A DNA stretch of 64,000 bases from Pedobacter psychrophilus. GTDB taxonomy: Bacteria; Bacteroidota; Bacteroidia; Sphingobacteriales; Sphingobacteriaceae. This document shows, in pieces, positions 1 through 64,000 of the stretch (position 1 is its first letter; each line of letters begins with the position of its first letter). The position numbers and the translations under genes are program-made. Under the pieces are notes generated by a model. The model was not told the DNA's origin. It did no database searches and was given only the letters and a program-made list of their open reading frames with translations. The stretch is taken from positions 62,001-126,000 of the forward strand of contig NZ_LWHJ01000027.1 in the NCBI RefSeq assembly GCF_001652725.1, written 5' to 3'.

Positions 1-630
1 ATTGATGAACTTTTTGGAGGTTGGACAAGTGAAAATGTTCATGGAGATTTCGAGGTTAATTGCTTAAGTTCTGATCAAAAACTTCATTATATAGAAAAAC
101 CTGATGCATTACAATCTGCAATTAGGATAGGAATTCCATTTGTAAACCGTAAACATCCAGATTTTGTAGGGTTACAGGTTTTAAATACAGCTTTAGGAGG
201 TTATTTTGGAAGCAGGTTAATGAACAATATTCGTGAGGACAAAGGTTATACCTATAGTATTGGTTCTGGGATTGCATCTTTACAAAAAGCAGGTTACTTT
301 TTTATAGCCACAGAAGTTGGTGTAGATGTTACCCAACAAACTTTAACAGAAATAGAAAAAGAGGTTAATCTGTTGAAAACCGATTTGATAGAAGAGGATG
401 AATTAGATCTTATTAAAAATTACTTAATGGGAAGTTTGTTGGGCAGTTTAGAAAATGCATTTAGCCATGCAGAAAAATTTAAAAACATTCATTTTTTTGG
501 CTTAGGATATGATTATTATGAAACTTATATAACAACCGTTAAGAATATTACTCCTGAAAGGTTAAGAGAATTAGCCAATAAGTATTGGGATTATTCTTCT
601 TTTTACAAAGTTATAGTTGGTAAAAAATAA
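1..630 (+). CDS. M16 (insulinase-like) zinc peptidase, C-terminal part only
   Basis: The reading frame is open from the first base, so the gene begins upstream of the window; 209 codons are visible. The visible part matches the C-terminal (M16_C) domain of pitrilysin-family peptidases: a long interval resembling 'bag-like' substrate-binding folds, then LGGYFGSRLMNNIREDKGY, the strongly conserved GGxxxSRLxxxIREDKGYxYS signature of processing-peptidase-like M16 proteins. The zinc-binding HxxEH motif normally lies in the N-terminal half and is off the window, so I cannot tell whether this is a catalytic or a non-catalytic partner subunit. Bacteroidota often carry two adjacent M16 genes. No terminator is obvious after the stop. 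Family assignment is secure; the exact role is not. Confidence 0.85.
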   Translation: MDELFGGWTSENVHGDFEVNCLSSDQKLHYIEKPDALQSAIRIGIPFVNRKHPDFVGLQVLNTALGGYFGSRLMNNIREDKGYTYSIGSGIASLQKAGYFFIATEVGVDVTQQTLTEIEKEVNLLKTDLIEEDELDLIKNYLMGSLLGSLENAFSHAEKFKNIHFFGLGYDYYETYITTVKNITPERLRELANKYWDYSSFYKVIVGKK

Positions 631-776
631 AAAAATAGCGTTTTTTAAAATTTATCCTAATAATTGAGTTCATTATTAATTAATCTTTTCTTTTTTATCT
701 AAGAAGTTTAAAATTTAAAAAATCCAAACTTAAATTTCTATTTTAGCGAAAGAATTATTCTCACTACTAAATAGAT

Positions 777-1901
777 ATGCTTAATCAAGCTGTAAGTTCT
801 GATCATGAAAACAATCAATTTTTAGAAGACGATAAAGCTTTCATTAATGATTTAACTTCTCTTTACTATAATACCCACGACTTACTTTGCATAGCAGATT
901 TTAATGCAAAATTTAAAAGAGTAAACCCTGCCGTAATTAAAACTCTAGGTTATTCTGAAGAAGAATTATTTTCACATTCCATAAATCATTTTGTACATCC
1001 TGATGATAAAAACAACACTGTAAGAACCAGAGATGAAATGTTTAAGGGGAAACCATTACTCAATTATGAAAACAGATATATCACAAAATCTGGGGAAATA
1101 GTTTGGTTATCATGGACTTCTATACCCATTACTGACCGTCAATTAGTATTTGCGATCGCTAAAGATATTACGCTAAGAAAGAAAATAGAAGAAGAAAAAA
1201 ATCAACTTTATCAAAAATTAGAAGTTGTAAATAAAGAACTGAAATACTTTGCCAGAGTGGCTTCACATGATTTAAGAGCGCCTATTTCTAATATTTTAGC
1301 ATTATTTGATTTAATGGACCAAACTAAAGTTGAGGATATAGAAACTTTAAACATCATTACTTTAATTCAAAAATCTACAGAATCGGTTTTTTCTAAATTA
1401 GAAAAATATATAGACGACCTTCAAAATAAAGAAAGAGCTCATCATTTAAAAACGAATGAAAATATCTCTGATATTTCTAAAAACATCATTGAGTCCATTG
1501 AAAATTTATTAAAGAAGCAAAATGCTAAAGTTGTTCTAAATTTTTTAGCTTTTGATACCATTCCTTTTGATAAAGGATATTTAAGTAGTATTATTCAAAA
1601 TTTAGTTACCAATGCAGTTAAATATTCCAGTCCAAACAGAACTCCAGAAATAAAAATATCAACAAGAATTTTAGATCATAAAAAGCAATTGCTGGTAAGT
1701 GATAACGGTTTAGGAATGGACCTTAATTTGGTTAAAAACAAAATTTTTGGTTTAAATGAAACTTTTCATCAAAATAAAGATGGAAGAGGATTGGGTTTGT
1801 ATTTGGTAAAAACTCAAATTGAAGAAATGGGAGGCATTATTGAAGTGGAAACACAAGTAGATAAAGGAACTACATTTATCGTAACTTTTGCAAACGATTA
1901 A
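777..1901 (+). CDS. PAS-domain sensor histidine kinase
   Basis: A 374-residue soluble two-component sensor with no membrane segment. A PAS fold occupies roughly residues 25-145 (LCIADFNAKFKRVNPAVIK, then HPDD and a PAC-like end AIAKDITLRKKIEEEK). A short coiled coil leads into the HisKA box with the phospho-acceptor His in ASHDLRAPISNI. The HATPase domain shows an N box (NLVTNAVKYS), a G1 box (DNGLGMD) and a G2 box (GRGLGLYL). This should autophosphorylate and pass phosphate to a response regulator, but none is adjacent, so it is an orphan kinase here. The ligand of the PAS domain cannot be read from sequence. The gene stands alone, with a 146-bp AT-rich upstream spacer, and converges on the heptose kinase gene with only 2 bp between stops. 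Confidence 0.9.
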   Translation: MLNQAVSSDHENNQFLEDDKAFINDLTSLYYNTHDLLCIADFNAKFKRVNPAVIKTLGYSEEELFSHSINHFVHPDDKNNTVRTRDEMFKGKPLLNYENRYITKSGEIVWLSWTSIPITDRQLVFAIAKDITLRKKIEEEKNQLYQKLEVVNKELKYFARVASHDLRAPISNILALFDLMDQTKVEDIETLNIITLIQKSTESVFSKLEKYIDDLQNKERAHHLKTNENISDISKNIIESIENLLKKQNAKVVLNFLAFDTIPFDKGYLSSIIQNLVTNAVKYSSPNRTPEIKISTRILDHKKQLLVSDNGLGMDLNLVKNKIFGLNETFHQNKDGRGLGLYLVKTQIEEMGGIIEVETQVDKGTTFIVTFAND

Positions 1902-1903
1902 GG

Positions 1904-2878
1904 CTATTTAATTGCTTCTTGTAATAGCAATGATTTATCAATTGGGACAACACCAACTTTTTCACAAACTAAACCACCTGCTAAATTTCCCAATTTAGCT
2001 GCTACAAAAATATCGGTACCGGCTGCAATACAAGTAGCAACCACGCTAATCACTGTATCGCCAGCTCCAGAAACATCTGCAATTGTTCTTATATGTGCAG
2101 GAGTTAATCTTTCTTCATTTTGATTTACTGCATAAACACCTAATTCTGAAAGTGTAAGTAAAATACTTTTTGCATTTATTTTATCTTGTAAAGAAGCAAC
2201 AGTTTTTTTAAGTTCAGCCAAATTTTTTGCGTCAAAATCTACTTTTAAACCTTCTTTTAACTCTTTTAGATTGGGTTTAAAAACATCAACATGATGATAG
2301 GAAAGGAAATTTCTTTTTTTAGGATCAACTATAATGGGAATGTTTTTGGCTTTCGCCGATTTGATAACTTCATCAATTAAATAAGGCGTAATCAATCCCT
2401 TATCATAATCTTGAAATATGATAGCATCAATTTTATGTTGCTCTAAAACCAGTTTAAATTTATTTAAAACTAGATTACTTTCACTTATATTAATTTCAAT
2501 ATCCGTTTCAGCATCAATTCTTAGTATTTGCTGGTTTTGCGCAATTACCCTCGTTTTAACTGTTGTTTTTCTTCCAATAATCTTTACTAAACTATTAGCA
2601 TCAATTCCTGATTCTACAAATAATTCTAATAGCTCTTCACCTTCTTTATCATCCCCAATTATAGAACAGATTATAGGTTTAGCTCCTAATGCTTTTATAT
2701 TTAAAGCCACATTTGCCGCACCACCCAATCTTGATTCTTTTTTATTTACCGAAACTATAGGAACGGGTGCTTCGGGAGAAATCCGATCTACTTTACCCCA
2801 TAAATAAGCATCCATCATTACATCTCCAATAATGAGGATATTTAGATTATTAAAGCTATTAAAGAGTTCTGGATACAA
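1904..2878 (-). CDS. rfaE1: D-glycero-beta-D-manno-heptose-7-phosphate kinase (RfaE1/HldE kinase domain)
   Basis: A 324-residue PfkB-family sugar kinase, the length of the kinase half of E. coli HldE with no cytidylyltransferase half, as is usual in Bacteroidota where the two activities are separate genes. The N terminus has DVMMDAYLWGKVDRISPEAP, typical of RfaE1, including the RISPEAP substrate-region signature. The C-terminal PfkB signature DVSGAGDT places the catalytic base at Asp274. It phosphorylates heptose-7-phosphate at C1 on the way to ADP-heptose for LPS core. It faces the PAS kinase convergently. The upstream neighbour on the same strand is an aminotransferase 97 bp away. The matching nucleotidyltransferase is not in this window. 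Confidence 0.88.
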   Translation of the reverse strand: MYPELFNSFNNLNILIIGDVMMDAYLWGKVDRISPEAPVPIVSVNKKESRLGGAANVALNIKALGAKPIICSIIGDDKEGEELLELFVESGIDANSLVKIIGRKTTVKTRVIAQNQQILRIDAETDIEINISESNLVLNKFKLVLEQHKIDAIIFQDYDKGLITPYLIDEVIKSAKAKNIPIIVDPKKRNFLSYHHVDVFKPNLKELKEGLKVDFDAKNLAELKKTVASLQDKINAKSILLTLSELGVYAVNQNEERLTPAHIRTIADVSGAGDTVISVVATCIAAGTDIFVAAKLGNLAGGLVCEKVGVVPIDKSLLLQEAIK

Positions 2879-2975
2879 TTTATTAATGATTGAGTTTTTG
2901 AATGAATGAAGGATTAAATTTTATCAGAATGAGCGAAATCGAAATCTCTTAAATCGACTTCGCTCATAATGTGTT

Positions 2976-4169
2976 TTATTTTAAATTGTTTAAAGCATTT
3001 GCAATTCGCTTACACGCTTCTCTCAATTCATCCTCAGAAGCAGCATAAGAAATTCTAATACATTTTTCATTACCAAAAGCTTCTCCTGTAACAGTAGAAA
3101 CATGGGCTGTATTCAATAAATATAAAGAAATATCCTCTGCATTGTTCAATGTTTTTCCATCAACAGATTTGCCAAAGAAAGATGAAACATCAGGAAAAAA
3201 GTAAAAAGCACCATCTGGCAAATTCACTTTTACACCTTCAATTTGGCTCAATAATTCATGTACAATTCCCCTTCTTTTTAGAAAAGCATCACGCATTTCA
3301 TGAACTTCTTTTAATCCGCCATTTAATGCTGCAACACCAGCTTTTTGAGTGATAGAACAAGTTCCAGAGGTAATTTGTCCTTGAAGTTTATCTGCAGCAT
3401 CTGAAATTTCTTTAGGGGCAGCTAAATAACCAATTCTCCAACCCGTCATCGCGTAAGCTTTAGAAAAACCATTAACCACAATACAACGGTCTTTTACTGA
3501 AGGAAATTCTGCTATAGAAACATGGCCACCAATAAAATTAATATGCTCATAAATCTCGTCAGAAAGAATATAAATGTTTGGATATTTTTCAAAAACTTTA
3601 ACTAAAGAAGCCAATTCTTCTCTGCTGTAAACGCTGCCTGTTGGGTTACAAGGCGAAGAAAACATAAACATTTTAGTTTTTGGAGTGATGGCAGCTTCCA
3701 ATTCTTGAGCAGTAATCTTGAAATTATTTTCTGCTGTTGCATTGATATAAACAGATTCACCTTCTGCCAGTTTTACCATTTCTGAATAAGAAACCCAGTA
3801 AGGAGTTGGGATTATTACTTCATCACCTGGGTTTAGCATCACCATTAACGCATTTGCTAAAGCTTGTTTTGCACCTGTAGAAACTACAATTTGGTCAAAA
3901 TTGTAATCTAAATTATTTTCACGTTTAAGCTTATCTGCAATTGCTTTTCTCAAATCTGGGTAACCAGAAACAGGGGTGTAATAGGTGAAGTTATTTGCCA
4001 TAGCTTCTGCCGCTGCATCCTTAATAAATTGAGGTGTGTGGAAGTCTGGTTCGCCAAAACTTAAGTTAATTACATTGATTCCTTTTGCAGAAAGTTCACG
4101 ACCTAATTTGGCCATCTTTATAGTCTGGGACTCTGCCAGATTATTGATTCTATTTGATAAAATACTCAT
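2976..4169 (-). CDS. Pyridoxal-phosphate aminotransferase, aspartate aminotransferase type
   Basis: A 397-residue fold-type I aminotransferase of the AspB/Iγ group. Visible features are the N-terminal LSFGEPDFHTP, the SSPCNPTG segment (substrate/PLP-contacting Asn), the ILSDEIYEHI segment (PLP ring-contacting Asp/Tyr), and the PLP Schiff-base lysine at about Lys237 in GFSKAYAMTGWRIGY. The final CIRISYAAS provides the carboxylate-binding Arg. It likely interconverts aspartate and oxaloacetate; a prephenate or broader specificity cannot be excluded. A TATATTTG box lies 16 nt upstream of the start (4186-4193), so it probably has its own promoter. Full length. Confidence 0.88.
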   Translation of the reverse strand: MSILSNRINNLAESQTIKMAKLGRELSAKGINVINLSFGEPDFHTPQFIKDAAAEAMANNFTYYTPVSGYPDLRKAIADKLKRENNLDYNFDQIVVSTGAKQALANALMVMLNPGDEVIIPTPYWVSYSEMVKLAEGESVYINATAENNFKITAQELEAAITPKTKMFMFSSPCNPTGSVYSREELASLVKVFEKYPNIYILSDEIYEHINFIGGHVSIAEFPSVKDRCIVVNGFSKAYAMTGWRIGYLAAPKEISDAADKLQGQITSGTCSITQKAGVAALNGGLKEVHEMRDAFLKRRGIVHELLSQIEGVKVNLPDGAFYFFPDVSSFFGKSVDGKTLNNAEDISLYLLNTAHVSTVTGEAFGNEKCIRISYAASEDELREACKRIANALNNLK

Positions 4170-4185
4170 GGTTTACGTTGAGCCG

Positions 4186-4193
4186 CAAATATA
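4186..4193 (-). promoter_or_regulatory. Candidate Bacteroidota -7 box for the aminotransferase gene
   Basis: On the minus strand this reads TATATTTG, matching the Bacteroidota sigma-ABfr -7 consensus TAnnTTTG, 16 nt before the ATG at 4169. No convincing TTG at -33 is seen. Confidence 0.4.
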
Positions 4194-4298
4194 TAAAAAT
4201 AGTTTTTTTTATGTTTAAATGATTTAATGAAATGTAAATAGCTTTTTTGTTTAAAATTTGATTCACTGAGTCAATAAATCCCTTTTATGTTAATCCGA

Positions 4299-4375
4299 GC
4301 TAGCGGAGAAAACATCTCATAAATAGGTAATCAACTAAAATGGCAACCTTACAAATGAGATGTCTCTCCGCTAGC
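4299..4375. repeat. Imperfect 21/22-bp inverted repeat
   Basis: Left arm 4299-4320 and right arm 4355-4375 are reverse complements apart from one mismatch and one indel (GCTAGCGGAGA... against ...CCGCTAGC), separated by 34 bp. A degenerate copy of the right half (ggcaac...tagatgtctc) recurs around 31158-31182, next to another set of palindromes. This looks like a dispersed intergenic element rather than a terminator: there is no T run. Confidence 0.6.
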
Positions 4376-4434
4376 TAGCGGATCGACGGTAAGAAGAAAA
4401 AAATTTTTTATCCGTGGTTTGTGTGCTTTCATCC

Positions 4435-4748
4435 GTAGTCTGTTTTTTCACAGACCTTTTTATCCGTGGTCTGTGTCCTCACAGACCACAAAAGTTGTAA
4501 TTGTTAATGAGTCGCGAAATATAAAATGTTTATTTCGGTCTGTGAGGACACAGACCGAGGGAATGAGATCTCATAATATATATTATCAACCTAATTATCC
4601 ATCAACTTTTGTCCGTGGTCTGTGTCCCCACAGACCACAATAGTTGTAATTGTTAAAGAGCTGAGAAATATGAAATGTTTATTTCGTTCTGTGAAGACAC
4701 AGACCGAGGAAATGAATATGTTTATTTCGGTCTGTGAGTACACAGACC
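4435..4748. repeat. Cluster of GGTCTGTG-N4-CACAGACC palindromes
   Basis: Five palindromes with the stem GGTCTGTG/CACAGACC and a variable 4-nt loop are visible at 4468-4487 (loop TCCT), 4537-4556 (AGGA), 4617-4636 (TCCC), 4686-4705 (AAGA, one stem mismatch) and 4729-4748 (AGTA). A decayed copy lies at 4435-4456. Members alternate in the orientation of their loop and flanks: 'tccgt' precedes two copies and 'atttcg' precedes three. The same family recurs at 26490-26508 and 31018-31147, always in spacers. The spacer 4170-4777 contains no gene that I can support. Confidence 0.85.
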
Positions 4749-4777
4749 TAAGTAATTTTGCTAAACTAAATAATAAA

Positions 4778-7597
4778 CTATTTATCCATTAATTTAAAGC
4801 CCCAATCTTTGCCTTTTTCAGTTGCAGGAACTCCTTTTTCCATCCATTCTGGAGCAGGAGCGCCTTTTAAATAATGATCGAAAAATTGCTGTTCCCTTAT
4901 GGAAATATCTTTTCTATTTTGTCTTTGTACCAAATTATGGTCTTCGCCATTATATACCAACAACCAAACAGGCTTATTTAATCGGCGTAAGGCAGTAAAC
5001 ATTTCAATGCCCTGATACCAAGGCACAGAACCATCCGCATCATTTGCCATAATTGCAACTGGTGTTTGTACGCTAGGCATTTTAAAAAGCGGAGAATTTT
5101 CAATGTATAAATCAGGACGTTCCCAAATGGTTGCACCAATTCTACTCTGCGTTTTTTCATACTGAAACTGACGGTTTAGGCCACTAGTCCAACGTATACC
5201 ACCATAAGCCGAGAACATATTTACAACTGGCGCACCCGCCCAAGCAGCTGTATACATATTGGTTACTGTTATTAAATGAGCAACTTGATAACCACCCCAA
5301 CTTTGCCCTTGGATGCCAATTTTAGTTTCATCAACCCAATTATTTTTCTTTAACATCTCTACACCAGAATTGATAAATTCTTCTGCAGATTTACCAGGAT
5401 GGCCAGTTTCATAACTGATGTCTGGCGTAAAAACCAAATAACCATTGCTTACAAAATAAGAGATATTTAAACGGGAAGGAGTAGGGGCAGGAGCTTGATA
5501 ATTGTAAAGATTATCGGTTACTTTCTCATAAAAATAAACAATCATTGGATATTTTTTAGTGGGATCAAAATTCTCTGGTTTGTATAAAACCCCATCAGAT
5601 TGATAACCTTTTGGCGTAGTCCAATGTACCAATTCTGCTGTTCCCCAATTAAAATCTGATTGTTGAGGATTTGTAGTCGCTAATTTTTCTTCTTTTTTAA
5701 AATCAGCGGAAGCAAAAAGAGTGGGTGAAGTTTCATAATTGTCTTTTTCATAGATTAATACGTTTGCTTCTTTTGCTTTTATCGGGCGAGAAAAGCTGTA
5801 GTTACCCATCACCAATAATTTTGGATCAGAAGTTTTAGCCATATCTTTCTCAAAAAAACCGTTTTGCTTGGTTCTATTGTTTAATGCAGAAAGCAGGATA
5901 GTTTCTTTAGCGGAAATAAATTTCTGTTCAGCATCTAAACGGACATATTTTAGTGTGATGTTATTTTTCCTCCCATATCCATTTGTGATATTTTTTACAG
6001 TACCTGTTTGTGTATTAAAAGCCCAAATATCATATCTATCATAAATTAAAGCTTCATTTTCATCTTCTGTAAAAGCAGCAAAACCATAGCTATTCGGGTC
6101 ATCCGGAACATCGTTTTCCTCATCACCAAACTTAATGTTAGCAGGTGCAATAAATTGCGTTTTTTTGTCGGATACAATGTTATAGTCATACCAAATTTGA
6201 GATTTATCATCAAACCAGATTACGTTTTTGCCTTTTGGCGATAATTGATAATTAGCTTTTGAAGCTTCGTTAATGAGCTTTTTTTCTCCGCTTTCTAAGT
6301 TGATGATATACGCTGCATTTTTAGAACCACCTTCCCATTGTATGGAAATTCTGTTCCCAAAATCTGAAGTCCCTAATGCATAATTTGCATTTCCTTCATC
6401 AGCTAAATCAATATTTTCTAACTCTTCGGAACCTAGTTGCATAAAGCTATTGCTTTTTAAATCAATCATAGCCATATAGTTTTTCTTTAGCGTTTTACTA
6501 AGATTTGCTAATTGCATAGGTTGCAAATAATCATCTTTATAATTCCATATATCCAGTTTAGCGACTTCAAAATCAACAATTGTGGTGTCTTTTGGAGTTG
6601 GGATTGGGGCAGTTCCAAAAAACAAACGTCCTGCATTTTTACTAAAAAATACTTTTCCATTTTCGCTTACGCTTGATTTGGAAGGCATACCAATGGTGTT
6701 TTCATTTGCAATGATAGTCGCCGAATCTGTTTTAAAATTATAATAGTAGAGTTGATGGATCTTAGTCAATGCTTTTTCTGGACTTTTGTTACCTGTAAAA
6801 GCCAATTGCGTTGCTTTCTCATCAAAAGAAAGGTTCTTATAAATTCCTTTTCCGCTGGTTAACAATTTAGATTTTTGCTTTTGAATATCATATAAATAAA
6901 CGCCAGCTTTTAAGCTAGAATCTTTTTTAATTCCGGTACATACGTACATTATAAAATTACCATACTTACTCAATTGATAATCTGTAACGCCTTTAAAAAT
7001 AGTTTCTGTTCCGTTTTCTAAGTTTTTCAAGGTTAAGTTTGTTCCTTCTTTTGCAGCAGCAGCCGGAGTTTCATCCGCAAAGAAAAAATCATTGTCAGTT
7101 TTTGAAACAGGCTTTTTCTTTTTTACGGTATCCGTTGGGTCTTTATCCACTAGATAAGCCAAAACATTTCCAACCTTTTCTGGAAAAGCATAGGACTTAA
7201 TTCTTGGAATTTTTATGAGTTCTAAAGTTTTGAGGTTTAAAATCCCGAGTGAATCTTTGGGTAAATCATCCGATTTCTTTTTCTTGATCTTTGCCTGACG
7301 AGTTTCTTGATAAGTTGATTTTATGGTAAAGGCGGCAAATTTCTCGTCAATTGAAAATTTGAAATCTTCTCCTCTTGGATATTGAAAACCCTGGTTAGAT
7401 TTTAATTTTTTAATATGGAATTCTGCATCGCCAGCTTGTGGTGTAATTGAATAACCTACAAAATTACCTTTATTACTGATTTTTTCATTAGCTATACTTT
7501 GCCAAATATCATAAACAGAGTGGTCTAATGGTTTCTTTTGGGCAGAAACATAAAAAGTAGTAAATAAGAATGAAATTAGGAGTAAGATTTTACGCAT
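4778..7597 (-). CDS. Secreted S9 family (prolyl oligopeptidase-like) serine peptidase
   Basis: A 939-residue protein with a Sec signal peptide (residues about 1-19, MRKILLLISFLFTTFYVSAQ, ending in a VSA-Q cleavage site). A long N-terminal β-propeller-like region precedes the α/β-hydrolase domain, which starts near residue 660 (VHWTTPKGYQSDGVLYKPENF). The nucleophile elbow is GQSWGGYQ with Ser at about residue 766. The charge-relay Asp is in ANDADGSVPW and the His in GEDHNLVQ. It should act in the periplasm or at the cell surface on oligopeptides; the cleavage preference is unknown. It is the last gene of a leftward series (queA, ispD, this gene), but the 99-bp gap to ispD and the terminator-like hairpin after queA argue for separate transcription. 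Confidence 0.9.
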   Translation of the reverse strand: MRKILLLISFLFTTFYVSAQKKPLDHSVYDIWQSIANEKISNKGNFVGYSITPQAGDAEFHIKKLKSNQGFQYPRGEDFKFSIDEKFAAFTIKSTYQETRQAKIKKKKSDDLPKDSLGILNLKTLELIKIPRIKSYAFPEKVGNVLAYLVDKDPTDTVKKKKPVSKTDNDFFFADETPAAAAKEGTNLTLKNLENGTETIFKGVTDYQLSKYGNFIMYVCTGIKKDSSLKAGVYLYDIQKQKSKLLTSGKGIYKNLSFDEKATQLAFTGNKSPEKALTKIHQLYYYNFKTDSATIIANENTIGMPSKSSVSENGKVFFSKNAGRLFFGTAPIPTPKDTTIVDFEVAKLDIWNYKDDYLQPMQLANLSKTLKKNYMAMIDLKSNSFMQLGSEELENIDLADEGNANYALGTSDFGNRISIQWEGGSKNAAYIINLESGEKKLINEASKANYQLSPKGKNVIWFDDKSQIWYDYNIVSDKKTQFIAPANIKFGDEENDVPDDPNSYGFAAFTEDENEALIYDRYDIWAFNTQTGTVKNITNGYGRKNNITLKYVRLDAEQKFISAKETILLSALNNRTKQNGFFEKDMAKTSDPKLLVMGNYSFSRPIKAKEANVLIYEKDNYETSPTLFASADFKKEEKLATTNPQQSDFNWGTAELVHWTTPKGYQSDGVLYKPENFDPTKKYPMIVYFYEKVTDNLYNYQAPAPTPSRLNISYFVSNGYLVFTPDISYETGHPGKSAEEFINSGVEMLKKNNWVDETKIGIQGQSWGGYQVAHLITVTNMYTAAWAGAPVVNMFSAYGGIRWTSGLNRQFQYEKTQSRIGATIWERPDLYIENSPLFKMPSVQTPVAIMANDADGSVPWYQGIEMFTALRRLNKPVWLLVYNGEDHNLVQRQNRKDISIREQQFFDHYLKGAPAPEWMEKGVPATEKGKDWGFKLMDK

Positions 7598-7696
7598 ATC
7601 ATAAATTTTAATTTATAAATATGCAAGAATTGTTTGTTTATTACCAGATTAGCACTGAAATATTACAATTAATCTGATTTTGAAATTGATTTTATT

Positions 7697-8377
7697 CTAA
7701 AGATTCAACAAAGTTTCAGCAATAATTAAATCTTCTTTAAAAGTTATCTTAAAATTAAACTCGTCGCCTTTTTCTAAATTGATATCAAAGCCTGCATTTT
7801 CTACAACAGAGGCATCATCGGTAAATAAGTCTTGATAATTTTGTTGATAAGCTTTTTTTAGCTGAGGATGTTGAAAGGTTTGCGGAGTTTGGACCAGATA
7901 AATTTCTTTCCTATCCAAAGCTTCGGTTTTGCCGTTAGTTAATTTTCTGATGGAATCTTTAGAAGGGATTGCGGCAATTGCATTTCCTTTTGTTACGGCA
8001 GTCTCAAAGCAATTGCTAATTGTGTTTTGAGAAACTAAAGGACGAACTGCATCATGAATGGCAATAATTGCATTTTCTTCTTTTATTTTTTCTAAACCAT
8101 TTTTTACGGAATAAAATCTTTGCTCTCCGCCAAAAACAATTTGATGTGGAACTTTAAATGAATACTCTTCAATTAAATCATGCCAAAGCTTTTCATCGGC
8201 ATTAGCCAAAACTAAAATTATTTGAGGTTGATATTTGTTAAGATGAAATGTATTGATGGTATGCATCAAAATAGGTAAACCATTAGCCTTTAAAAATTGT
8301 TTAGGAATATCGCTACTCATGCGGCTTCCACTTCCGCCGGCTACAATAATGGTATAAAAAGTATTTTGATGGCTCAT
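7697..8377 (-). CDS. ispD: 2-C-methyl-D-erythritol 4-phosphate cytidylyltransferase
   Basis: IspD of the MEP isoprenoid pathway; transfers CMP from CTP to methylerythritol phosphate. The N-terminal nucleotide-binding motif is VAGGSGSRMSSDIPKQF (Arg and Lys of the CTP site present). AIHDAVRPLVS carries the conserved Asp/Arg, and the TDDASVVE segment follows. I start it at the ATG at 8377 (226 residues). A TTG four codons further upstream would add MDLI, but the family normally starts close to the motif. The product is cytosolic. It lies between queA and the S9 peptidase gene on the same strand and is separated from queA by a hairpin with T runs on both sides. Confidence 0.93.
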   Translation of the reverse strand: MSHQNTFYTIIVAGGSGSRMSSDIPKQFLKANGLPILMHTINTFHLNKYQPQIILVLANADEKLWHDLIEEYSFKVPHQIVFGGEQRFYSVKNGLEKIKEENAIIAIHDAVRPLVSQNTISNCFETAVTKGNAIAAIPSKDSIRKLTNGKTEALDRKEIYLVQTPQTFQHPQLKKAYQQNYQDLFTDDASVVENAGFDINLEKGDEFNFKITFKEDLIIAETLLNL

Positions 8378-8395
8378 AATTAAATCCAATTAAAC

Positions 8396-8423
8396 AAAAA
8401 AGACCGATAAAATCGGTCTTTTT
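8396..8423 (-). terminator. Intrinsic terminator after queA
   Basis: A hairpin with the arms AAAAGACCGAT and ATCGGTCTTTT around a 3-nt loop, ending in a T tract when read on the minus strand. It sits 20 nt beyond the queA stop and just before the ispD start, so it probably ends queA transcription; it could work in either direction. Confidence 0.75.
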
Positions 8424-8443
8424 GTAAAATATTATATATCAAA

Positions 8444-9493
8444 TTAGATAATCAACATGGCATCGCCATAGCTAAAAAATCTATATTTTTCTTTTACTGC
8501 TTGTTCATAAGCATTCATTACGTAATCATAGTTTCCAAATGCAGCAACCATCATTAATAAGGTTGATTCTGGTGTATGGAAATTAGTAATCATGCTATTT
8601 GCGATGCTGAAATCGTAAGGAGGAAAAATGAATTTTGAAGTCCAATCGTTAACTGGCTTTAAAGTGTGGTTAGCAGAAACTGCAGATTCAATTGATCTCA
8701 TTACTGTAGTACCTACTGCACAAATTCTTCTTTTTTCTTCTTTGGCTTTGTTCACAATATCAGCATCTTTTTGTTCGATGATGATTTGCTCAGAATCCAT
8801 TTTATGTTTGGTTAAATCTTCAACCTCAACTTGTCTGAAAGTTCCTAAACCAATATGTAGTGTTACTTCTGCAAAATCAACTCCTTTTAATTCCAGACGT
8901 TTCATTAACTCACGACTAAAATGCAAACCAGCAGTTGGGGCAGCTACAGCACCTTCGTTTTTAGCGAAAATGGTTTGGTAACGATCTTTATCTTCTGCGG
9001 TTGGTTTACGTTTAATATATTTAGGAAGTGGAGTTTCGCCTAAAATTTCTATGTTTTGTCTAAATTCTTCATCTGTACCATCAAAAAGGAAACGGATTGT
9101 ACGTCCTCTTGAAGTGGTGTTATCAACAACTTCGGCAACTAACAAATCATCATCACCAAAATATAGTTTATTACCAACTCTTATTTTACGAGCAGGGTCT
9201 ACTAAAACATCCCATAAACGTAATTCTTTATTTAATTCTCTTAACAAGAAAACTTCTATAGTTGCACCAGTTTTTTCTTTGTTACCGTATAAACGAGCAG
9301 GGAAAACCTTGGTATTATTTAAAATCATCACATCTTTTTCTTCAAAATATCCAAGGACATCCTTAAATATTTTGTGCTCAATTTTGCCGGTTTTTTTATC
9401 TAAAACCATTAAACGGGACTCGTCGCGACTTTCTGATGGGGTATGAGCAATTAGAGATTCGGGTAAATGGAATTTGAATTGTGATAACTTCAT
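8444..9493 (-). CDS. queA: S-adenosylmethionine:tRNA ribosyltransferase-isomerase
   Basis: A 349-residue QueA, full length. It transfers and isomerises the ribosyl moiety of SAM onto 7-aminomethyl-7-deazaguanine in tRNA, making epoxyqueuosine. Family signatures seen: [19 protein letters not shown] at the N terminus, the [12 protein letters not shown] segment, and near the C terminus [18 protein letters not shown]. The protein is cytosolic. A second queuosine gene, queE, is at 30.3-30.9 kb, so the pathway appears to be present but dispersed. A TAAATTTG box lies 26 nt upstream and a hairpin terminator follows the stop, suggesting a monocistronic unit. Confidence 0.95.
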
Positions 9494-9519
9494 ATAAATT
9501 TATTCAGTAATTTGGAGCG

Positions 9520-9527
9520 CAAATTTA
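9520..9527 (-). promoter_or_regulatory. Candidate -7 box for queA
   Basis: Minus strand TAAATTTG fits TAnnTTTG and is 26 nt before the queA ATG. No clear -33 element. Confidence 0.4.
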
Positions 9528-9612
9528 AGAAAAATAAAATCAAATAATTAATGTGAATTTAATTAAGGTTTTAATGGTAAAAATTGTATGTTTTTTGTTT
9601 GAAATTTTTTGT

Positions 9613-9815
9613 CAGAATCTTGATTTTCTTGATTTCTTGATTTTAGAATTTGTCTGAATCTTGATTTTCTCGATTTCAGGATTTTCTTGATTTAGAATCT
9701 GTCTTGAATCTTGAATTTCTTCATTTAAAATGGGTGAAAATCCTTTTTGTCCTTAAATCCTGGTCATCAAGATTCAGGATTTTTTTTGTCTGAATCATGA
9801 TTTTCTTTATTTTAA
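9613..9815. repeat. Degenerate 'CTGAATCTTGAT...ATCAAGATTCAG' repeat units, left cluster
   Basis: Several partial units of the repeat that fills 11943-13010. Left-half copies start near 9613, 9654 and 9704, and a decayed one starts near 9790. The copy at about 9704-9778 is a complete unit that closes with ATCAAGATTCAG. This cluster, together with the 9872-9958 element, accounts for most of the 468-bp spacer between queA and the ABC permease; no gene is supported there. Confidence 0.8.
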
Positions 9816-9871
9816 CTTGTTGTTTGTTGTGTTATTTATTGAGATTCAAATTTTTATTGAGATTCTGTTTT

Positions 9872-9958
9872 GCGTTAACGATAGGAGCGGCAGCTTTTTT
9901 TGCAATTGTCAATTAGCAAATGCAAAAAAACTACAGCGGATAGCGTGTTAAAACGCCC
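9872..9958. repeat. Dispersed 78-87 bp element, copy 1
   Basis: Begins GCGTTAACGAT and ends AGCGTGTTAAAACGCCC, with a variable dyad-containing interior (gcagctttttttgc...gcaaatgcaaaaaa). An element with the same two ends and a different interior is at 27153-27230. The ends are themselves imperfect inverted repeats (GCGTTAAC / GTTAAAACGC). It abuts the 3' end of the ABC permease gene, 3 bp past its stop. Confidence 0.7.
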
Positions 9959-9961
9959 AAA

Positions 9962-11059
9962 TTATTCCCATTTAAAAACTTTTACTGCAAGTGCATATAT
10001 GCCTATTCCCCAAATTAATAGTATTAAAATTTGATGGTGAACATCCCATAGTGTTGCTCCTTCAAAGGCAACTTTTCTTAAGGCGTCGTTTAAATAAGTT
10101 AAGGGTAAAGCCCTGCTAATTGGTTGCAACCAGGTTGGGAAAGCGGATATAGAAAAGAATGTGCCTGAAAGTAAAAATTGAGGTAAAGTAATGATGTTTG
10201 CAATAGGAGGGACGATACTTTCATTTTTTGCGACTCCAGAAACTGCCAAGCCAAATCCTAAAAACACAATTAACCCTAAAGTGGATAGAATTAACATGTT
10301 TACCACAGTTGTGAAGCCATTTATTAACGTAAAGCCGAAAGCAAAATGGCCTACTAAAATGATGAAAATAGCGGTGAATAGCGCAAATACTATCCTGGCT
10401 ATTGCTTCACCTAAAACAATGCTTGCTTTAGTGACTGGTGTTGCAAAAAACCGTTTGATTACTAATGTTAAACGCAGACTAATGAAAACGAATGCTGTCC
10501 CGAAAACGCCTGTACTTAATAATGCAAAGCCTAATTGTCCTGGTAAAATGAAATCTATGGTTTTATATTCCCGGCCAGAAATGGTAGTTTCCCTTAATTC
10601 TGCAACTGGCGGCGGTGCATCATTAGCTTTGGTATTTATCGGTAAAATAACATTGCTAAGCACTGATTTTAAGATGCTTCCTTTTTCTTTACTTGCTTCG
10701 GTATATTTTACGTTAACAAAATAAGCAGGTAAACCATTTGGGTTTTTCTGGATATTTATAACGGCGTCGATACGTCCTTTTTCCAGATCCTGGTTCATGG
10801 TTTTATCATCTTCAACCACAAAATGAACCACTTTAATTTGATTTAAAGTTTTATAAATGGGATTGATGGTGTCACTTTTGTTATCCAAACCAACATCCAC
10901 TGTAATGCCACCTCCACCAATAAAACCGAAAACAACGATAAATATCAATGGAAATAATAAGGAGAAAACCACTGCAGACGGACTTCTTAAAATGGATTTA
11001 AAACTTGCCCTAGCAATGGCTATGGTAGATTTTATATGACTATATTTTTTAATTTTCAT
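9962..11059 (-). CDS. ABC-2 type transporter permease
   Basis: A 365-residue inner-membrane protein with one membrane helix near residues 28-50, a large extracytoplasmic loop (about 55-165) and a C-terminal block of about five helices (residues 170-360, including FILPGQLGFALLSTGVFGTA). This is the DrrB/NatB/YhgE-like ABC-2 exporter layout. It follows its ATPase gene by 25 bp on the same strand, so the two form one exporter. The substrate could be a drug, a lipid or a cell-wall component; nothing in the neighbourhood decides this. Apparently intact. Confidence 0.88.
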   Translation of the reverse strand: MKIKKYSHIKSTIAIARASFKSILRSPSAVVFSLLFPLIFIVVFGFIGGGGITVDVGLDNKSDTINPIYKTLNQIKVVHFVVEDDKTMNQDLEKGRIDAVINIQKNPNGLPAYFVNVKYTEASKEKGSILKSVLSNVILPINTKANDAPPPVAELRETTISGREYKTIDFILPGQLGFALLSTGVFGTAFVFISLRLTLVIKRFFATPVTKASIVLGEAIARIVFALFTAIFIILVGHFAFGFTLINGFTTVVNMLILSTLGLIVFLGFGLAVSGVAKNESIVPPIANIITLPQFLLSGTFFSISAFPTWLQPISRALPLTYLNDALRKVAFEGATLWDVHHQILILLIWGIGIYALAVKVFKWE

Positions 11060-11084
11060 TTTGTTTGATATGATAAATTGCCGA

Positions 11085-11849
11085 TTAACTTTCTCTTAAA
11101 TCTTTGCCTGTAAAATGGATGAATACATCTTCCAAATTGGCTTTCTTCACTTCTTTTTTACGCTCAAAACCTGATGCCACTAAATCATCAATAAACTGGT
11201 CTGGAGAATTGATGTCTATGATTTTACCATTATCGATAAATGCAATCCTATCACATAAAACTTCTGCTTCATCCATATAATGTGTGGTTAAAACGATGGT
11301 CGTTCCAGTAGACCTAATTTCTAATATTAAATCCCAAAGATTTCTTCTGGCTTGAGGGTCGAGACCAGTTGTAGGTTCGTCTAAAAAGATGATTTTTGGT
11401 TTGTTGATTAATGTAGTAGCAATAGAGAACCGCTGTTTTTGTCCGCCGGAAAGCTCTTTGTATTTCGCTTTGGCTTTATCAACTAAAGAAACTTTTGATA
11501 GCAAATCAATCGCATTCACGTCTATTCCGTATAGTCCGGAGAAAAGCTTGATGAGTTCTGTTAAATTAAGGTTTGGATAATATCCCGCAGCTTGTAATTG
11601 AACACCAATGATGTGTTTAATATCATTTGGCGATTTTTCTAAATCAAATCCACCTATCATCACTTTACCCGAGGTTTTATCCCTCAAGGTTTCCATAATT
11701 TCTAAAGTGGTGGTTTTTCCAGCTCCGTTGGGACCTAGCAAGCCGAAAATTTCACCTTCCTTTACCTCAAAACTGATTCCTTTTACAGCTTCAAACTTAT
11801 CGTAATTCTTGACTAAATTTTCTACCGTTATTATTGGCGATTTTTCCAT
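11085..11849 (-). CDS. ABC transporter ATP-binding protein
   Basis: A 254-residue nucleotide-binding subunit with Walker A GPNGAGKTT, signature motif LSGGQKQR, Walker B IIFLDEPTTGLD and the switch His in TTHYMDEAE. It is of the DrrA/CcmA-like class that pairs with ABC-2 permeases, and the downstream gene encodes exactly such a permease. It powers export from the cytoplasmic face of the inner membrane. The gene follows a repeat-filled spacer of about 540 bp. No regulator is adjacent. Confidence 0.93.
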   Translation of the reverse strand: MEKSPIITVENLVKNYDKFEAVKGISFEVKEGEIFGLLGPNGAGKTTTLEIMETLRDKTSGKVMIGGFDLEKSPNDIKHIIGVQLQAAGYYPNLNLTELIKLFSGLYGIDVNAIDLLSKVSLVDKAKAKYKELSGGQKQRFSIATTLINKPKIIFLDEPTTGLDPQARRNLWDLILEIRSTGTTIVLTTHYMDEAEVLCDRIAFIDNGKIIDINSPDQFIDDLVASGFERKKEVKKANLEDVFIHFTGKDLRES

Positions 11850-11942
11850 ACGATAAATGTAAACGCTTGGAACTGATTATCGAAAATTTTGTAGATGAAA
11901 TGTGGTGTTTTTAGGATGAACGGTTTTTTTTGCCACTTTTTG

Positions 11943-12390
11943 TCTGAATCTTGATTTTCTCGATTTCAGGATTTTCATGATTTTTGACTTACAAACTTTT
12001 TTTCTGAATCTTGATTTTCTCGATTTAAGGATTTTCTTGATGTCAAATGGGTTATAAATCTTTTTTATCCTTTAATCCTGTTGATCGAGATTCAAAACTA
12101 TTTTCTGTCAGAATCTTGATTTTCTCGATTTAAGGATTTTCTTGATTTTGACTTGCAAACTTTTTGTCTGAATCTTGATTTCCGTGATTTCAGGATTTTT
12201 TTGATGTCAAATGGTTATAAATCCTTTTTATCCTTTAATCCTGGTAATCGAGATTCAGAATTATTTTTTGTCAGAATTTTGATTTTATCGATTTCAGGAT
12301 TTTCTGGATTTCTTAGACGATAACATCCTTTTTATCCTTTAATCCTGTTAATCAAGATTCAGACTATTTGCCTGTTAATTAAGATTCAGA
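11943..12390. repeat. Array of ~90-100 bp imperfect inverted-repeat units, downstream side of the GxxExxY gene
   Basis: Units begin CTGAATCTTGATTTTCTCG, continue through a 'tttcaggattttcttga' segment and, when complete, end '...cctttaatcctg..ATCAAGATTCAG', so their outer 12 bp are inverted repeats. Complete units lie near 12003-12094, 12167-12257 and 12271-12363; left halves alone lie near 11943 and 12109. The last fragment (12371-12390) runs directly into the stop codon of the 12391-12789 gene. Related units continue on the other side of that gene. Spacing is irregular and the units differ from each other, so this is not a CRISPR array. Confidence 0.85.
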
Positions 12391-12789
12391 CTATTTGGCT
12401 TTTTTTATAGGATGTTTTTTTGAATGATATACTTTCTTGTATTGCAGACTTACGGCACCAAAATTAATCAGCAAACCAACCTCCATGTCATAAGCAACCA
12501 AGTAATTTTTAGCTTGAGCCAAATGAACATCTTCCAGATTTATTAGCGCCTTAATTTCTATTAATACTTTCTCTTCTACAAAGAAATCGACCCTTCTTGT
12601 ACCTACGTCTACGCCTTCATAATAAATAGTTTGTTCTTGTTCTCGAACAAAAGAAAGTTGAGCCTTTTCTAATTCAATAGACAAACATCTTTGATAAATT
12701 AATTCTTGAAAGCCATTGCCCAGTGTATTATGAACTTTCATGGCACAGCCAATAATCTTAAATGTAATTTCCTCTAATGTTAAAATCAT
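12391..12789 (-). CDS. GxxExxY protein, PD-(D/E)XK nuclease-like
   Basis: A 132-residue protein with the family-defining G-x2-E-x2-Y at Gly26-Glu29-Tyr32 (GFQELIY). A candidate PD-(D/E)XK core is Asp68 in RRVDFF plus Glu78-Ile-Lys80 (LIEIKAL). Families of this type are grouped with the PD-(D/E)XK nuclease superfamily (PDDEXK_3); activity has to my knowledge not been settled. No signal peptide or membrane segment. The gene stands alone inside an array of imperfect inverted repeats: the units reach its stop codon on one side and resume about 33 bp before its start on the other. That arrangement suggests the gene and the repeats belong together, which is inference. Length is normal for the family. 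Confidence 0.85.
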   Translation of the reverse strand: MILTLEEITFKIIGCAMKVHNTLGNGFQELIYQRCLSIELEKAQLSFVREQEQTIYYEGVDVGTRRVDFFVEEKVLIEIKALINLEDVHLAQAKNYLVAYDMEVGLLINFGAVSLQYKKVYHSKKHPIKKAK

Positions 12790-12822
12790 ATTAAAACTTT
12801 TTTGAATTACTAAGTTAACTAT

Positions 12823-13010
12823 CAGAATCTTGATTTAAAGATTTTCTTGAGGTTAAAGGAATTAAAAATCCTTTTTATCCTTTAATCCTGTTCATCAAGA
12901 TTCAGGATTATATTTTGTCAGAATCTCGATTTTCACGATTTCAGGATTTTCTTAATGCTAAAGGGATTAGAAATCCTTTTTATCCTTTAATCCTGTTCAT
13001 CAAGATTCAG
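12823..13010. repeat. Repeat units, upstream side of the GxxExxY gene
   Basis: Two complete units, about 12823-12906 and 12918-13010. Each starts TCAGAATCT and ends with the motif ATCCTGTTCATCAAGATTCAG. They are closer to each other in their right halves than to the units on the other side of the gene. No gene is supported between 12790 and 13124. Confidence 0.85.
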
Positions 13011-13076
13011 ACAAAAGAAAAATTTAATCAAATAAAAAATTCAAACAAATGAAAATCCCCACATTTCCCCCCACAA

Positions 13077-13106
13077 AAAAAAGGGCCACTAAAAGCAGCC
13101 CTTTTT
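13077..13106 (-). terminator. Intrinsic terminator after the FKBP gene
   Basis: Arms AAAAAGGGC and GCCCTTTTT around an 11-nt loop, 19 nt beyond the FKBP stop codon, with a T run on the minus strand. Confidence 0.8.
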
Positions 13107-13124
13107 AAAATAAGATCTTAAAAG

Positions 13125-13841
13125 TTATTTACCAATCTTCAATAATTCGATATCAAAAATTAAAGTGCTGTAAGGTGGAATGTCTTGACCTGCTCCACGC
13201 TCTCCATAACCTAATTCATAAGGAATGTAAAAACGGAATTTAGAACCAATTGGCATTAACTGAACGCCTTCTGTCCATCCTGGTATTACGTTGTTTAATG
13301 GTAAAGTTAAAGGCTCGTTTCTATCGTAAGAACTATCAAATTGTTTTCCATCTACTAAAGTTCCTCTGTAATTTACGGTAACCTCATCTGTTGCTGCTGG
13401 TTTTGCGCCCGTTCCCATGGTAATTACTTCGTATTGTAAGCCGCTAGGTAAACTGGTTATCTTTGGGTTCTTTTTGTTATTGTTTAAAAAAGTGATTCCC
13501 GAATCTTTTGCTGCTGCAAATTTAGACTCGCTGATTTTCTTTAAAAAGCTGCTGATGGTTGGTCCGGCTTGTTCGTCAGTTACTTTTAAAGTTTTGTCGT
13601 TAAAAACATCATCCATTGCCTGGCTCAGTAAAGCGTAGTTTAAACTTTTTACCCCATCAGATTTTAAGCCCATAGCTATTTTTAATCCAAAAGAATAACT
13701 TGCAGAATCTAATTCCGACATTGGTGCTGGTGCGCTTTCTTCCATAGTTTCTTTAGCTTTTTGTTTTGCTTTTTTGCTTTGTGCGTTTGCAAATAAAGTG
13801 CTGGCTGCTAAGCCTAATGTTAAAATTACCTTAAATTTCAT
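13125..13841 (-). CDS. FKBP-type peptidyl-prolyl cis-trans isomerase, exported
   Basis: A 238-residue protein with a Sec signal peptide (about residues 1-20, ending FANAQ). An FkpA/Mip-like N-terminal helical dimerisation region spans about 40-120 and contains DSASYSFGLKIAMGLKSDG. The FKBP domain spans about 130-238: VTVNYRGTLVDGKQFDSSYDR, GWTEGVQLMPIGSKFRFYIP and the final STLIFDIELLKI. It should catalyse proline isomerisation during folding of envelope proteins. The lysine-rich stretch after the signal peptide (KKAKQKAKE) is unremarkable. A strong terminator follows. Confidence 0.92.
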   Translation of the reverse strand: MKFKVILTLGLAASTLFANAQSKKAKQKAKETMEESAPAPMSELDSASYSFGLKIAMGLKSDGVKSLNYALLSQAMDDVFNDKTLKVTDEQAGPTISSFLKKISESKFAAAKDSGITFLNNNKKNPKITSLPSGLQYEVITMGTGAKPAATDEVTVNYRGTLVDGKQFDSSYDRNEPLTLPLNNVIPGWTEGVQLMPIGSKFRFYIPYELGYGERGAGQDIPPYSTLIFDIELLKIGK

Positions 13842-13936
13842 ACGTTAAAAATAAATCGGGTGAAGATATAAATAAAAACGAAATTCGTTCCTAAAGATTT
13901 TTGAATTTAATTGCTAAGAATATTAGCGAAATGTAC

Positions 13937-13944
13937 TAGTTTTG
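13937..13944 (+). promoter_or_regulatory. Candidate -7 box for the exonuclease/GIY-YIG gene
   Basis: TAGTTTTG (fits TAnnTTTG) ends 4 nt before the ATG at 13949, so a transcript from it would be essentially leaderless. TTG at 13911-13913 could be the -33 element, although the 23-nt spacing is slightly long. Confidence 0.35.
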
Positions 13945-13948
13945 GGCA

Positions 13949-15322
13949 ATGGATAATTTGTATGCAATTGTAGATATCGAGACTACCGGAGGTCATGCCA
14001 GTGCCCATGGTATGACAGAGATTGCTATTTTTATCCATAATGGGGAAAATATAATCGAAGAATATCAAACCTTAATCAATCCTTTTCAGGAAATACCCAT
14101 TTTTATACAAAGCCTAACGGGCATTACAAACGAGATGGTGAGTAAAGCGCCATCATTTGAGGAAGTTGCCCCTCGCATATTCGAACTGCTAGATCAAAAG
14201 ATATTTGTTGCCCATAACGTCAATTTCGATTATTCTTTTGTAAACCATCACCTTAAAAAAGAAGGCTATACTTTAGGCAATAAAAAATTATGTACGGTAA
14301 GGTTGGCCCGAAAAATATTTCCTGGTTTACCCTCATACAGTTTAGGTAAATTGAGCAGGAGTTTAAATGTTCCTATCCAAAACCGACACCGGGCTGCGGG
14401 CGATGCATTTGCAACAGCTACCATTTTTAAAATGATGGTGCAAGCAGATGAAAACGGATATATCCAGGAAGCTTTAAAGGCAAAGGCGAAAGAAGAAGCT
14501 TTGCCACCATTTATCTCTAGAAGCCAGATAGAAAATATCCCAAGACAACCCGGAGTGTATTATTTTAAGGATAAAAAGGATAAAATTATCTATGTGGGGA
14601 AAGCTAAAAACCTATATCGAAGGATTTTAAGCCATTTTTCTAACAATAGTCCGCATAGAAATAAACAAGATTTTTTAAGAGAGATCCGGAAGATTTCTCA
14701 TCAGGTTTGTGGTACCGAGTTACAGGCCATGATTTTGGAGAACATCGAAATTAAACGCCTGTGGCCAGCAAATAATAGTGCCGCAAAGAAACCAGAAAGG
14801 AGGCATTGCCTTTATCTTTATGAAGACCAAAAAGGATTTTTAAGGTTTGGCGTAGGTAAAAAGATCAAGAATTTAAAACCTACTTATTTATTTAATTCCC
14901 TGGCCGAATCTCAATCGCTGTTACGCAAATGGTGTGAAGAATACGGACTTTGCCCTAAAATGTGCAACCTGCAAAAGACCACCGAAGATTGCATCGCATT
15001 ATTGGCAGGTAATTGTATCTGTGCACAAAAGGATAATGTAGCAGATTATAACCAAAAAGTAAATACCTTAATAGGACATTTAATGCAAGGTTTACCTTCG
15101 TTTTTAATTATAGATAACGGCAGAAACCGATTAGAAAAAAGCTGTATCCTAATGGAAAAAGGCATTTTCTACGGAATGGGTTACTTACCAGAGCATCAAT
15201 TACCAGATAATTTAGAAAAAGCTAAATCTCTGTTGCAACCTTATCCATCCTACCAGTTTATAGAAAAGCTGATATTTGATTTTGCATTACAAAATCCGCA
15301 TCAACAAGTAATACTCAATTAA
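13949..15322 (+). CDS. DnaQ-like 3'-5' exonuclease fused to a GIY-YIG (UvrC/Cho-like) nuclease
   Basis: A 457-residue two-nuclease protein. Residues 1-165 are a DEDDh exonuclease: Asp9/Glu11 in VDIETTGG, Asp94 in HNVNFDYSF, His147 and Asp152 in HRAAGDA. Residues about 195-275 are a GIY-YIG domain: GVYYF at 202-206, YVGKAKN at 215-221, then Arg224/Arg225. The C-terminal 180 residues have a Cys-rich stretch (CPKMCNLQ, CIALLAGNCIC) that may bind metal. This architecture occurs in Bacteroidota and Actinobacteria and is thought to act in DNA repair, like E. coli Cho joined to an ε-type exonuclease; the precise role here is inferred. It is divergent from the FKBP gene. Confidence 0.88.
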   Translation: MDNLYAIVDIETTGGHASAHGMTEIAIFIHNGENIIEEYQTLINPFQEIPIFIQSLTGITNEMVSKAPSFEEVAPRIFELLDQKIFVAHNVNFDYSFVNHHLKKEGYTLGNKKLCTVRLARKIFPGLPSYSLGKLSRSLNVPIQNRHRAAGDAFATATIFKMMVQADENGYIQEALKAKAKEEALPPFISRSQIENIPRQPGVYYFKDKKDKIIYVGKAKNLYRRILSHFSNNSPHRNKQDFLREIRKISHQVCGTELQAMILENIEIKRLWPANNSAAKKPERRHCLYLYEDQKGFLRFGVGKKIKNLKPTYLFNSLAESQSLLRKWCEEYGLCPKMCNLQKTTEDCIALLAGNCICAQKDNVADYNQKVNTLIGHLMQGLPSFLIIDNGRNRLEKSCILMEKGIFYGMGYLPEHQLPDNLEKAKSLLQPYPSYQFIEKLIFDFALQNPHQQVILN

Positions 15323-15456
15323 ACTGTACTTTTAAACAGACAAATCTAAATTTATAAATAACCAATCCTTTATAAATTAACCTTAAACGCTACAATTTAA
15401 TTTTGGCTTAATTTTTATTCTATGCTAAACATAATTAACCCCATAAAACAAAACAC

Positions 15457-15765
15457 ATGAAAAAATTAATTTACGTAGCATTATCATTCTTTTTATTAAT
15501 TGGAAGTGTAAATGTAGCTTCAGCTGACACTAAAAAGGATAATCAGCCATTAACAGAGCAACAACAAACTCAGTTATTAAAATTGACCAATAGAGTAGAA
15601 GAAATCAGAAACATGGATAGGTCTAACCTAACCCGTACTCAAAAACAAGAATTAAGAACAGAATTAAGAGATATGAAAAAACAAGCCAATGCAATTAGCA
15701 ATGGTGGTATTTATCTTTCTGTAACTGCTTTATTAGTAATCATCATTATTTTATTGATACTATAA
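15457..15765 (+). CDS. Small exported protein with a C-terminal membrane helix
   Basis: A 102-residue protein that I do not recognise as a characterised family. It has a signal peptide (residues 1-23, ending NVASA). A charged helical, probably coiled-coil middle spans about 33-80 (LTNRVEEIRNMDRSNLTRTQ, then KQELRTELRDMKKQ). A single very hydrophobic segment occupies the last 20 residues and ends at the C terminus (LLVIIIILLIL). Small proteins of this design are common in Sphingobacteriaceae, but I know no assigned function. The ATG is well placed, and a terminator-like hairpin follows. Confidence 0.75.
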   Translation: MKKLIYVALSFFLLIGSVNVASADTKKDNQPLTEQQQTQLLKLTNRVEEIRNMDRSNLTRTQKQELRTELRDMKKQANAISNGGIYLSVTALLVIIIILLIL

Positions 15766-15782
15766 TCTTATTTAATTTATTT

Positions 15783-15817
15783 AAAGCCGCTTCAGTTAAG
15801 TTTGGGGCGGTTTTTTT
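15783..15817 (+). terminator. Probable intrinsic terminator after the 102-residue protein gene
   Basis: Arms AAGCCGC (15784-15790) and GCGGTTT (15807-15813, one G-T pair), followed by a run of T to 15816, 18 nt past the stop. Confidence 0.6.
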
Positions 15818-16014
15818 GTGCTTTATGTTTTTTAGGATGCCAGCCTGTTTTAAGAATAAATTTATGTACAGAAATTATTTGTCAGATTATTCCACAACTA
15901 TAAGCTAATCTATCTCAATTGAGTTTTATCACAAACTTTCTTTAGGAGTATATTTTCATTATCCTGTTTTTCAAATCCGTTTTTAAAATAAAACAAATTT
16001 AGGCTTACGCTTTT

Positions 16015-16067
16015 TTATAGTTATCCTATGGTTCTCTTATGGTTATCCTATAGTTATCCTATGGTTT
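16015..16067. repeat. 11-bp tandem repeat, about 4.7 copies
   Basis: Successive 11-mers ATAGTTATCCT, ATGGTTCTCTT, ATGGTTATCCT, ATAGTTATCCT and ATGGTTT (partial). It lies in the 660-bp spacer before the restriction operon; the period is close to one helical turn, so it could present a protein-binding face. Nothing proves function. Confidence 0.7.
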
Positions 16068-16138
16068 AGGTATTTTGTGCTGTAGTTAACTATTGAGTCA
16101 ATAAAATTAATTTATAGGTAATAATGAAAAGAATTTTA

Positions 16139-16226
16139 AGGGCAACAGCCGGGCTGTTCATTACTCCGCTATCGCTGCGGCCCTGCGGGCAAATTTTTTC
16201 AAAATTTTAATTACCATCCCTGTTGC
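16139..16226. repeat. Palindromic intergenic element upstream of hsdM
   Basis: Contains a perfect 15-nt hairpin AACAGCCGGGCTGTT (16144-16158). A GC-rich segment with the further dyad GCTGCGGCCCTGCGGGC follows, and then CCTGTTGC (16219-16226), which mirrors the GGCAACAG at the left edge. It is strikingly GC-rich for this AT-rich spacer. Apart from this and the 11-bp tandem repeat, I see nothing in 15818-16425. Confidence 0.6.
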
Positions 16227-16425
16227 AAAACCTATAGGATGAATTTAATCTAGTATTTTTCACCTAAAGCAATATTTTTTTGGTTTAGATTATAGATTAA
16301 GCTAATTTGTTAGCCTAAATAAACCTATGCGTGGAATAATGATGACTAATTACTTTTCTAAAGTATATCATGAGGAAATTATCTTTTCTTTTTTTAAATC
16401 AAATGATATCACATTCTAATTTATA

Positions 16426-18021
16426 ATGGCCAAACAAAAAGTTGAAACAGAAGAACCACTAGAGAAAAAACTCTGGAAAGCAGCCGACAAGCTCCGTAAA
16501 AATATGGATGCTGCCGAGTACAAACATGTTGCTTTGGGTTTGATATTCCTGAAATATATATCAGACGCTTTTGAAGAACAATACCAAAAATTAGTTGCTC
16601 AAAAAAGCGAAGGTGCAGACCCCGAAGACAAAAACGAATACTTGGCAGACAAAATATTTTTCGTTCCTGTTATGGCTCGCTGGACTTACATACAAGGCAG
16701 AGCAACACAACCGACCATTGGGAAAGACATTGACGATGCAATGGACGCTATTGAAAAAGACAACCCTTCTTTGCGTGGTGTTTTACCAAAAGTATTTGCA
16801 CAAGAAAAACTTGACAAAGCCAGTTTAGGCGGACTGGTAAACCTTGTTGGCTCTGCAACTTTGGGAACAAAAGAAGCACAAAGCAAAGATTTACTTGGTC
16901 AAGTATTTGAATTTTTCTTGGGCGAATTTGCATTGGCAGAAGGAAAAAAAGGCGGACAGTTTTACACACCGCAAAGCGTTGTGAAATTGTTGGTTGAAAT
17001 GCTTGAACCTTATGAAGGACGAGTTTTTGACCCTTGTTGTGGTAGTGGAGGAATGTTTGTGCAAAGCGAAAAATTCATCAAATCTCATCAAGACAATTAC
17101 AAGAAAAAAGGGAAAGTTGGGTTAGCATTAAATCCTGCCGACCGCATTTCCATTTATGGACAAGAGAGCAACCAAACGACTTGGCGTTTGGCAAAAATGA
17201 ATTTATCCATTCGTGGCATTGATAGCAGTAATGTAAAATGGAACAATGAAGGTTCCTTTTTGAACGATGCACACAAAGATTTAAAAGCCGATTATATTAT
17301 TGCCAACCCACCGTTTAATGATAGCGACTGGAGTGGTGAACTATTACGTGATGATGCAAGATGGAAAGTGTTGGGCGAAAAATTAACACCTCCAACTGGA
17401 AACGCAAACTATGCTTGGATACAACATTTCTTGTATCATTTAGCACCAACAGGGCAAGCAGGGTTTGTTTTATCTAAAGGTGCATTAACAACCCACACAA
17501 CTGGCGAAGGTGACATAAGAAAAGCCTTGGTTGAAAAAGGATTGGTGGATTGTATTGTAAACCTGCCGACCAAATTATTTCTAAATACACAAATACCAGC
17601 TTGTTTATGGTTTTTATCGCGGAACAAAATCAATGGTGGTTTTAGAAAACGTGAAAACGAAATCTTGTTTATTGATGCCAGAAATATGGGCTTTTTAATA
17701 AACCGCAAAAACCGTGATTTAAGCGAAGGTGATATAAATTTAATAACAAGCACTTACCACAACTGGCGTAACCCAGATGGAGATTATGAAGATGTAGCTG
17801 GTTTTTGCAAAGTGGCAACTATTGAAGAAGTGGCAAAACTAAATTATGTGCTAACTCCGGGTAGATATGTTGGACTGGCAGATGAAGACGATTATTTTGA
17901 TTTTGTTGAACGCTTTACTTCATTGAAAACAGAACTGGAAAAACAAATTGCCGAAGAGGCAGATTTGAATAAGAAGATTACTGAAAATTTATCAAAAATA
18001 AAACTACCTGTAAATGGCTGA
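16426..18021 (+). CDS. hsdM: Type I restriction-modification DNA methyltransferase subunit (M)
   Basis: A 531-residue HsdM, full length. The N-terminal helical HsdM_N domain starts at about residue 10 (LEKKLWKAADKLRKNMDAAE). The N6-adenine methylase domain has the TPQSVVKLLVEML segment, motif I DPCCGSGGMF near residues 201-210 (SAM binding) and motif IV NPPF near 293-296 (catalysis). With HsdS it methylates adenine in the bipartite target; with HsdR added it forms the restriction complex. It is the first gene of a tight six-gene operon and overlaps the next ORF by 8 nt. By eye, base and codon use (more GAC, AAC, GGC) differ from the flanking housekeeping genes, consistent with acquisition by transfer. 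Confidence 0.95.
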   Translation: MAKQKVETEEPLEKKLWKAADKLRKNMDAAEYKHVALGLIFLKYISDAFEEQYQKLVAQKSEGADPEDKNEYLADKIFFVPVMARWTYIQGRATQPTIGKDIDDAMDAIEKDNPSLRGVLPKVFAQEKLDKASLGGLVNLVGSATLGTKEAQSKDLLGQVFEFFLGEFALAEGKKGGQFYTPQSVVKLLVEMLEPYEGRVFDPCCGSGGMFVQSEKFIKSHQDNYKKKGKVGLALNPADRISIYGQESNQTTWRLAKMNLSIRGIDSSNVKWNNEGSFLNDAHKDLKADYIIANPPFNDSDWSGELLRDDARWKVLGEKLTPPTGNANYAWIQHFLYHLAPTGQAGFVLSKGALTTHTTGEGDIRKALVEKGLVDCIVNLPTKLFLNTQIPACLWFLSRNKINGGFRKRENEILFIDARNMGFLINRKNRDLSEGDINLITSTYHNWRNPDGDYEDVAGFCKVATIEEVAKLNYVLTPGRYVGLADEDDYFDFVERFTSLKTELEKQIAEEADLNKKITENLSKIKLPVNG

Positions 18022-18274
18022 GATAATTAGAAACAGAACTATAAGACCATCAACTAGGCAAGAAACATCAGTGAATTATAGAGTTCACCTTGATGGGATT
18101 TCTTCATTTGACACTTTGATTGTCAATATTAAACACGAAAGCAAACCATTTGCAAAATCCTTTACGTTTAAAGGAACCGAAGTTTTGAAAAAGAAAAGCC
18201 TTGGATTCAGGGTTTTCGATGATGGTAAACAAATAATTATTAATTGGACAAGCACACAACCAACCAATGGCTAA
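18014..18274 (+). CDS. Unrecognised 86-residue protein within the restriction operon
   Basis: I do not recognise this protein. It is 86 residues, basic, without signal peptide, membrane helix or Cys, and with β-rich patterning (YRVHLDGISSFDTLIVNIKH, then SLGFRVFDDGKQIIINW). It overlaps hsdM by 8 nt at its start and the HEPN gene by 8 nt at its end. Such double overlap argues that it is a real, translationally coupled gene. Antisense or off-frame reading of a neighbour cannot explain it, because most of its length does not overlap any other gene. A role as a small accessory or anti-restriction-control factor is possible but only a guess. Confidence 0.7.
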   Translation: MAEIIRNRTIRPSTRQETSVNYRVHLDGISSFDTLIVNIKHESKPFAKSFTFKGTEVLKKKSLGFRVFDDGKQIIINWTSTQPTNG

Positions 18275-18722
18275 CGAAGATATACGCTGGATACAGCGGT
18301 TTAATAATTACCGAAAAGCCTTAGCAAGACTTGGCGAAGCTGTGGCTTTGGCAGAAGAAAGAGACTTATCAGACTTGGAACAACAAGGCTTGATACAAGG
18401 TTTTGAATTTACTTTTGATTTGGCATGGAAAACCTTGCAAGATTATTTGCGACACCACAACCGCCCCAATGACAATGGTGGTCCAAATGTAATTATTACA
18501 CAGGCTCTAGAAGATGGCATTATTAAAGGTGAAGAAGCGTGGAAAGCAATGAAGAAATCCCGTGATTTAACTTCACACAGTTACGATGGTGAAACAGCAG
18601 ACGACATTGCCGAAAATATTTTAGATACTTACCACGATTTGTTCATTCAGTTAGAAACTCGTTTACAATTAGAAAAAATAAACGAAGAGAAAAACCTTTT
18701 TAACCCAAACGACACCGAATGA
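18267..18722 (+). CDS. HEPN-domain protein, HepT/HI0074-like (nucleotidyltransferase substrate-binding family)
   Basis: A 151-residue all-α protein of the HI0074/HepT family; GFEFTFDLAWKTLQDYL is the family core. It has the full HEPN toxin motif R-x4-H-x-Y: Arg99, His104 and Tyr106 in KSRDLTSHSYDG. In the studied HepT-MntA pairs this motif is the RNase active site, and the MNT partner modifies the Tyr with AMP to silence the toxin. Here the next gene begins with an MNT domain (4-nt overlap, ATGA), so the pair is complete. What is odd is the place: inside a type I restriction operon, between hsdM and hsdS. The role as a toxin or abortive-infection effector in this context is inferred. Confidence 0.88.
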   Translation: MANEDIRWIQRFNNYRKALARLGEAVALAEERDLSDLEQQGLIQGFEFTFDLAWKTLQDYLRHHNRPNDNGGPNVIITQALEDGIIKGEEAWKAMKKSRDLTSHSYDGETADDIAENILDTYHDLFIQLETRLQLEKINEEKNLFNPNDTE

Positions 18723-20179
18723 AATTTGGATTGGAGCAACATATTATTGATAAACTTATAGCCGTTTTTGAGCAACACTCAAAAGTGGATAAAGCCCTTG
18801 TTTTTGGTAGCAGAGCCAAAGGCAATTACCGACCTGATAGCGATATTGATATTGCCATAAAAGGTCAAGAACTAACCACCGATGATATTATTGCGATGAG
18901 TGTGGCATTTGAAGAAAATGGCATTACCCATAAAATTGATTTGATAAACTACCACAGCATAAAAGAACCTGATTTAAAAGACCATATTGACCGTGTGGGG
19001 ATTGAGTTGTATAGTAAGTGGAAGGAATGTAAATTGGGTGATGTAACAAAACTTATTACCAAAGGGACAACACCATCCTCATTAGGAGGAAAATTCATTA
19101 ATAAGGGAATCAATTATATAAAGTCTGAAGCCGTAAGCTATGATGGTAAAATTGATAAATCAACTTTTGTTTTTATTGATGAGGCAGTGCATCAAAAATT
19201 AAAACGTTCTCAATTAGCAAAAGACGACATTCTGTATTCAATGGCAGGGATTTATCTTGGCAAGAATGGTTTGGTTACAGAAGATATGCTTCCTGCAAAT
19301 ACAAATCAGGCATTAGCAATTATTCGATTAAATCAAGAAAAAGCTAAACCTAAATTTATTCATTACTATTTAAGACAAAAAAGTGTTATTGATTTTGTAA
19401 ATAATATGTCTGGGCAATCGGCACAGCCTAACATCAATTTTGAAGAAATCAAATCGATTGATATTCTCTTACCACCCTTACAAGAACAAACCGCAATTGC
19501 CACCATCCTTAGCAGTTTAGATGATAAAATAGACCTGCTACACCGCCAAAACAAAACATTAGAGCAATTGGCTGAAACGCTTTTTAGGCAGTGGTTTGTG
19601 GAAGAAGCGGAGGAGAGTTGGGAAGAGAAAAGTTTACCCGAAATTACAGATTATTTGAATGGTTTAGCTTTGCAAAAATTTCCTGCTAAAATTGATTATC
19701 TACCCGTAATCAAAATTAGAGAAATGAAACAAGGCATTTCTGAAAATTCAGATAAATGCAGCAGAGATATTCCATTGCAATATATTGTTCAAGATGGTGA
19801 TGTTTTGTTTTCTTGGAGTGGAAGCTTAGAAGTTGTGTTTTGGACAGGTGGAGAAGGTGCATTAAATCAGCATTTATTTAAAGTTTCGTCAAAAAAATAT
19901 CCAAAATGGTTTTATTATTTGGCAACTAAGCATCATTTGCCCGAATTTAAAGTTATTGCAGAATCTAAGTCAACAACTATGGGACATATTCAAAGAGTGC
20001 ATTTGCAACAAGCAATGATTTCAATTCCTCCAAAAGAATTATTTGACCAATACAATGAAAGAATTACCCCGATGATTGATAAATTGATTGATAATCATAA
20101 ACAAATCCGCACCTTAACCCAAATAAGAAATACTTTGTTGCCAAAGTTGATGAATGGTGAGGTAAGGGTAGATTTATAA
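18719..20179 (+). CDS. hsdS: MNT nucleotidyltransferase domain fused to type I restriction specificity subunit (S)
   Basis: A 486-residue fusion in one uninterrupted frame. Residues about 1-98 are a minimal nucleotidyltransferase: Gly30-Ser31 with Asp42/Asp44 (FGSRAKGNYRPDSDIDIAI) and a third acidic Asp74 (HKIDLI), so the catalytic set is intact. From Trp101 (WKECKLGDV) it is a normal HsdS. TRD1 runs to about residue 250, and the first conserved helix is LPPLQEQTAIATILSSLDDK with a coiled coil to LFRQWF. TRD2 begins at WEEKSLPEI, and the second repeat ends RNTLLPKLMNGEVRV. HsdS sets the DNA target of the M and R subunits; MNT domains of this class AMPylate HEPN toxins. The upstream HEPN gene overlaps by 4 nt. 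A fusion of antitoxin to specificity subunit is unusual. Confidence 0.92.
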   Translation: MKFGLEQHIIDKLIAVFEQHSKVDKALVFGSRAKGNYRPDSDIDIAIKGQELTTDDIIAMSVAFEENGITHKIDLINYHSIKEPDLKDHIDRVGIELYSKWKECKLGDVTKLITKGTTPSSLGGKFINKGINYIKSEAVSYDGKIDKSTFVFIDEAVHQKLKRSQLAKDDILYSMAGIYLGKNGLVTEDMLPANTNQALAIIRLNQEKAKPKFIHYYLRQKSVIDFVNNMSGQSAQPNINFEEIKSIDILLPPLQEQTAIATILSSLDDKIDLLHRQNKTLEQLAETLFRQWFVEEAEESWEEKSLPEITDYLNGLALQKFPAKIDYLPVIKIREMKQGISENSDKCSRDIPLQYIVQDGDVLFSWSGSLEVVFWTGGEGALNQHLFKVSSKKYPKWFYYLATKHHLPEFKVIAESKSTTMGHIQRVHLQQAMISIPPKELFDQYNERITPMIDKLIDNHKQIRTLTQIRNTLLPKLMNGEVRVDL

Positions 20180-20182
20180 ATT

Positions 20183-21163
20183 ATGTCAAAAAGGCAACGA
20201 AAATTGTATTCAATCAAAGAAGAACTCTTGACCAAATCAAGGGAAGCAATGCTTTGTGCCGTCCAAATTTTTAATAATCCCAATATTGCCTTTAAATCCG
20301 AAAGTTTTATCGTTTTAGCAAATATTTCTTGGACATACTTTTTACACGCTTATTATAAGGATAAGAGAATTGATTATAGATATTATAAGCAAGGTCCAAA
20401 AATCAAGAAGTATGATAAAACTTCGAGAGGTGCTTTTAAATTTTGGGAATTAGAAAGGTGTTTAAACGATGATAATTGTCCAATTGAAAGTGTTCCTAAA
20501 GCTAATCTTAAATTTCTAATTGGGCTTAGACACGAAATAGAACATCAAATGACAACAAGAATTGATGATTATCTCAGCGCAAGATTTCAGGCCTGTTGCC
20601 TCAATTACAATCACTATGTAAAAAGTTTGTTTGGCGTAAACTATGGTATTGATAAATATTTATCGTTTTCTTTACAATTTTCTTCAATATCGGAGGAACA
20701 CGGAAAACAACTAAATGAGTTTACAGATTTGCCTAAAAGTATTGCCTCTTACATTAATGATTTTGATGATAGTGTCTCCGATGCTGATTACAACAATCCA
20801 CAATACTCATATCGTGTTTTGTATGTCCCAAAAACAGCCAATACCAAAGGGCAAGCAGATAAAGTAATAGAGTTTATAAAAGCAGATTCACCCGAAGCTG
20901 CTGGTTTAAATAAAGAATATAGAATTATTAGAGATAGAGAAAAACCAAAACATCTGCCAGCAGAAATCATTAAAATAATGAAAGGTAAGGGGTACAAAAA
21001 ATTTGGGATGTACCAACATACTCAACTTTGGAAAGCTCTTGATGCAAAAAATGAGGGCAAGAGTTTTGGAGTATTAGTAGCAAATTTCTGGTACTGGTAT
21101 GATAGCTGGTTAAAAGAAGTTGAAAAATATTGTGTTGAAAATAAAGACGAGCTTTGTAAATGA
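20183..21163 (+). CDS. DUF3644-like protein with a HEPN-type R-x4-H motif, in the restriction operon
   Basis: A 326-residue protein. Its N-terminal helical region (about residues 15-58: LLTKSREAMLCAVQIFNNP, then FIVLANISWTYFLHAYY) matches what I know of DUF3644. At Arg116-His121 (LRHEIEHQ) it shows R-x4-H in the middle of a helix-rich stretch, as in HEPN ribonucleases. The C-terminal part (about 235-320) includes KYRGYKKF-like basic patches and PKHLPAEIIKIMKGKG, resembling a small winged or HTH-like DNA-binding segment. It sits between hsdS (3-nt gap) and hsdR (4-nt overlap), so it is co-translated with them. Function unknown. Family name is from memory and moderately certain; the HEPN relationship is inference. 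Confidence 0.65.
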   Translation: MSKRQRKLYSIKEELLTKSREAMLCAVQIFNNPNIAFKSESFIVLANISWTYFLHAYYKDKRIDYRYYKQGPKIKKYDKTSRGAFKFWELERCLNDDNCPIESVPKANLKFLIGLRHEIEHQMTTRIDDYLSARFQACCLNYNHYVKSLFGVNYGIDKYLSFSLQFSSISEEHGKQLNEFTDLPKSIASYINDFDDSVSDADYNNPQYSYRVLYVPKTANTKGQADKVIEFIKADSPEAAGLNKEYRIIRDREKPKHLPAEIIKIMKGKGYKKFGMYQHTQLWKALDAKNEGKSFGVLVANFWYWYDSWLKEVEKYCVENKDELCK

Positions 21164-24100
21164 AACCAATCACAGAAGATAAAATAGAAACCTTTGCATT
21201 AGAAGTGCTTCAATCTATGGGTTGGGAGTATGTTCACGGCTTGTCTATTGCTCCGGGTGCAGAAGCAACGGAAAGAGAAAGTTTTGAGCAAATTGTTTTA
21301 GTTGACCGTTTACGTAAATCGGTTTCAGTTTTAAATCCGAACATTCCACAAGATGCACAAGAACAAGCTATTCAAAAAGTTTTGCGGATTTATTCGCCTG
21401 AATTATTGCACAACAACGAAACTTTTCATCAACTATTAGTAGAAAAAGTAAAAATACCTTATCAACAAGATGGCTTTGAACGTAGCTATGAAGTGGCATT
21501 GGTAGATTTCGAAAATCCGTTTAACAATACATTTTTAGTTGTCAATCAATATATTATTGTTGAGAAAAATCAGAACAAACGCCCAGATGTTTTACTTTTT
21601 GTAAACGGTTTGCCATTAGTAGTTATTGAATTAAAAAATGCGGCAGACGAAAACGCCACAATGCGAAAAGCGTTTGACCAATTGCAAACTTACAAATCAA
21701 CTATTCCAAGTTTGTTTACATATAATGCCATTTGCGTAATATCAGACGGAATGGAATGTAAAGCAGGAAGTGTTTCGGCAGGGTTCAGTCGTTTTATGAC
21801 TTGGAAAACAGCAGACGGAAAAAAAGAAGCATCACGATTTATTCCACAATTAGAAATATTGCTTAAAGGAATGTTGAACCCTTCTACCCTTTTAGATTTG
21901 GTTCGTAATTTCATAGTATTTGAAAAGAGTAAGAAGGAAGATGCAAAAACAGGAATTACACAAATAGAAACCGTAAAAAAATTAGCAGCTTATCATCAAT
22001 ATTACGCTGTAAACAAAGCGGTGCAATCTTCTATAATTGCATCAGGAGCAAACGGAGACAAAAAAGGTGGTGTGGTTTGGCATACACAAGGTTCGGGTAA
22101 AAGTTTAAGTATGGTTTTTTATTCTGGCAAACTGATTACAGCGCCCGAAATGCAAAACCCAACCATTTTAGTAATTACAGACCGTAATGATTTGGACGAC
22201 CAATTATTTGACACGTTTGCAAACTCAAAACAATTACTAAGACAAGAACCTGTTCAAGCCAAAGACAGAGCGCATTTAAAAGAATTACTAAAAGTGGCAA
22301 GCGGTGGAATTGTGTTTGCCACCATTCAAAAGTTCCTGCCCGAAGACCAAAAATCTGTTTACGAGCAACTTTCGGAACGAAAAAACATTGTAGTAATAGC
22401 GGACGAAGCCCACAGAACACAATATGGTTTTGAAGCATCCATCAAAGAAGTAAAAGACAAAGAAACAAAAGAAAAAATTGGAGAACGTATTGCGTATGGC
22501 TTTGCCAAATATATGCGGGATGCTTTGCCAAACGCCACATACATAGGCTTTACAGGCACACCGATTGAAGGCACAGATGTAAATACTCCGCAAGTTTTCG
22601 GACAGTATGTAGACGTTTATGATATTTTACAAGCCGTAAACGATGGTGCAACGGTTCGTATATATTACGAAAGTCGTTTGGCAAAAGTGAATTTAGATGA
22701 AGAGGGTAAACGCCTTATTGAAGAATTTGACAAAGAACTTGAAGAAGACGAAGAAATAACCGACCAACAAAAAGCCAAAGCCAAATACACAAAATTGGAG
22801 GCAATTGTAGGTAATGAAGAACGGATAAAGAATTTAGCCAAAGACATTGTAACCCATTCTGAAGAACGCCAAAAAGTATTTGATGGCAAAGGAATGATTG
22901 TAGCAATGAGCCGAAGAATTGCAGCCGATTTATATAAAGAAATTATTGCATTAAGATCCGAATGGCACAATGAAGATTTAAGTAAAGGAGCGATTAAAGT
23001 TGTTATGACTTCAACGAGTGCTGACGGTCCAGAGATGCAACGCCACAACACAACAAAACAACAGCGTAAAAATTTAGCAGAACGGATGAAAGACCCTGCC
23101 GACCCTTTGCGTTTGGTTATTGTTCGTGATATGTGGTTAACTGGTTTTGATGCTCCTTGTTTACATACTCTCTACATTGACAAACCAATGAGAGGACACA
23201 ACCTTATGCAAGCAATAGCAAGGGTAAACCGTGTTTTCAAAGATAAACCAGGCGGTTTGATAGTTGACTATTTAGGAATAGCAACAGACTTAAAAAAAGC
23301 ATTGTCTTTTTATTCAGATGCAGGAGGAAAAGGCGAACCAACTTTGGATTTAGAAAAAGCAATTGCCTTGATGAATGAAAAGTTTGAAGTAGTTCAGCAG
23401 TTTTTTAATGAAGAAGCAAGAACACAAAATGATATAGTTGCCGAAGAACCTGAAGCGTATTATGCGAATAGTTTCAAATTTAATTATAGACGTTTTTTCA
23501 ATGTAGAAGCAAAAGAAAAAATGTCAATCATTCTGCAATCAGAAGAACATATTTTAGGTTTAGAAGATGGTAAAACTCGTTTCATTAGAGAAGTAACATT
23601 GTTAAGCCAAGCCTTTGCGTTATCAATTCCACACGAAAGAGCAATGGAAATCAAAGACGACATTGCATTTTTTCAGGCAGTAAAAGCAAGACTTGTAAAA
23701 TTTGAAGGAACAGGAACAGGCAAATCTGATATTGAAATAGAAACCGCAATCAAACAAATAGTTGACAAAGCATTAAGTAGCGACAAAGTGATGGATATTT
23801 TTGAAGCAGCTGGTATGGAAAAACCAGACATTTCAATTTTATCTGATGAATTTCTTTTAGAAGTAAAAGGAATGAAGCATCAAAATTTAGCTTTAGAACT
23901 TTTGAAGAAATTATTGAATGATGAAATAAAAACACGTTCTAAAACTAATTTAGTAAAGAGCAAAAAACTTTTAGAAATGTTGGAAGGTGCAATAAAACGC
24001 TACCAAAATAACTTACTTACAACAGCCGAAATTATTCAAGAACTCATCAACATTGCAAGAGAAATTAAAGAAACCGATAAAGAAGGTGAGCGACTTGGAT

Positions 24101-24387
24101 TGACAAAAGACGAAGTTGCATTTTACAATGCTTTAGAAGTAAACGATAGTGCAGTAATGGTTTTGGGTGACGACCAACTCAAAGAAATTGCAAGAGAAAT
24201 TACAGACAAAGTAAGAGCAAACGCAACTATAGACTGGACAATCAGAGAAAGTGCAAGAGCAAGACTAATGGTAATTGTTAAGCGAACCTTGACAAAATGG
24301 GGTTATCCGCCAGACAAACAAGCAAAAGCAATTGAGACAGTTTTAAAACAAGCAGAATTAATGGCAGACTTCTTTACAACAGAATAA
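21160..24387 (+). CDS. hsdR: Type I restriction endonuclease subunit (R)
   Basis: A 1075-residue HsdR, full length. The N-terminal PD-(D/E)XK nuclease has the catalytic Asp in RPDVLLFVNG (near residue 141) and VVIELKNA (near 156). The SF2 translocase follows: Walker A HTQGSGKSLSM (about 308-318), DEAH box VIADEAHRTQYG (about 412-423), motif III GFTGTPI, and motif VI within QAIARVNRVFKDKPGG. A C-terminal helical domain that docks on HsdM follows (about 760-1075). It translocates DNA in both directions and cuts at a distance from an unmethylated target. No frameshift is seen, so the locus looks functional. It is the last gene of the operon; no clear hairpin terminator follows. Confidence 0.96.
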   Translation: MKPITEDKIETFALEVLQSMGWEYVHGLSIAPGAEATERESFEQIVLVDRLRKSVSVLNPNIPQDAQEQAIQKVLRIYSPELLHNNETFHQLLVEKVKIPYQQDGFERSYEVALVDFENPFNNTFLVVNQYIIVEKNQNKRPDVLLFVNGLPLVVIELKNAADENATMRKAFDQLQTYKSTIPSLFTYNAICVISDGMECKAGSVSAGFSRFMTWKTADGKKEASRFIPQLEILLKGMLNPSTLLDLVRNFIVFEKSKKEDAKTGITQIETVKKLAAYHQYYAVNKAVQSSIIASGANGDKKGGVVWHTQGSGKSLSMVFYSGKLITAPEMQNPTILVITDRNDLDDQLFDTFANSKQLLRQEPVQAKDRAHLKELLKVASGGIVFATIQKFLPEDQKSVYEQLSERKNIVVIADEAHRTQYGFEASIKEVKDKETKEKIGERIAYGFAKYMRDALPNATYIGFTGTPIEGTDVNTPQVFGQYVDVYDILQAVNDGATVRIYYESRLAKVNLDEEGKRLIEEFDKELEEDEEITDQQKAKAKYTKLEAIVGNEERIKNLAKDIVTHSEERQKVFDGKGMIVAMSRRIAADLYKEIIALRSEWHNEDLSKGAIKVVMTSTSADGPEMQRHNTTKQQRKNLAERMKDPADPLRLVIVRDMWLTGFDAPCLHTLYIDKPMRGHNLMQAIARVNRVFKDKPGGLIVDYLGIATDLKKALSFYSDAGGKGEPTLDLEKAIALMNEKFEVVQQFFNEEARTQNDIVAEEPEAYYANSFKFNYRRFFNVEAKEKMSIILQSEEHILGLEDGKTRFIREVTLLSQAFALSIPHERAMEIKDDIAFFQAVKARLVKFEGTGTGKSDIEIETAIKQIVDKALSSDKVMDIFEAAGMEKPDISILSDEFLLEVKGMKHQNLALELLKKLLNDEIKTRSKTNLVKSKKLLEMLEGAIKRYQNNLLTTAEIIQELINIAREIKETDKEGERLGLTKDEVAFYNALEVNDSAVMVLGDDQLKEIAREITDKVRANATIDWTIRESARARLMVIVKRTLTKWGYPPDKQAKAIETVLKQAELMADFFTTE

Positions 24388-24538
24388 GCCAACCTAGCTG
24401 TTCCAAATGTTAGGGATAGCGCATCTTGAATTTACAAATAGCAAGGATTGCAATCCGCTTAGAAATGTTTTCATTATTAAAACAGATTGCTTTCCCGAGA
24501 AATCGTGACAGGTTTTTACTCGCAATTATTTTCAAAAG

Positions 24539-24790
24539 GCTAACCACCCCCAACCCCCGCCAGCTGGGGACACTTATATTATGGAAAGGATTTGACAGAA
24601 CTTAATGCCTTTTAAAAAATCAAGATTTTATTATTACGGTTGCAAGATATCCCCCTTTGGAGGGGGCAGGGGGAGGTAAACTCTAAGTTTATGTTTAAAT
24701 AAAAATATTTCTAATTTGGCTAACCACTCCCAACCCCCACTAGCCGAGGACACTTATATCATGGGAAGTTATTAGATTTCAAGGTATCCC
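24539..24790. repeat. Two copies of a GGCTAACCAC...GGACACTTATAT element around a pyrimidine/purine-rich palindrome
   Basis: Element a (about 42 bp) occurs at 24539-24580 and 24719-24760 and begins GGCTAACCAC. Between them, 24648-24700 holds ATATCCCCCTTTGGAGGGGG followed by a purine-rich tail and 'actctaagtttatgttt'. The same two components recur in the order b then a at 26520-26620. The whole 577-bp spacer 24388-24964 is otherwise without a supportable gene. G and C runs stand out against the AT-rich background. Confidence 0.75.
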
Positions 24791-24964
24791 CATTTTTAAT
24801 TCTTGACCATAAAATCGCTTATTAAAAGAAATCTTAACTTTTTAATCTGCAATTCACCATAAAAGTTGAAATTTTAACTCAATCGCTTTAAAAAAAATGA
24901 GGTTTATGAATTAAATGAGTAAATAAATTCTTTATTTAGGAGAAATAATATAAAATCAAACTGA

Positions 24965-26380
24965 ATGGACAAAATCATCAATGGTATCAACGACTTAATT
25001 TGGAGTAATGCCTTAATCATCTTATGCATGGGTGTAGGAATTTACTTTTCTATAGTCACTCGTTTTTTGCAGGTGAGGTATCTCAAAGAAATGGTGAAGT
25101 TACTTTTTGATGGAAAAAGTTCTGCAAAGGGAGTGAGTTCTTTTCAAGCTTTTGCCATTGCAATTTCTGGACGTATTGGAACGGGAAACATTGCTGGAGT
25201 AGCTACTGCTATTGCAATGGGAGGGCCGGGTGCGGTATTCTGGATGTGGGTGATTGCCTTTTTAGGAAGTGCATCAGCATTTATAGAGGCAACATTAGGT
25301 CAGGTTTATAAACAAGTAAATAATGGGCAATATCGAGGAGGCCCATCTTTCTATATAGAAAAAGGTTTGGGAATTAAATGGTATGCCATTGTATTTGCCA
25401 TTGCTACAGTAATTAGTACTGCCATTTTATTACCGGGAGTGCAAAGTAATAGTATCGCTTTAAGTGTAAAAAATGCTTTTGATATCCCAGTGGCTTATAC
25501 AGGTGCTGGAGTGGCTATTTTATTAGGACTCATCATATTTGGTGGGGTTAAAAGGATTGGTAAAGTGGCAGAAATTGTGGTACCATTTATGGCTGGGGGT
25601 TATATTTTAATGTCGTTGGTGATTATAGGGATTAATTTTACTCAGATTCCTTCGGTATTTTCGCTCATTATCAGATCGGCTTTTGATTTAGAACCTGCAT
25701 TTGCCGGCATATTTGGAATGGCTGTGGCTTGGGGAGTGAAGAGAGGGATTTATTCTAATGAGGCAGGACAAGGAACTGCTCCGCATGCTGCCGCCGCCGC
25801 AGAGGTAAGTCATCCTGCCAAGCAAGGTTTGGTACAGGCATTTTCAGTTTATGTGGATACCTTATTTGTTTGTACCGCTACCGCTTTAATGATTTTATTT
25901 ACCGGAAAATATAATGTACTTAACTCATCAGGAGGTTTTATTGTAGAAAATATACCTGGGGCAAAAATTGGAGCAGAATATACCCAGTTAGCCATTGCAT
26001 CACATTTCCCTTCTTTAGGGGCGGGTTTCATTGCTATTTCTTTATTGTTTTTTGCCTTTACTACCATTATGGCTTACTACTATATTGCAGAAACAAATTT
26101 GAGTTACCTGGACAAATCAGGAAATAAAATATGGGTCTATTTATTGAGGATATTGATTTTGGTTGCTACTTTTTACGGAACCATTAAAACTGCTGAAGCA
26201 GCCTGGACTTTAGGAGATATTGGTGTAGGCATTATGGCTTGGTTAAACGTTGTTGCTATTGTGCTGCTCAGAAAGCCAGCCCTAAAAGTTCTCAAGGATT
26301 ATGAACGACAAAGGAAATTAGGTAAGGATCCTGTTTTTGTAGCTAAAGATGCCGGAATTGAAAATACTGAAGAGTGGTAG
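24965..26380 (+). CDS. Alanine/glycine:cation symporter (AGCS family)
   Basis: A 471-residue polytopic inner-membrane transporter, with 10-11 hydrophobic segments. The AGCS substrate/ion-site signature SGRIGTGNIAGVATAIAMGG lies at about residues 69-88. The second conserved stretch is GVKRGIYSNEAGQGTAPHAA near 258-277. It imports alanine or glycine with Na+ (or H+). A good Shine-Dalgarno-like AGGAG lies about 20 nt upstream. Both flanking spacers are full of dispersed repeats, so the gene is transcriptionally isolated. The C-terminal tail (KDYERQRKLGKDPVFVAKDA) is cytoplasmic and normal for the family. Confidence 0.93.
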   Translation: MDKIINGINDLIWSNALIILCMGVGIYFSIVTRFLQVRYLKEMVKLLFDGKSSAKGVSSFQAFAIAISGRIGTGNIAGVATAIAMGGPGAVFWMWVIAFLGSASAFIEATLGQVYKQVNNGQYRGGPSFYIEKGLGIKWYAIVFAIATVISTAILLPGVQSNSIALSVKNAFDIPVAYTGAGVAILLGLIIFGGVKRIGKVAEIVVPFMAGGYILMSLVIIGINFTQIPSVFSLIIRSAFDLEPAFAGIFGMAVAWGVKRGIYSNEAGQGTAPHAAAAAEVSHPAKQGLVQAFSVYVDTLFVCTATALMILFTGKYNVLNSSGGFIVENIPGAKIGAEYTQLAIASHFPSLGAGFIAISLLFFAFTTIMAYYYIAETNLSYLDKSGNKIWVYLLRILILVATFYGTIKTAEAAWTLGDIGVGIMAWLNVVAIVLLRKPALKVLKDYERQRKLGKDPVFVAKDAGIENTEEW

Positions 26381-26489
26381 CTATTAGGGGAAGAAGATAA
26401 AGTCTTTTGAATCTGCTAAGTAGAACAAAATTAAGAGGTTTAGATCAGTGCGGACACAGTACGAGGAAGAAAAAGATTTAGTGGTTTCT

Positions 26490-26508
26490 GTCTGTGAGGA
26501 CACAGACC
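26490..26508. repeat. GGTCTGTG-type palindrome, single copy
   Basis: GTCTGTG-AGGA-CACAGACC followed by CGAGGAAG, the same palindrome and right flank as the copies at 4537 and 4686. A decayed neighbour (cggacacagtacgagg) is at about 26450-26465. Confidence 0.75.
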
Positions 26509-26519
26509 GAGGAAGAAAG

Positions 26520-26620
26520 GTATCCCCCTATTGAGGGGACAGTAAATACTAAGTTATATGTTTTAAACACATATAGAGTTGGCTAACCACCTACAACCAC
26601 CGCCAGCGGGGGACACTTAA
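26520..26620. repeat. Second locus of the CCCCC/GGGGG and GGCTAACCAC elements
   Basis: GTATCCCCCTATTGAGGGGAC (26520 onward) with the 'actaagttatatgtttt' tail, then GGCTAACCACCTACAACC...GGGGGACACTTA (26581-26620). Both match the components at 24539-24790, but in the opposite relative order. The spacer 26381-26707 holds only repeats. Confidence 0.7.
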
Positions 26621-26707
26621 AATGAGTTTAAAAAATTATTCAATTAGAAAACCATTTATAAGAAGTGAAGATTTTGTATTTAAACCTAATTAAAGCTATA
26701 TTAAAAA

Positions 26708-27025
26708 CTAGGTAGTTTCCTCGGTTGCCTTGATTGTGCTATTTAAAGCAGATGATAGCACATCTCTATATTTAATGAAATTATCCTGTCTGTCTGCTTC
26801 TTCGCTTTGTTTTAAAGCTTGTTTAGCCAATTTTACTTGTTCTAATTCGTTTTGATAGAGTGGGGTAAAAGCTTCGGGATTTTTGTTTTTTAAAATCCTG
26901 ACAGAATGAGAATATTGCTCGAATATATCTGTAATGATAGCCAGGCTTTTATCATCATAAATTAACAATCCATTAATTTTTGAGGTTAATTTTTCAAATT
27001 TTCCTCTTTCTTTTGCGTAACCCAT
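26708..27025 (-). CDS. Uncharacterised 105-residue helical protein
   Basis: I do not recognise this protein. It is 105 residues, predicted cytoplasmic, highly charged and probably all-helical (SLAIITDIFEQYSHSVRILK; NELEQVKLAKQALKQSEEAD). It has no Cys, signal or membrane segment. A TATATTTG promoter box lies 7 nt before the ATG, which supports it as a real gene despite its short length and repeat-rich surroundings. It lies between the symporter and metA with spacers of more than 300 bp on each side. No function is proposed. Confidence 0.6.
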   Translation of the reverse strand: MGYAKERGKFEKLTSKINGLLIYDDKSLAIITDIFEQYSHSVRILKNKNPEAFTPLYQNELEQVKLAKQALKQSEEADRQDNFIKYRDVLSSALNSTIKATEETT

Positions 27026-27032
27026 ATTGCGG

Positions 27033-27040
27033 CAAATATA
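27033..27040 (-). promoter_or_regulatory. Candidate -7 box for the 105-residue protein gene
   Basis: TATATTTG on the minus strand, only 7 nt from the start codon at 27025; it implies a very short or absent leader. Confidence 0.4.
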
Positions 27041-27152
27041 TCATTTTTAGCTTTTAGTTTAAGATAGAAATTGGAAGGTGATTTTTGAGATTTGTTATGC
27101 CTATGATTAACCTACAATTTTGAAACGATGATTTTAGTTTTATGATGGATTT

Positions 27153-27230
27153 GCGTTAACGATTGTAGTGGATACCGGCCTGGTGATTAAGGCCTGCAGC
27201 CGTATGAACGGAAAGCGTGTTAAAACGCCC
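27153..27230. repeat. Dispersed 78-87 bp element, copy 2
   Basis: Starts GCGTTAACGAT and ends AAGCGTGTTAAAACGCCC, like 9872-9958, but the interior is different and contains a GGCCT...AGGCC-type dyad (gccggcctggtgattaaggcc). It lies in the spacer 27026-27350, about 120 bp before metA. Confidence 0.7.
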
Positions 27231-27308
27231 AAAAATAATGTTTCTATGCTACTGCCATTGTTAATGATATATTACTTAATGGAGATGCTGCTTCTAATTT
27301 ATTCTTTA

Positions 27309-27316
27309 TATTTTTG
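27309..27316 (+). promoter_or_regulatory. Candidate -7 box for metA
   Basis: TATTTTTG fits TAnnTTTG, 34 nt before the ATG at 27351. I see no riboswitch-like fold in the leader. Confidence 0.4.
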
Positions 27317-27350
27317 CGGAAATAAGAAATCCGAGTAACCAAATATTGAT

Positions 27351-28295
27351 ATGCCAGTAAAAATTCCAGATAATCTCCCTGCTATAGAACTTTTAAAAGA
27401 AGAGAATATCTTTGTGATGAGCGAATTAAGGGCTGATATTCAGGATATTCGCCCAATGAGGGTGTTGATTTTAAATTTGATGCCTATTAAAATTACTACC
27501 GAAACTGATTTTGTACGGTTGCTATCTAACAACCCATTACAGGTGGAGGTAGAATTTTTAAGATTGGATTCGCATACTTCTAAAAACACTTCTGAAGAGC
27601 ATTTAGAGCAATTTTATAAGGGTTTTAGTGCCGTAAAGAATAACTATTATGATGGGATGATTATTACGGGTGCGCCGGTAGAATTATTGAAATTTGAAGA
27701 GGTTAATTATTGGGAGGAGGCTATCCAAATTTTTGACTGGGCAAGAACTCATGTTACTTCTACTTTATACATCTGCTGGGCCTCGCAAGCTGCACTTTAT
27801 CATTTTTATCACATCCAAAAAACCGAATTAGCTGAAAAGCTTTCCGGCGTTTTTAAACATACCGCTACAGAAAAAGGTTATCCATTGTTTAGGGGTTTTG
27901 ATGATGAATTTTTTATTCCTCATAGCAGATATACCACGATATTAAAATCAGAGATTGAAAGTAAAAAAGACGTAACTATTTTATCTGAATCTGAGGATGC
28001 AGGGATTGCCATTGCTTCATCAAGAGGTGGTCGTGAGTTTTATTTGACTGGACATTCTGAATATGCTCCGCTAACTTTACACACCGAATATGTAAGGGAT
28101 GTGGAGAAAGGGATTGATGTTGCTATTCCGCAAAATTATTATAGGGGTGATGATCCTGAAAATGCGCCACTGGTTTGCTGGACCGGTCATGCGAATCTGT
28201 TGTTTAATAATTGGTTAAATTATTTCGTTTATCAGGAAACTCCGTTTGATTTGAAGGATGTAGAGAAGTTGGGCGAGTTGAAGAATAATAATTAG
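27351..28295 (+). CDS. metA: Homoserine O-acyltransferase MetA, predicted acetyl-specific
   Basis: A 314-residue MetA, full length (MPVKIPDNLPA start). Residue numbering falls in step with the studied enzymes: the nucleophile Cys142 is in ICWASQAA, and His235/Glu237 are in TGHSEYAP. Residue 111, in TGAPVELLKF, is Glu, where E. coli has Gly. In the published B. cereus/E. coli comparison, Glu111 gives acetyl-CoA and Gly111 succinyl-CoA preference, so I predict homoserine O-acetyltransferase despite the MetA fold. It is the first committed step of methionine synthesis. It is probably monocistronic, with a promoter box 34 nt upstream, and converges with the PorE-like gene. Confidence 0.93.
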   Translation: MPVKIPDNLPAIELLKEENIFVMSELRADIQDIRPMRVLILNLMPIKITTETDFVRLLSNNPLQVEVEFLRLDSHTSKNTSEEHLEQFYKGFSAVKNNYYDGMIITGAPVELLKFEEVNYWEEAIQIFDWARTHVTSTLYICWASQAALYHFYHIQKTELAEKLSGVFKHTATEKGYPLFRGFDDEFFIPHSRYTTILKSEIESKKDVTILSESEDAGIAIASSRGGREFYLTGHSEYAPLTLHTEYVRDVEKGIDVAIPQNYYRGDDPENAPLVCWTGHANLLFNNWLNYFVYQETPFDLKDVEKLGELKNNN

Positions 28296-28338
28296 GTTAT
28301 TCCTGACTTTTTCTCAATATTATTCGGATTGCTAATTG

Positions 28339-30246
28339 TTAATCACCAACCTTAGTAATCAAAAACTCAGTTCTTCTATTATTAGCCCTACCTTCTTCTG
28401 TGCTATTGGTAGACATTGGGTTGGTTTTTCCGTAGCCTTTAAAACTTAATCTGTTAGCGGCGATTTTATTGTTAACCAAATAGTTGAAAACTGCTTTTGC
28501 CCTGTTTTTAGAAAGCTCAAGATTATAGGCATCATCGCCAACATTATCTGTGTAACCACTAAGCTCAATACTTACTTTAGGATTTTCTATTAAGAAATCA
28601 ATCATTTTCTCCAATTCAGTTTTAGATTCGGGCTTCAGATCAAATTTATTGGTATCAAAGAAGATATTTTTTAATACTACTTTTTTACCTACGGCAATTT
28701 TTTGCAAGGGCACTTCTAGTAAAATAGGTTTACCAACAGTATTTTTCTTAATCGAGAAATTTTCTGAATAAAATAAATAGCCATCTCTAGCTACATTTAT
28801 GCTGTATTCTTTATTACCTGGCAGGGTGGCCAAAAAAGTACCGTCAATCACATCAGACATAGATGCATAAATGGATTCAGATTTTTTTAGATCAATAATT
28901 TCTATGGTTGCACTTAATTTTTGCTTAGTTTCTGCGTCAAATACAATTCCCTTTACATAATTAACAGCTTCTGGTCGCAAGTTTTGAGGTAAATCAAAAG
29001 AATAAATGTCAAAACCTCCGAAGCCATTAAAATTGTTAGAGGAGAAAAAAGCTTTTGTTCCGGAAGCATTAATGGTCAAACCATTTTCTTCCCCATAAGT
29101 ATTGATAGGATATCCCAAATTAAGAGGCTTTCCCCAATTTCCGGAGGTGTCTAAACGGCTAATGAAAATATCTTTATTTCCTAAACCTGGCCATCCATTA
29201 GAAGAGAAATATAAAGTTTTGTTATCAGGATGAATAAATGGAGACTGTTCATCAAAAGGAGTATTAATAGTTGAACCTAAATTATCTGGCACTCCCCATT
29301 TTCCATCAGCTTGTAAAACGCTTTTCCAAATGTCATAACTTCCTAAACCGCCTCTTCTATCGCTCACAAAATAAAGTGTATGTCCATCTGCTGATAAAGA
29401 AGGTTGAGATTCCCATCCTTTGGTATTAATGGGGAAACCCAAGTTTAAAGGCTTGCTCCAATTGGTACCTTCTTTTTGTGAAATGTAAATATCGCAACGG
29501 CCAAATCCATCAGGCCGATTACAGCCTGTAAAGAACAAGTATTGCCCATCTGGAGAAATGCATTGAGCTCCCTCATTATAATTTGGCGTATTGATGTTAT
29601 CACTTAGATATTTGGCAGTTGTGTAGCCGGTATCAGTTTTAAAACTTCTATAAAAATCCTCGTTACGGTTAATCTGACGGGTAAAAATCAAGGTGCTTTC
29701 ATCGGCTGTTAAAGCAGCAAAATATTCTTCTTCTTTGGTATTTACGCCAGGTCCTAAATTTTCGGGCTTAAAATTTACTGGATTTTTTATCGCCTTTAAG
29801 GCAAAAACACAATCTTCTATGTATTTATCTGCTAGAGCCATTTTATCTGAGGCTGGATGCGCTTTATCTTTAAAAAGCTGATAATTTTGTTTTGCTTCCT
29901 GATAATCGCCAGTTTTTAATTGGCTCTCTGCATAATAAAAATAACGATCTGGAGCAAAATTAGGATTAATGGCAAACGCATTTTTATAGGCTGCTTTTGC
30001 GTTTAAATTATCAAAGGTTACCCGGTAAACATCTGCCAATAATAAGTAGGCTTCAATAAATTTTTCGTCCTGTTTTATGGCTATTTTAAGTTCGTCTTCA
30101 GCCTCCTTAAAATTGTTTAAATCTAATTGATAACGGGCTTTCTCATAACTTTTTATAGCCGACCTGTTATTGCTTGAATATTGGGTTTGCGAGAAACCCA
30201 ATTGGCAAGCCAACATCATTAGGAATAAAAAGCAAATAGGTTTCAT
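28339..30246 (-). CDS. OmpA-family protein with TPR and PD40 repeats (PorE-like)
   Basis: A 635-residue exported protein with a signal peptide (about 1-19, CQLGFSQ; a Cys in the hydrophobic core is not a convincing lipobox). Order of domains: TPR repeats (about 30-145), WD40/PD40 β-propeller blades (about 170-420, several LYFSSNGWPGLGNKDIF-like SSN/SDRRGG motifs), a carboxypeptidase-regulatory-like β-sandwich (about 430-515), and an OmpA_C peptidoglycan-binding domain (about 525-635, LSGYTDNVGDDAYNLELSKN). This is the layout of PorE, which ties the type IX secretion machinery to peptidoglycan, but paralogues with the same layout are numerous in Bacteroidota, so the T9SS role is only possible. 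Anchored in the periplasm. Confidence 0.85.
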   Translation of the reverse strand: MKPICFLFLMMLACQLGFSQTQYSSNNRSAIKSYEKARYQLDLNNFKEAEDELKIAIKQDEKFIEAYLLLADVYRVTFDNLNAKAAYKNAFAINPNFAPDRYFYYAESQLKTGDYQEAKQNYQLFKDKAHPASDKMALADKYIEDCVFALKAIKNPVNFKPENLGPGVNTKEEEYFAALTADESTLIFTRQINRNEDFYRSFKTDTGYTTAKYLSDNINTPNYNEGAQCISPDGQYLFFTGCNRPDGFGRCDIYISQKEGTNWSKPLNLGFPINTKGWESQPSLSADGHTLYFVSDRRGGLGSYDIWKSVLQADGKWGVPDNLGSTINTPFDEQSPFIHPDNKTLYFSSNGWPGLGNKDIFISRLDTSGNWGKPLNLGYPINTYGEENGLTINASGTKAFFSSNNFNGFGGFDIYSFDLPQNLRPEAVNYVKGIVFDAETKQKLSATIEIIDLKKSESIYASMSDVIDGTFLATLPGNKEYSINVARDGYLFYSENFSIKKNTVGKPILLEVPLQKIAVGKKVVLKNIFFDTNKFDLKPESKTELEKMIDFLIENPKVSIELSGYTDNVGDDAYNLELSKNRAKAVFNYLVNNKIAANRLSFKGYGKTNPMSTNSTEEGRANNRRTEFLITKVGD

Positions 30247-30279
30247 TTAAGCGGTTATAAAAGCTAAAACTATAAATAT

Positions 30280-30909
30280 TTACGGAATATTTAAGAATTT
30301 ATGCGTCTGTAACGAAATTTCCCATTTGGGATTGTTCATTACGTAATTAATAATTAAAGGAGTCATCTCTGCAGATTTTGACCATTCTGGTTGCAGATAA
30401 AGTTTACAAGTTGGTGAAACCATTGCTGCGTGTTCCTCTGCCCATATAAAATCACTTTTGTTAAATACAATTACTTTTAATTCGTTGGCAAAAGGGGCAA
30501 TATCTTTACGTGGAGCTTTAAATTTTTTTGGGGAAAGACAAATCCAATCCCAATTACCAGAAAGCGGATAAGCACCAGAAGTTTCAATAAATGTGACTAT
30601 TCCTTTTGCCTTTAATTGTTGGGTTAAATTATTTAAATTGTAAATTAAAGGTTCGCCTCCGGTAACTACAACTGCTTTACCAGGATATTGGATCGCATTT
30701 TCTACAATTTTATCTGTTGAGGTAAGAGGATGTAAATTGGCATCCCAACTTTCTTTTACATCGCACCAATGGCAACCTACGTCACAACCTCCTAAACGAA
30801 TAAAATAAGCGGCCTTTCCAGAGTTAAATCCTTCACCTTGAATGGTGTAGAATTCTTCCATTAAAGGTAGTAGTGAGCCGTCTTCTGGAATAATATTTTG
30901 TGTTTTCAA
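30280..30909 (-). CDS. queE: 7-carboxy-7-deazaguanine synthase, radical SAM
   Basis: A 209-residue QueE, which converts 6-carboxytetrahydropterin to 7-carboxy-7-deazaguanine, the queuosine precursor. It has the non-canonical QueE cluster motif Cx3Cx2C in GGCDVGCHWCDVKESWD (binds 4Fe-4S), the FYTIQGEG N-terminal signature, and TGGEPL for SAM binding. The start taken is TTG at 30909, because the preceding residues (LLPLMEEFYTIQGEG) are conserved in Bacteroidota QueE. An ATG at 30861 is the alternative. A consensus TATCTTTG box lies only 5 nt upstream of the TTG. It is separated from the OmpA-family gene by 33 bp and could be co-transcribed with it. Confidence 0.92.
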   Translation of the reverse strand: MKTQNIIPEDGSLLPLMEEFYTIQGEGFNSGKAAYFIRLGGCDVGCHWCDVKESWDANLHPLTSTDKIVENAIQYPGKAVVVTGGEPLIYNLNNLTQQLKAKGIVTFIETSGAYPLSGNWDWICLSPKKFKAPRKDIAPFANELKVIVFNKSDFIWAEEHAAMVSPTCKLYLQPEWSKSAEMTPLIINYVMNNPKWEISLQTHKFLNIP

Positions 30910-30914
30910 GCGGG

Positions 30915-30922
30915 CAAAGATA
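30915..30922 (-). promoter_or_regulatory. Candidate -7 box for queE
   Basis: TATCTTTG on the minus strand, the commonest form of the Bacteroidota -7 box, ending 5 nt before the TTG start. Initiation a few bases downstream would leave almost no leader, so the true start codon deserves checking. Confidence 0.45.
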
Positions 30923-31017
30923 AGGCTATTTTGATTAATGAGGATTTTTTATTCAATTATGATTTTAGTATGAATAGCGATATTGAATTATTCTTATTGA
31001 ATGAAATTTTCAACCTC

Positions 31018-31147
31018 GGTCTGTGTCCTCACAGATCGAAACTAAAATTGGTCTGTGAAGACACAGACCATGGAAAAAATATTAATACTTTAACCTCGGT
31101 CTGTGTCCTCACAGACCGAAACTAAAAAGTTTGTGAAATCACATACC
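31018..31147. repeat. Second cluster of GGTCTGTG palindromes
   Basis: Copies at 31018-31037 (loop TCCT, one stem mismatch), 31050-31069 (loop AAGA), 31098-31117 (loop TCCT) and a decayed one at about 31129-31147. They alternate in orientation: 'aacctc' precedes the TCCT forms and 'catgg' follows the AAGA and decayed forms. These, and the right half of the 4.3-kb inverted repeat (around 31158-31182), fill the spacer 30923-31236. Confidence 0.85.
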
Positions 31148-31236
31148 ATGGGAAAGACGGCAACTTTGCTAATTAGATGTCTCCTGTAGTCGATATGACG
31201 GGACAAGAAAAAAACCTTAATTTAAAGATGTAAAAC

Positions 31237-32097
31237 TTATACCCTCTCTAAAACTTTAACAATCATGTTTTCAACTATTTTTTCGGGATTTGTAGCAAAT
31301 TGCAATTTGATGCGTTGCGCCAAAATAGCGTTTACAGATAAAGCATGGTGGCCAAGCGCATTTGCTAAGGCATAAATACCGGCTGTTTCCATTTCTAGAT
31401 TGGTAATGCGTTGGTTTTTTAATTGAAAAGAACCTAGTTTTTCAATCAAATTTGGTTGAGAAATTTTTGCCCTTACTTGTCTGCCTTGTGGTGCGTAAAA
31501 TCCTGGAGCAGTTGCTGTAATTCCTTGAGGCATATCAAAAGCTATTTGTTTCAATAACATTTCTGAACCTGAGGTTAAATAAGGTTGTGAATTTAGTTTG
31601 GGTAAATGTTGGGTAATGGTTTGGAGGAGAAATTTATCTTCTATACTTATATCTTTTTCATAATAAGACATTAAAGCATCCAAACCTAATCCATGAGTTG
31701 ATGCTAAAATTGTACCTACTTCAATGTCTTCTCTTATACTTCCAGAAGTTCCTACTCTAATAATATTTAAACTTTTAAGGTTTTCATTAACAGTTCTTGT
31801 TTCAAAATTGATATTTACTAAGGCATCCAATTCGTTTAAAACAATGTCGATATTATCCGTTCCAATCCCTGTAGAAATAACGGTGATTCTTTTATTTCCT
31901 AAATAGCCGGTTTGAGTTTTAAACTCACGTTTGCCTTTTTTAAGTTCTATGCTATCAAAATGTTTGGTCACTTCTTCCACACGGTCAGGATCGCCAACCG
32001 TGATGATGGTATCAGCTACATCTTCCGGTAAAATATTTAGGTGGTAAATGCTACCATCTGCATTGATGATTAAATCTGCTTCTGAAATGCTTTTCAT
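31237..32097 (-). CDS. Nucleoside phosphorylase (PNP/UDP family)
   Basis: A 286-residue phosphorylase. ITVGDPDRVEEVTKHFDS is the phosphate/ribose-contacting N terminus of uridine-phosphorylase-like enzymes. VISTGIGTDNIDIVLNEL and IIRVGTSGSIREDIEVG follow, with NLEMETAGIYALA for ribose binding near residue 233. It cleaves a nucleoside with phosphate to free base and ribose-1-phosphate. Base preference is not obvious; uridine phosphorylase is the closest description. It is the last gene of a leftward four-gene unit (ribD, EamA transporter, YigZ-like, this), overlapping the YigZ-like gene by 4 nt. Confidence 0.87.
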   Translation of the reverse strand: MKSISEADLIINADGSIYHLNILPEDVADTIITVGDPDRVEEVTKHFDSIELKKGKREFKTQTGYLGNKRITVISTGIGTDNIDIVLNELDALVNINFETRTVNENLKSLNIIRVGTSGSIREDIEVGTILASTHGLGLDALMSYYEKDISIEDKFLLQTITQHLPKLNSQPYLTSGSEMLLKQIAFDMPQGITATAPGFYAPQGRQVRAKISQPNLIEKLGSFQLKNQRITNLEMETAGIYALANALGHHALSVNAILAQRIKLQFATNPEKIVENMIVKVLERV

Positions 32098-32708
32098 ATC
32101 GTATAAAGATAAGTGGATTTTAAGGCTTCAATTTTTTCTAATTTATCAATTATTTTATTCAATCCTGATTGGTTAATTGCAATTTTCATATCACAATTTA
32201 AATCAAAATTCTGGTCAATTATTTCCAGATGATCATCTTTCACCAATTTCATCACGTCGTTCATTTGTAGGTAATCAAAAGATAACTGGTAAATATCCTG
32301 AACAGTTTTTTCGATAATGATTGCTTGTGTAATTGCATCTTCAGTTGCTTTTTTATATGCATTTATTAATCCGGGAACACCTAATAAAGTCCCGCCAAAA
32401 TACCTCACAACTATTACTAAAATATTGGTTAAATCAGTTGATAATAAAATATTTAAGATTGGTCGTCCTGCAGTACCAGAAGGTTCACCATCATCATTAA
32501 TCCTAAAAACGTTTCTATCAGGCGTAAGGCGATAGGCAAAACAAAAATGCCTGGCTTTAGAATGTTCGGTTTTTAGATGAGCGATTATGTTTTTTAAATC
32601 TTGCTCTTGTACAAATGGATACGCAAAGGCTAAAAACTTGCTTGCTTTATCTTTAAATATACCTTCTGAAGGTTTTGAGATGGTTTTATAAACATCGTTA
32701 AATAACAT
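32094..32708 (-). CDS. YigZ/IMPACT family protein
   Basis: A 204-residue UPF0029/YigZ protein. The N-terminal IMPACT domain has SKFLAFAYPF, then KARHFCFAYRL, NDDGEPSGTAGRPIL (the family signature) and VVRYFGGTLLGVPGL. The C-terminal DUF1949-like ferredoxin-like half begins near residue 135. Yeast and mammalian relatives regulate translation through GCN1; the bacterial role is not established. Cytosolic. It overlaps EamA by 11 nt upstream and the phosphorylase by 4 nt downstream, a tight operon. Confidence 0.92.
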   Translation of the reverse strand: MLFNDVYKTISKPSEGIFKDKASKFLAFAYPFVQEQDLKNIIAHLKTEHSKARHFCFAYRLTPDRNVFRINDDGEPSGTAGRPILNILLSTDLTNILVIVVRYFGGTLLGVPGLINAYKKATEDAITQAIIIEKTVQDIYQLSFDYLQMNDVMKLVKDDHLEIIDQNFDLNCDMKIAINQSGLNKIIDKLEKIEALKSTYLYTI

Positions 32709-33555
32709 TTGATAAGTTTAAAATGATAATTGCTATTAACGCTAAACACAAACCAAAGCTATTTAGCTTAGTCAGTTTTTCTTTAAAAAGCAAAATTCCC
32801 ACTAAAGAACCCATCACAATTACACCGATATCCAAAGAAGAAAAAACGACTGATGGTTGATTACTTTCTATTTGTAAGGCTTTGATGTAGAAATAAATAC
32901 TTCCAAAATTAAATATTCCCAAAACAATTCCGGCTAATGCCGCTTTGACCTGAAATTTTAGATTCCCTTTAAAATATTGAACCAATAAACTCAAAAATCC
33001 TAAAATTGTAGCTATGACAAAAATGTAAACCAATGATGCGGTAAAGGTTAGGGTTTCTAATTTTGTAAGGAAGTTAACAAGTATATCAAGAATCCCGGTT
33101 CCTAAAAAAACAATTAGAGGATACCAGTTGATGATATTTTTAAAATCAAATTTTCCATATGGTTTAGAGAAATAAATGGCTACTAATCCTAATGTTAAAC
33201 CTACTAACTTTATAATTGTAGGCGTTTCTGAAAATATCAAAAAAGCGGATAAAACTGGAATGATGAGCGATAATCGCTGAGCAATTGCAGTTAACACAAT
33301 GCCAGAAGTGGCAATGCTTTTACCTATAAAATAAAAAATAGAAATTAATAGAACAGCGATAATAATAAACAAGCCCCATTCAGTAGGATTTGGTGCTATT
33401 GATAAATCAGGTTTAAAAACTAAGTAGCAGAATATTGCGGCAGTAGGATAGTTAAAAACAATGGCCTGGAAGGCATTGGTGTCATATCTTTTAAAAAGCT
33501 TAAAATTGATGCTCACAATTACACTACAAATAATAGCAATCAGGACGTAAATCAT
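32698..33555 (-). CDS. EamA/DMT-family transporter
   Basis: A 285-residue inner-membrane protein with about ten hydrophobic segments arranged as two five-helix halves (the DMT duplication). The second EamA half ends in VVFSSLDIGVIVMGSLVGILLFKEKL, the usual 'E/K-L' boundary. Substrate unknown; members export amino acids, metabolites or purine derivatives. It shares one nucleotide with the ribD stop and overlaps the YigZ-like gene by 11 nt, so it is in the ribD operon. That hints at a link with riboflavin or nucleotide metabolism, but only weakly. Confidence 0.88.
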   Translation of the reverse strand: MIYVLIAIICSVIVSINFKLFKRYDTNAFQAIVFNYPTAAIFCYLVFKPDLSIAPNPTEWGLFIIIAVLLISIFYFIGKSIATSGIVLTAIAQRLSLIIPVLSAFLIFSETPTIIKLVGLTLGLVAIYFSKPYGKFDFKNIINWYPLIVFLGTGILDILVNFLTKLETLTFTASLVYIFVIATILGFLSLLVQYFKGNLKFQVKAALAGIVLGIFNFGSIYFYIKALQIESNQPSVVFSSLDIGVIVMGSLVGILLFKEKLTKLNSFGLCLALIAIIILNLSNVI

Positions 33556-34601
33556 TATAATGGTTTTAGAACGGTTAATAAATCCTCACCAATTTTATCC
33601 TGACTTATCAATTCTCCTTTTAAATTAGGTGATTTTTTTCCTTCGCCCCAAATTTTTGTAGCCGTAAAAATTCTTGCTTCATCCCATAGATCGGCATCTA
33701 TAAAAGACTGTAATGTTTTAGTTCCTCCCTCGATAATTACAGATTGTATATCCTGTAAATAAAGCTGGAAAAGAATATATTGAGGTAGAAAATTTTTAAA
33801 ATCCTCGATAGAAATATAAAGGGTTTTATCTTTTATATCAGTTAAAACATCATTAAAAACAAAAGTTTTAGTGGTGTTATCAAATAGGTGAAGGGTTTTT
33901 GGTAAAGTTAATTTTTGATCTATTACTGCCCTAATTGGGTTTCTACCTGCAACTAATCTGACGTTTAATTGAGGATTATCTGTTAATGCTGTGTTTTTAC
34001 CTACTAAAACACAATCTTCCTGAGATCGCCATAGATGTACTAATCTTTTTGCTTCTGACCCTGATATCCATTGTTGATTACCAAGAGTTGGAGCAAAATA
34101 TCCGTCTCGTGTTTGCGCCCATTTTAATATTACATAGGGTCTTTGCTTTAAAACTTTAGTGAAAAAACGCTTGTTTAAATCTAAACATTCTGTTTCTAAA
34201 ACACCAGTTATCACATTTATTCCGGCCGCCCTTAATTTGGCTATCCCTTTACCATTTACACTTTCGAAAGGATCTAAACAGCCAACTACAACATTTGGGA
34301 TTTGATGTTTAATAATTAAATCTGCACAAGGTGGGGTTTTTCCGAAATGCGAGCAAGGCTCTAACGTTACGTAAATTGTAGCTTCTTTTAAAAGCTCGGC
34401 AGCATTTTTGTAATTCTCAAGAACTTGATTAATAGCATTTACCTCAGCGTGTGGTCCACCATATTTTTGATGGTAGCCTTCACCAATAATTTTATCTTTT
34501 ACTATGATTATAGCACCAACCATTGGATTAGGACTTACATGCCCCAAACCTAGTTTTGCTAAATATATGGCTCTTTTAAAAACCGATTCATTAGTTATCA
34601 C
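33555..34601 (-). CDS. ribD: Bifunctional diaminohydroxyphosphoribosylaminopyrimidine deaminase/reductase
   Basis: A 348-residue RibD, riboflavin steps 2 and 3. The deaminase domain (1-145) has the zinc site in HAEVNAI and EPCSHFGKTPPCADLI. The reductase domain (about 147-348) begins RPYVILKWAQTRDGYFAP and contains VIIEGGTKTLQSF near the NADPH site. The start is GTG at 34601; the protein starts at the usual distance from the first motif. A TACCTTTG box is 4 nt upstream of the GTG, suggesting an almost leaderless transcript. First gene of the ribD-EamA-YigZ-phosphorylase unit; divergent from the TPR kinase. Confidence 0.94.
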   Translation of the reverse strand: MITNESVFKRAIYLAKLGLGHVSPNPMVGAIIIVKDKIIGEGYHQKYGGPHAEVNAINQVLENYKNAAELLKEATIYVTLEPCSHFGKTPPCADLIIKHQIPNVVVGCLDPFESVNGKGIAKLRAAGINVITGVLETECLDLNKRFFTKVLKQRPYVILKWAQTRDGYFAPTLGNQQWISGSEAKRLVHLWRSQEDCVLVGKNTALTDNPQLNVRLVAGRNPIRAVIDQKLTLPKTLHLFDNTTKTFVFNDVLTDIKDKTLYISIEDFKNFLPQYILFQLYLQDIQSVIIEGGTKTLQSFIDADLWDEARIFTATKIWGEGKKSPNLKGELISQDKIGEDLLTVLKPL

Positions 34602-34605
34602 GTAC

Positions 34606-34613
34606 CAAAGGTA
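34606..34613 (-). promoter_or_regulatory. Candidate -7 box for the ribD operon
   Basis: TACCTTTG on the minus strand, 4 nt before the GTG start. Confidence 0.4.
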
Positions 34614-34660
34614 CTAATTACACACTACTGGTTTAATAAAACCTATTGCTCAAATATAAA

Positions 34661-36580
34661 ATGCTAAAACTTTTACTTTCAATTGTATTTGGGTCTTTGT
34701 TTTTTGGATCAAGGGACTATTCTAATTTTCAGAAGGGAGAAAATAATAGAGATTCTATCAGTATTGTTTTTGATAAACTACAGCAAAAGAAACCAAGCAA
34801 ACTGGTAATTGATGAAATTAATGACCTAGCAAGCAATGTTTTAGAAAAGGATTATATCCAGTCTTTAACTTTTTCTAAAATATCATTGGGGCTTGCAGAG
34901 CATTTGCATTATGAAAAAGGGCAGGCAGAAGCCTTAAATAATATTGGTGCATCTTTTAATGCTGCAGAGAACTACACCATTGCTTTAGCACAAATAGACA
35001 AAGCATTAACCTTATCAAAAAATATTAATGACGGATTTTTATTGGCTAAAATTAATAACACTAAAGGTTTATTGCTTTTGAATTTAGGTTATTATAACGA
35101 ATCTCTAATTATCTTTAACCAGTCTTTACAAAACCTAAAAAAAATCGACCAACACCATCCATATATTGGCGCTGTGCTTCACAATATTGGTTTTCTCTAC
35201 TTAAAGAAAGAAGAAAATTTAAAGTCGATAAAATATTTTAATGAATCTATTGCTAATCAATCTAAAAATAAAAATTGGTTGGCTAAAAATTATTTTGAAA
35301 GGGCGGTAGCGTATAAAAATTTAAGTAATTATACTCAGGCAAGGGCTGATGCCAGGATGTCTATAAAAATATCAGAACAAATTAGCGATTTTGTACAGGT
35401 GGTAAATAATCTTAATTTATTAGGTAACATTTATTTAAATTTTGATGATTCTAAAACTGCAGCACAGCTTTTAAACAAAGGATTGCAGCTATCTACTCTG
35501 CATAATTTAAGTCAAGAAAAACTGACTGTTTACAAGTCTTTATCACGCTTGGCAGAAAATAGTAAAAACTATAAAAGCGCTTTTTTAATTGAGAAAAGCT
35601 ATAATCAACTTTACGATAGTTTGTATAATAAAGACAGATACAGACAGCTTGATGAGTTTAGGGTTTATTACGGTGCACAGCAAAAGCAGACCGAAAATAT
35701 TGCCTTAAAAAAGTCAAACTTGAAAAAGGAAATTAAAATTCAGAATATAAATTATTTTCTTTTAGGCTTTATCATATTATTGATTTTAACTGTTTACTTA
35801 CTTTGGATGATTTTTGAGAGGGGTAAAAGGATGGATAAAACCAATAACATTTTAACCCTGCAAAATGAAGAAATTAACAGGCAAAAAAAGGAACTAGAAG
35901 AGCTTAACCAATGGAAAAGTAAGTTTTTTTCTATCGTTTCTCATGATTTAAGAAGTCCAATTTTATCTTTAAAAGGTATGTTGGAGCTTTATCATAGCAA
36001 TTTATTAAATGATGAGGAGCTCAATTTATTTATGAATGAGTTGGATAAAAATTTTAGGAATACTGCTAATTTGATGGACAATTTGTTGATGTGGGCAAAA
36101 TCTCAGATGCAGGGACAAAAATTAAATAAGAAAGAAATCGATCTTTATCAAATTACAAAGGATAACATTGAAGTTTTACATCAAAAGATTGATGAGAAGA
36201 AATTAAAGTTTAGTAATCTTATTCACCTTCGTTTTGCTTACGCAGATGAGGAATCAATTTCTATTGTAGTTAGAAACCTAATTGCCAACGCCATCAAGTT
36301 TTCTAAACATGGAGATGAAATTGTTATCAATTCTGATAAAAAAGATAATAAACTAATTTTTTGCATTAAAGATAATGGTGTAGGAATGACTTCTGAACAG
36401 GTCACGAAGGTATTAAGTCGTGTTTTTTATACTACCAGCGGCACCAAAGAGGAAAAGGGTACAGGATTAGGAATATTATTATGTGACGAGTTTGTACGTA
36501 AAAACGGTGGTGAGTTTTGGATAGAAAGTGAATTAGGGAATGGAAGTTCTTTTTACTTTAGCTTACCTTTGAAAAAATAA
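34661..36580 (+). CDS. TPR-repeat sensor histidine kinase
   Basis: A 639-residue membrane sensor. I start at the ATG at 34661, which directly begins a signal-like sequence (MLKLLLSIVFGSLFFGS); a TTG five codons upstream is less likely. An extracytoplasmic TPR region (about 35-340) carries repeats such as AEALNNIGASFNAAENYTIA. One membrane helix lies near 365-388 (NYFLLGFIILLILTVYLLWM), followed by a coiled coil. HisKA has the phospho-His in VSHDLRSPILSL, and HATPase has NLIANAIKFS, DNGVGMT and GTGLGILL. No receiver domain or adjacent regulator is present. The signal could be a protein or peptide bound by the TPRs. It precedes prmC by 7 bp, perhaps co-transcribed. Confidence 0.9.
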   Translation: MLKLLLSIVFGSLFFGSRDYSNFQKGENNRDSISIVFDKLQQKKPSKLVIDEINDLASNVLEKDYIQSLTFSKISLGLAEHLHYEKGQAEALNNIGASFNAAENYTIALAQIDKALTLSKNINDGFLLAKINNTKGLLLLNLGYYNESLIIFNQSLQNLKKIDQHHPYIGAVLHNIGFLYLKKEENLKSIKYFNESIANQSKNKNWLAKNYFERAVAYKNLSNYTQARADARMSIKISEQISDFVQVVNNLNLLGNIYLNFDDSKTAAQLLNKGLQLSTLHNLSQEKLTVYKSLSRLAENSKNYKSAFLIEKSYNQLYDSLYNKDRYRQLDEFRVYYGAQQKQTENIALKKSNLKKEIKIQNINYFLLGFIILLILTVYLLWMIFERGKRMDKTNNILTLQNEEINRQKKELEELNQWKSKFFSIVSHDLRSPILSLKGMLELYHSNLLNDEELNLFMNELDKNFRNTANLMDNLLMWAKSQMQGQKLNKKEIDLYQITKDNIEVLHQKIDEKKLKFSNLIHLRFAYADEESISIVVRNLIANAIKFSKHGDEIVINSDKKDNKLIFCIKDNGVGMTSEQVTKVLSRVFYTTSGTKEEKGTGLGILLCDEFVRKNGGEFWIESELGNGSSFYFSLPLKK

Positions 36581-36587
36581 TATTCCA

Positions 36588-37424
36588 TTGTTAGCAGATA
36601 AAACACTATTTAAATCCGTTTTAAATCATATTTATACAACAGATGAAGCTGAAATATTGTATAAAATGTTAATGGAGGATTTTGGCATCCACAATACAAA
36701 TATAGATGTTGATTTAAATGAAGATCAATATCAAATTTACCAGCAGCAGCTTAGTAAATTACAGCAAGAAATCCCTATTCAGTATGTTTTGGCTAAAGCT
36801 GATTTTTACAGATTGAAATTTAAAGTTAGTCCAGCTGTTTTAATTCCAAGACCTGAAACGGAAGAATTGGTACATTTAATTATTAACGACTTTAAAAATA
36901 AAGGAGTTGTTGAAATTATTGATATTGGTACAGGAAGCGGTTGCATCCCAATTGCTTTGAAAAAGAATTTATCGCAAGCTAAATTAACAGGCATTGATAT
37001 CAGCCAAAAGGCTTTAGGGATTGCAAAAGAAAATGCTTTGCTAAATAGGGTAGAAGTAGATTTTTTATGTGATGATGCCTTAAATATTAAAACCTCAAAT
37101 TATCCTAAATTTGATGTGATTGTAAGTAATCCGCCGTATATCGATGTTAAAGAAAAGGAGGAAATGCAAAATCAGGTGATACAACACGAACCTCACTTGG
37201 CTTTATTTGTGGAAGATGAAAACCCTTTAATTTTTTATGATAAAATTACAGATTTTGCTTTGAGCAACTTAAAAAATAATGGAGTTTTATATTTTGAGAT
37301 TAATCAGAATCTAAGCTTGGAGACCAAAAATCTTATAGAATCTAAAGGTTTTAAAGCTGAAATTATTAAAGATTTAAATGAAAATGATAGGATTATTAAG
37401 GCTATATTTTCCTCTGAATCTTGA
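36588..37424 (+). CDS. prmC: Peptide chain release factor N5-glutamine methyltransferase
   Basis: A 278-residue PrmC/HemK, which methylates the GGQ glutamine of RF1/RF2. The N-terminal helical domain spans about 1-75. The methyltransferase domain contains IPRPETEELVHLI, motif I IDIGTGSGCIPIAL and motif IV SNPPYIDV. The start is a TTG 7 nt after the kinase stop; the next ATG would remove part of the N-terminal domain. The last codons and the TGA stop lie inside a copy of the CTGAATCTTGAT repeat (from 37414), so the repeat insertion has rewritten the very end of the protein. This is harmless, because the terminus is not conserved. Confidence 0.92.
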   Translation: MLADKTLFKSVLNHIYTTDEAEILYKMLMEDFGIHNTNIDVDLNEDQYQIYQQQLSKLQQEIPIQYVLAKADFYRLKFKVSPAVLIPRPETEELVHLIINDFKNKGVVEIIDIGTGSGCIPIALKKNLSQAKLTGIDISQKALGIAKENALLNRVEVDFLCDDALNIKTSNYPKFDVIVSNPPYIDVKEKEEMQNQVIQHEPHLALFVEDENPLIFYDKITDFALSNLKNNGVLYFEINQNLSLETKNLIESKGFKAEIIKDLNENDRIIKAIFSSES

Positions 37425-37517
37425 TTTTCTTGATTTAAGGATTTTCTTGATGGTAATTCGTTAAAGAAAAATCTTAATTGATTCTTAATATTATCCATTA
37501 AGATTAATGAAGATTCG
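37414..37517. repeat. CTGAATCTTGAT repeat unit overlapping the 3' end of prmC
   Basis: The left half (37414-37452) closely matches the units at 9.6-13.0 kb. The right half is degenerate and ends GAAGATTCG. It is the only copy in this window that enters a coding sequence, supplying the prmC stop codon. Confidence 0.7.
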
Positions 37518-37540
37518 TGAAATTAGTGGCAAATAAAATA

Positions 37541-38440
37541 TCAATTTCTCGGATGAAACTCTTTTATCGTCTGCTTTAAAAAATCCCTGTCTAAATGCGT
37601 ATAAATCTCTGTTGTTGTAATACTTTCATGACCTAACATTTCTTGTATTGCTCTTAAGTCTGCTCCGCCTTCAATTAAATGAGTAGCAAAAGAATGCCTA
37701 AATGTATGGGGACTGATGTTTTTTTGTAAACCAATTTTTAACGCTAAATCTTTAATAATCATAAAAACCATAATCCTACTCAGCTTATTTCCTCTTCGGT
37801 TTAAAAACATAAAATCCTCTTGTCCTTTTTTTATTTCCTGATGATTCCTTACCGTTTCTCTGTAAATGGCAATGTGTTTCATGGCAGTCTCGCCGATAGG
37901 CACCAACCTTTCTTTATTTCCTTTTCCAGTTATTTTTACAAATTCTACATCAGGATAATAGTTGGATATTTTTAGCTCTATTAACTCTGTAACACGTAAA
38001 CCGCTACTATATAAAAGCTCAAGCATTGCTTTATTTCTGATGTTTTCTGGTTTGCTTAAATCCAAGGCGCCAATTAAATTTTCTATTTCTTCGATAGTTA
38101 AAACATCTGGTAATTTTCTTCTGGTTTTTGGAGCTTCAATTAGTTCTGATGGATCTTTAGTGATTAAATCCTCCATTATTAAAAATTTATAGAAAGATTT
38201 AATTCCGCTAATTAATCTGGCTTGGCTTGTTGCTAACATCCCAAGTTCGTTAACCCAATTTATAAGATCTTTTAAATCCTGAGTATTAATTTTTAAAGGT
38301 TCAATTTTTTTGTCTTGATAGCTTAAAAACTGCTCAATTTTTTCAATATCCCTTAAATAAGCTTCAATGGAGTTTTTTGAAAGCGAACGCTCTAATTTTA
38401 GGTAATTCTTAAACGCTTTTCTTGCTGATTGCCAATCCAC
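37541..38440 (-). CDS. xerD: Tyrosine recombinase XerD
   Basis: A 299-residue XerC/D-type recombinase that resolves chromosome dimers at dif. The SAM-like core-binding domain spans 1-95. In the catalytic domain, Arg is in SGLRVTELIEL, the Lys is in ITGKGNKERLVPIG, HTFRHSFATHL gives His/Arg, the third His is in LGHESITTTEIYTH, and the Tyr nucleophile is in IYTH. The start is GTG at 38440 (MDWQSARKAF); no upstream ATG is available without entering the Fic gene. The first codons lie inside a 32-bp sequence that is repeated beyond the Fic gene (39280-39311). The original upstream region has therefore been displaced by the Fic insertion, and xerD expression may now depend on read-through from fic. 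Confidence 0.92.
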   Translation of the reverse strand: MDWQSARKAFKNYLKLERSLSKNSIEAYLRDIEKIEQFLSYQDKKIEPLKINTQDLKDLINWVNELGMLATSQARLISGIKSFYKFLIMEDLITKDPSELIEAPKTRRKLPDVLTIEEIENLIGALDLSKPENIRNKAMLELLYSSGLRVTELIELKISNYYPDVEFVKITGKGNKERLVPIGETAMKHIAIYRETVRNHQEIKKGQEDFMFLNRRGNKLSRIMVFMIIKDLALKIGLQKNISPHTFRHSFATHLIEGGADLRAIQEMLGHESITTTEIYTHLDRDFLKQTIKEFHPRN

Positions 38441-38458
38441 TTTTTGTTTTAAAAATTT
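38427..38458. repeat. 32-bp direct repeat flanking fic, copy 1
   Basis: Identical over 32 bp to 39280-39311. It begins GATTGCCAATCCACTTTTTG. This copy spans the xerD start codon and the last two codons plus stop of the Fic gene. Confidence 0.9.
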
Positions 38459-39246
38459 GAGTTAATTTTATTTATAGCGTTAGGAAGCATTAATAAAAAT
38501 GACAATGATTGCTCAAAATCTAGCTCTTCATAATCTAAACCTAACTTTCTAATGTTTTGATAATATGTTTGATGAAGATCATAATAATTCTTTTCCGATT
38601 GTACATACCAGGCTTTTTCACCTAGTTTTTGGGCTATAAACCATTTTTCAATTAATCTAGCCATCCTTCCATTTCCATCGTTAAATGGATGTATTTTCAC
38701 AAAAACCAGATGAATCATAGCAGCATAATATAAAACTTCACCAAAGGTTAACTCTTGAACCAGCAGAATTTTTAAATCAGAATAAAACTTTCTCATTTCC
38801 TCTTTTACTTTTTCTGGGGCTGTAGCAACATATTCAATTTTACCATCTTTAGTAACTACAAACATATTATTGGTTCTAAATTTACCTTGTTGAGTTTTTT
38901 TTAAGATATGTTTGGTAATTAGGCTATGAGTTAAATTAAGGTTTTTTTCGTTGATTATATTTTTCATAGCAAAAATATAAGCTTCATATAAATCATCTAT
39001 CTTCTGGGTGTAATCTGGCAGATATTCATTTCCAAACCTTTTATATTTTATAAAAGAATCTAAATCGATATTTTCTCCTTCAATTTTAGAGGAAAACACT
39101 GCAGAAACAGAAGTGTAAAAGCTAAAAATTTCAATACTTAAATCACTATCTTCTAATTGGTTAAATTTTTCAAAAACATGTGGATTTAATTTAGAAGTGT
39201 ATTCATTTAATAAATTAATTGGTATTATTTTAAATTCTTTGTTCAT
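38449..39246 (-). CDS. Fic-family AMP transferase with N-terminal inhibitory motif
   Basis: A 265-residue Fic protein. The catalytic motif is HPFNDGNGRMAR at about residues 186-197 (His186 general base). The inhibitory motif [S/T]xxxE[G/N] is present as Ser52-Glu56-Gly57 (SSKIEG) N-terminal to the Fic core, making this a class II self-inhibited Fic protein. It would transfer AMP (or another phosphoryl group) to a hydroxyl of a target protein; the target is unknown. The gene lies between 32-bp direct repeats derived from the 5' end of xerD, evidence that it was inserted here. Its stop and final two codons come from the repeat. Confidence 0.92.
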   Translation of the reverse strand: MNKEFKIIPINLLNEYTSKLNPHVFEKFNQLEDSDLSIEIFSFYTSVSAVFSSKIEGENIDLDSFIKYKRFGNEYLPDYTQKIDDLYEAYIFAMKNIINEKNLNLTHSLITKHILKKTQQGKFRTNNMFVVTKDGKIEYVATAPEKVKEEMRKFYSDLKILLVQELTFGEVLYYAAMIHLVFVKIHPFNDGNGRMARLIEKWFIAQKLGEKAWYVQSEKNYYDLHQTYYQNIRKLGLDYEELDFEQSLSFLLMLPNAINKINSNF

Positions 39247-39279
39247 TACAAGATATTTCTATACTCTAAGTTTCTAACC

Positions 39280-39311
39280 GATTGCCAATCCACTTTTTGT
39301 TTTAAAAATTT
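39280..39311. repeat. 32-bp direct repeat flanking fic, copy 2
   Basis: Second copy of 38427-38458, just upstream of aroQ. It contains a relic of the xerD start region (reverse strand), without the rest of xerD. Confidence 0.9.
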
Positions 39312-39329
39312 AATGATAAGTTTGAGTGC

Positions 39330-39746
39330 ATGAAGATACAAATTATCAACGGACCAAATTTAAACCTTTTAGGTAAACGTGAGCCAGGAATTTACGGAAA
39401 TGAAGGATTTGAAAGTTTTTTTGAAACCTTAAAAACGAAATTTCCAGAAGTTGAATTATTTTATTTTCAAAGTAATGTAGAAGGAGAGATTATCAATAAA
39501 TTACATGAAGTTGGTTTTTCTTTTGATGGCGTTGTGATAAATGCTGGAGCTTACACGCACACTTCAGTTGCCATAGGCGATGCAATTGCTGCAATTAAAA
39601 CCCCTGTTGTAGAAGTGCACATTTCAAATGTTTACGCCCGGGAAGAGTTTCGTCACCTGAGCATGATGGCTAAAAACTGTAAAGGAATAGTAACTGGTTT
39701 TGGGATGATGAGTTATGAATTAGCTTTACAAAGTTTTATGCTGTAA
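39330..39746 (+). CDS. aroQ: Type II 3-dehydroquinate dehydratase
   Basis: A 138-residue AroQ, third step of the shikimate pathway, a small dodecameric cytosolic enzyme. Signatures: INGPNLNLLGKREPGIYG (catalytic Arg and Tyr), the INAGAYTHTSVAIGDAI segment, and VEVHISNVYAREEFRHLS with the catalytic His. The start is the ATG at 39330, 18 nt after the second fic-flanking direct repeat. Before the Fic insertion it would have been directly divergent from xerD. It converges with the glycosyltransferase gene. Confidence 0.95.
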   Translation: MKIQIINGPNLNLLGKREPGIYGNEGFESFFETLKTKFPEVELFYFQSNVEGEIINKLHEVGFSFDGVVINAGAYTHTSVAIGDAIAAIKTPVVEVHISNVYAREEFRHLSMMAKNCKGIVTGFGMMSYELALQSFML

Positions 39747-39756
39747 TATTGAAGGA

Positions 39757-40779
39757 TTAATCATTTCTTAGATCCTTGAATTTTTTATTTCCTAGTAAAA
39801 AATAATCAATAACAATACTTCTCTTATATCTGCCAACCAAATTTGGGGTTTTAGAAACATCTCGATTGTATTTAACCGAATTGTTATAAAAAGCCTTAAT
39901 TACATCTCTGTGTGCTTTAGAAACAGCTGCTGCATTTCTAAATTTACCATCTGCCATAAATTTAATAATGGCTAAAAAGTCTAAACAAAACCTATAAGGA
40001 ATTAAAAAATTTGCCCTTAAAGGTTTGATGTTTTTCTTAATGAGGTAATGATTATTTCTAAAATTGAGATAGGTTTTAAATGGGCTTTCAGCATTTAAAG
40101 TACCGCCCCCAACATGGTAAACTGTTGATTGTCCACAATACATTACTTTATATCCTAAGTTTTTAACTCTCCAACAAAGGTCAATTTCTTCCATGTGAGC
40201 AAAAAAGCGTTCATCTAATCCGTTAACTCTTTTCCAGATGGATGATTTGATAAATAAAGCGCAACCAGCAGCCCAAAAAATCTCTTTATTATCATCGTAC
40301 TGACCATTATCTTCCTCCACAAAATCAAAAATACGACCTCTACAAAAAGGATAAGCCCATTTGTCTATAAAACATCCAGCCGCTCCTGCATATTCAAATT
40401 GATTTTTGTTTATTAAGGATTTGATTTTTGGTTGAGCAATGGCAACATTTTCATCGCTTTCCATTAAATCTATTACCGGTTTTATCCAGCCATTCGTAAC
40501 TTCAACATCAGAATTTAAAAGAATATAATAATCAGCTTCTACCTGGGCTAAAACTTTATTATAACCTTCGGCGAAACCAAAATTTCTTTCATTTCTAATC
40601 ACTTTAACCAAAGGGAAATTTGCTTTTAAAAAATTGCATGATTCATCCGTAGAATCATTATCGCCAACAATTATTTGCAGATTGGGATACGGACAATTAA
40701 AAACAGAAGGCAAAAATTTCTCTAAGTAATTTTGACCGTTCCAGTTTAAAATAACAATGGCAACTTTTGGACTATTCAT
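39757..40779 (-). CDS. Glycosyltransferase family 2
   Basis: A 340-residue GT-A fold transferase. VAIVILNWNGQNYLEKFLPS is the nucleotide-sugar entry, VGDNDSTDES follows, and the metal-binding acidic stretch is in YILLNSDVEVT (residues about 92-102). A rhamnosyl-transferase-like FFAHMEEIDLCWRVKNLGYK segment follows. No clear membrane helix. It probably adds a sugar to a lipid-linked glycan; donor and acceptor unknown. It overlaps the upstream LpxL-like acyltransferase gene by 8 nt, so the two are co-transcribed, pointing to an envelope glycolipid role. Confidence 0.9.
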   Translation of the reverse strand: MNSPKVAIVILNWNGQNYLEKFLPSVFNCPYPNLQIIVGDNDSTDESCNFLKANFPLVKVIRNERNFGFAEGYNKVLAQVEADYYILLNSDVEVTNGWIKPVIDLMESDENVAIAQPKIKSLINKNQFEYAGAAGCFIDKWAYPFCRGRIFDFVEEDNGQYDDNKEIFWAAGCALFIKSSIWKRVNGLDERFFAHMEEIDLCWRVKNLGYKVMYCGQSTVYHVGGGTLNAESPFKTYLNFRNNHYLIKKNIKPLRANFLIPYRFCLDFLAIIKFMADGKFRNAAAVSKAHRDVIKAFYNNSVKYNRDVSKTPNLVGRYKRSIVIDYFLLGNKKFKDLRND

Positions 40780-41656
40780 TATTTAAATTAGGTTTATGTT
40801 TCCACCTTCTGTGAGACCATAACCAAAATGCAGGTTCGGCATTAATTCTATTTTCTAATAATTCAACATGCTTTTTGGTGATTTCTAACTCCACAGTTTC
40901 AGATGGGTTTTCACAAACAATTTTATAATCACAAGAATAATAACCTCTTTTTACCCGCCTCATATCACAAAAAACAACAGGATAATTAGTTGATTTAGCA
41001 ATTTTTTCTAATCCTGTAAAAACAGGAGTCAACTGATTTAAAAACATGATATTATCTTGAGCATCGCCATGTGCAGGCGTTTGATCTGATGCGAAAACTG
41101 TAGCTGTTAATTCTTTTTTTCGTTTAATTATCTCTCTTAAAGCTAGTTTCATTCTAATCATTTCTGTTCCGCTTTTTTCTCTGGCTTTTTTAAAAACCTC
41201 ATTAAAAACATCATTATTTAAAGGTTTATAAATGATCAGTGGTTTTGCTTTTATCATTAGAGGAGTAACTATGGTATTCCATTCCCAATTGCCGTAATGG
41301 CCAACAGCAATTAAATAACTTCGGCCTTCTTGTTCATATTTAGCAACTATTTCTTCATTAGTTACAGTGTATCTTTTCTTTAAAAAAGTGGCCGATACCG
41401 AAAGCATTTTGATGGTTTCTACCAGTAAATCAGCAAAATAATTGAAAAAAGTTTTCTCTATCTGATGTAATTCTTCAATTGATTTATTAGGAAAAGAATT
41501 TCTCAAATTTTCTTGAACAACTTTTCTTCTATATTTCAAAACATGATATAATAGGAAGAAAATTAAATCAGCAAAAAGATACAATACAGGTAAAGGAATT
41601 AAAGAAAAGACGTATAAAAAAAATGCACCTACTTTAGAAAGCCCTTTATTTATCAT
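40772..41656 (-). CDS. LpxL/HtrB-like lysophospholipid or lipid A acyltransferase
   Basis: About 294 residues if started at the ATG at 41656 (MINKGLSKVGAFFLYVF), which gives the usual N-terminal membrane helix right after the start. A further ATG at 41683 lies inside a good promoter -7 box (TATGTTTG, 41677-41684), so I reject it. The catalytic H-x4-E motif is GHYGNWEW. The C-terminal HVELLENRINAEPAFWLWSHR segment, with its NP..W-like pattern, is typical of late lipid A acyltransferases. It would transfer an acyl chain to a lipid A precursor at the inner face of the inner membrane; other lipid acceptors occur in Bacteroidota. Overlaps the GT2 gene by 8 nt. Confidence 0.88.
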   Translation of the reverse strand: MINKGLSKVGAFFLYVFSLIPLPVLYLFADLIFFLLYHVLKYRRKVVQENLRNSFPNKSIEELHQIEKTFFNYFADLLVETIKMLSVSATFLKKRYTVTNEEIVAKYEQEGRSYLIAVGHYGNWEWNTIVTPLMIKAKPLIIYKPLNNDVFNEVFKKAREKSGTEMIRMKLALREIIKRKKELTATVFASDQTPAHGDAQDNIMFLNQLTPVFTGLEKIAKSTNYPVVFCDMRRVKRGYYSCDYKIVCENPSETVELEITKKHVELLENRINAEPAFWLWSHRRWKHKPNLNNE

Positions 41657-41676
41657 TAATTTGCTTAAATTAATTG

Positions 41677-41684
41677 CAAACATA
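41677..41684 (-). promoter_or_regulatory. Candidate -7 box deciding the acyltransferase start
   Basis: TATGTTTG on the minus strand; it contains the ATG at 41683, which therefore should not be transcribed. The next in-frame ATG, 41656, gives a leader of about 15 nt. Confidence 0.4.
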
Positions 41685-41695
41685 AAAATTTTGAA

Positions 41696-42307
41696 ATGGA
41701 AAAAGGTGCTGTCTTCCCTTTGTTTTATCTACCTAATGTAGAATTTTTTAAAAACCTACAATCCCTTAAAGGAACCGAAATACTGATTGAACATCAAGAG
41801 CATTATCCAAAACAAACTTATAGAAATAGAGCAGTAATTGCTGGCCCAAACGGAAAGTTAGAGTTAAGTGTACCCGTAAAAAAGGGAGATATAAAACGCA
41901 CTCCATATAAAGATTTGCGCATTTGTAATGATGATAATTGGCAACGTATCCATTGGTTAAGTTTGTGCACTAGCTACAGAAGTTCTGCTTATTTCGAATT
42001 TTATGAAGATGCTTTTGCACCTTTTTATCATCAAAAATTTGATTTCTTGTTTGATTACAACCTCCAGCTACTTGAAATTTTATTAAAATCCTTAAAGCTT
42101 AAGATAGATTATGCCTTAACAATAGAGTATCATCCAAAATATAATGATAAACAAGATTTTAGGAGTTCTTTAGATTTTAGGAAAACAACTGGTTATGAGA
42201 ATAAAAAATATCATCAAGTTTTTGAAGATAGAAACCCGTATTTAAACAATATCAGTATATTAGATTTACTGTTTACTCAAGGTCCGCAAGCCAGTAAGTT
42301 TTTTTAG
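41696..42307 (+). CDS. WbqC-like family protein
   Basis: A 203-residue protein with the WbqC-like signature near the N terminus (FPLFYLPNVEFF, then EHQEHYPKQTYRNRAVIAGP, and LSVPVKKGDIKRTPYKDLRI). Relatives lie in O-antigen clusters or as housekeeping genes near membrane genes in Bacteroidota; a role as a glycan-amide-forming enzyme has been proposed but is not settled. Cytosolic, no signal. Divergent from the acyltransferase gene by 39 bp and followed 15 bp later by corA. Confidence 0.85.
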   Translation: MEKGAVFPLFYLPNVEFFKNLQSLKGTEILIEHQEHYPKQTYRNRAVIAGPNGKLELSVPVKKGDIKRTPYKDLRICNDDNWQRIHWLSLCTSYRSSAYFEFYEDAFAPFYHQKFDFLFDYNLQLLEILLKSLKLKIDYALTIEYHPKYNDKQDFRSSLDFRKTTGYENKKYHQVFEDRNPYLNNISILDLLFTQGPQASKFF

Positions 42308-42322
42308 ATTAAATTTTTAGAT

Positions 42323-43465
42323 GTGAAAATCCCTCTACCAAAAATTAGTATCAATAAAATTAATATCACACAACGTAAGAGGAAAAACAATCCTGGCGAA
42401 GTACCCGGTAATTTTTTAATTAAAGAAGCTTCTTTACCCAGCAAAATATTTGTTTACGCATACATTAGTAATCATTTAGAAGAATTAAACACAAGCGATA
42501 TCCAAGAAGCTATCGCATTCACTAAAAAATATCCAGATTATACCAGTTGGATAGATGTTAAAGGTTTAGGATCGCAAGATGTTTTAGATTTTATCCAAAA
42601 AGAATTTGATGTGAATTCTTTAGTGATGGAAGATATAGTAAATACCTATCAACGACCTAAAAATGAAGATTACGAAAATTTTATTTTTGTGATCAGTAGG
42701 ATGTTAGAATTAGATAATGGATTGCATCTCAAAAACGAACAAATATCATTCTTGCTTTTTAAAAATGTTTTGATCAGCTTTCAAGAAGATTATGATGATG
42801 TTTTGGACCCGGTTAGAAATAGATTGAGGAAAAATGCGAAGGACAATATCAGAACACTAGGACCTTCCTATATGCTTTATGCTTTAATGGATACGGTTAT
42901 TGACCATTATTTTAATATAGTGAACAGGCTGGGGGACGAATTAGAAATTGTAGAAGACCATCTTTATCAAAAGCCCAGAAGGCAATTGATGTACCGAATA
43001 CAGGGTGTAAAAAAATTAATGATTGCGATGCGAAGGAGTTCCTGGCCAGAGCGGGATAAATTAAACGATTTATTGAGGTCTACAAATTCTCTCATTAATC
43101 CAAAGGTTAAAGTTTTTCTTCGGGATGCTTATGATCATAGTATTCAAGTAATTGATTTGATTGAAAGTATGAGGGAAACCACGACTAGTTTATTAGATCT
43201 TTATCTTTCTTTAATGAGTAATAAGATGAACGAAGTAATGAAAACCTTAACCATTATCTCGGCTATATTTATTCCTTTAACCTTTATTGCCGGAATTTAT
43301 GGGATGAATTTTGCACATCAAGATCCTGTAACGGGTGTTATTCTTAAAAACAATATGCCAGAGCTTTATTCAAAAAATGGTTATTTGTATGTTTTAGGCT
43401 TAATGCTTGCAATTGCAATTGCCCAAATTTTTTATTTTAGTAGAAAAGGTTGGTTTAAAGAATAA
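42323..43465 (+). CDS. corA: CorA-type magnesium/cobalt transporter
   Basis: A 380-residue CorA: an acidic cytosolic N-terminal domain of about 300 residues, then two C-terminal membrane helices. The ion-selectivity YGMNF motif follows the first helix (IISAIFIPLTFIAGIYGMNF). It forms a pentameric Mg2+/Co2+ channel in the inner membrane. The start is GTG at 42323; the ATG two bases earlier is out of frame and stops at once. The periplasmic loop between the two helices (AHQDPVTGVILKNNMPELYS) is longer than usual, though the family varies here. Its gene follows WbqC closely. Confidence 0.92.
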   Translation: MKIPLPKISINKINITQRKRKNNPGEVPGNFLIKEASLPSKIFVYAYISNHLEELNTSDIQEAIAFTKKYPDYTSWIDVKGLGSQDVLDFIQKEFDVNSLVMEDIVNTYQRPKNEDYENFIFVISRMLELDNGLHLKNEQISFLLFKNVLISFQEDYDDVLDPVRNRLRKNAKDNIRTLGPSYMLYALMDTVIDHYFNIVNRLGDELEIVEDHLYQKPRRQLMYRIQGVKKLMIAMRRSSWPERDKLNDLLRSTNSLINPKVKVFLRDAYDHSIQVIDLIESMRETTTSLLDLYLSLMSNKMNEVMKTLTIISAIFIPLTFIAGIYGMNFAHQDPVTGVILKNNMPELYSKNGYLYVLGLMLAIAIAQIFYFSRKGWFKE

Positions 43466-43541
43466 TGAAATATTAGAACTTTAAAATGCTTTAAAACTTA
43501 CAATAACATTGTTTATGTACAAATTTTAATAAATTTAAACC

Positions 43542-43928
43542 ATGAAATATTCACTCACCCTATTATTTTTAATGCTCTTCAAGGTATCGTTTGGATTTGA
43601 TGTTATAGACGATTTAAATAGTGTGTTTAAAAATGGAGATGTAAAGGGATTATCTGCTTACTTTTCTAACACCATCGAGCTATCAATTATGGATCAGGAT
43701 GATATTTATTCTGCTAATCAGGCTAATTTAATTTTAAAGGATTTTTTCTCTAAAAACCCTGCAAATAGCACTAAGATTATTCATAAAGTAGTATCTAACG
43801 CCAGTTATAAATTTGGTGTAATTCAATACAATTGCGCTAAAGGCGCTTACAGAATTAGTTTTGAATTGAAAGGAAATGGGTCTGAGATTAAACTAACCCA
43901 AATCAGGATAGAAGAAAATAAAAACTAA
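43542..43928 (+). CDS. DUF4783 domain-containing exported protein
   Basis: A 128-residue exported protein with a signal peptide (about 1-18, FKVSFGF) and a single NTF2-like α+β domain; the region from about DVIDDLNSVFKNGDVKGLSA onward matches DUF4783, a family I associate with Bacteroidota. Function unknown. In several Bacteroidota it lies directly upstream of nadC, as here (44-bp gap), though this is from memory. No catalytic motif stands out. Confidence 0.82.
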   Translation: MKYSLTLLFLMLFKVSFGFDVIDDLNSVFKNGDVKGLSAYFSNTIELSIMDQDDIYSANQANLILKDFFSKNPANSTKIIHKVVSNASYKFGVIQYNCAKGAYRISFELKGNGSEIKLTQIRIEENKN

Positions 43929-43945
43929 TCAAACAAGAAAATTTC

Positions 43946-43953
43946 TATTTTTG
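43946..43953 (+). promoter_or_regulatory. Candidate -7 box for nadC
   Basis: TATTTTTG, 19 nt before the TTG start at 43973. Confidence 0.4.
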
Positions 43954-43972
43954 AAACTTATAAACGTCGCTC

Positions 43973-44821
43973 TTGGAAAAAGAAATACTTAAACAATTTA
44001 TAGAAAATGCTTTAAAAGAAGATGTGGGTAACGGCGATCACACTTCTTTATCTACCATTCCATCAGACGCTATTGGCAAGGCAAAACTCCTAATTAAAGA
44101 AAATGGAATAATATCTGGAGTAGAGATAGCACTTCAAATATTTAAAGCTGTAGACCCTCATCTTAAAGTTGACGTTAAAATTAACGACGGAACAGCTGTT
44201 AAACCAAACGATATTGTACTTTATGTTAATGGGAAATCTCAATCTATTTTACTGGCAGAAAGATTGGTATTAAATACGATGCAGAGGATGAGTGGTATCA
44301 GTACAACTACTAAAAGGATTGTAAATTTATTGGAAGGAACGGGAACTGAAGTTTTAGATACAAGAAAAACAACTCCAAACTTTAGATTTTTAGAAAAAGA
44401 AGCAGTTAAGATTGGCGGTGGTGTAAATCATAGATTTGGTTTGTATGATATGATATTGATCAAAGATAACCATGTTGATTTTGCTGGAGGAATCGAAAAA
44501 GCTATAACATCATCACAAAAATATCTGAAAGAAAATAATTTGAATCTACAGATAGAAATTGAAGTTAGAAATTTAACAGAACTTGATCAGGTCTTAAAAA
44601 TTGGTGGAGTTGATAGGATTTTATTGGATAACTTTAATTTTGATGATTTAAAAGTTGCAGTTAAGGCTATTAATGGAAAATTTAAAACCGAAGCATCGGG
44701 AAACATTACCGAACAAAATGCTTTAGATTACGCAAAATGTGGGGTAGATTATATTTCGATGGGCGCATTAACTCACTCTATTAAAAGTTTAGATATGAGT
44801 TTAAAAGCTGTTGAATTATAG
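43973..44821 (+). CDS. nadC: Nicotinate-nucleotide pyrophosphorylase (carboxylating)
   Basis: A 282-residue NadC, which converts quinolinate and PRPP to nicotinate mononucleotide in de novo NAD synthesis. Signatures: DVGNGDHTSLSTIP at the N terminus, LDTRKTTPNFRFLEKEAVKIGGGVNHR split over about residues 125-150 (quinolinate- and phosphate-binding Arg/Lys/His), IEIEVRNLTEL, and EASGNITEQN near the C terminus. The start is TTG (MEKEIL...), as no ATG is at a suitable place. It is followed by plsY after 40 bp, perhaps one unit. Confidence 0.95.
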   Translation: MEKEILKQFIENALKEDVGNGDHTSLSTIPSDAIGKAKLLIKENGIISGVEIALQIFKAVDPHLKVDVKINDGTAVKPNDIVLYVNGKSQSILLAERLVLNTMQRMSGISTTTKRIVNLLEGTGTEVLDTRKTTPNFRFLEKEAVKIGGGVNHRFGLYDMILIKDNHVDFAGGIEKAITSSQKYLKENNLNLQIEIEVRNLTELDQVLKIGGVDRILLDNFNFDDLKVAVKAINGKFKTEASGNITEQNALDYAKCGVDYISMGALTHSIKSLDMSLKAVEL

Positions 44822-44861
44822 AAATAGGAATATAAATGACAACTAAACCCCTTATTAAATA

Positions 44862-45515
44862 ATGATTTCTGTTTATTCTATTGGAGCATTAATTGTTGCC
44901 TATTTGTTTGGTTCAATCCCTACTGCAGTTTGGATTGGACAAGCATTTTATGGAATTGATGTAAGGGAATATGGTAGTGGAAATGCAGGTGCTACAAATA
45001 CTTTTAGGGTTTTAGGGAAAAAAGCTGGAATACCGGTAATGCTACTTGACATACTTAAAGGTTGGACGGCTACCAATCTGGCTTTTTTTATCGGTTTATC
45101 GGTTACAGGTCCAGAGCATTCTGTTCAGTATGTAAACTATCAATTGGCATTAGGAATTGTAGCTGTTATGGGCCATTTATTTCCGGTTTTTGCCGGATTT
45201 AGAGGGGGTAAAGGTATTGCTACCTTATTTGGTATGATTTTAGCAGTGCACCTTCCTGCAGCATTGCTTTGTGTTTTAGTATTTGTAATCGTATTATTGT
45301 TTACAAAATATGTTTCTTTAAGTAGTATTTCAGCAGGTTTTACCTTTACTTTAAGCGTGATATTTATATATCAGGTATCTGTAAAAGCAATCGTCATATA
45401 TGGTATGGCAATCTGTATTTTGATATTGGTAACTCACCAAAAAAATATTGAAAGACTATTAAGGGGAAAAGAAACAAAAGTGAATCTGTTTAAAAAGAAA
45501 CAAATTCAATCTTAA
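44862..45515 (+). CDS. plsY: Acyl-phosphate:glycerol-3-phosphate acyltransferase
   Basis: A 217-residue PlsY with about five membrane segments. The three cytosolic family motifs are present: GSIPTAVWIG near the start, YGSGNAGATNTFRVLG (motif 1), and the glycine-rich FRGGKGIAT (phosphate-binding, motif 2). It starts phospholipid synthesis by acylating glycerol-3-phosphate. Inner membrane. It lies between nadC and the M48 lipoprotein gene, with only 4 bp before the latter. Confidence 0.95.
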   Translation: MISVYSIGALIVAYLFGSIPTAVWIGQAFYGIDVREYGSGNAGATNTFRVLGKKAGIPVMLLDILKGWTATNLAFFIGLSVTGPEHSVQYVNYQLALGIVAVMGHLFPVFAGFRGGKGIATLFGMILAVHLPAALLCVLVFVIVLLFTKYVSLSSISAGFTFTLSVIFIYQVSVKAIVIYGMAICILILVTHQKNIERLLRGKETKVNLFKKKQIQS

Positions 45516-45519
45516 AAAA

Positions 45520-46329
45520 ATGATCATGAAATTTAAATTGGCATCTATATGTTGCCTGGCTCTTTTATTTGCAGCATGTTCTACTGTTCCGTTAACTGGT
45601 AGAAGACAGGCTAATTTGGTTAGTGATACCGAAATGCAACAAATGGCAGCACAAAGTTATAACCAATTACTTTCTGACCCATCTACCAAAGTAGTTAATA
45701 ATACTGCTCAAAGTAGAAAAGTAAAAGAAATTGGCGGTAAAATAGCTACGGCGGTAACTGCATTTATGAATCAAAACGGTTACACAGATCAAGTGGCGGG
45801 TTATAAGTGGGAATTTAATTTAATAGAAAGTAAGGAAGTAAATGCTTGGTGTATGCCTGGTGGTAAAGTTGCGGTTTATACAGGAATATTGCCGGTAACA
45901 CTTACTGATGCTGGTTTAGCTACTGTAATGGGTCATGAAATAGCTCACGCAATTGCCAAACATTCAAATGAAAGATATTCTAACCAGATGATAGCACAGG
46001 GCTTAGGATCAATTTTAGGTGGTGCGGTAACTAGTTCTGATGCGGGAATGAATGTTTTTAACCAAGTTTTCGGTATTGGAGCCCAAGCGGGTGTGCTATT
46101 ACCAAATTCAAGAAAGCAAGAATCAGAGGCAGATAGATTAGGCTTAACTTTTATGGCTATGGCTGGTTATGATCCTGCAAAAGCAGTTGACTTTTGGCAA
46201 AGGATGTCTGCTCAAAGTAATGGACAAGCTCCACCAGAATTTTTGAGTACCCACCCAGCTGACGCTACTAGAATTGCAGATATTAAAAAATATTTACCTG
46301 AAGCCGTAAAATATTATAAGGCAAAATAG
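45520..46329 (+). CDS. M48 family metallopeptidase lipoprotein
   Basis: A 269-residue lipoprotein. The lipobox is LLFAAC, with the modified Cys at about residue 20. The zinc site MGHEIAHAIAKHSNE gives the HExxH, and the third ligand is in QESEADRLGLTFMAMAGYDP (ESEADxxG). This is the BepA/LoiP-like M48C layout, which in E. coli assists or degrades outer-membrane proteins. Start at 45520 or two codons later (MIMKFK / MKFK). It is 4 bp after plsY, so co-transcribed. A shared hairpin follows. Confidence 0.93.
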   Translation: MIMKFKLASICCLALLFAACSTVPLTGRRQANLVSDTEMQQMAAQSYNQLLSDPSTKVVNNTAQSRKVKEIGGKIATAVTAFMNQNGYTDQVAGYKWEFNLIESKEVNAWCMPGGKVAVYTGILPVTLTDAGLATVMGHEIAHAIAKHSNERYSNQMIAQGLGSILGGAVTSSDAGMNVFNQVFGIGAQAGVLLPNSRKQESEADRLGLTFMAMAGYDPAKAVDFWQRMSAQSNGQAPPEFLSTHPADATRIADIKKYLPEAVKYYKAK

Positions 46330-46354
46330 AATTATTAGCTGAGATGAGATTAAT

Positions 46355-46385
46355 GGAGATTTATTAAATTAAATCTCCTTTTTTA
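46355..46385 (+). terminator. Terminator shared by the convergent M48 and pabB genes
   Basis: A 9-bp stem (GGAGATTTA / TAAATCTCC) with a 6-nt loop, followed by TTTTTT on the plus strand. The right arm encodes the last residues of pabB on the other strand, and the pabB stop lies in the loop. Confidence 0.75.
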
Positions 46386-47650
46386 TTTTGCAAAATCTCA
46401 AGAATAGCTTTAATTTTTAATAGGCACTCATCATACTCTTTTTCTGGGTCTGCGTCATGTGTAATTGCACTACCTACATGAAATGATAAATATTTGTTAG
46501 ATGAATTATAAAGTATAGAACGAATGATTACATTAAAATCAAAATCATTTTCATTATCAAAATATCCAATAGCACCAGCATACATTCCTCTTTTACTATT
46601 TTCATAAAGATCCATCAATTGCATGGCTTTAATTTTTGGAGCACCGGTCATGCTACCCATTGGAAAGCAATTTTTTATCACATCAATATTGTCAGTATCA
46701 TTGTGTATTTCACAAACTACAGTAGAAACCATTTGATGTATATGTTTAAAGCTGTAAATACCAAAAAGCTCCTCAACTTTAACAGTTCCCTTTATTGCAA
46801 ATTTCGTCAAATCGTTTCTTACCAAATCTACAATCATCACATTCTCTTGTCTTTCTTTTGGGTTAAGATATAGACTTTTCATGATCTTAATATCCTCTAC
46901 ACTATTTTCACTTCGTTTTGCCGTACCTTTTATAGGTTGTGAGATAATTTTCTGATTTCTTTTGGCTAAAAAGCGTTCTGGAGTAGCAGAAATAATATAC
47001 TTATCATTCCATTTAAAAAAGTTTGCAAACGGAGTAGGGGATTTAATATTAAGTTTTATAAATATATCTATTGGTGAGATTTCACAATTTTCATCATAGA
47101 ATTCCATACAAAAATTAGTTTCATATATATTGCCTAAACTAATTTCATTTTTAATCTTTAAAAATTTGTTTCTGTAATCAGTCGGGTTTAGTCGAGCTTT
47201 TATATTAACTTTTAAATCAGTTATATCTTTTTTAACAATCGTTTCATCAATTAATTTAAAGATATCGTTTGCATCTGGACTAATTATTTGAAGTTTTTTA
47301 CCTTTTATTATTAAAAGATGTAAAGGCGAAAAAAAGAATAAATTGGGAAAATTTAAACCATCTTGATTTTTGGAATCTAAATTTTCAATTTCATTTTTTA
47401 ACTCATAGCTCAATCCTCCAAGAATGAAACCATTATTTTTTTTTCTAAAGTTTTTTAGCGCTGAAAAAGAGTCTTCGTTTGGTTTTAATATCAATTTATC
47501 TTGATGTCCAAATGCAATCAAACAATCAAATTTAGAATACCGATCGTCAAGTCCATTGGAGTCTAAGAAACAACATATATCAAAAGTATTGGCAAAAGAA
47601 AGGGCTTTATATTTAAATTCTGAAATGTTAGATATTATTTTTGTTTGCAT
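46364..47650 (-). CDS. pabB: Aminodeoxychorismate synthase component I
   Basis: A 428-residue chorismate-utilising enzyme. The C-terminal half has the family signatures: QPIKGTAKRSEN, MIVDLVRNDLTKFA, FPMGSMTGAPKIKAM and YAGAIGYFDN. It makes aminodeoxychorismate for folate, and its amidotransferase partner (PabA) is not adjacent. It is distinguished from TrpE by the PIKGT-type sequence and length; anthranilate synthase remains a less likely alternative. The start is ATG 47650; the TTG four codons upstream (47662) lies in a TATTTTTG promoter box. The gene is AT-rich even for this window. Confidence 0.88.
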   Translation of the reverse strand: MQTKIISNISEFKYKALSFANTFDICCFLDSNGLDDRYSKFDCLIAFGHQDKLILKPNEDSFSALKNFRKKNNGFILGGLSYELKNEIENLDSKNQDGLNFPNLFFFSPLHLLIIKGKKLQIISPDANDIFKLIDETIVKKDITDLKVNIKARLNPTDYRNKFLKIKNEISLGNIYETNFCMEFYDENCEISPIDIFIKLNIKSPTPFANFFKWNDKYIISATPERFLAKRNQKIISQPIKGTAKRSENSVEDIKIMKSLYLNPKERQENVMIVDLVRNDLTKFAIKGTVKVEELFGIYSFKHIHQMVSTVVCEIHNDTDNIDVIKNCFPMGSMTGAPKIKAMQLMDLYENSKRGMYAGAIGYFDNENDFDFNVIIRSILYNSSNKYLSFHVGSAITHDADPEKEYDECLLKIKAILEILQNKKGDLI

Positions 47651-47659
47651 AGCGGCGAA

Positions 47660-47667
47660 CAAAAATA
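47660..47667 (-). promoter_or_regulatory. Candidate -7 box for pabB
   Basis: TATTTTTG on the minus strand. Its terminal TTG is the alternative upstream start codon, hence that start is rejected; the leader to the ATG at 47650 is about 9 nt. Confidence 0.45.
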
Positions 47668-47724
47668 ATAATTAATGCCACAGAATTTAATGTGTATAAA
47701 ATTCTATGACATTATAAATAAGAA

Positions 47725-48189
47725 TTATTTGTTTGGCACTATTAATACAGGGCATTTGGCATGACGGATTACACTCTCTGCAACAGATCCTGAAATAAAA
47801 TGATCAAAACCTTTGCGGCCATGCGTTCCCATAATTATCATTGATGCTTCATACTTTTTGGCAATCTCAATAATTTCAGAAGTAACATCACCAACTAAAA
47901 TGTATTCTCTCACAATTAAACCTTTGCCAAATTTCAAAACTAAATTTTCTAAAAGCTTTTCGGCTGCATCTTTTTGAATATCCATAACTTCAGGAATTAT
48001 TATTCCTGAATCCCCTAAAATAGGGTCGCCTGTTACATTCATTACTACTGGCATTTCGTTAATATGAATTATTGCAACTTCTGCATTTAATTTATGCGCA
48101 AGCTTAAAACCATAGGCTGCAGCATTGTATGAAAGTTCAGAATCATCAACGGCAATCAGTATTTTCTCAAAAGAGCTTAAATTTTCCAT
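47725..48189 (-). CDS. Universal stress protein (UspA family)
   Basis: A 154-residue single-domain Usp. The N-terminal KILIAVDDSELSYNAAAYGF gives the β1 and Asp of the nucleotide site. The ATP-binding signature G-x2-G-x9-G-S occurs in MGTHGRKGFDHFISGSVAES, so this is the ATP-binding type. It probably acts as a dimer in stress tolerance; no neighbour clarifies the function. The final KCPVLIVP is typical. Confidence 0.92.
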   Translation of the reverse strand: MENLSSFEKILIAVDDSELSYNAAAYGFKLAHKLNAEVAIIHINEMPVVMNVTGDPILGDSGIIIPEVMDIQKDAAEKLLENLVLKFGKGLIVREYILVGDVTSEIIEIAKKYEASMIIMGTHGRKGFDHFISGSVAESVIRHAKCPVLIVPNK

Positions 48190-48305
48190 CTTGTTATCAT
48201 TTGTGTTAATTTACACAAAATTTAGACCACCATACTAAATATGGAATTAATAATATTTGTGAGACATTAATAATGTTAATTTGAATATCATTAAGTATAA
48301 AGAAT

Positions 48306-49094
48306 ATGAAAAACACTTTAGGCATTTGTAATTTATCAGTAATACCAGTTAAAAAAGAAGCATCTCATCAATCAGAAATGGTTTCTCAATTATTATTTGG
48401 AGATACTTATCAGGTTTTGGAACAAGATGGAAACTGGTTTAAAGTAAAAGTTATTGATGATGGATATGAAGGATATGTCAATGAAAATCAAATCGCTTAT
48501 ACTGATGATTTGCAAAACAATTCAAAATCTGGATTGGGGTTTTTAACCAGAGCCGCTTACACATTAATTTTGAAAGGAAATTCAAAAGAACCAATTTATA
48601 TTTCTGCTGGCTGTTCCTTACCATTTTATGAAGAGGGTAGATGTGAATTTGGGAACGATTTTTATCAAATTCCAAGCAACAATGTTTTTATACCAAATCA
48701 AGAAGATTTTGAAGCAGATATACAAGAGACTGCTAAAATATTCTTGAACAGCCCATATTTATGGGGAGGAAAAACGCCAAGCGGTATAGATTGCTCTGGA
48801 TTTTCCCAAATTGTTTTTAAAATGTTAGGAATAGCGATTTTGAGGGATGCATCACAACAAGCAGAGCAAGGTAAATCTGTAGATTTTTTAACTGAAGCAA
48901 GGGCAGGAGATTTGGCTTTTTTTGATAATAATGAAGGAAAAATTACTCACGTTGGAATCATGTTAAACAATAGTCAAATAATACATTCATCAGGAAAAGT
49001 AAAAATTGATAGGATTGATAATCAAGGTATTTTTTCTTTGGAGCAAGGTAAATACACCCATAAATTAAGAATCATTAAAAGATTTACTTTATAG
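48306..49094 (+). CDS. NlpC/P60 (C40) cysteine peptidase with SH3-like domain
   Basis: A 262-residue cell-wall hydrolase-like protein. An N-terminal bacterial SH3 domain spans about 1-70 (VSQLLFGDTYQVLEQDGNWF), with a second SH3-like stretch to about 130. The NlpC/P60 domain spans about 140-262: YLWGGKTPSGIDCSGFSQ (Cys nucleophile), THVGIML (His) and IIHSSG. It resembles the γ-D-glutamyl-diamino-acid endopeptidase (YkfC-type) group, which trims peptidoglycan peptides. No signal peptide is seen, so it may work in the cytosol on recycled muropeptides. Confidence 0.88.
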   Translation: MKNTLGICNLSVIPVKKEASHQSEMVSQLLFGDTYQVLEQDGNWFKVKVIDDGYEGYVNENQIAYTDDLQNNSKSGLGFLTRAAYTLILKGNSKEPIYISAGCSLPFYEEGRCEFGNDFYQIPSNNVFIPNQEDFEADIQETAKIFLNSPYLWGGKTPSGIDCSGFSQIVFKMLGIAILRDASQQAEQGKSVDFLTEARAGDLAFFDNNEGKITHVGIMLNNSQIIHSSGKVKIDRIDNQGIFSLEQGKYTHKLRIIKRFTL

Positions 49095-49295
49095 AATTAT
49101 CGCTCTAAATTATATTATAAATCATATTCTGTCTTAATTAAGATACAGAATTTTAAATGTTTATAGATTTAAATCCAATAAAAATAACGCTTATTAAACA
49201 CCTTTAATACAGCTTGTTAATCACTCCCTTCTTTTTAATTTATTTTTTGGTCTGCTCATTGAATACAGCATCCCGAACAATTAAATTGAAATAAT

Positions 49296-49952
49296 ATGAA
49301 AAAAATATTTTTAGTAGCTGCTGCAATGGTATTCGCAGGTTCTACATTTGCACAAACAACAACCTCAAATTCTTCAAGAACAACATTTGGATTAAAAGGT
49401 GGAGTAAATTTACCAAAGTATAAGTATGTAAATGATGATGCTAATACTTCAGACGAAACAAAAACAACTACAAATTTTAATCTTACAGGTTATGCAGATG
49501 TTCCAATTTCTACTTATTTTTCTGTACAGCCAGGTATATCTTTACAAGGAAAGGGAGCCAAATATTTTGAAAATGGAAATAATGAACAGGAAGATAATGT
49601 TTTAGCTGTTGAAATACCGGTAAATTTAGTTGCTAATTTACCAGCTGGGCCAGGAAAGTTTTATTTAGGGGCTGGGCCATATGCCGGATTTAATGTAGCT
49701 GGTCAAAGAAAAACCACCATAGGTAATTTAACAACAGAAAATGATTTAATATTTGGTGATTCAAATTCTGATAACCTAAAAACAGTTGATTTTGGAGTTA
49801 ACTTTTTAGCTGGCTATCAATTAACATCTGGTCTTAATTTTGGAGCAGGTTACGGATTAGGTTTAACTAATCTTAGACCAACATCTACAAGTAATACTAA
49901 TATTGAGCAAAACAACCGTGTATTATCATTCACTGTTGGATATGCATTTTAA
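49296..49952 (+). CDS. Outer-membrane β-barrel protein (PorT-like)
   Basis: A 218-residue exported protein with a signal peptide (about 1-19, STFAQ). It has alternating β-strand patterning, starting FGLKGGVNLPKYKYVN, and ends with an aromatic residue (SFTVGYAF), the usual outer-membrane insertion signal. This is the OMP_b-brl_2 (PorT-family) type, eight-stranded by length. Function unknown. It has a 200-bp AT-rich upstream spacer in which I see no element, and a strong terminator after it. Confidence 0.85.
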   Translation: MKKIFLVAAAMVFAGSTFAQTTTSNSSRTTFGLKGGVNLPKYKYVNDDANTSDETKTTTNFNLTGYADVPISTYFSVQPGISLQGKGAKYFENGNNEQEDNVLAVEIPVNLVANLPAGPGKFYLGAGPYAGFNVAGQRKTTIGNLTTENDLIFGDSNSDNLKTVDFGVNFLAGYQLTSGLNFGAGYGLGLTNLRPTSTSNTNIEQNNRVLSFTVGYAF

Positions 49953-49970
49953 TATCAAATGATTTGAAAT

Positions 49971-49997
49971 AAAAAAGAGGCGAAAGCCTCTTTTTTT
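49971..49997 (+). terminator. Intrinsic terminator between the β-barrel gene and carA
   Basis: AAAGAGGC-GAAA-GCCTCTTT with a T tract; the GAAA tetraloop is stabilising. It serves the plus-strand gene and, having an A run on its left, can also end the convergent carA transcript. Confidence 0.9.
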
Positions 49998-50015
49998 ATG
50001 CAATGTATTTTAATG

Positions 50016-51116
50016 TTACTTCATCATCTCTACAAAATCATCAAATAAATATCTGCTATCATGTGGGCCAGGAGAAGATTCTGGATGATATTGAACAGAA
50101 AAAGCTTTTTTTCCTTTTACCCTAATTCCTTCTATTGATTTATCGTTTAAATTGAGGTGAGTAACCTCTACTTTGTCAGAATTTAAAACTTCATCGGCAA
50201 TTACACCAAAGCCATGATTTTGAGAAGTTACTTCACAATGGTCTTTTATAATATTTTTAACAGGATGATTTAATCCACGATGTCCATTAAACATTTTTAA
50301 TGTCCCTACGCCGTTTGCTTGTGCTAATAATTGATGTCCTAAACAAATCCCGAACATTGGTTTATCGGCGGCTAAAATATCTTTTACTGTATCAATTGCA
50401 TATGGCATTGCGGCAGGATCGCCTGGGCCGTTAGAAATAAAGTAACCATTTGGTTGCCACTTTTCCATTTCTTCAAAGGAAGTTTTAGCTGGAAAAACTT
50501 TAGCATAAACACCTCTTTCAGAAAAATTTCTTAAAATATTCTTTTTAACACCTAAATCTAAAACTGCAACCTTTAAATCAGCTTTTTCATCACCAATAAA
50601 ATAAGGAGTTTTTGTACTCACCTGTGATGAGAGTTCCAATCCATCCATAGATGGTACCTCGTTTAATTTTTTTTGTAGTTCTTCAATATCTAAAATCTCA
50701 GAAGAAATAATTGCATTCATTGCTCCTTTATCTCTAATATGTCGAACAATTTCACGAGTATCCACATCAGAAATTCCTACTATATTTTCATCCTGAAAAT
50801 AATCCTGTAAAGATTGGTCAGCTTGTTTTCTACTAAAAAGGATGTTGAAGTTTTTACAAACTAAACCTGCAATTTTTATGCTTTCAGACTCTACTTCTTC
50901 ATTACTGATCCCATAATTGCCAATATGTGTATTGGTAGTAACCATGATTTGCCCAAAGTAAGAAGGATCGGTAAAAACTTCCTGATATCCGGTCATACCT
51001 GTATTAAAGCAAATTTCTCCAGTAGTAGTACCGATTTTTCCTGCTGCCTTTCCATGATAAACTGTACCATCTGCTAAAAGAAGAATAGCTGGTAATTTGG
51101 TGTAATTTGCGTTCAT
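50016..51116 (-). CDS. carA: Carbamoyl-phosphate synthase small (glutaminase) subunit
   Basis: A 366-residue CarA. The N-terminal CPSase_sm domain spans about 1-145 (LADGTVYHGKAAGKIGTTTGEICFNTGMTGYQEV, in pieces). The class I glutamine amidotransferase spans about 185-366: the Cys nucleophile in MFGICLGHQLL, and His/Glu in VQYHPESSPGPHDSRYLF. It supplies ammonia to the large subunit CarB, not in the window, for pyrimidines and arginine. It is possibly transcribed alone. A promoter box 107 nt upstream implies a leader of about 100 nt. Confidence 0.95.
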   Translation of the reverse strand: MNANYTKLPAILLLADGTVYHGKAAGKIGTTTGEICFNTGMTGYQEVFTDPSYFGQIMVTTNTHIGNYGISNEEVESESIKIAGLVCKNFNILFSRKQADQSLQDYFQDENIVGISDVDTREIVRHIRDKGAMNAIISSEILDIEELQKKLNEVPSMDGLELSSQVSTKTPYFIGDEKADLKVAVLDLGVKKNILRNFSERGVYAKVFPAKTSFEEMEKWQPNGYFISNGPGDPAAMPYAIDTVKDILAADKPMFGICLGHQLLAQANGVGTLKMFNGHRGLNHPVKNIIKDHCEVTSQNHGFGVIADEVLNSDKVEVTHLNLNDKSIEGIRVKGKKAFSVQYHPESSPGPHDSRYLFDDFVEMMK

Positions 51117-51223
51117 GCTTTATAAATTTTGTTGAGGTTTAAAAAGAAACAGAATGAGAGCGGAAGGATGTTCCGTGAGTTTTTTAAAGAAAACAAGAAA
51201 TGTTTAATACTCATCTCGGGATG

Positions 51224-51231
51224 CAAATTTA
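51224..51231 (-). promoter_or_regulatory. Candidate -7 box for carA
   Basis: TAAATTTG on the minus strand, 107 nt before the carA ATG. A leader of about 100 nt would leave room for leader regulation, but I see no clear fold. Confidence 0.3.
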
Positions 51232-51288
51232 TATTTTTTTGTCGGATTGACTAAGTATTATTTCAATTTTTAATAGCAATCATTTTTC

Positions 51289-51296
51289 TAACTTTG
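51289..51296 (+). promoter_or_regulatory. Candidate -7 box for panB
   Basis: TAACTTTG, 33 nt before the panB ATG at 51330; divergent from the carA box. Confidence 0.4.
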
Positions 51297-51329
51297 AAAT
51301 CTCAACAGAAATAAATTAAACTGAAATCA

Positions 51330-52175
<846 letters not shown>

Positions 52176-52238
52176 GTTGATAATTGATTATTTTTTTGAT
52201 TACAAATTTCTCGCATCTCAATACTCACAGCTGAAAAA

Positions 52239-52946
52239 ATGGAAGAAGATTTCTATAAAATAACCGAAAAAGATATCCTTTATGAGGATAACCATTTAAT
52301 TGCGGTTTATAAAAAAGCAGGATGGATTGTGCAGACAGACGAAACCGGTGATCCTTCTTTGGATGAGATGGTAAAAGCATACATCGCAGAGAAATACAAT
52401 AAACCAAATGGTGCTTTTTTAGGCGTGGTACATCGTTTAGATAGACCCGTAAGCGGTGTTATTTTGTTTGCAAAGACTTCTAAAGCTTTAGAACGCATTA
52501 ACAAAATGTTTAAAGAGCGGGAAATGAAGAAAACATATTGGGCTGTAGTTAGGCAAAAGCCATCTAAAATGGAAGGAACTTTAGAACATTATTTAGTAAA
52601 AAACCCTAAAAAGAATATTACTACAGCATACAATACAGAAATAAAAGGCAGCCAAAGAGCACAGCTTGATTTTAAGGTTTTAGGCTATTTAAATGAATAT
52701 TATTTAATTGAAGTCGATCCTCTTACTGGTCGGCCGCACCAGATACGAGTGCAGTTAGCAACTTTAGGAAGTCCAATTGTTGGCGATAATAAGTATGGTT
52801 ATCCTCGCGGTAGCAGAAAAAAAAGCATCAGTTTACATGCATTAAAATTAGAATTTATCCATCCTGTAAAAAAGGAGAGAATTAAAATTTTCGCTCCCTT
52901 ACCTAAAGATGGTTTTTGGGAAAAATTTGAAAGTTTTTTAAACTAA
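52239..52946 (+). CDS. RluA-family RNA pseudouridine synthase
   Basis: A 235-residue RluA-type pseudouridine synthase without an S4 domain. The catalytic Asp is in VVHRLDRPVSGVILFAKTS (HRLDRxxSG). IEVDPLTGRPHQIRVQLATLG is the C-terminal family signature. It isomerises uridines in rRNA or tRNA; the specific site cannot be told from sequence. The C terminus overlaps the convergent α/β hydrolase gene by 9 nt. Confidence 0.93.
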   Translation: MEEDFYKITEKDILYEDNHLIAVYKKAGWIVQTDETGDPSLDEMVKAYIAEKYNKPNGAFLGVVHRLDRPVSGVILFAKTSKALERINKMFKEREMKKTYWAVVRQKPSKMEGTLEHYLVKNPKKNITTAYNTEIKGSQRAQLDFKVLGYLNEYYLIEVDPLTGRPHQIRVQLATLGSPIVGDNKYGYPRGSRKKSISLHALKLEFIHPVKKERIKIFAPLPKDGFWEKFESFLN

Positions 52947-53702
52947 AAATTCATTAATCGCTTTCATTAAAATTTCTGATTTTTCTTCAAAAACCAAGTG
53001 TTTTGCAAAAGGAACGATCATTAAATTTGAATTGGGAATTCTTTCAGCGACATCAACAACGAATGACCTTTGAATCACATTATCCTTATCGCCTTTTATA
53101 ATTAAAGTTTCGGATTTGATATTCTTGATGTCTCTGCCAGGATAACTTTCTTTTTTGAACCACATTTTATGCAATTGCTCTGTTAATAAATCAAAATCAG
53201 GTATTGGATTTAACATTTGATATTGATGATAAGATTCTGGATTATTCTTTCTTCTATATTCGGCATCTTCATTTTCTAATAATTCTTTAGTTGCTAAAAC
53301 ATTACCATAATCCCATCTAGAACTAATTGTAACTAATTTATTGATTTTAATTTTGCTGTAACAAGCTAATCGATACCCAACTATTCCACCATCGCTAATT
53401 CCAATCATATCAATACTAGATAATTGTAGGTGATTTAAAACCGACTCTACATCGCTTTGCAATAACTCATAACTTAATTCCTCATTACCCAAAGTAGATT
53501 TTCCATGTCCACGACTATCAATAGCAATTATCCTAAAATCCGTTTCTAGTTTAGAAACGATTAAATTAAAATCTTCTAAATTTCCAAAAGCACCGTGACT
53601 TAATAGGAGTGGGGTTTTATCTGGATTTCCAGTTTCTTCAAAATATATTTTAGCAGTTTTATTTTCTATATAATTTCCATTGGTGTGGTTTAACTTCTCC
53701 AT
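52938..53702 (-). CDS. α/β-hydrolase
   Basis: A 254-residue α/β-hydrolase fold protein: LLLSHGAFGNLEDF (oxyanion hole), IDSRGHGKST, and the nucleophile elbow GISDGGIVGY (Ser, with an Asp after it). The Asp and His of the triad are probably in LIIKGDKDNVI and FAKHLVFEEK. Many relatives are annotated as esterase, haloperoxidase or 3-oxoadipate lactonase-like; the substrate is unknown. It converges with the RluA gene and is divergent from the MBL-Rieske gene. Confidence 0.88.
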   Translation of the reverse strand: MEKLNHTNGNYIENKTAKIYFEETGNPDKTPLLLSHGAFGNLEDFNLIVSKLETDFRIIAIDSRGHGKSTLGNEELSYELLQSDVESVLNHLQLSSIDMIGISDGGIVGYRLACYSKIKINKLVTISSRWDYGNVLATKELLENEDAEYRRKNNPESYHQYQMLNPIPDFDLLTEQLHKMWFKKESYPGRDIKNIKSETLIIKGDKDNVIQRSFVVDVAERIPNSNLMIVPFAKHLVFEEKSEILMKAINEFLV

Positions 53703-53790
53703 GAAATTTATTTAGCGAAAATCAAACCAATTGATGATTATAATATTTAATTTATGGTATTTTGGTAACGAATATTTACTTATAAAATAA

Positions 53791-55359
53791 ATGGAAATTA
53801 CTTTTTTGGGTCATGCAGGTTTTTTTGTTGAAACCGATGAAACAATCTTAATTATGGATCCTTGGCTTTCTAGCTCTGGTGCTTTCGATGGTGGATGGTT
53901 TCAATTCCCTAAAAATCATCATTTGGCTAATGTGGTAAAAGAACGGCTTTTAAAAAATTTACATAAAAGAGCAATAATTTATATCAGTCATGAACACAAA
54001 GATCATTTTGATGAAAAATTTCTACGAACTTTGGAAGATTGTGATTTTGAATATGTTCTCCCTAAATTTAGAAGAACAGTATTAATTGATAAAATAAAAT
54101 CTTTCAGTAATAAAAAAATATTTTTATGCAATGATGATTCGACAATTTTTTTGAATAACAATGAATCTATAAAGATCTATATTGAGGATAGTGAAATAAA
54201 TAGGGATTCGGCTATCTTGTTTGAAAGTAAGAATGAAAAATTTTTGAATCTTAATGATTGCAAAATACATGACAGATTAAAACATATTAAAGATTCTGAA
54301 ATTCAGATAGATTATTTTGCTGTACAATTTAGTGGTGCTACCTGGCACCCTACATGTTATAATTATAGCAAAGAAGAATATGAGAAAATATCATTAAAAA
54401 AGAAGATGAGTAAGTTTCAAGCAACAAAAATTGCTATTGAAATGATCAACCCAAAAGTTTATATTCCCTCAGCAGGACCAGCTTGTTTTTTAGACCCAGA
54501 TATCATTCATCTTAATTTTGAAAAAAATAATATTTTTCCTAGAAGTGAAGAAGTAGTTGAGTTTTTAAAAAATCATTTAAAAAACAAAGAAATTCTAATT
54601 CCCGAAATTGCTCCAGGAGATGTTTTGTGTCTTACAAAAGATGAAATATTCATTCTCTCTGATAATCATAGAGTTAATGAAAAAAATTTTCAAGAATATA
54701 TTATAAGCTATGCAAAAGAATATGAGCATTTTTTTAATGAAATTAAAAAACCTCTAAAAGCCATAGAATTTGAATTAATGCTGGAAGATTTAAAAAGTGA
54801 ATTAGAATTAAAGTTGAAAAGTTTTAAAAGTAAAAGTGGGCTCAGTAGATCATTATATCTTGGATTTTTAGATAAATTAAATTGTTACATAAAGATAGAT
54901 TTTGCTGCAAATAAAATAGATTATGTTGATGAAATAAATGAAGAGAACTTTTATTTATTAAATGCTTATTCTTATGATATAAATAGAGTTTTAAAAGGAT
55001 TTCTAACATGGGAAGATTTTGCATTAACTTTTAGAGTTAAGCTAAACAGAGAACCAGATGTTTATCAATCCCTGATGCAAGGTTTTATGATTTTAGAGAA
55101 AGAAGATTTAAACTTTTTCTGTGATAAAATTTTAGAAATTGAGAATAGAACCGAGAGAATTATAATTGAAGTTGCCGGTTGTAAATATAGTATAGATAGA
55201 TATTGTCCTCATCAAGGAGCTGATTTAAAACATGCTTGGAGTGAAGGAGATCGGTTTTTAGTATGTCCACGTCACAGATGGTCTTTTGATTTATTAAAGG
55301 ATGGTTCTTGTGAAGGTAATTCGGCGTCTATTAATGCAATACCATTGGAAAATGAATAA
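53791..55359 (+). CDS. Metallo-β-lactamase fold protein with C-terminal Rieske [2Fe-2S] domain
   Basis: A 522-residue fusion. N terminus: an MBL-fold (UlaG/NAPE-PLD-like) domain opening MEITFLGHAGFFVETDETIL, with His67-x-His69-x-Asp71-His72 (SHEHKDHFD) as metal ligands. A mostly helical middle part spans about 330-460. C terminus (about 455-522): a Rieske domain with Cys472-x-His474 (CPHQGADL) and Cys492-x2-His495 (CPRHRW), spaced as in real Rieske proteins. CMP-sialic acid hydroxylase (CMAH) also combines Rieske and MBL-like parts, but with Rieske first; here the order is reversed. The substrate is unknown. The gene is markedly AT-rich and may have been acquired. DgkA-like and DinB-like genes follow closely (17- and 1-bp gaps). 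Confidence 0.85.
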   Translation: MEITFLGHAGFFVETDETILIMDPWLSSSGAFDGGWFQFPKNHHLANVVKERLLKNLHKRAIIYISHEHKDHFDEKFLRTLEDCDFEYVLPKFRRTVLIDKIKSFSNKKIFLCNDDSTIFLNNNESIKIYIEDSEINRDSAILFESKNEKFLNLNDCKIHDRLKHIKDSEIQIDYFAVQFSGATWHPTCYNYSKEEYEKISLKKKMSKFQATKIAIEMINPKVYIPSAGPACFLDPDIIHLNFEKNNIFPRSEEVVEFLKNHLKNKEILIPEIAPGDVLCLTKDEIFILSDNHRVNEKNFQEYIISYAKEYEHFFNEIKKPLKAIEFELMLEDLKSELELKLKSFKSKSGLSRSLYLGFLDKLNCYIKIDFAANKIDYVDEINEENFYLLNAYSYDINRVLKGFLTWEDFALTFRVKLNREPDVYQSLMQGFMILEKEDLNFFCDKILEIENRTERIIIEVAGCKYSIDRYCPHQGADLKHAWSEGDRFLVCPRHRWSFDLLKDGSCEGNSASINAIPLENE

Positions 55360-55376
55360 TCGATATTTTAAACTTT

Positions 55377-55754
55377 ATGAAACCTCAAAAATTCTCTTTA
55401 TTAGAAAGATTTAAAAGTTTTAAATATGCTTTCGATGGTTATCATTATTTATTTAAGGAAGAGCACAACTCAAGAATACACCTATTTTTTACTGTTTTAG
55501 TTATCATTTTAGGATTTGTGTTTAGGATAAATTACTTAGAATGGATTGTAGTTTTATTTGCGATTGCATTGGTTATCATTACAGAAATATTAAATACAAC
55601 AATTGAAAAATTAGCTGACTTTGTATCACCAGAAAAAAATATCAAAATAAAAATAATTAAAGATTTAGCTGCAGCAGCTGTTTTTACTAGTGCAATAATT
55701 TCTGTTGTAATTGGTTTAATTATTTTTATCCCAAAACTTTTCCAAATTTTATAA
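55377..55754 (+). CDS. Diacylglycerol kinase family protein (DgkA/undecaprenol kinase type)
   Basis: A 125-residue integral membrane kinase with three membrane helices and the family signature EILNTTIEKLADFVSPEK (Asn/Glu catalytic region) before KIIKDLAAAAVF. In Bacteroidota and Gram-positives this group phosphorylates undecaprenol; in E. coli, diacylglycerol. The inner membrane is its expected place. 17 bp after the MBL-Rieske gene, and 1 bp before the DinB-like gene, so all three may be one transcript. Confidence 0.9.
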   Translation: MKPQKFSLLERFKSFKYAFDGYHYLFKEEHNSRIHLFFTVLVIILGFVFRINYLEWIVVLFAIALVIITEILNTTIEKLADFVSPEKNIKIKIIKDLAAAAVFTSAIISVVIGLIIFIPKLFQIL

Positions 55755-55755
55755 A

Positions 55756-56214
55756 ATGACCAAACAGTTTGAAATTTTTAGAAAAACCAGAATTTTCGCT
55801 TTAGATTATATAAAAGATTTAACCACAGACCAATTAAATGAAATACCAAAAGGCTTCAACAATAATATCATTTGGAATTTAGCCCATTTAATATCAACAC
55901 CACAAGCAGTTTGTTACTATAGGTTAGGATTGCCTATTAAGGTTGATGAAAATATTTTTAACAACTATAGAAACGGGACTTTACCACAACCATTTGTTAA
56001 CAGTCATCAAATAGAAGAAATTAAAAATCTATTGATTAAAAATATAGATGATTTAGAGCAAGATTATATTGATGGTTTGTTTCATCAGAGCAAATCCTGG
56101 ACAACTAAATCAGGAATTGAACTTGTTACTATTGAAGATAACCTCAAATTCTTAATATGGCATGATGGAACTCACATAGGCGTTATCATGGCAATGAAAA
56201 AATTAGTGGTTTAA
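55756..56214 (+). CDS. DinB-like (DUF664/YfiT-type) four-helix protein
   Basis: A 152-residue DinB/YfiT-like four-helix bundle. Candidate metal ligands are the His in IIWNLAHLISTPQ and the final IWHDGTHIGVIMAMKK (HDGTHIG) motif, typical of the family. Relatives include bacillithiol transferases and mycothiol-dependent enzymes; in Bacteroidota the substrate is unknown. 1 bp after the DgkA-like gene. Followed by a dyad (56219-56248) between it and galT. Confidence 0.88.
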   Translation: MTKQFEIFRKTRIFALDYIKDLTTDQLNEIPKGFNNNIIWNLAHLISTPQAVCYYRLGLPIKVDENIFNNYRNGTLPQPFVNSHQIEEIKNLLIKNIDDLEQDYIDGLFHQSKSWTTKSGIELVTIEDNLKFLIWHDGTHIGVIMAMKKLVV

Positions 56215-56218
56215 TGAA

Positions 56219-56248
56219 TATAGCCCTCGGCTTAACTCTCAGGCTATA
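56219..56248. terminator. Weak hairpin between the DinB-like gene and galT
   Basis: TATAGCC (56219-56225) and GGCTATA (56242-56248) form a 7-bp stem with a 16-nt loop; only a broken T run follows. It may be the shared end of two convergent units. Confidence 0.35.
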
Positions 56249-56260
56249 AACATTTTATAA

Positions 56261-57304
56261 TTACTTAGCCAAATAATGAACATCAGGCAATTCTCTCAAT
56301 TTCTTTGCGGCTTGTTCTGCAGTAATATCTCTTTGAGGGTTTGCCATCATCTCATAACCAACCATAAACTTTTTAACCGTGGCAGAACGTAAAAGAGGTG
56401 GATAAAAGTGCATGTGCCAATGCCATTCTGGGTGTTCTCCGTCATTTACCGGTGCTTGGTGTATGCCAGAAGAATAAGGAAATGAAGTTTCGAAAAGATT
56501 ATCATACTTAATGGTTAATGTTTTTAATACCTCTGCCAAAGCAAGGGTTTCTTCTGTATTAAATTGATGCGTATATTGAACTTGTCTTTTACTGATAATG
56601 ATACATTCATAAGGCCAAACTGCCCAAAAAGGAACTAAAGCAATAAAGTGTTCGTTCTCGCAAACCAATCTTTCTTTAGATTTTTCTTCTTCAATTAAAT
56701 AATCGGCTAATATGCTTCTGCTATTTTGCTCGAAGTATTTTTTAAACTGTATGGTTTCTTTTTCTGGTTCTACAGGTATACTGCTTTGCGACCAAATTTG
56801 GCCATGAGGATGAGGATTGCTGCATCCCATAATATCACCTTTATTTTCGAAAATCTGAATGTATTTTATCCATTCATTTTTTGATAATTCTTGAAATTCT
56901 TTTTTCCATAATTCAATTAGCTCCACAATGTTTTCTATATCCATTTGTGGTAAAGTCAAATCATGACGTGGAGAAAAACAAACTACCCTGCAAATCCCCT
57001 TCTCACTCTTGGCTTGTAATAAACCTTTAACATTTAACCCGCCATCTGGTGTATCTGTTAACAATGATGAAAAATCATTAGTAAAAGCAAAAGGAGCTTT
57101 ATAATTAGGATTTGTTGATCCATCAGATCTTACATTTCCAGGGCATAGGTAACATTGGGGGTCGTAACTTGGTCTCTCTGTAATGGCAGCAGCTTCTACC
57201 TTGCCTTGCCATGGTCTTTTAGTACGATGCGGAGAAACTAAAATCCAGTCACCGGTTAATATGTTTAATCGCTTATGCGGATGTTCTTCAAAACTAAATT
57301 CCAT
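56261..57304 (-). CDS. galT: UDP-glucose:hexose-1-phosphate uridylyltransferase
   Basis: A 347-residue GalT, Leloir pathway. Active-site HPH in GCSNPHPHGQIWS (the second His forms the uridylyl intermediate). The zinc-site region is in DPQCYLCPGN (CxxC), and HQAPVNDGEHPEWHWHMHFYPPLLRS lies near the C terminus. It exchanges UMP between glucose-1-P and galactose-1-P. It starts 2 bp after the galK stop, so galK-galT are co-transcribed leftwards; a mutarotase or epimerase gene is not adjacent. Confidence 0.95.
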   Translation of the reverse strand: MEFSFEEHPHKRLNILTGDWILVSPHRTKRPWQGKVEAAAITERPSYDPQCYLCPGNVRSDGSTNPNYKAPFAFTNDFSSLLTDTPDGGLNVKGLLQAKSEKGICRVVCFSPRHDLTLPQMDIENIVELIELWKKEFQELSKNEWIKYIQIFENKGDIMGCSNPHPHGQIWSQSSIPVEPEKETIQFKKYFEQNSRSILADYLIEEEKSKERLVCENEHFIALVPFWAVWPYECIIISKRQVQYTHQFNTEETLALAEVLKTLTIKYDNLFETSFPYSSGIHQAPVNDGEHPEWHWHMHFYPPLLRSATVKKFMVGYEMMANPQRDITAEQAAKKLRELPDVHYLAK

Positions 57305-57306
57305 GT

Positions 57307-58464
57307 CTAATTTACAATATGAGTTCCATCTTCAATTTGAGTAATATAAACACTCATACCGATATTCATTTTATGATAATAAGCCTCTTTAATTCTTTTC
57401 ACAATTCCTTCTAATTCATCTTCTTTAACCAATGAAATAACGCAACCACCAAAACCACCACCCATCATTCTTGCACCTAAAATTCCTTGTTCTTTTTTTG
57501 CACAGCTAACAATAAAATCCAGTTCGGGGCAACTTACCTCATACAATTCACTTAAGCCAGTATGTGTCTCATACATCTTTTGTCCAAAATCTTCTATTTT
57601 GCCAGCTTGTAAATCATTACAGGCAGCTAAAAGCCGATTGTTTTCTTCTACAACATATTTGCATCTATCGTAAATATCTTTGCTTTCATTTTTTAGGCAT
57701 TCTTCAACCATTTCTATTGTAGCATCTCTTAAAGTTGTTACTTCAGGATATTTTTGTTGGATGATTGAAACGCCTTCGCCACATTGGCTTGTTCTCACGT
57801 TATATTCTGATGAAGCCAGGGAGTGTTTTACCATCGAATCAAATAAAACGATTTTTATTCCTTCTAATTCGAAAGGAACATATTCATATTCTAAAGAGCG
57901 ACAATCTAACTTTACCACATGTCCTTTTTTACCAAATACGCTGGCAAATTGGTCCATAATTCCGCATTTAACACCTACAAATTCATTTTCGGCTTTTTGA
58001 GCTAGTTTAACAATTTGCATTTTCTCTAAATTCAAATCATAAATGTGATTTAATGCAAATGCAGTTGCGCACTCTAAAGCTGCAGAAGAAGACATTCCAG
58101 CACCAAGTGGCACATCTCCAGAAATAACAGCGTTAAAACCACCAACTTTTTTATCAATCTTTAATAACTGCTCAACAATACAAATTACATAGTTTGGCCA
58201 ACCTTTATCAGAATAAGCACAGCTTGATACTGTTGTGGTGTAAGATTCATCTAAATCTGCGGCAACGATAAAAATGGTATCATCTTCTCTTTTTGTTATA
58301 GCTATATATGCAGCTTTATTAATTGCAGCAGGTAATACATAGCCCATATTATAATCGGTATGTTCTCCAATTAGATTTACTCTACCTGGAGATCTGACAA
58401 TTAAAGGATCTTCATTAAAGGTTTTTTTAAAAATTTCATTCACCAGGTTCTGTGGGTCTCTCAT
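57307..58464 (-). CDS. galK: Galactokinase
   Basis: A 385-residue GHMP kinase. The galactokinase signature GRVNLIGEHTDYN is near residue 27. The ATP-binding GHMP motif is PLGAGMSSSAALE. The catalytic Asp is in GIMDQFASVFG, and the C-terminal MMGGGFGGCVISLV is the phosphate-loop partner. It phosphorylates galactose to galactose-1-phosphate, which GalT uses. An AraC-type regulator gene is divergent 141 bp upstream, the usual arrangement of a local sugar-inducible control. Confidence 0.96.
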   Translation of the reverse strand: MRDPQNLVNEIFKKTFNEDPLIVRSPGRVNLIGEHTDYNMGYVLPAAINKAAYIAITKREDDTIFIVAADLDESYTTTVSSCAYSDKGWPNYVICIVEQLLKIDKKVGGFNAVISGDVPLGAGMSSSAALECATAFALNHIYDLNLEKMQIVKLAQKAENEFVGVKCGIMDQFASVFGKKGHVVKLDCRSLEYEYVPFELEGIKIVLFDSMVKHSLASSEYNVRTSQCGEGVSIIQQKYPEVTTLRDATIEMVEECLKNESKDIYDRCKYVVEENNRLLAACNDLQAGKIEDFGQKMYETHTGLSELYEVSCPELDFIVSCAKKEQGILGARMMGGGFGGCVISLVKEDELEGIVKRIKEAYYHKMNIGMSVYITQIEDGTHIVN

Positions 58465-58605
58465 TTACTTAATAATGTGTTATGTTTTAGATTTTCGGTT
58501 ATCGAGCTGCAAGTTAAAAGTTAGTTCTAGCCTAGAATTGTATAATAATCTTAAAATGTTGTATTTTATTCTTGTTATTTTTTAATTTTAATAAATTAAT
58601 ATTTA

Positions 58606-59481
58606 ATGGCAAAAAAGAAACAAGGATTTGCTGGGCAAAGAATTATTGATTTAAGCAAAGATGATATATCAATTTATCTAGATAAACATCAGTCTGCCAA
58701 AATCGGATATTTCACAAAGTCGGGTTTTTTTCCAGAAGCTAAATTTCAATTTATAGAAGATTTTGAAGGAAGTGAAAATTATATTTTAATCTATTGCATT
58801 AAAGGCTATGGCGTTGCTTCGGCAAATTATAAAACGCATCATTTATCTCCTGGAGATTTCTTTTTAATTCCCTCTCGCACTTCATTTTCATACTATGCAG
58901 ATAAAGTAAAACCCTGGAGTATTTTTTGGTTTTTTTTTAAAGGTGAATCTTTAGAAGAAATTGCCGATTTATACATCAAAACTAATCATACAAATAAAGG
59001 CTATTTACCATATAACGAAGAAAGAATAAAGTTATTTAACAGAATTTACCAATATCTAGAAAGAGGTTATGGAAACAGTAATTTGACATATATTAATATG
59101 TGTCTGTTAAATTTAATTTCATCTTTGGTTTTAGTTACTGATACGGAGAAAAAAAAGGAAGATAAATTACAAGGCGTTATTAATAGTAGTATTTTATTTA
59201 TGAGAGACCATTGTGAAAAAAATCTTCAACTTTCTCAATTAGCAAGTCATTTAAGTATGTCTGTATCTCATTTTTCTTTGATATTTAAAAAATCTACGGG
59301 AGTTTCTCCAATCAGTTATTATAACACTTTAAAAATCCAAAAGGCCTGCGAGTATTTAACATTTACAAATCTTTTAGTGAAAGAAATAGCTTTTAAGGTA
59401 GGTGTGCCAGATGTTCAATATTTTACAAAATTGTTTTCTAAAATAATGGGAATTACGCCCTTTAAGTATAGAAACCAATAA
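58606..59481 (+). CDS. AraC-family transcriptional regulator
   Basis: A 291-residue regulator. The N-terminal AraC-type cupin spans about 35-165 (YCIKGYGVASANYKTHHLSPGDFFLIPS). Two HTH motifs follow at about 190-288: LSQLASHLSMSVSHFSLIFK, and VKEIAFKVGVPDVQYFTKLFSK, ending GITPFKYRNQ. The arrangement with divergent galK-galT makes it the likely activator of galactose use; the 141-bp shared spacer would hold its operators, but I find no clear direct repeats there. Its effector is presumably galactose or a galactoside, by inference only. Confidence 0.9.
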   Translation: MAKKKQGFAGQRIIDLSKDDISIYLDKHQSAKIGYFTKSGFFPEAKFQFIEDFEGSENYILIYCIKGYGVASANYKTHHLSPGDFFLIPSRTSFSYYADKVKPWSIFWFFFKGESLEEIADLYIKTNHTNKGYLPYNEERIKLFNRIYQYLERGYGNSNLTYINMCLLNLISSLVLVTDTEKKKEDKLQGVINSSILFMRDHCEKNLQLSQLASHLSMSVSHFSLIFKKSTGVSPISYYNTLKIQKACEYLTFTNLLVKEIAFKVGVPDVQYFTKLFSKIMGITPFKYRNQ

Positions 59482-59484
59482 TTT

Positions 59485-60963
59485 CTATTTTATTGATTGA
59501 ATTGTATTTGGGAGTACATTTAATAAATTCTTATTAAAATAATAATCAGGAATTAGAATCTTAACCATAGTTAAATTTTTAGTGTAGGAAATATCAACCA
59601 CACCGTTTAATTTATCTAAACAGTTTTTAATGGTGTAAAGTCCTAATCTAATGGTGTCAGTATCTCCTTTTTTGTGCGCTTTTTTAAACAATTCAAATGC
59701 GTTTTTTAATTCAATTTCCGAGAAGGTTTTACCATTATTTTCAACACTTAAGCAAAAAATACCATCCTTATCAACAAAAGAATTAATTATAATTTTTGGG
59801 GATGAGCCATCACTAAATTTAAAAGCATTATCGAAAATATTGGTTAAAATAGACTCAAAAATTTTAGAATCACTATAAAACCTTTTTAAAGATTGAGTAT
59901 CTAACTTAATTTTGATATCAGCTTTATCGTATTTATATTTCGATTTTACTTGATTTAAGATTTGCGTTATTTTATCATAAATCAGAATTTCTTCAATCTC
60001 TAAAGTTTTTGTTCTGATATCATTTACCAAAACCATTTTTTTAAGCATGTTATCCATTTTCTGAGATTCAGTTTCAATCATATTCACAATTTCTTGCTTA
60101 TCATCTTCAAATTTTGCTAAAGAAATAAGTCCTAAAATTCTGCATAATGGACCTCTAATATCATGAGATGTACTGTAAAAGAAAGATTCTAATTCGTTAT
60201 TTAGATTTGTTAATTCTAAGTTGGTTTTATTAAGATCTAATGTTCTTTGTTTTACTTCTTTTTCTAATTCATCTTTATAACTCTTTTGAATTTTGTTGTG
60301 TTTTTCTTCTTTATGCAGCACATCTTTTAAGAAAATGTATAAAAAGAAACCTATTACAGAATAGACAAGTATTATGAATATTATATTATTAAAAAATTGA
60401 TTATTAATATCTTCTAAGAATTCCTTAAAGTTTTTATCAATCTGAACCACAGCTACCACTTTACCTGATTTATTTTTTATAGGAGCAAATGCTGATAGCC
60501 AAACCCCATTTTCATCTTTATACTCATCTAAATTACCTCCTTTATCAAAACCTTGTAATAACTCTTTTGGAGGAGTATGGTAAGTATGAAAATAATAGGG
60601 ACTATTACTTGATGTTATTGCAAATAAAAACTGATTATTTTTTGATTTTATTAGTGTATAAATGGGTGTATTTATATAGCTAGAATGTTGAACATCTTTT
60701 AATTGTAAATGAATTTTATTATACAAAGAGTCTTCTACAGATGTTTTTATTTGGTCTTTTGTTTTAAACTTAGATGTAACTTTTTCATGTTCATCACCAT
60801 CAATTTGGCTTGCTAAAATATTTGCAGCTGTACTTAATTTGGCAAAAACATTTTGTTTTGCATTTTTTTTATTGGTAGAATAAACATGAAAAGTATTATA
60901 AATCGCCAATACAATAAGGCATACGTATACAGAAATAATAATCTTTAATCTCAAAAATTTCAT
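59485..60963 (-). CDS. Membrane sensor histidine kinase
   Basis: A 492-residue kinase: membrane helix 1 near residues 7-26, an extracytoplasmic single-Cache-like domain (about 30-190), and helix 2 near 192-213 (FFNNIIFIILVYSVIGFFLY). A coiled coil with KQRTLDLNKTNLELTNLN follows. HisKA has STSHDIRGPLCRIL, and HATPase has NIFDNAFKFS. The N-terminal region up to the G box is clear, whereas the glycine boxes are weak (VENNGKTF, IRLGLYTIK), so ATP binding may be degenerate or simply divergent. No cognate regulator is adjacent. It converges with the AraC-type gene, 3 bp between stops. Confidence 0.85.
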   Translation of the reverse strand: MKFLRLKIIISVYVCLIVLAIYNTFHVYSTNKKNAKQNVFAKLSTAANILASQIDGDEHEKVTSKFKTKDQIKTSVEDSLYNKIHLQLKDVQHSSYINTPIYTLIKSKNNQFLFAITSSNSPYYFHTYHTPPKELLQGFDKGGNLDEYKDENGVWLSAFAPIKNKSGKVVAVVQIDKNFKEFLEDINNQFFNNIIFIILVYSVIGFFLYIFLKDVLHKEEKHNKIQKSYKDELEKEVKQRTLDLNKTNLELTNLNNELESFFYSTSHDIRGPLCRILGLISLAKFEDDKQEIVNMIETESQKMDNMLKKMVLVNDIRTKTLEIEEILIYDKITQILNQVKSKYKYDKADIKIKLDTQSLKRFYSDSKIFESILTNIFDNAFKFSDGSSPKIIINSFVDKDGIFCLSVENNGKTFSEIELKNAFELFKKAHKKGDTDTIRLGLYTIKNCLDKLNGVVDISYTKNLTMVKILIPDYYFNKNLLNVLPNTIQSIK

Positions 60964-61170
60964 GTTACAACATTTAAAGTTTCAATAGTTTACGATAACA
61001 ATATAATTTTGGATTTTTAAGCCTTTTTTTTTGTTCAAAACCCATTTAAAAAGGCTGAAGTAGCTTAATTGATTAAAAATTTAAATTTTTTAAAAAATTA
61101 TATTGTAATATTTTTATTACCATATTTATTCCTTTCTTTGTAAACTTTAAAGACCTACTATATCCTAAAA

Positions 61171-62355
61171 TTGAAATTAAAGTACTTTAATGATAAAATT
61201 TTACCTGCTATTGTTTCCAGGAAATTTGTAGTTGGCCTATATATTTTGATTGCTATTATCACAGGGTTTAAACAGTATTACAAAGGAAGTTTTAATAACT
61301 ATAAAATTTTTAAATACACCTATTACCACACTATAAATCAGCAACCACTTTACGAAAATTATCCACAACAGTATGACGACTCTAATCATTATGGGCCTGT
61401 TTTTGGATTAGTAATTGCTCCATTTGCATTGTTACCAGACTTTTTAGGAACCACTTTATGGAATATTGCTAACGCGTTATTATTAATTTTTGGGATTTAC
61501 AGCTTACCTTTAACTTTAATTAAACGTTCTGTTTTAGGCTTACTTTGTGCTCATGAAGCTTTAGGAGCTATGTTAAGTTTTCAGTTTAATGTTGGTTTAA
61601 CAGGTTTAATATTATTTTCGTTTTCTTATTTGTTAAAAAACCAAGTTGGTAAATCAGCGATAGCCATTGCCTTAGGGACTTTAATAAAAGTTTATGGCAT
61701 CTTAGGCTTAGCATTCTTTTTCTTTACAAAACGAAAAATGTCTTTTATCCTTTACGGGATTATTTCTTTAGTGATATTGATTTTCCTTCCTACTTTTCTA
61801 TCATCTATTGATTTTACTAAACAAGCTTATATAGATTGGTATTCATCATTAGTTCATAAAAATGATTTAAATGTATCATTAACATCCGGACAAGATATTT
61901 CTTTGATGGGTATAATTAGAAGATTGTTGCAGAACCCAAACATACCCAATCTGCCATTTGTAATTGGAGGCTTAATATTGTTTTTATCTCCTTATTTAAG
62001 AATAAATCAATATAAAAATCTTGCTTTTAGATTTATGCTTTTGGCATCATCATTAATTTTTGTAGTGATTTTTAGCACAGGTTCAGAATCTCCAACATAT
62101 ATTATTGCTTTTACAGGTGTTTCAATATGGTTTGTATTACAAGATAGTCCTAAATTGAATTGGATAGTCGTTTTATATATTTTTGCTTTTATCTTAACTA
62201 GTTTATCTCCTTCAGATATATTCCCAAAATACATAAGGGTAAATTATGTTCAACATTATTCCTTAAAGGCTTTGCCTTGTGTAATGGTTTGGATGGTTAT
62301 CATTTATCAAATGCTTACAGCAGATTTTAAAAATTATAAGATTAATATCGAATGA
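61171..62355 (+). CDS. Polytopic membrane protein, GT87/mannosyltransferase-like
   Basis: A 394-residue inner-membrane protein with about nine to eleven hydrophobic segments and an N-terminal extracytoplasmic loop containing HTINQQPLYENYPQQYDDSN and YGPVFGLVIAPFALLPDF. This pattern is that of glycosyltransferase family 87 / DUF2029 proteins, polyprenyl-phosphate-sugar-dependent GT-C enzymes. The start is TTG at 61171 (MKLKYFND); the ATG 19 nt later is out of frame. It overlaps the next GT2 gene by 4 nt. Acceptor unknown; the following genes suggest cell-surface glycan assembly. Low sequence conservation makes the family call moderate. Confidence 0.75.
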   Translation: MKLKYFNDKILPAIVSRKFVVGLYILIAIITGFKQYYKGSFNNYKIFKYTYYHTINQQPLYENYPQQYDDSNHYGPVFGLVIAPFALLPDFLGTTLWNIANALLLIFGIYSLPLTLIKRSVLGLLCAHEALGAMLSFQFNVGLTGLILFSFSYLLKNQVGKSAIAIALGTLIKVYGILGLAFFFFTKRKMSFILYGIISLVILIFLPTFLSSIDFTKQAYIDWYSSLVHKNDLNVSLTSGQDISLMGIIRRLLQNPNIPNLPFVIGGLILFLSPYLRINQYKNLAFRFMLLASSLIFVVIFSTGSESPTYIIAFTGVSIWFVLQDSPKLNWIVVLYIFAFILTSLSPSDIFPKYIRVNYVQHYSLKALPCVMVWMVIIYQMLTADFKNYKINIE

Positions 62356-63278
62356 AAAAACTAGTTTCGATTGTAATACCTGCATTTAATGAAGAAGAAA
62401 ACCTTATAACAATAATTGATAGGATTGAAAAGGTTTTTGAATGTTTAGGTTATAATTTTGAAATCATTATAGTTGATGATGGAAGCAGCGATAATACCAT
62501 CAACAATTTAAAAAATGAAATTGCGAATAAACATCATCTATATTTCATAGAATTTTCCAGAAATTTCGGGCATCAAGCAGCATTAATGGCTGGTTTAAAT
62601 AATGCCAATGGAGATTGTGTAATCTCGATGGATGCAGATTTGCAGCATCCTCCAGAAATGTTAACCCAAATGCTGCAAAAATGGGAAGAAGGATATGAAG
62701 TAGTATATACCAGACGATTGCCAGATCCATCATTACCCTTTAAAAAAAGAAAATTCTCCGAGCTTTTTTATAAGTTATTAAACTCACTTTCTGATGTGGA
62801 AATTGAATCGGGAACTGCAGATTTTAGGCTTTTAGATAAAATTGTTGTTAAAAATTTGAATCAATTTAAAGAAATGGATCCTTTTGTTAGGGGCTTAGTA
62901 AAACTAGTTGGTTTTAAGCAATTTGCAATTGATTATATTCCTGCAGAAAGGTTTAAAGGCTCAAGTAAATATAGCTTAGCTAAAATGAGAAGGTTAGCTT
63001 TACATGGAGTTACTTCATTAAGTATAAAGCCTTTATACACAGCTGTATATTTAGGTTTCTTTTTTTCTTTTCTGTCTTTATTATATATTCCATATATTTT
63101 ATTTGCATTCTATGAGGGAACAGAAGTTTCAGGGTGGGCTTCGTTAATCATGACAGTTGTATTTTTTGGAGGATTACAATTGATTATTCTTGGATTTTTA
63201 GGCATTTATTTAGGTAAAATGTTTATGCAGGCTAAAAACAGACCTAATTATATCATTAGATCTACAAATATTAAATAA
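62352..63278 (+). CDS. GT2 polyprenyl-phosphate sugar transferase (DPM/GtrB-like)
   Basis: A 308-residue family 2 transferase. SIVIPAFNEEENLITII and IIVDDGSSDNT form the nucleotide site; MDADLQHPPE is the metal-binding DxD-type motif (DADLQ). SRNFGHQAALMAGL and the AERFKGSSKYSLAKMRRLA juxtamembrane motif precede two C-terminal membrane helices (about 228-290). This is the GtrB/ArnC/DPM1 class, which makes polyprenyl-phosphate-linked sugar, the donor that a GT-C enzyme such as its upstream neighbour would use. Overlaps that gene by 4 nt and is followed after 1 nt by a polysaccharide deacetylase. Confidence 0.93.
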   Translation: MKKLVSIVIPAFNEEENLITIIDRIEKVFECLGYNFEIIIVDDGSSDNTINNLKNEIANKHHLYFIEFSRNFGHQAALMAGLNNANGDCVISMDADLQHPPEMLTQMLQKWEEGYEVVYTRRLPDPSLPFKKRKFSELFYKLLNSLSDVEIESGTADFRLLDKIVVKNLNQFKEMDPFVRGLVKLVGFKQFAIDYIPAERFKGSSKYSLAKMRRLALHGVTSLSIKPLYTAVYLGFFFSFLSLLYIPYILFAFYEGTEVSGWASLIMTVVFFGGLQLIILGFLGIYLGKMFMQAKNRPNYIIRSTNIK

Positions 63279-63279
63279 A

Positions 63280-64000
63280 TTGATTTTACTAAGTTTTGAT
63301 ATTGAAGAATTTGATATGCCATTTGAATATGGTAAATCAATATCATTTGCCGACCAAATTTCTATATCTACTGAGGGAACAACAATAATTTTAGACTTAT
63401 TAAAAAAATACAGCGTCAAAGCGACTTTTTTTAGTACCGTTACTTTTGCTAAAAATGCTCCTGAAATTATTGATAGAATTGTGAATGAAGGTCATGAATT
63501 AGCATCCCATACTGTAAATCATTCTTCCTTCAAAGATGTTGATTATTTAGACTCATTGGTTCAGTTGCAAGAGCTATCCGGTTTACCGATTACAGGTTTT
63601 AGGATGCCAAGAATGCAACCTGTAAATGATAATAAATTAAGGGAAGCAGGTTATTTATATGATAGCTCTATTAATCCAACTTACTTGCCGGGTAGATATA
63701 ATAATTTAAAGGAACCAAGAAAATTTCATTATAAAAATGGAATTATAAAATTGCCAGCTTCAGTAAGTACTTTCTTTAGGTTTCCTTTATTTTGGCTATC
63801 CTTTCATAATTTACCAAACTGGTTATATTTTTGGCTTTCAAAAAAGGCAATTAAAAGCGAAGGATATCTAAATATTTATTTTCATCCTTGGGAATTTTAC
63901 AACTTAAAGGATAAAAAAAGATTTGGTTTCCCAACATATGTATCAAAAAATAGTGGAAATAAAATGGTATTAAAGATGGAAGATATGTTAAATAGGTTTT
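63280..64000 (+). CDS. Polysaccharide deacetylase (NodB-like), 3' end outside the window
   Basis: An open frame from TTG at 63280, one base after the GT2 stop, to the window end (240 codons visible). It starts ILLSFDIEEFD, the first acidic motif of CE4 enzymes of the PIG-L/DUF3473-like 'wzx-associated' type. It continues with ATFFSTVTFAKNAPEIIDRI, and GHELASHTVNHSS (metal-binding HxxxH) is clear at about residue 69. Later segments FRMPRMQP and IYFHPWEFY are family-typical. It should remove N- or O-acetyl groups from a polysaccharide at or near the cell surface. Co-transcribed with the two transferase genes. No membrane helix in the visible part. Confidence 0.85.
   Translation, partial: MILLSFDIEEFDMPFEYGKSISFADQISISTEGTTIILDLLKKYSVKATFFSTVTFAKNAPEIIDRIVNEGHELASHTVNHSSFKDVDYLDSLVQLQELSGLPITGFRMPRMQPVNDNKLREAGYLYDSSINPTYLPGRYNNLKEPRKFHYKNGIIKLPASVSTFFRFPLFWLSFHNLPNWLYFWLSKKAIKSEGYLNIYFHPWEFYNLKDKKRFGFPTYVSKNSGNKMVLKMEDMLNRF

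Follow-up and report, generated by a model that had tools for sequence, protein, structure and literature searches.

The window, the 64,000-nucleotide stretch of Pedobacter psychrophilus DNA analysed here, contains a six-gene type I operon in the order hsdM, x86, HEPN, MNT::hsdS, DUF3644 and hsdR. Along this order, the first three junctions are overlaps of 8, 8 and 4 nt, the fourth is a gap of 3 nt and the last is an overlap of 4 nt. The features of the operon are as follows.

16426..18021, + strand: hsdM, type I methyltransferase subunit, 531 aa, NPPF at 294 (Pfam N6_Mtase 2.4e-105, HsdM_N).
18014..18274, + strand: x86, 86-aa protein of no known family, with 8-nt overlaps with hsdM and HEPN.
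18267..18722, + strand: HEPN, 151 aa, HI0074/PF08780 family, candidate RNase toxin (Pfam, NCBIfam, PDB).
18561..18584, + strand: HEPN motif RX4HXY (R99, H104, Y106; sequence motif).
18719..18722, + strand: ATGA overlap of the HEPN stop and the MNT::hsdS start (sequence).
18719..19018, + strand: MNT domain, residues 1-100 (Pfam Polbeta/NTP_transf_2; PDB 8xeh MNT).
18806..18850, + strand: GSX10DXD motif of the MNT (G30, S31, D42, D44; sequence motif).
19019..20179, + strand: HsdS domain with two TRDs, from Trp101 (Methylase_S; PADLOC Specificity_I 99-485).
20183..21163, + strand: DUF3644 protein, PADLOC candidate PDC-S19, 326 aa (PF12358 2.1e-60; PDC-S19 4.7e-165).
21160..24387, + strand: hsdR, type I restriction subunit, 1075 aa (HSDR_N, SWI2_SNF2, T1RH-like_C).

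The MNT and HsdS domains are encoded at 18719-20179 by a single 486-codon frame without interruption, whose frame, start and stop are all as the sequence-only reading had described them. Pfam analysis of the fusion identified Polbeta at residues 12-100 (E 8e-18), NTP_transf_2 at residues 10-88 (1.2e-9) and Methylase_S in two stretches, the better one at residues 99-283 (3.2e-32), and PADLOC HsdS models, among the best 25 of 147 models, spanned residues 99-485. The same reading had proposed an intact MNT (Gly30-Ser31, Asp42/Asp44, Asp74) followed by a complete two-TRD HsdS from about Trp101, and both parts were confirmed, by the GSX10DXD motif with D74 as the third acid and by the Methylase_S and PADLOC specificity matches from residue 99. 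No linker separates the two domains, as MNT homology stops at residue 100 and HsdS begins at residue 101. The unfused HsdS of another locus (L092), which is 66% identical to the window protein over residues 99-486 in its best segment, starts with MSEW at the place where the fusion reads YSK-W.

The closest solved homologues of the window HEPN and MNT are those of the Legionella pair (8xdj/8xeh). The fused MNT matched 8xeh, the Legionella MNT, at 1.9e-18 over residues 3-100, and the HEPN protein matched 8xdj, the Legionella HEPN toxin, at 9.8e-32, in addition to PF08780 (8.9e-36) and TIGR01987 (79.8 bits; cut-off 55.8). The sequence-only reading, which had spoken of the MntA group, is corrected on one point: the score of this MNT against the MntA equivalog NF047752 (NCBIfam) was 44.8 bits, below the cut-off of 60, and it is not filed as MntA. 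Two elements of a type VII system, an MNT with GSX10DXD and an adjacent HEPN with RX4HXY, are present in the window.

The elements of a type I system, HsdM, a two-TRD HsdS and HsdR, likewise stand in one operon with intact motifs. HsdM has NPPF and HsdR has the nuclease-like D..ELK, GSGKS and DEAH motifs, and the restriction-modification function of the operon therefore looks complete as judged from these motifs. The x86 protein had no match in Pfam, PADLOC or NCBIfam; a homologue occupies the same slot in G403 (L235), and the x86 HMM also matched within longer ORFs of L100 and L136. The DUF3644 protein, encoded between hsdS and hsdR, carries an Rx4H motif (RHEIEH at 116), and a table in PMC3710099, among the parts available, lists a HEPN family overlapping DUF3644; it is a possible second HEPN-like effector of the same operon. 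Upstream of the hsd operon, at 13949-15322, an RNase_T exonuclease is joined to a GIY-YIG domain. Elsewhere in the window's genome there is a second HEPN-MNT pair (G000:C31:89970-90260, L002), which is free and whose MNT has 34% identity.

Genome scans identified 32 distinct MNT::HsdS fusions including that of the window, that is, 31 further genomes or loci, and one MNT::HsdR fusion. Seven phyla are represented among the named hosts, of which many are metagenome assemblies: Bacteroidota, Spirochaetota, Thermodesulfobacteriota, Myxococcota, Pseudomonadota, Bacillota and Bdellovibrionota. With the MNT alone as the query, the family scan of 201 genomes found three frames longer than 400 aa, all of which were fusions (the window's own genome, G055 and G085). 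The order scan (400 genomes) added G403, the phylum scan (395 genomes) G430 and G545, and a scan round another centre (297 genomes) G953. Scans of 274, 198 and 219 genomes added G1303, G1110 and G1287, then G1503, then G1758, while G1245 in the first of these was L135 again. These scans overlap in part; with the centre genome left out, each MNT-query scan contained one to four fusions, or 0.3 to 1.5% of its genomes. When the whole fusion was used as the query against genome contigs, a fusion was present in 20 of the best 80 loci, and all 24 members of alignment A4 matched Methylase_S, Polbeta and NTP_transf_2. In L120, L159, L221, L265 and L276, the fusion is truncated by, or extends up to, the end of a contig or locus. 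Long open frames in G1113 and G524 were rejected as fusions because they run through stops.

Among the findings that the sequence-only reading had named as speaking against it were a frameshift and the absence of the fusion from close relatives. An assembly or sequencing frameshift as the origin of the fusion was refuted by the same junction in separately sequenced genomes; no sign of one was seen and nothing was found in its favour, so that its probability is close to nil. Nor is the fusion absent from relatives: L140 carries it, with an MNT 86% identical to that of the window, yet none of the 17 other genomes listed for the window's own genus does, and the distribution is therefore patchy. 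Among phages, two records matched the MNT query and no fusion was seen. Among plasmids, 87 records matched the MNT, none of the 40 listed carried an HsdS name under the match, and the eight listed matches of 542 to the full-length query all began at residue 94 or later. Viral contigs gave no locus for clade B and six loci for clade A, with MNT::HsdS in none of the six.

The choice of fusion partner was narrow. Among 171 distinct MNT cores in the loci examined, a tail of at least 100 aa was present in 32, comprising 31 HsdS and one HsdR and no other partner, and one fusion found later, in the 219-genome scan, was also to HsdS. Frames of 175-230 aa at five further places in the scans had tails of 2 to 45 aa. 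Because part of the set of 171 cores was retrieved with the fusion as the query, it is biased towards HsdS; scans that used the MNT alone are free of this bias and gave the same partner choice. In the single MNT::HsdR case (L229/G1283), a HEPN gene with RX4HXY overlaps by 8 nt a gene for a 1064-aa protein, in which an N-terminal MNT is followed by HSDR_N, SWI2_SNF2 and EcoR124_C; it lies on a 4.5 kb contig (L229 1-4516) with neither hsdM nor hsdS in view. No further MNT::HsdR was found in 3 genomes of the order or 219 of the phylum, with G1283 in both sets. As a separate observation, a distant MNT-like domain in L292 (G065) stands in one frame behind what by eye resembles a helix-turn-helix domain.

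The residues expected for activity were conserved on both sides of the pair. The G, the S and the three catalytic Asp were kept in all 30 aligned fused MNTs (29 with HsdS, one with HsdR), and 26 of 27 full-length HEPNs retained RX4HXY, the exception being L230 with Asp for the catalytic His. Values of dN/dS were 0.09 for MNT and 0.03 for HEPN between the window and L140, a comparison close to saturation at synonymous sites. Between L096 and L099 the MNT value was 0.05, and between L123 and L124, with few changes, the values were 0.17 for MNT and 0.11 for HEPN. Over 21 loci, MNT distances correlated with HEPN distances (r 0.91; 0.86 with HsdM removed) and hardly with TRD1 distances (r 0.17, p 0.009; 0.08, p 0.12 with HsdM removed), p values that are lenient because near-identical rows were unmerged. 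These 21 of 30 loci exclude L099, L130 and L147 for their broken HEPN and L114, L131, L221, L229, L230 and L231 for divergence or context. The MNT therefore evolves with HEPN, and target recognition is exchanged beside it. Taken as a whole, the MNT::HsdS fusion is real and recurrent, goes beyond a chance arrangement given its recurrence and low dN/dS, and is conserved as if functional.

A neutral origin, in which the stop codon of a separate MNT gene ahead of hsdS was lost and the cell tolerated the resulting protein, was considered in view of the junctions. In L075, L135, L147 and L231, an ATG close to where HsdS once started still precedes the HsdS Trp by three or four codons, and in L223 the MNT and hsdS frames are separate and overlapping, all of which would fit such read-through. 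On the other hand, the twelve Bacteroidota fusions that include the window form a clade (support 98/97) whose members have kept the linkerless junction in common though their TRDs differ, and the low dN/dS and the exclusive partner choice also argue against tolerance of an accident. Neutral read-through is thus regarded as very unlikely.

In the MNT tree of 73 rows, the fused or free label requires five changes, although the starred branches alone force at most one. Ten of 83 rows had been left out of this tree (three far MNTs, the fusions L114 and L131, and five long branches), and it predates the finding of L221, L230, L231, L232, L265 and L276. A single origin was weakly rejected, with an AU p of 0.031 for the 23 fused rows as one clade (98 columns; the group was named after the tree had been seen), and joining the two largest fusion clades was not rejected (p 0.54). 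The MNTs of L114 and L131 come from a subgroup very unlike the rest, and junctions are linkerless in the window's clade and have longer linkers elsewhere. The fusion thus probably arose at least twice, and likely more often.

With respect to operon order and INTERMEDIATES, a full-length HEPN gene was located directly upstream of MNT::hsdS in 26 of 31 fusions. In 25 of these 26 it stands behind hsdM, and in L221 an hsdM-like fragment precedes it instead; L276, found after the 31, has HEPN upstream as well. In the five other fusions, an intact HEPN is not in view. Remnants of HEPN lie beside MNT::HsdS in L099, where the middle is missing in frame, in L130, where the N-terminal part is missing, and in L147, where an N-terminal stub remains. 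No HEPN is in view in L159, which starts at a contig start, or upstream in L265, where the preceding gene resembles ruvC by eye and the fusion ends with the contig. In L221 (G1287, 900-2600), a HEPN and the first ~53 residues of an MNT run into an hsdM-like end, after which a second HEPN and an MNT::HsdS of another subgroup follow, an arrangement that looks like the scar of a cassette replacement.

The three loci in which HEPN is broken and the MNT retained raise the possibility of a domesticated regulator, in which HEPN and MNT would have ceased to be a toxin-antitoxin pair and the MNT, with HEPN binding its substrate, would nucleotidylate HsdS, HsdM, HsdR or another target and so tune restriction. 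The joining of MNT to HsdS and, once, to HsdR is in keeping with this idea, as is the initial proposal of HEPN as the substrate-binding subunit of MNTs in the available text of PMC3710099. A broken HEPN beside an intact MNT::HsdS is, however, weak evidence alone, because the MNT rides in the hsdS frame, and it equally resembles toxin inactivation. Moreover, the near-universal RX4HXY of the HEPNs aligned here differs from HEPN domains fused to MNTs, which according to the same text typically have no RNase residues (PMC3710099). A regulatory role of this kind is accordingly considered unlikely. In L283 and L280, HEPN and MNT share one open frame; the HEPN part of L283, which adjoins an HsdS, is without RX4HXY.

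HEPN/MNT pairs were also found unfused beside hsd genes at ten loci (L153, L176, L210, L211, L216, L223, L246, L256, L277 and L281). The view that hsd-linked MNTs are always fused was rejected on this basis, and linkage therefore does not require fusion; the unfused pairs within hsd operons look like intermediates. For most other HEPN/MNT pairs, no hsd gene was in view; these are 155 entries with duplicates retained, for the most part with flanks of 1.5 kb. In the operon of L092, which has the unfused HsdS, the hsdM-hsdS slot holds DUF1016/YhcG nuclease frames, and therefore HEPN-MNT is accessory cargo of an ordinary type I system. DUF1016/YhcG nuclease genes also occupy the hsdM-hsdS slot of L147, where others have HEPN-MNT. 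Between hsdS and hsdR of L092 (6070-7050), in the slot held by DUF3644 in the window, lies a gene for a RelA_SpoT-domain protein, and this second slot seems to accept various effectors.

These arrangements bear on another alternative, a plain toxin-antitoxin pair in which MNT::HsdS silences HEPN like a free MNT and the fusion couples expression only. It would provide equal amounts of antitoxin and HsdS and make loss of hsd costly, with restriction status and phage inhibitors being irrelevant. The intact MNT and HEPN motifs, the ATGA coupling and the unfused linked pairs in hsd operons are all compatible with this explanation, and so is the use of the hsdM-hsdS slot as a general cargo site, where the hsdM-hsdS distance in loci without MNT ranged from 8 to 2872 bases (52 values). 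Yet gene overlap by itself would suffice to couple expression, and the fusion recurs and is confined, in the loci examined, to HsdS and HsdR. In addition, 8 of 29 fusions have no ATG, GTG or TTG within 12 codons before the presumed HsdS-start Trp (the Trp chosen for L221 and L230 is perhaps not the HsdS one), and free HsdS would be hard to make there. Expression coupling as the whole explanation is therefore rated as rather doubtful.

Studies of relatives indicate what the pair in the window may do. In these relatives, HEPN is an RNase toxin silenced by MNT through NMPylation of the RX4HXY Tyr (PMC7641770, PMC11586414, in the parts available), and we infer by analogy that the window HEPN would be a toxic RNase and the window MNT its NMPylating partner. 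The Legionella pair resembles that of the window in RX4HXY, in GSX10DXD and in an MNT without C-terminal helix alpha4, the last being judged for the window from its residues only. It differs in that the Legionella MNT is a separate protein (108-aa chain), whereas that of the window forms one polypeptide with HsdS, encoded within a type I operon. According to the available text of PMC11586414, the MNT of Legionella pneumophila, in which helix alpha4 is absent, contacts HEPN via alpha2 and the alpha2-beta3 loop, so that the C-terminus of an MNT of this type is probably free and would here be the attachment point of HsdS. In Legionella, R73 of HEPN is the key residue for binding the MNT. In the window HEPN, unlike that of Legionella, this position is Asn, and the contact with the MNT may therefore differ; Lys or Arg is present in 20 of the 27 HEPNs aligned, and 7 of the 27, the window included, are non-basic.

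HepT/MntA of Shewanella shares the motifs and the gene pairing with the window, and AMPylation of the RX4HXY Tyr is established in that system, as far as the accessible portion of PMC7641770 reports. HepT, however, belongs to PF01934, whereas the window HEPN belongs to PF08780/HI0074, and MNTs of the HepT/MntA kind hold HEPN with alpha4 (as the available text of PMC11586414 puts it), whereas the window MNT, judged by its sequence, has no alpha4. PrrC/EcoprrI has the gene of a HEPN-class RNase inside a type I hsd operon, where the window likewise has HEPN; PrrC is silenced by the type I enzyme until the phage peptide Stp sets it free (PMC3874165, PMC3710099, both in available excerpts). The HEPN domain of PrrC is joined to its own ABC ATPase; in contrast, the window HEPN is small, its candidate silencing enzyme is covalent with HsdS, and Pfam found no ABC domain in the six operon proteins. 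PARIS (AriA/AriB) mounts an abortive response to an anti-restriction protein, as is proposed here, but consists of AAA+ ATPase and DUF4435 proteins and does not require a type I enzyme, according to the parts of PMC9122126 available. Neither the AAA ATPase AriA nor the DUF4435 AriB was found by Pfam among the six operon proteins.

That HEPN toxins of R-M operons behave like PrrC was predicted in general terms in PMC3506569 (2012) and PMC3710099 (2013); the available text of these papers describes no fusion of an MNT with a specificity or restriction subunit. The text of PMC3710099, as available, contains no word beginning with HsdS, and TRD occurs there as RM_TRD, an abbreviation in a figure legend; a drawing of the fusion is still conceivable. 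In searches of open-licence PubMed Central papers, the listings and passages that came up contained no description of MNT joined to HsdS or HsdR. MNT::HsdS unites two known kinds of system, and links between HEPN and R-M have been in print since 2012-2013.

The recurrence of the fusion in distant bacteria suggests, short of proof, that the candidate toxin guards the restriction system. The reading that we prefer, to which we give roughly even chances, is a type VII-like toxin-antitoxin in which the restriction complex would contain the antitoxin and which would act as a PrrC-like guard of the restriction enzyme. It is favoured by the recurrence and narrow partner choice of the fusions, the intact motifs, the low dN/dS, the co-variation of MNT with HEPN, the probably free MNT C-terminus, the broken HEPNs beside MNT::HsdS and the precedents of PrrC and PARIS. 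Against it stand the Asn at R73, the altered His of L230, the lack of HEPN upstream in L265, the ten unfused pairs and the fact that MNT::HsdR is a single case. In a healthy cell, the MNT domain would be held within the HsdM/HsdS complex, where it would nucleotidylate HEPN at Tyr106, bind HEPN, or both, and so keep the HEPN RNase silent. If the complex were lost or unassembled, or if a phage anti-restriction protein or unusual DNA occupancy tied it up, freshly synthesised HEPN would go unsilenced, RNA would be cut and the infected cell would be stopped. Both the assembly of the MNT into the restriction complex and the trigger are steps that we infer, and the trigger is the weak link of the proposal. 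AMP on pre-made toxin would outlast the complex, and release would therefore need new toxin, loss of binding or a removing enzyme. In partial support of the sequence-only reading, which had proposed that toxin silencing would be coupled to the restriction complex, the MNT and HEPN motifs are intact, HEPN mostly lies directly upstream, the two proteins co-vary and remnants of HEPN stand beside intact MNT::HsdS; the scope of that reading is narrowed by the fusions that have no intact HEPN.

The covalent tie between an MNT and a restriction enzyme points to a possible trigger for HEPN/MNT systems. More broadly, it is a tentative proposal, somewhat short of even in probability, that each functional type I complex of this kind would itself be the antitoxin, with the MNT in its specificity or restriction subunit, that inactivation of the complex by phage inhibitors or DNA occupancy would mean lost silencing of the toxin, and that this design evolved more than once. 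If this is true, the fusions would represent a second solution to the anti-restriction sensing of PrrC, mechanistically different from it and probably of more than one origin.
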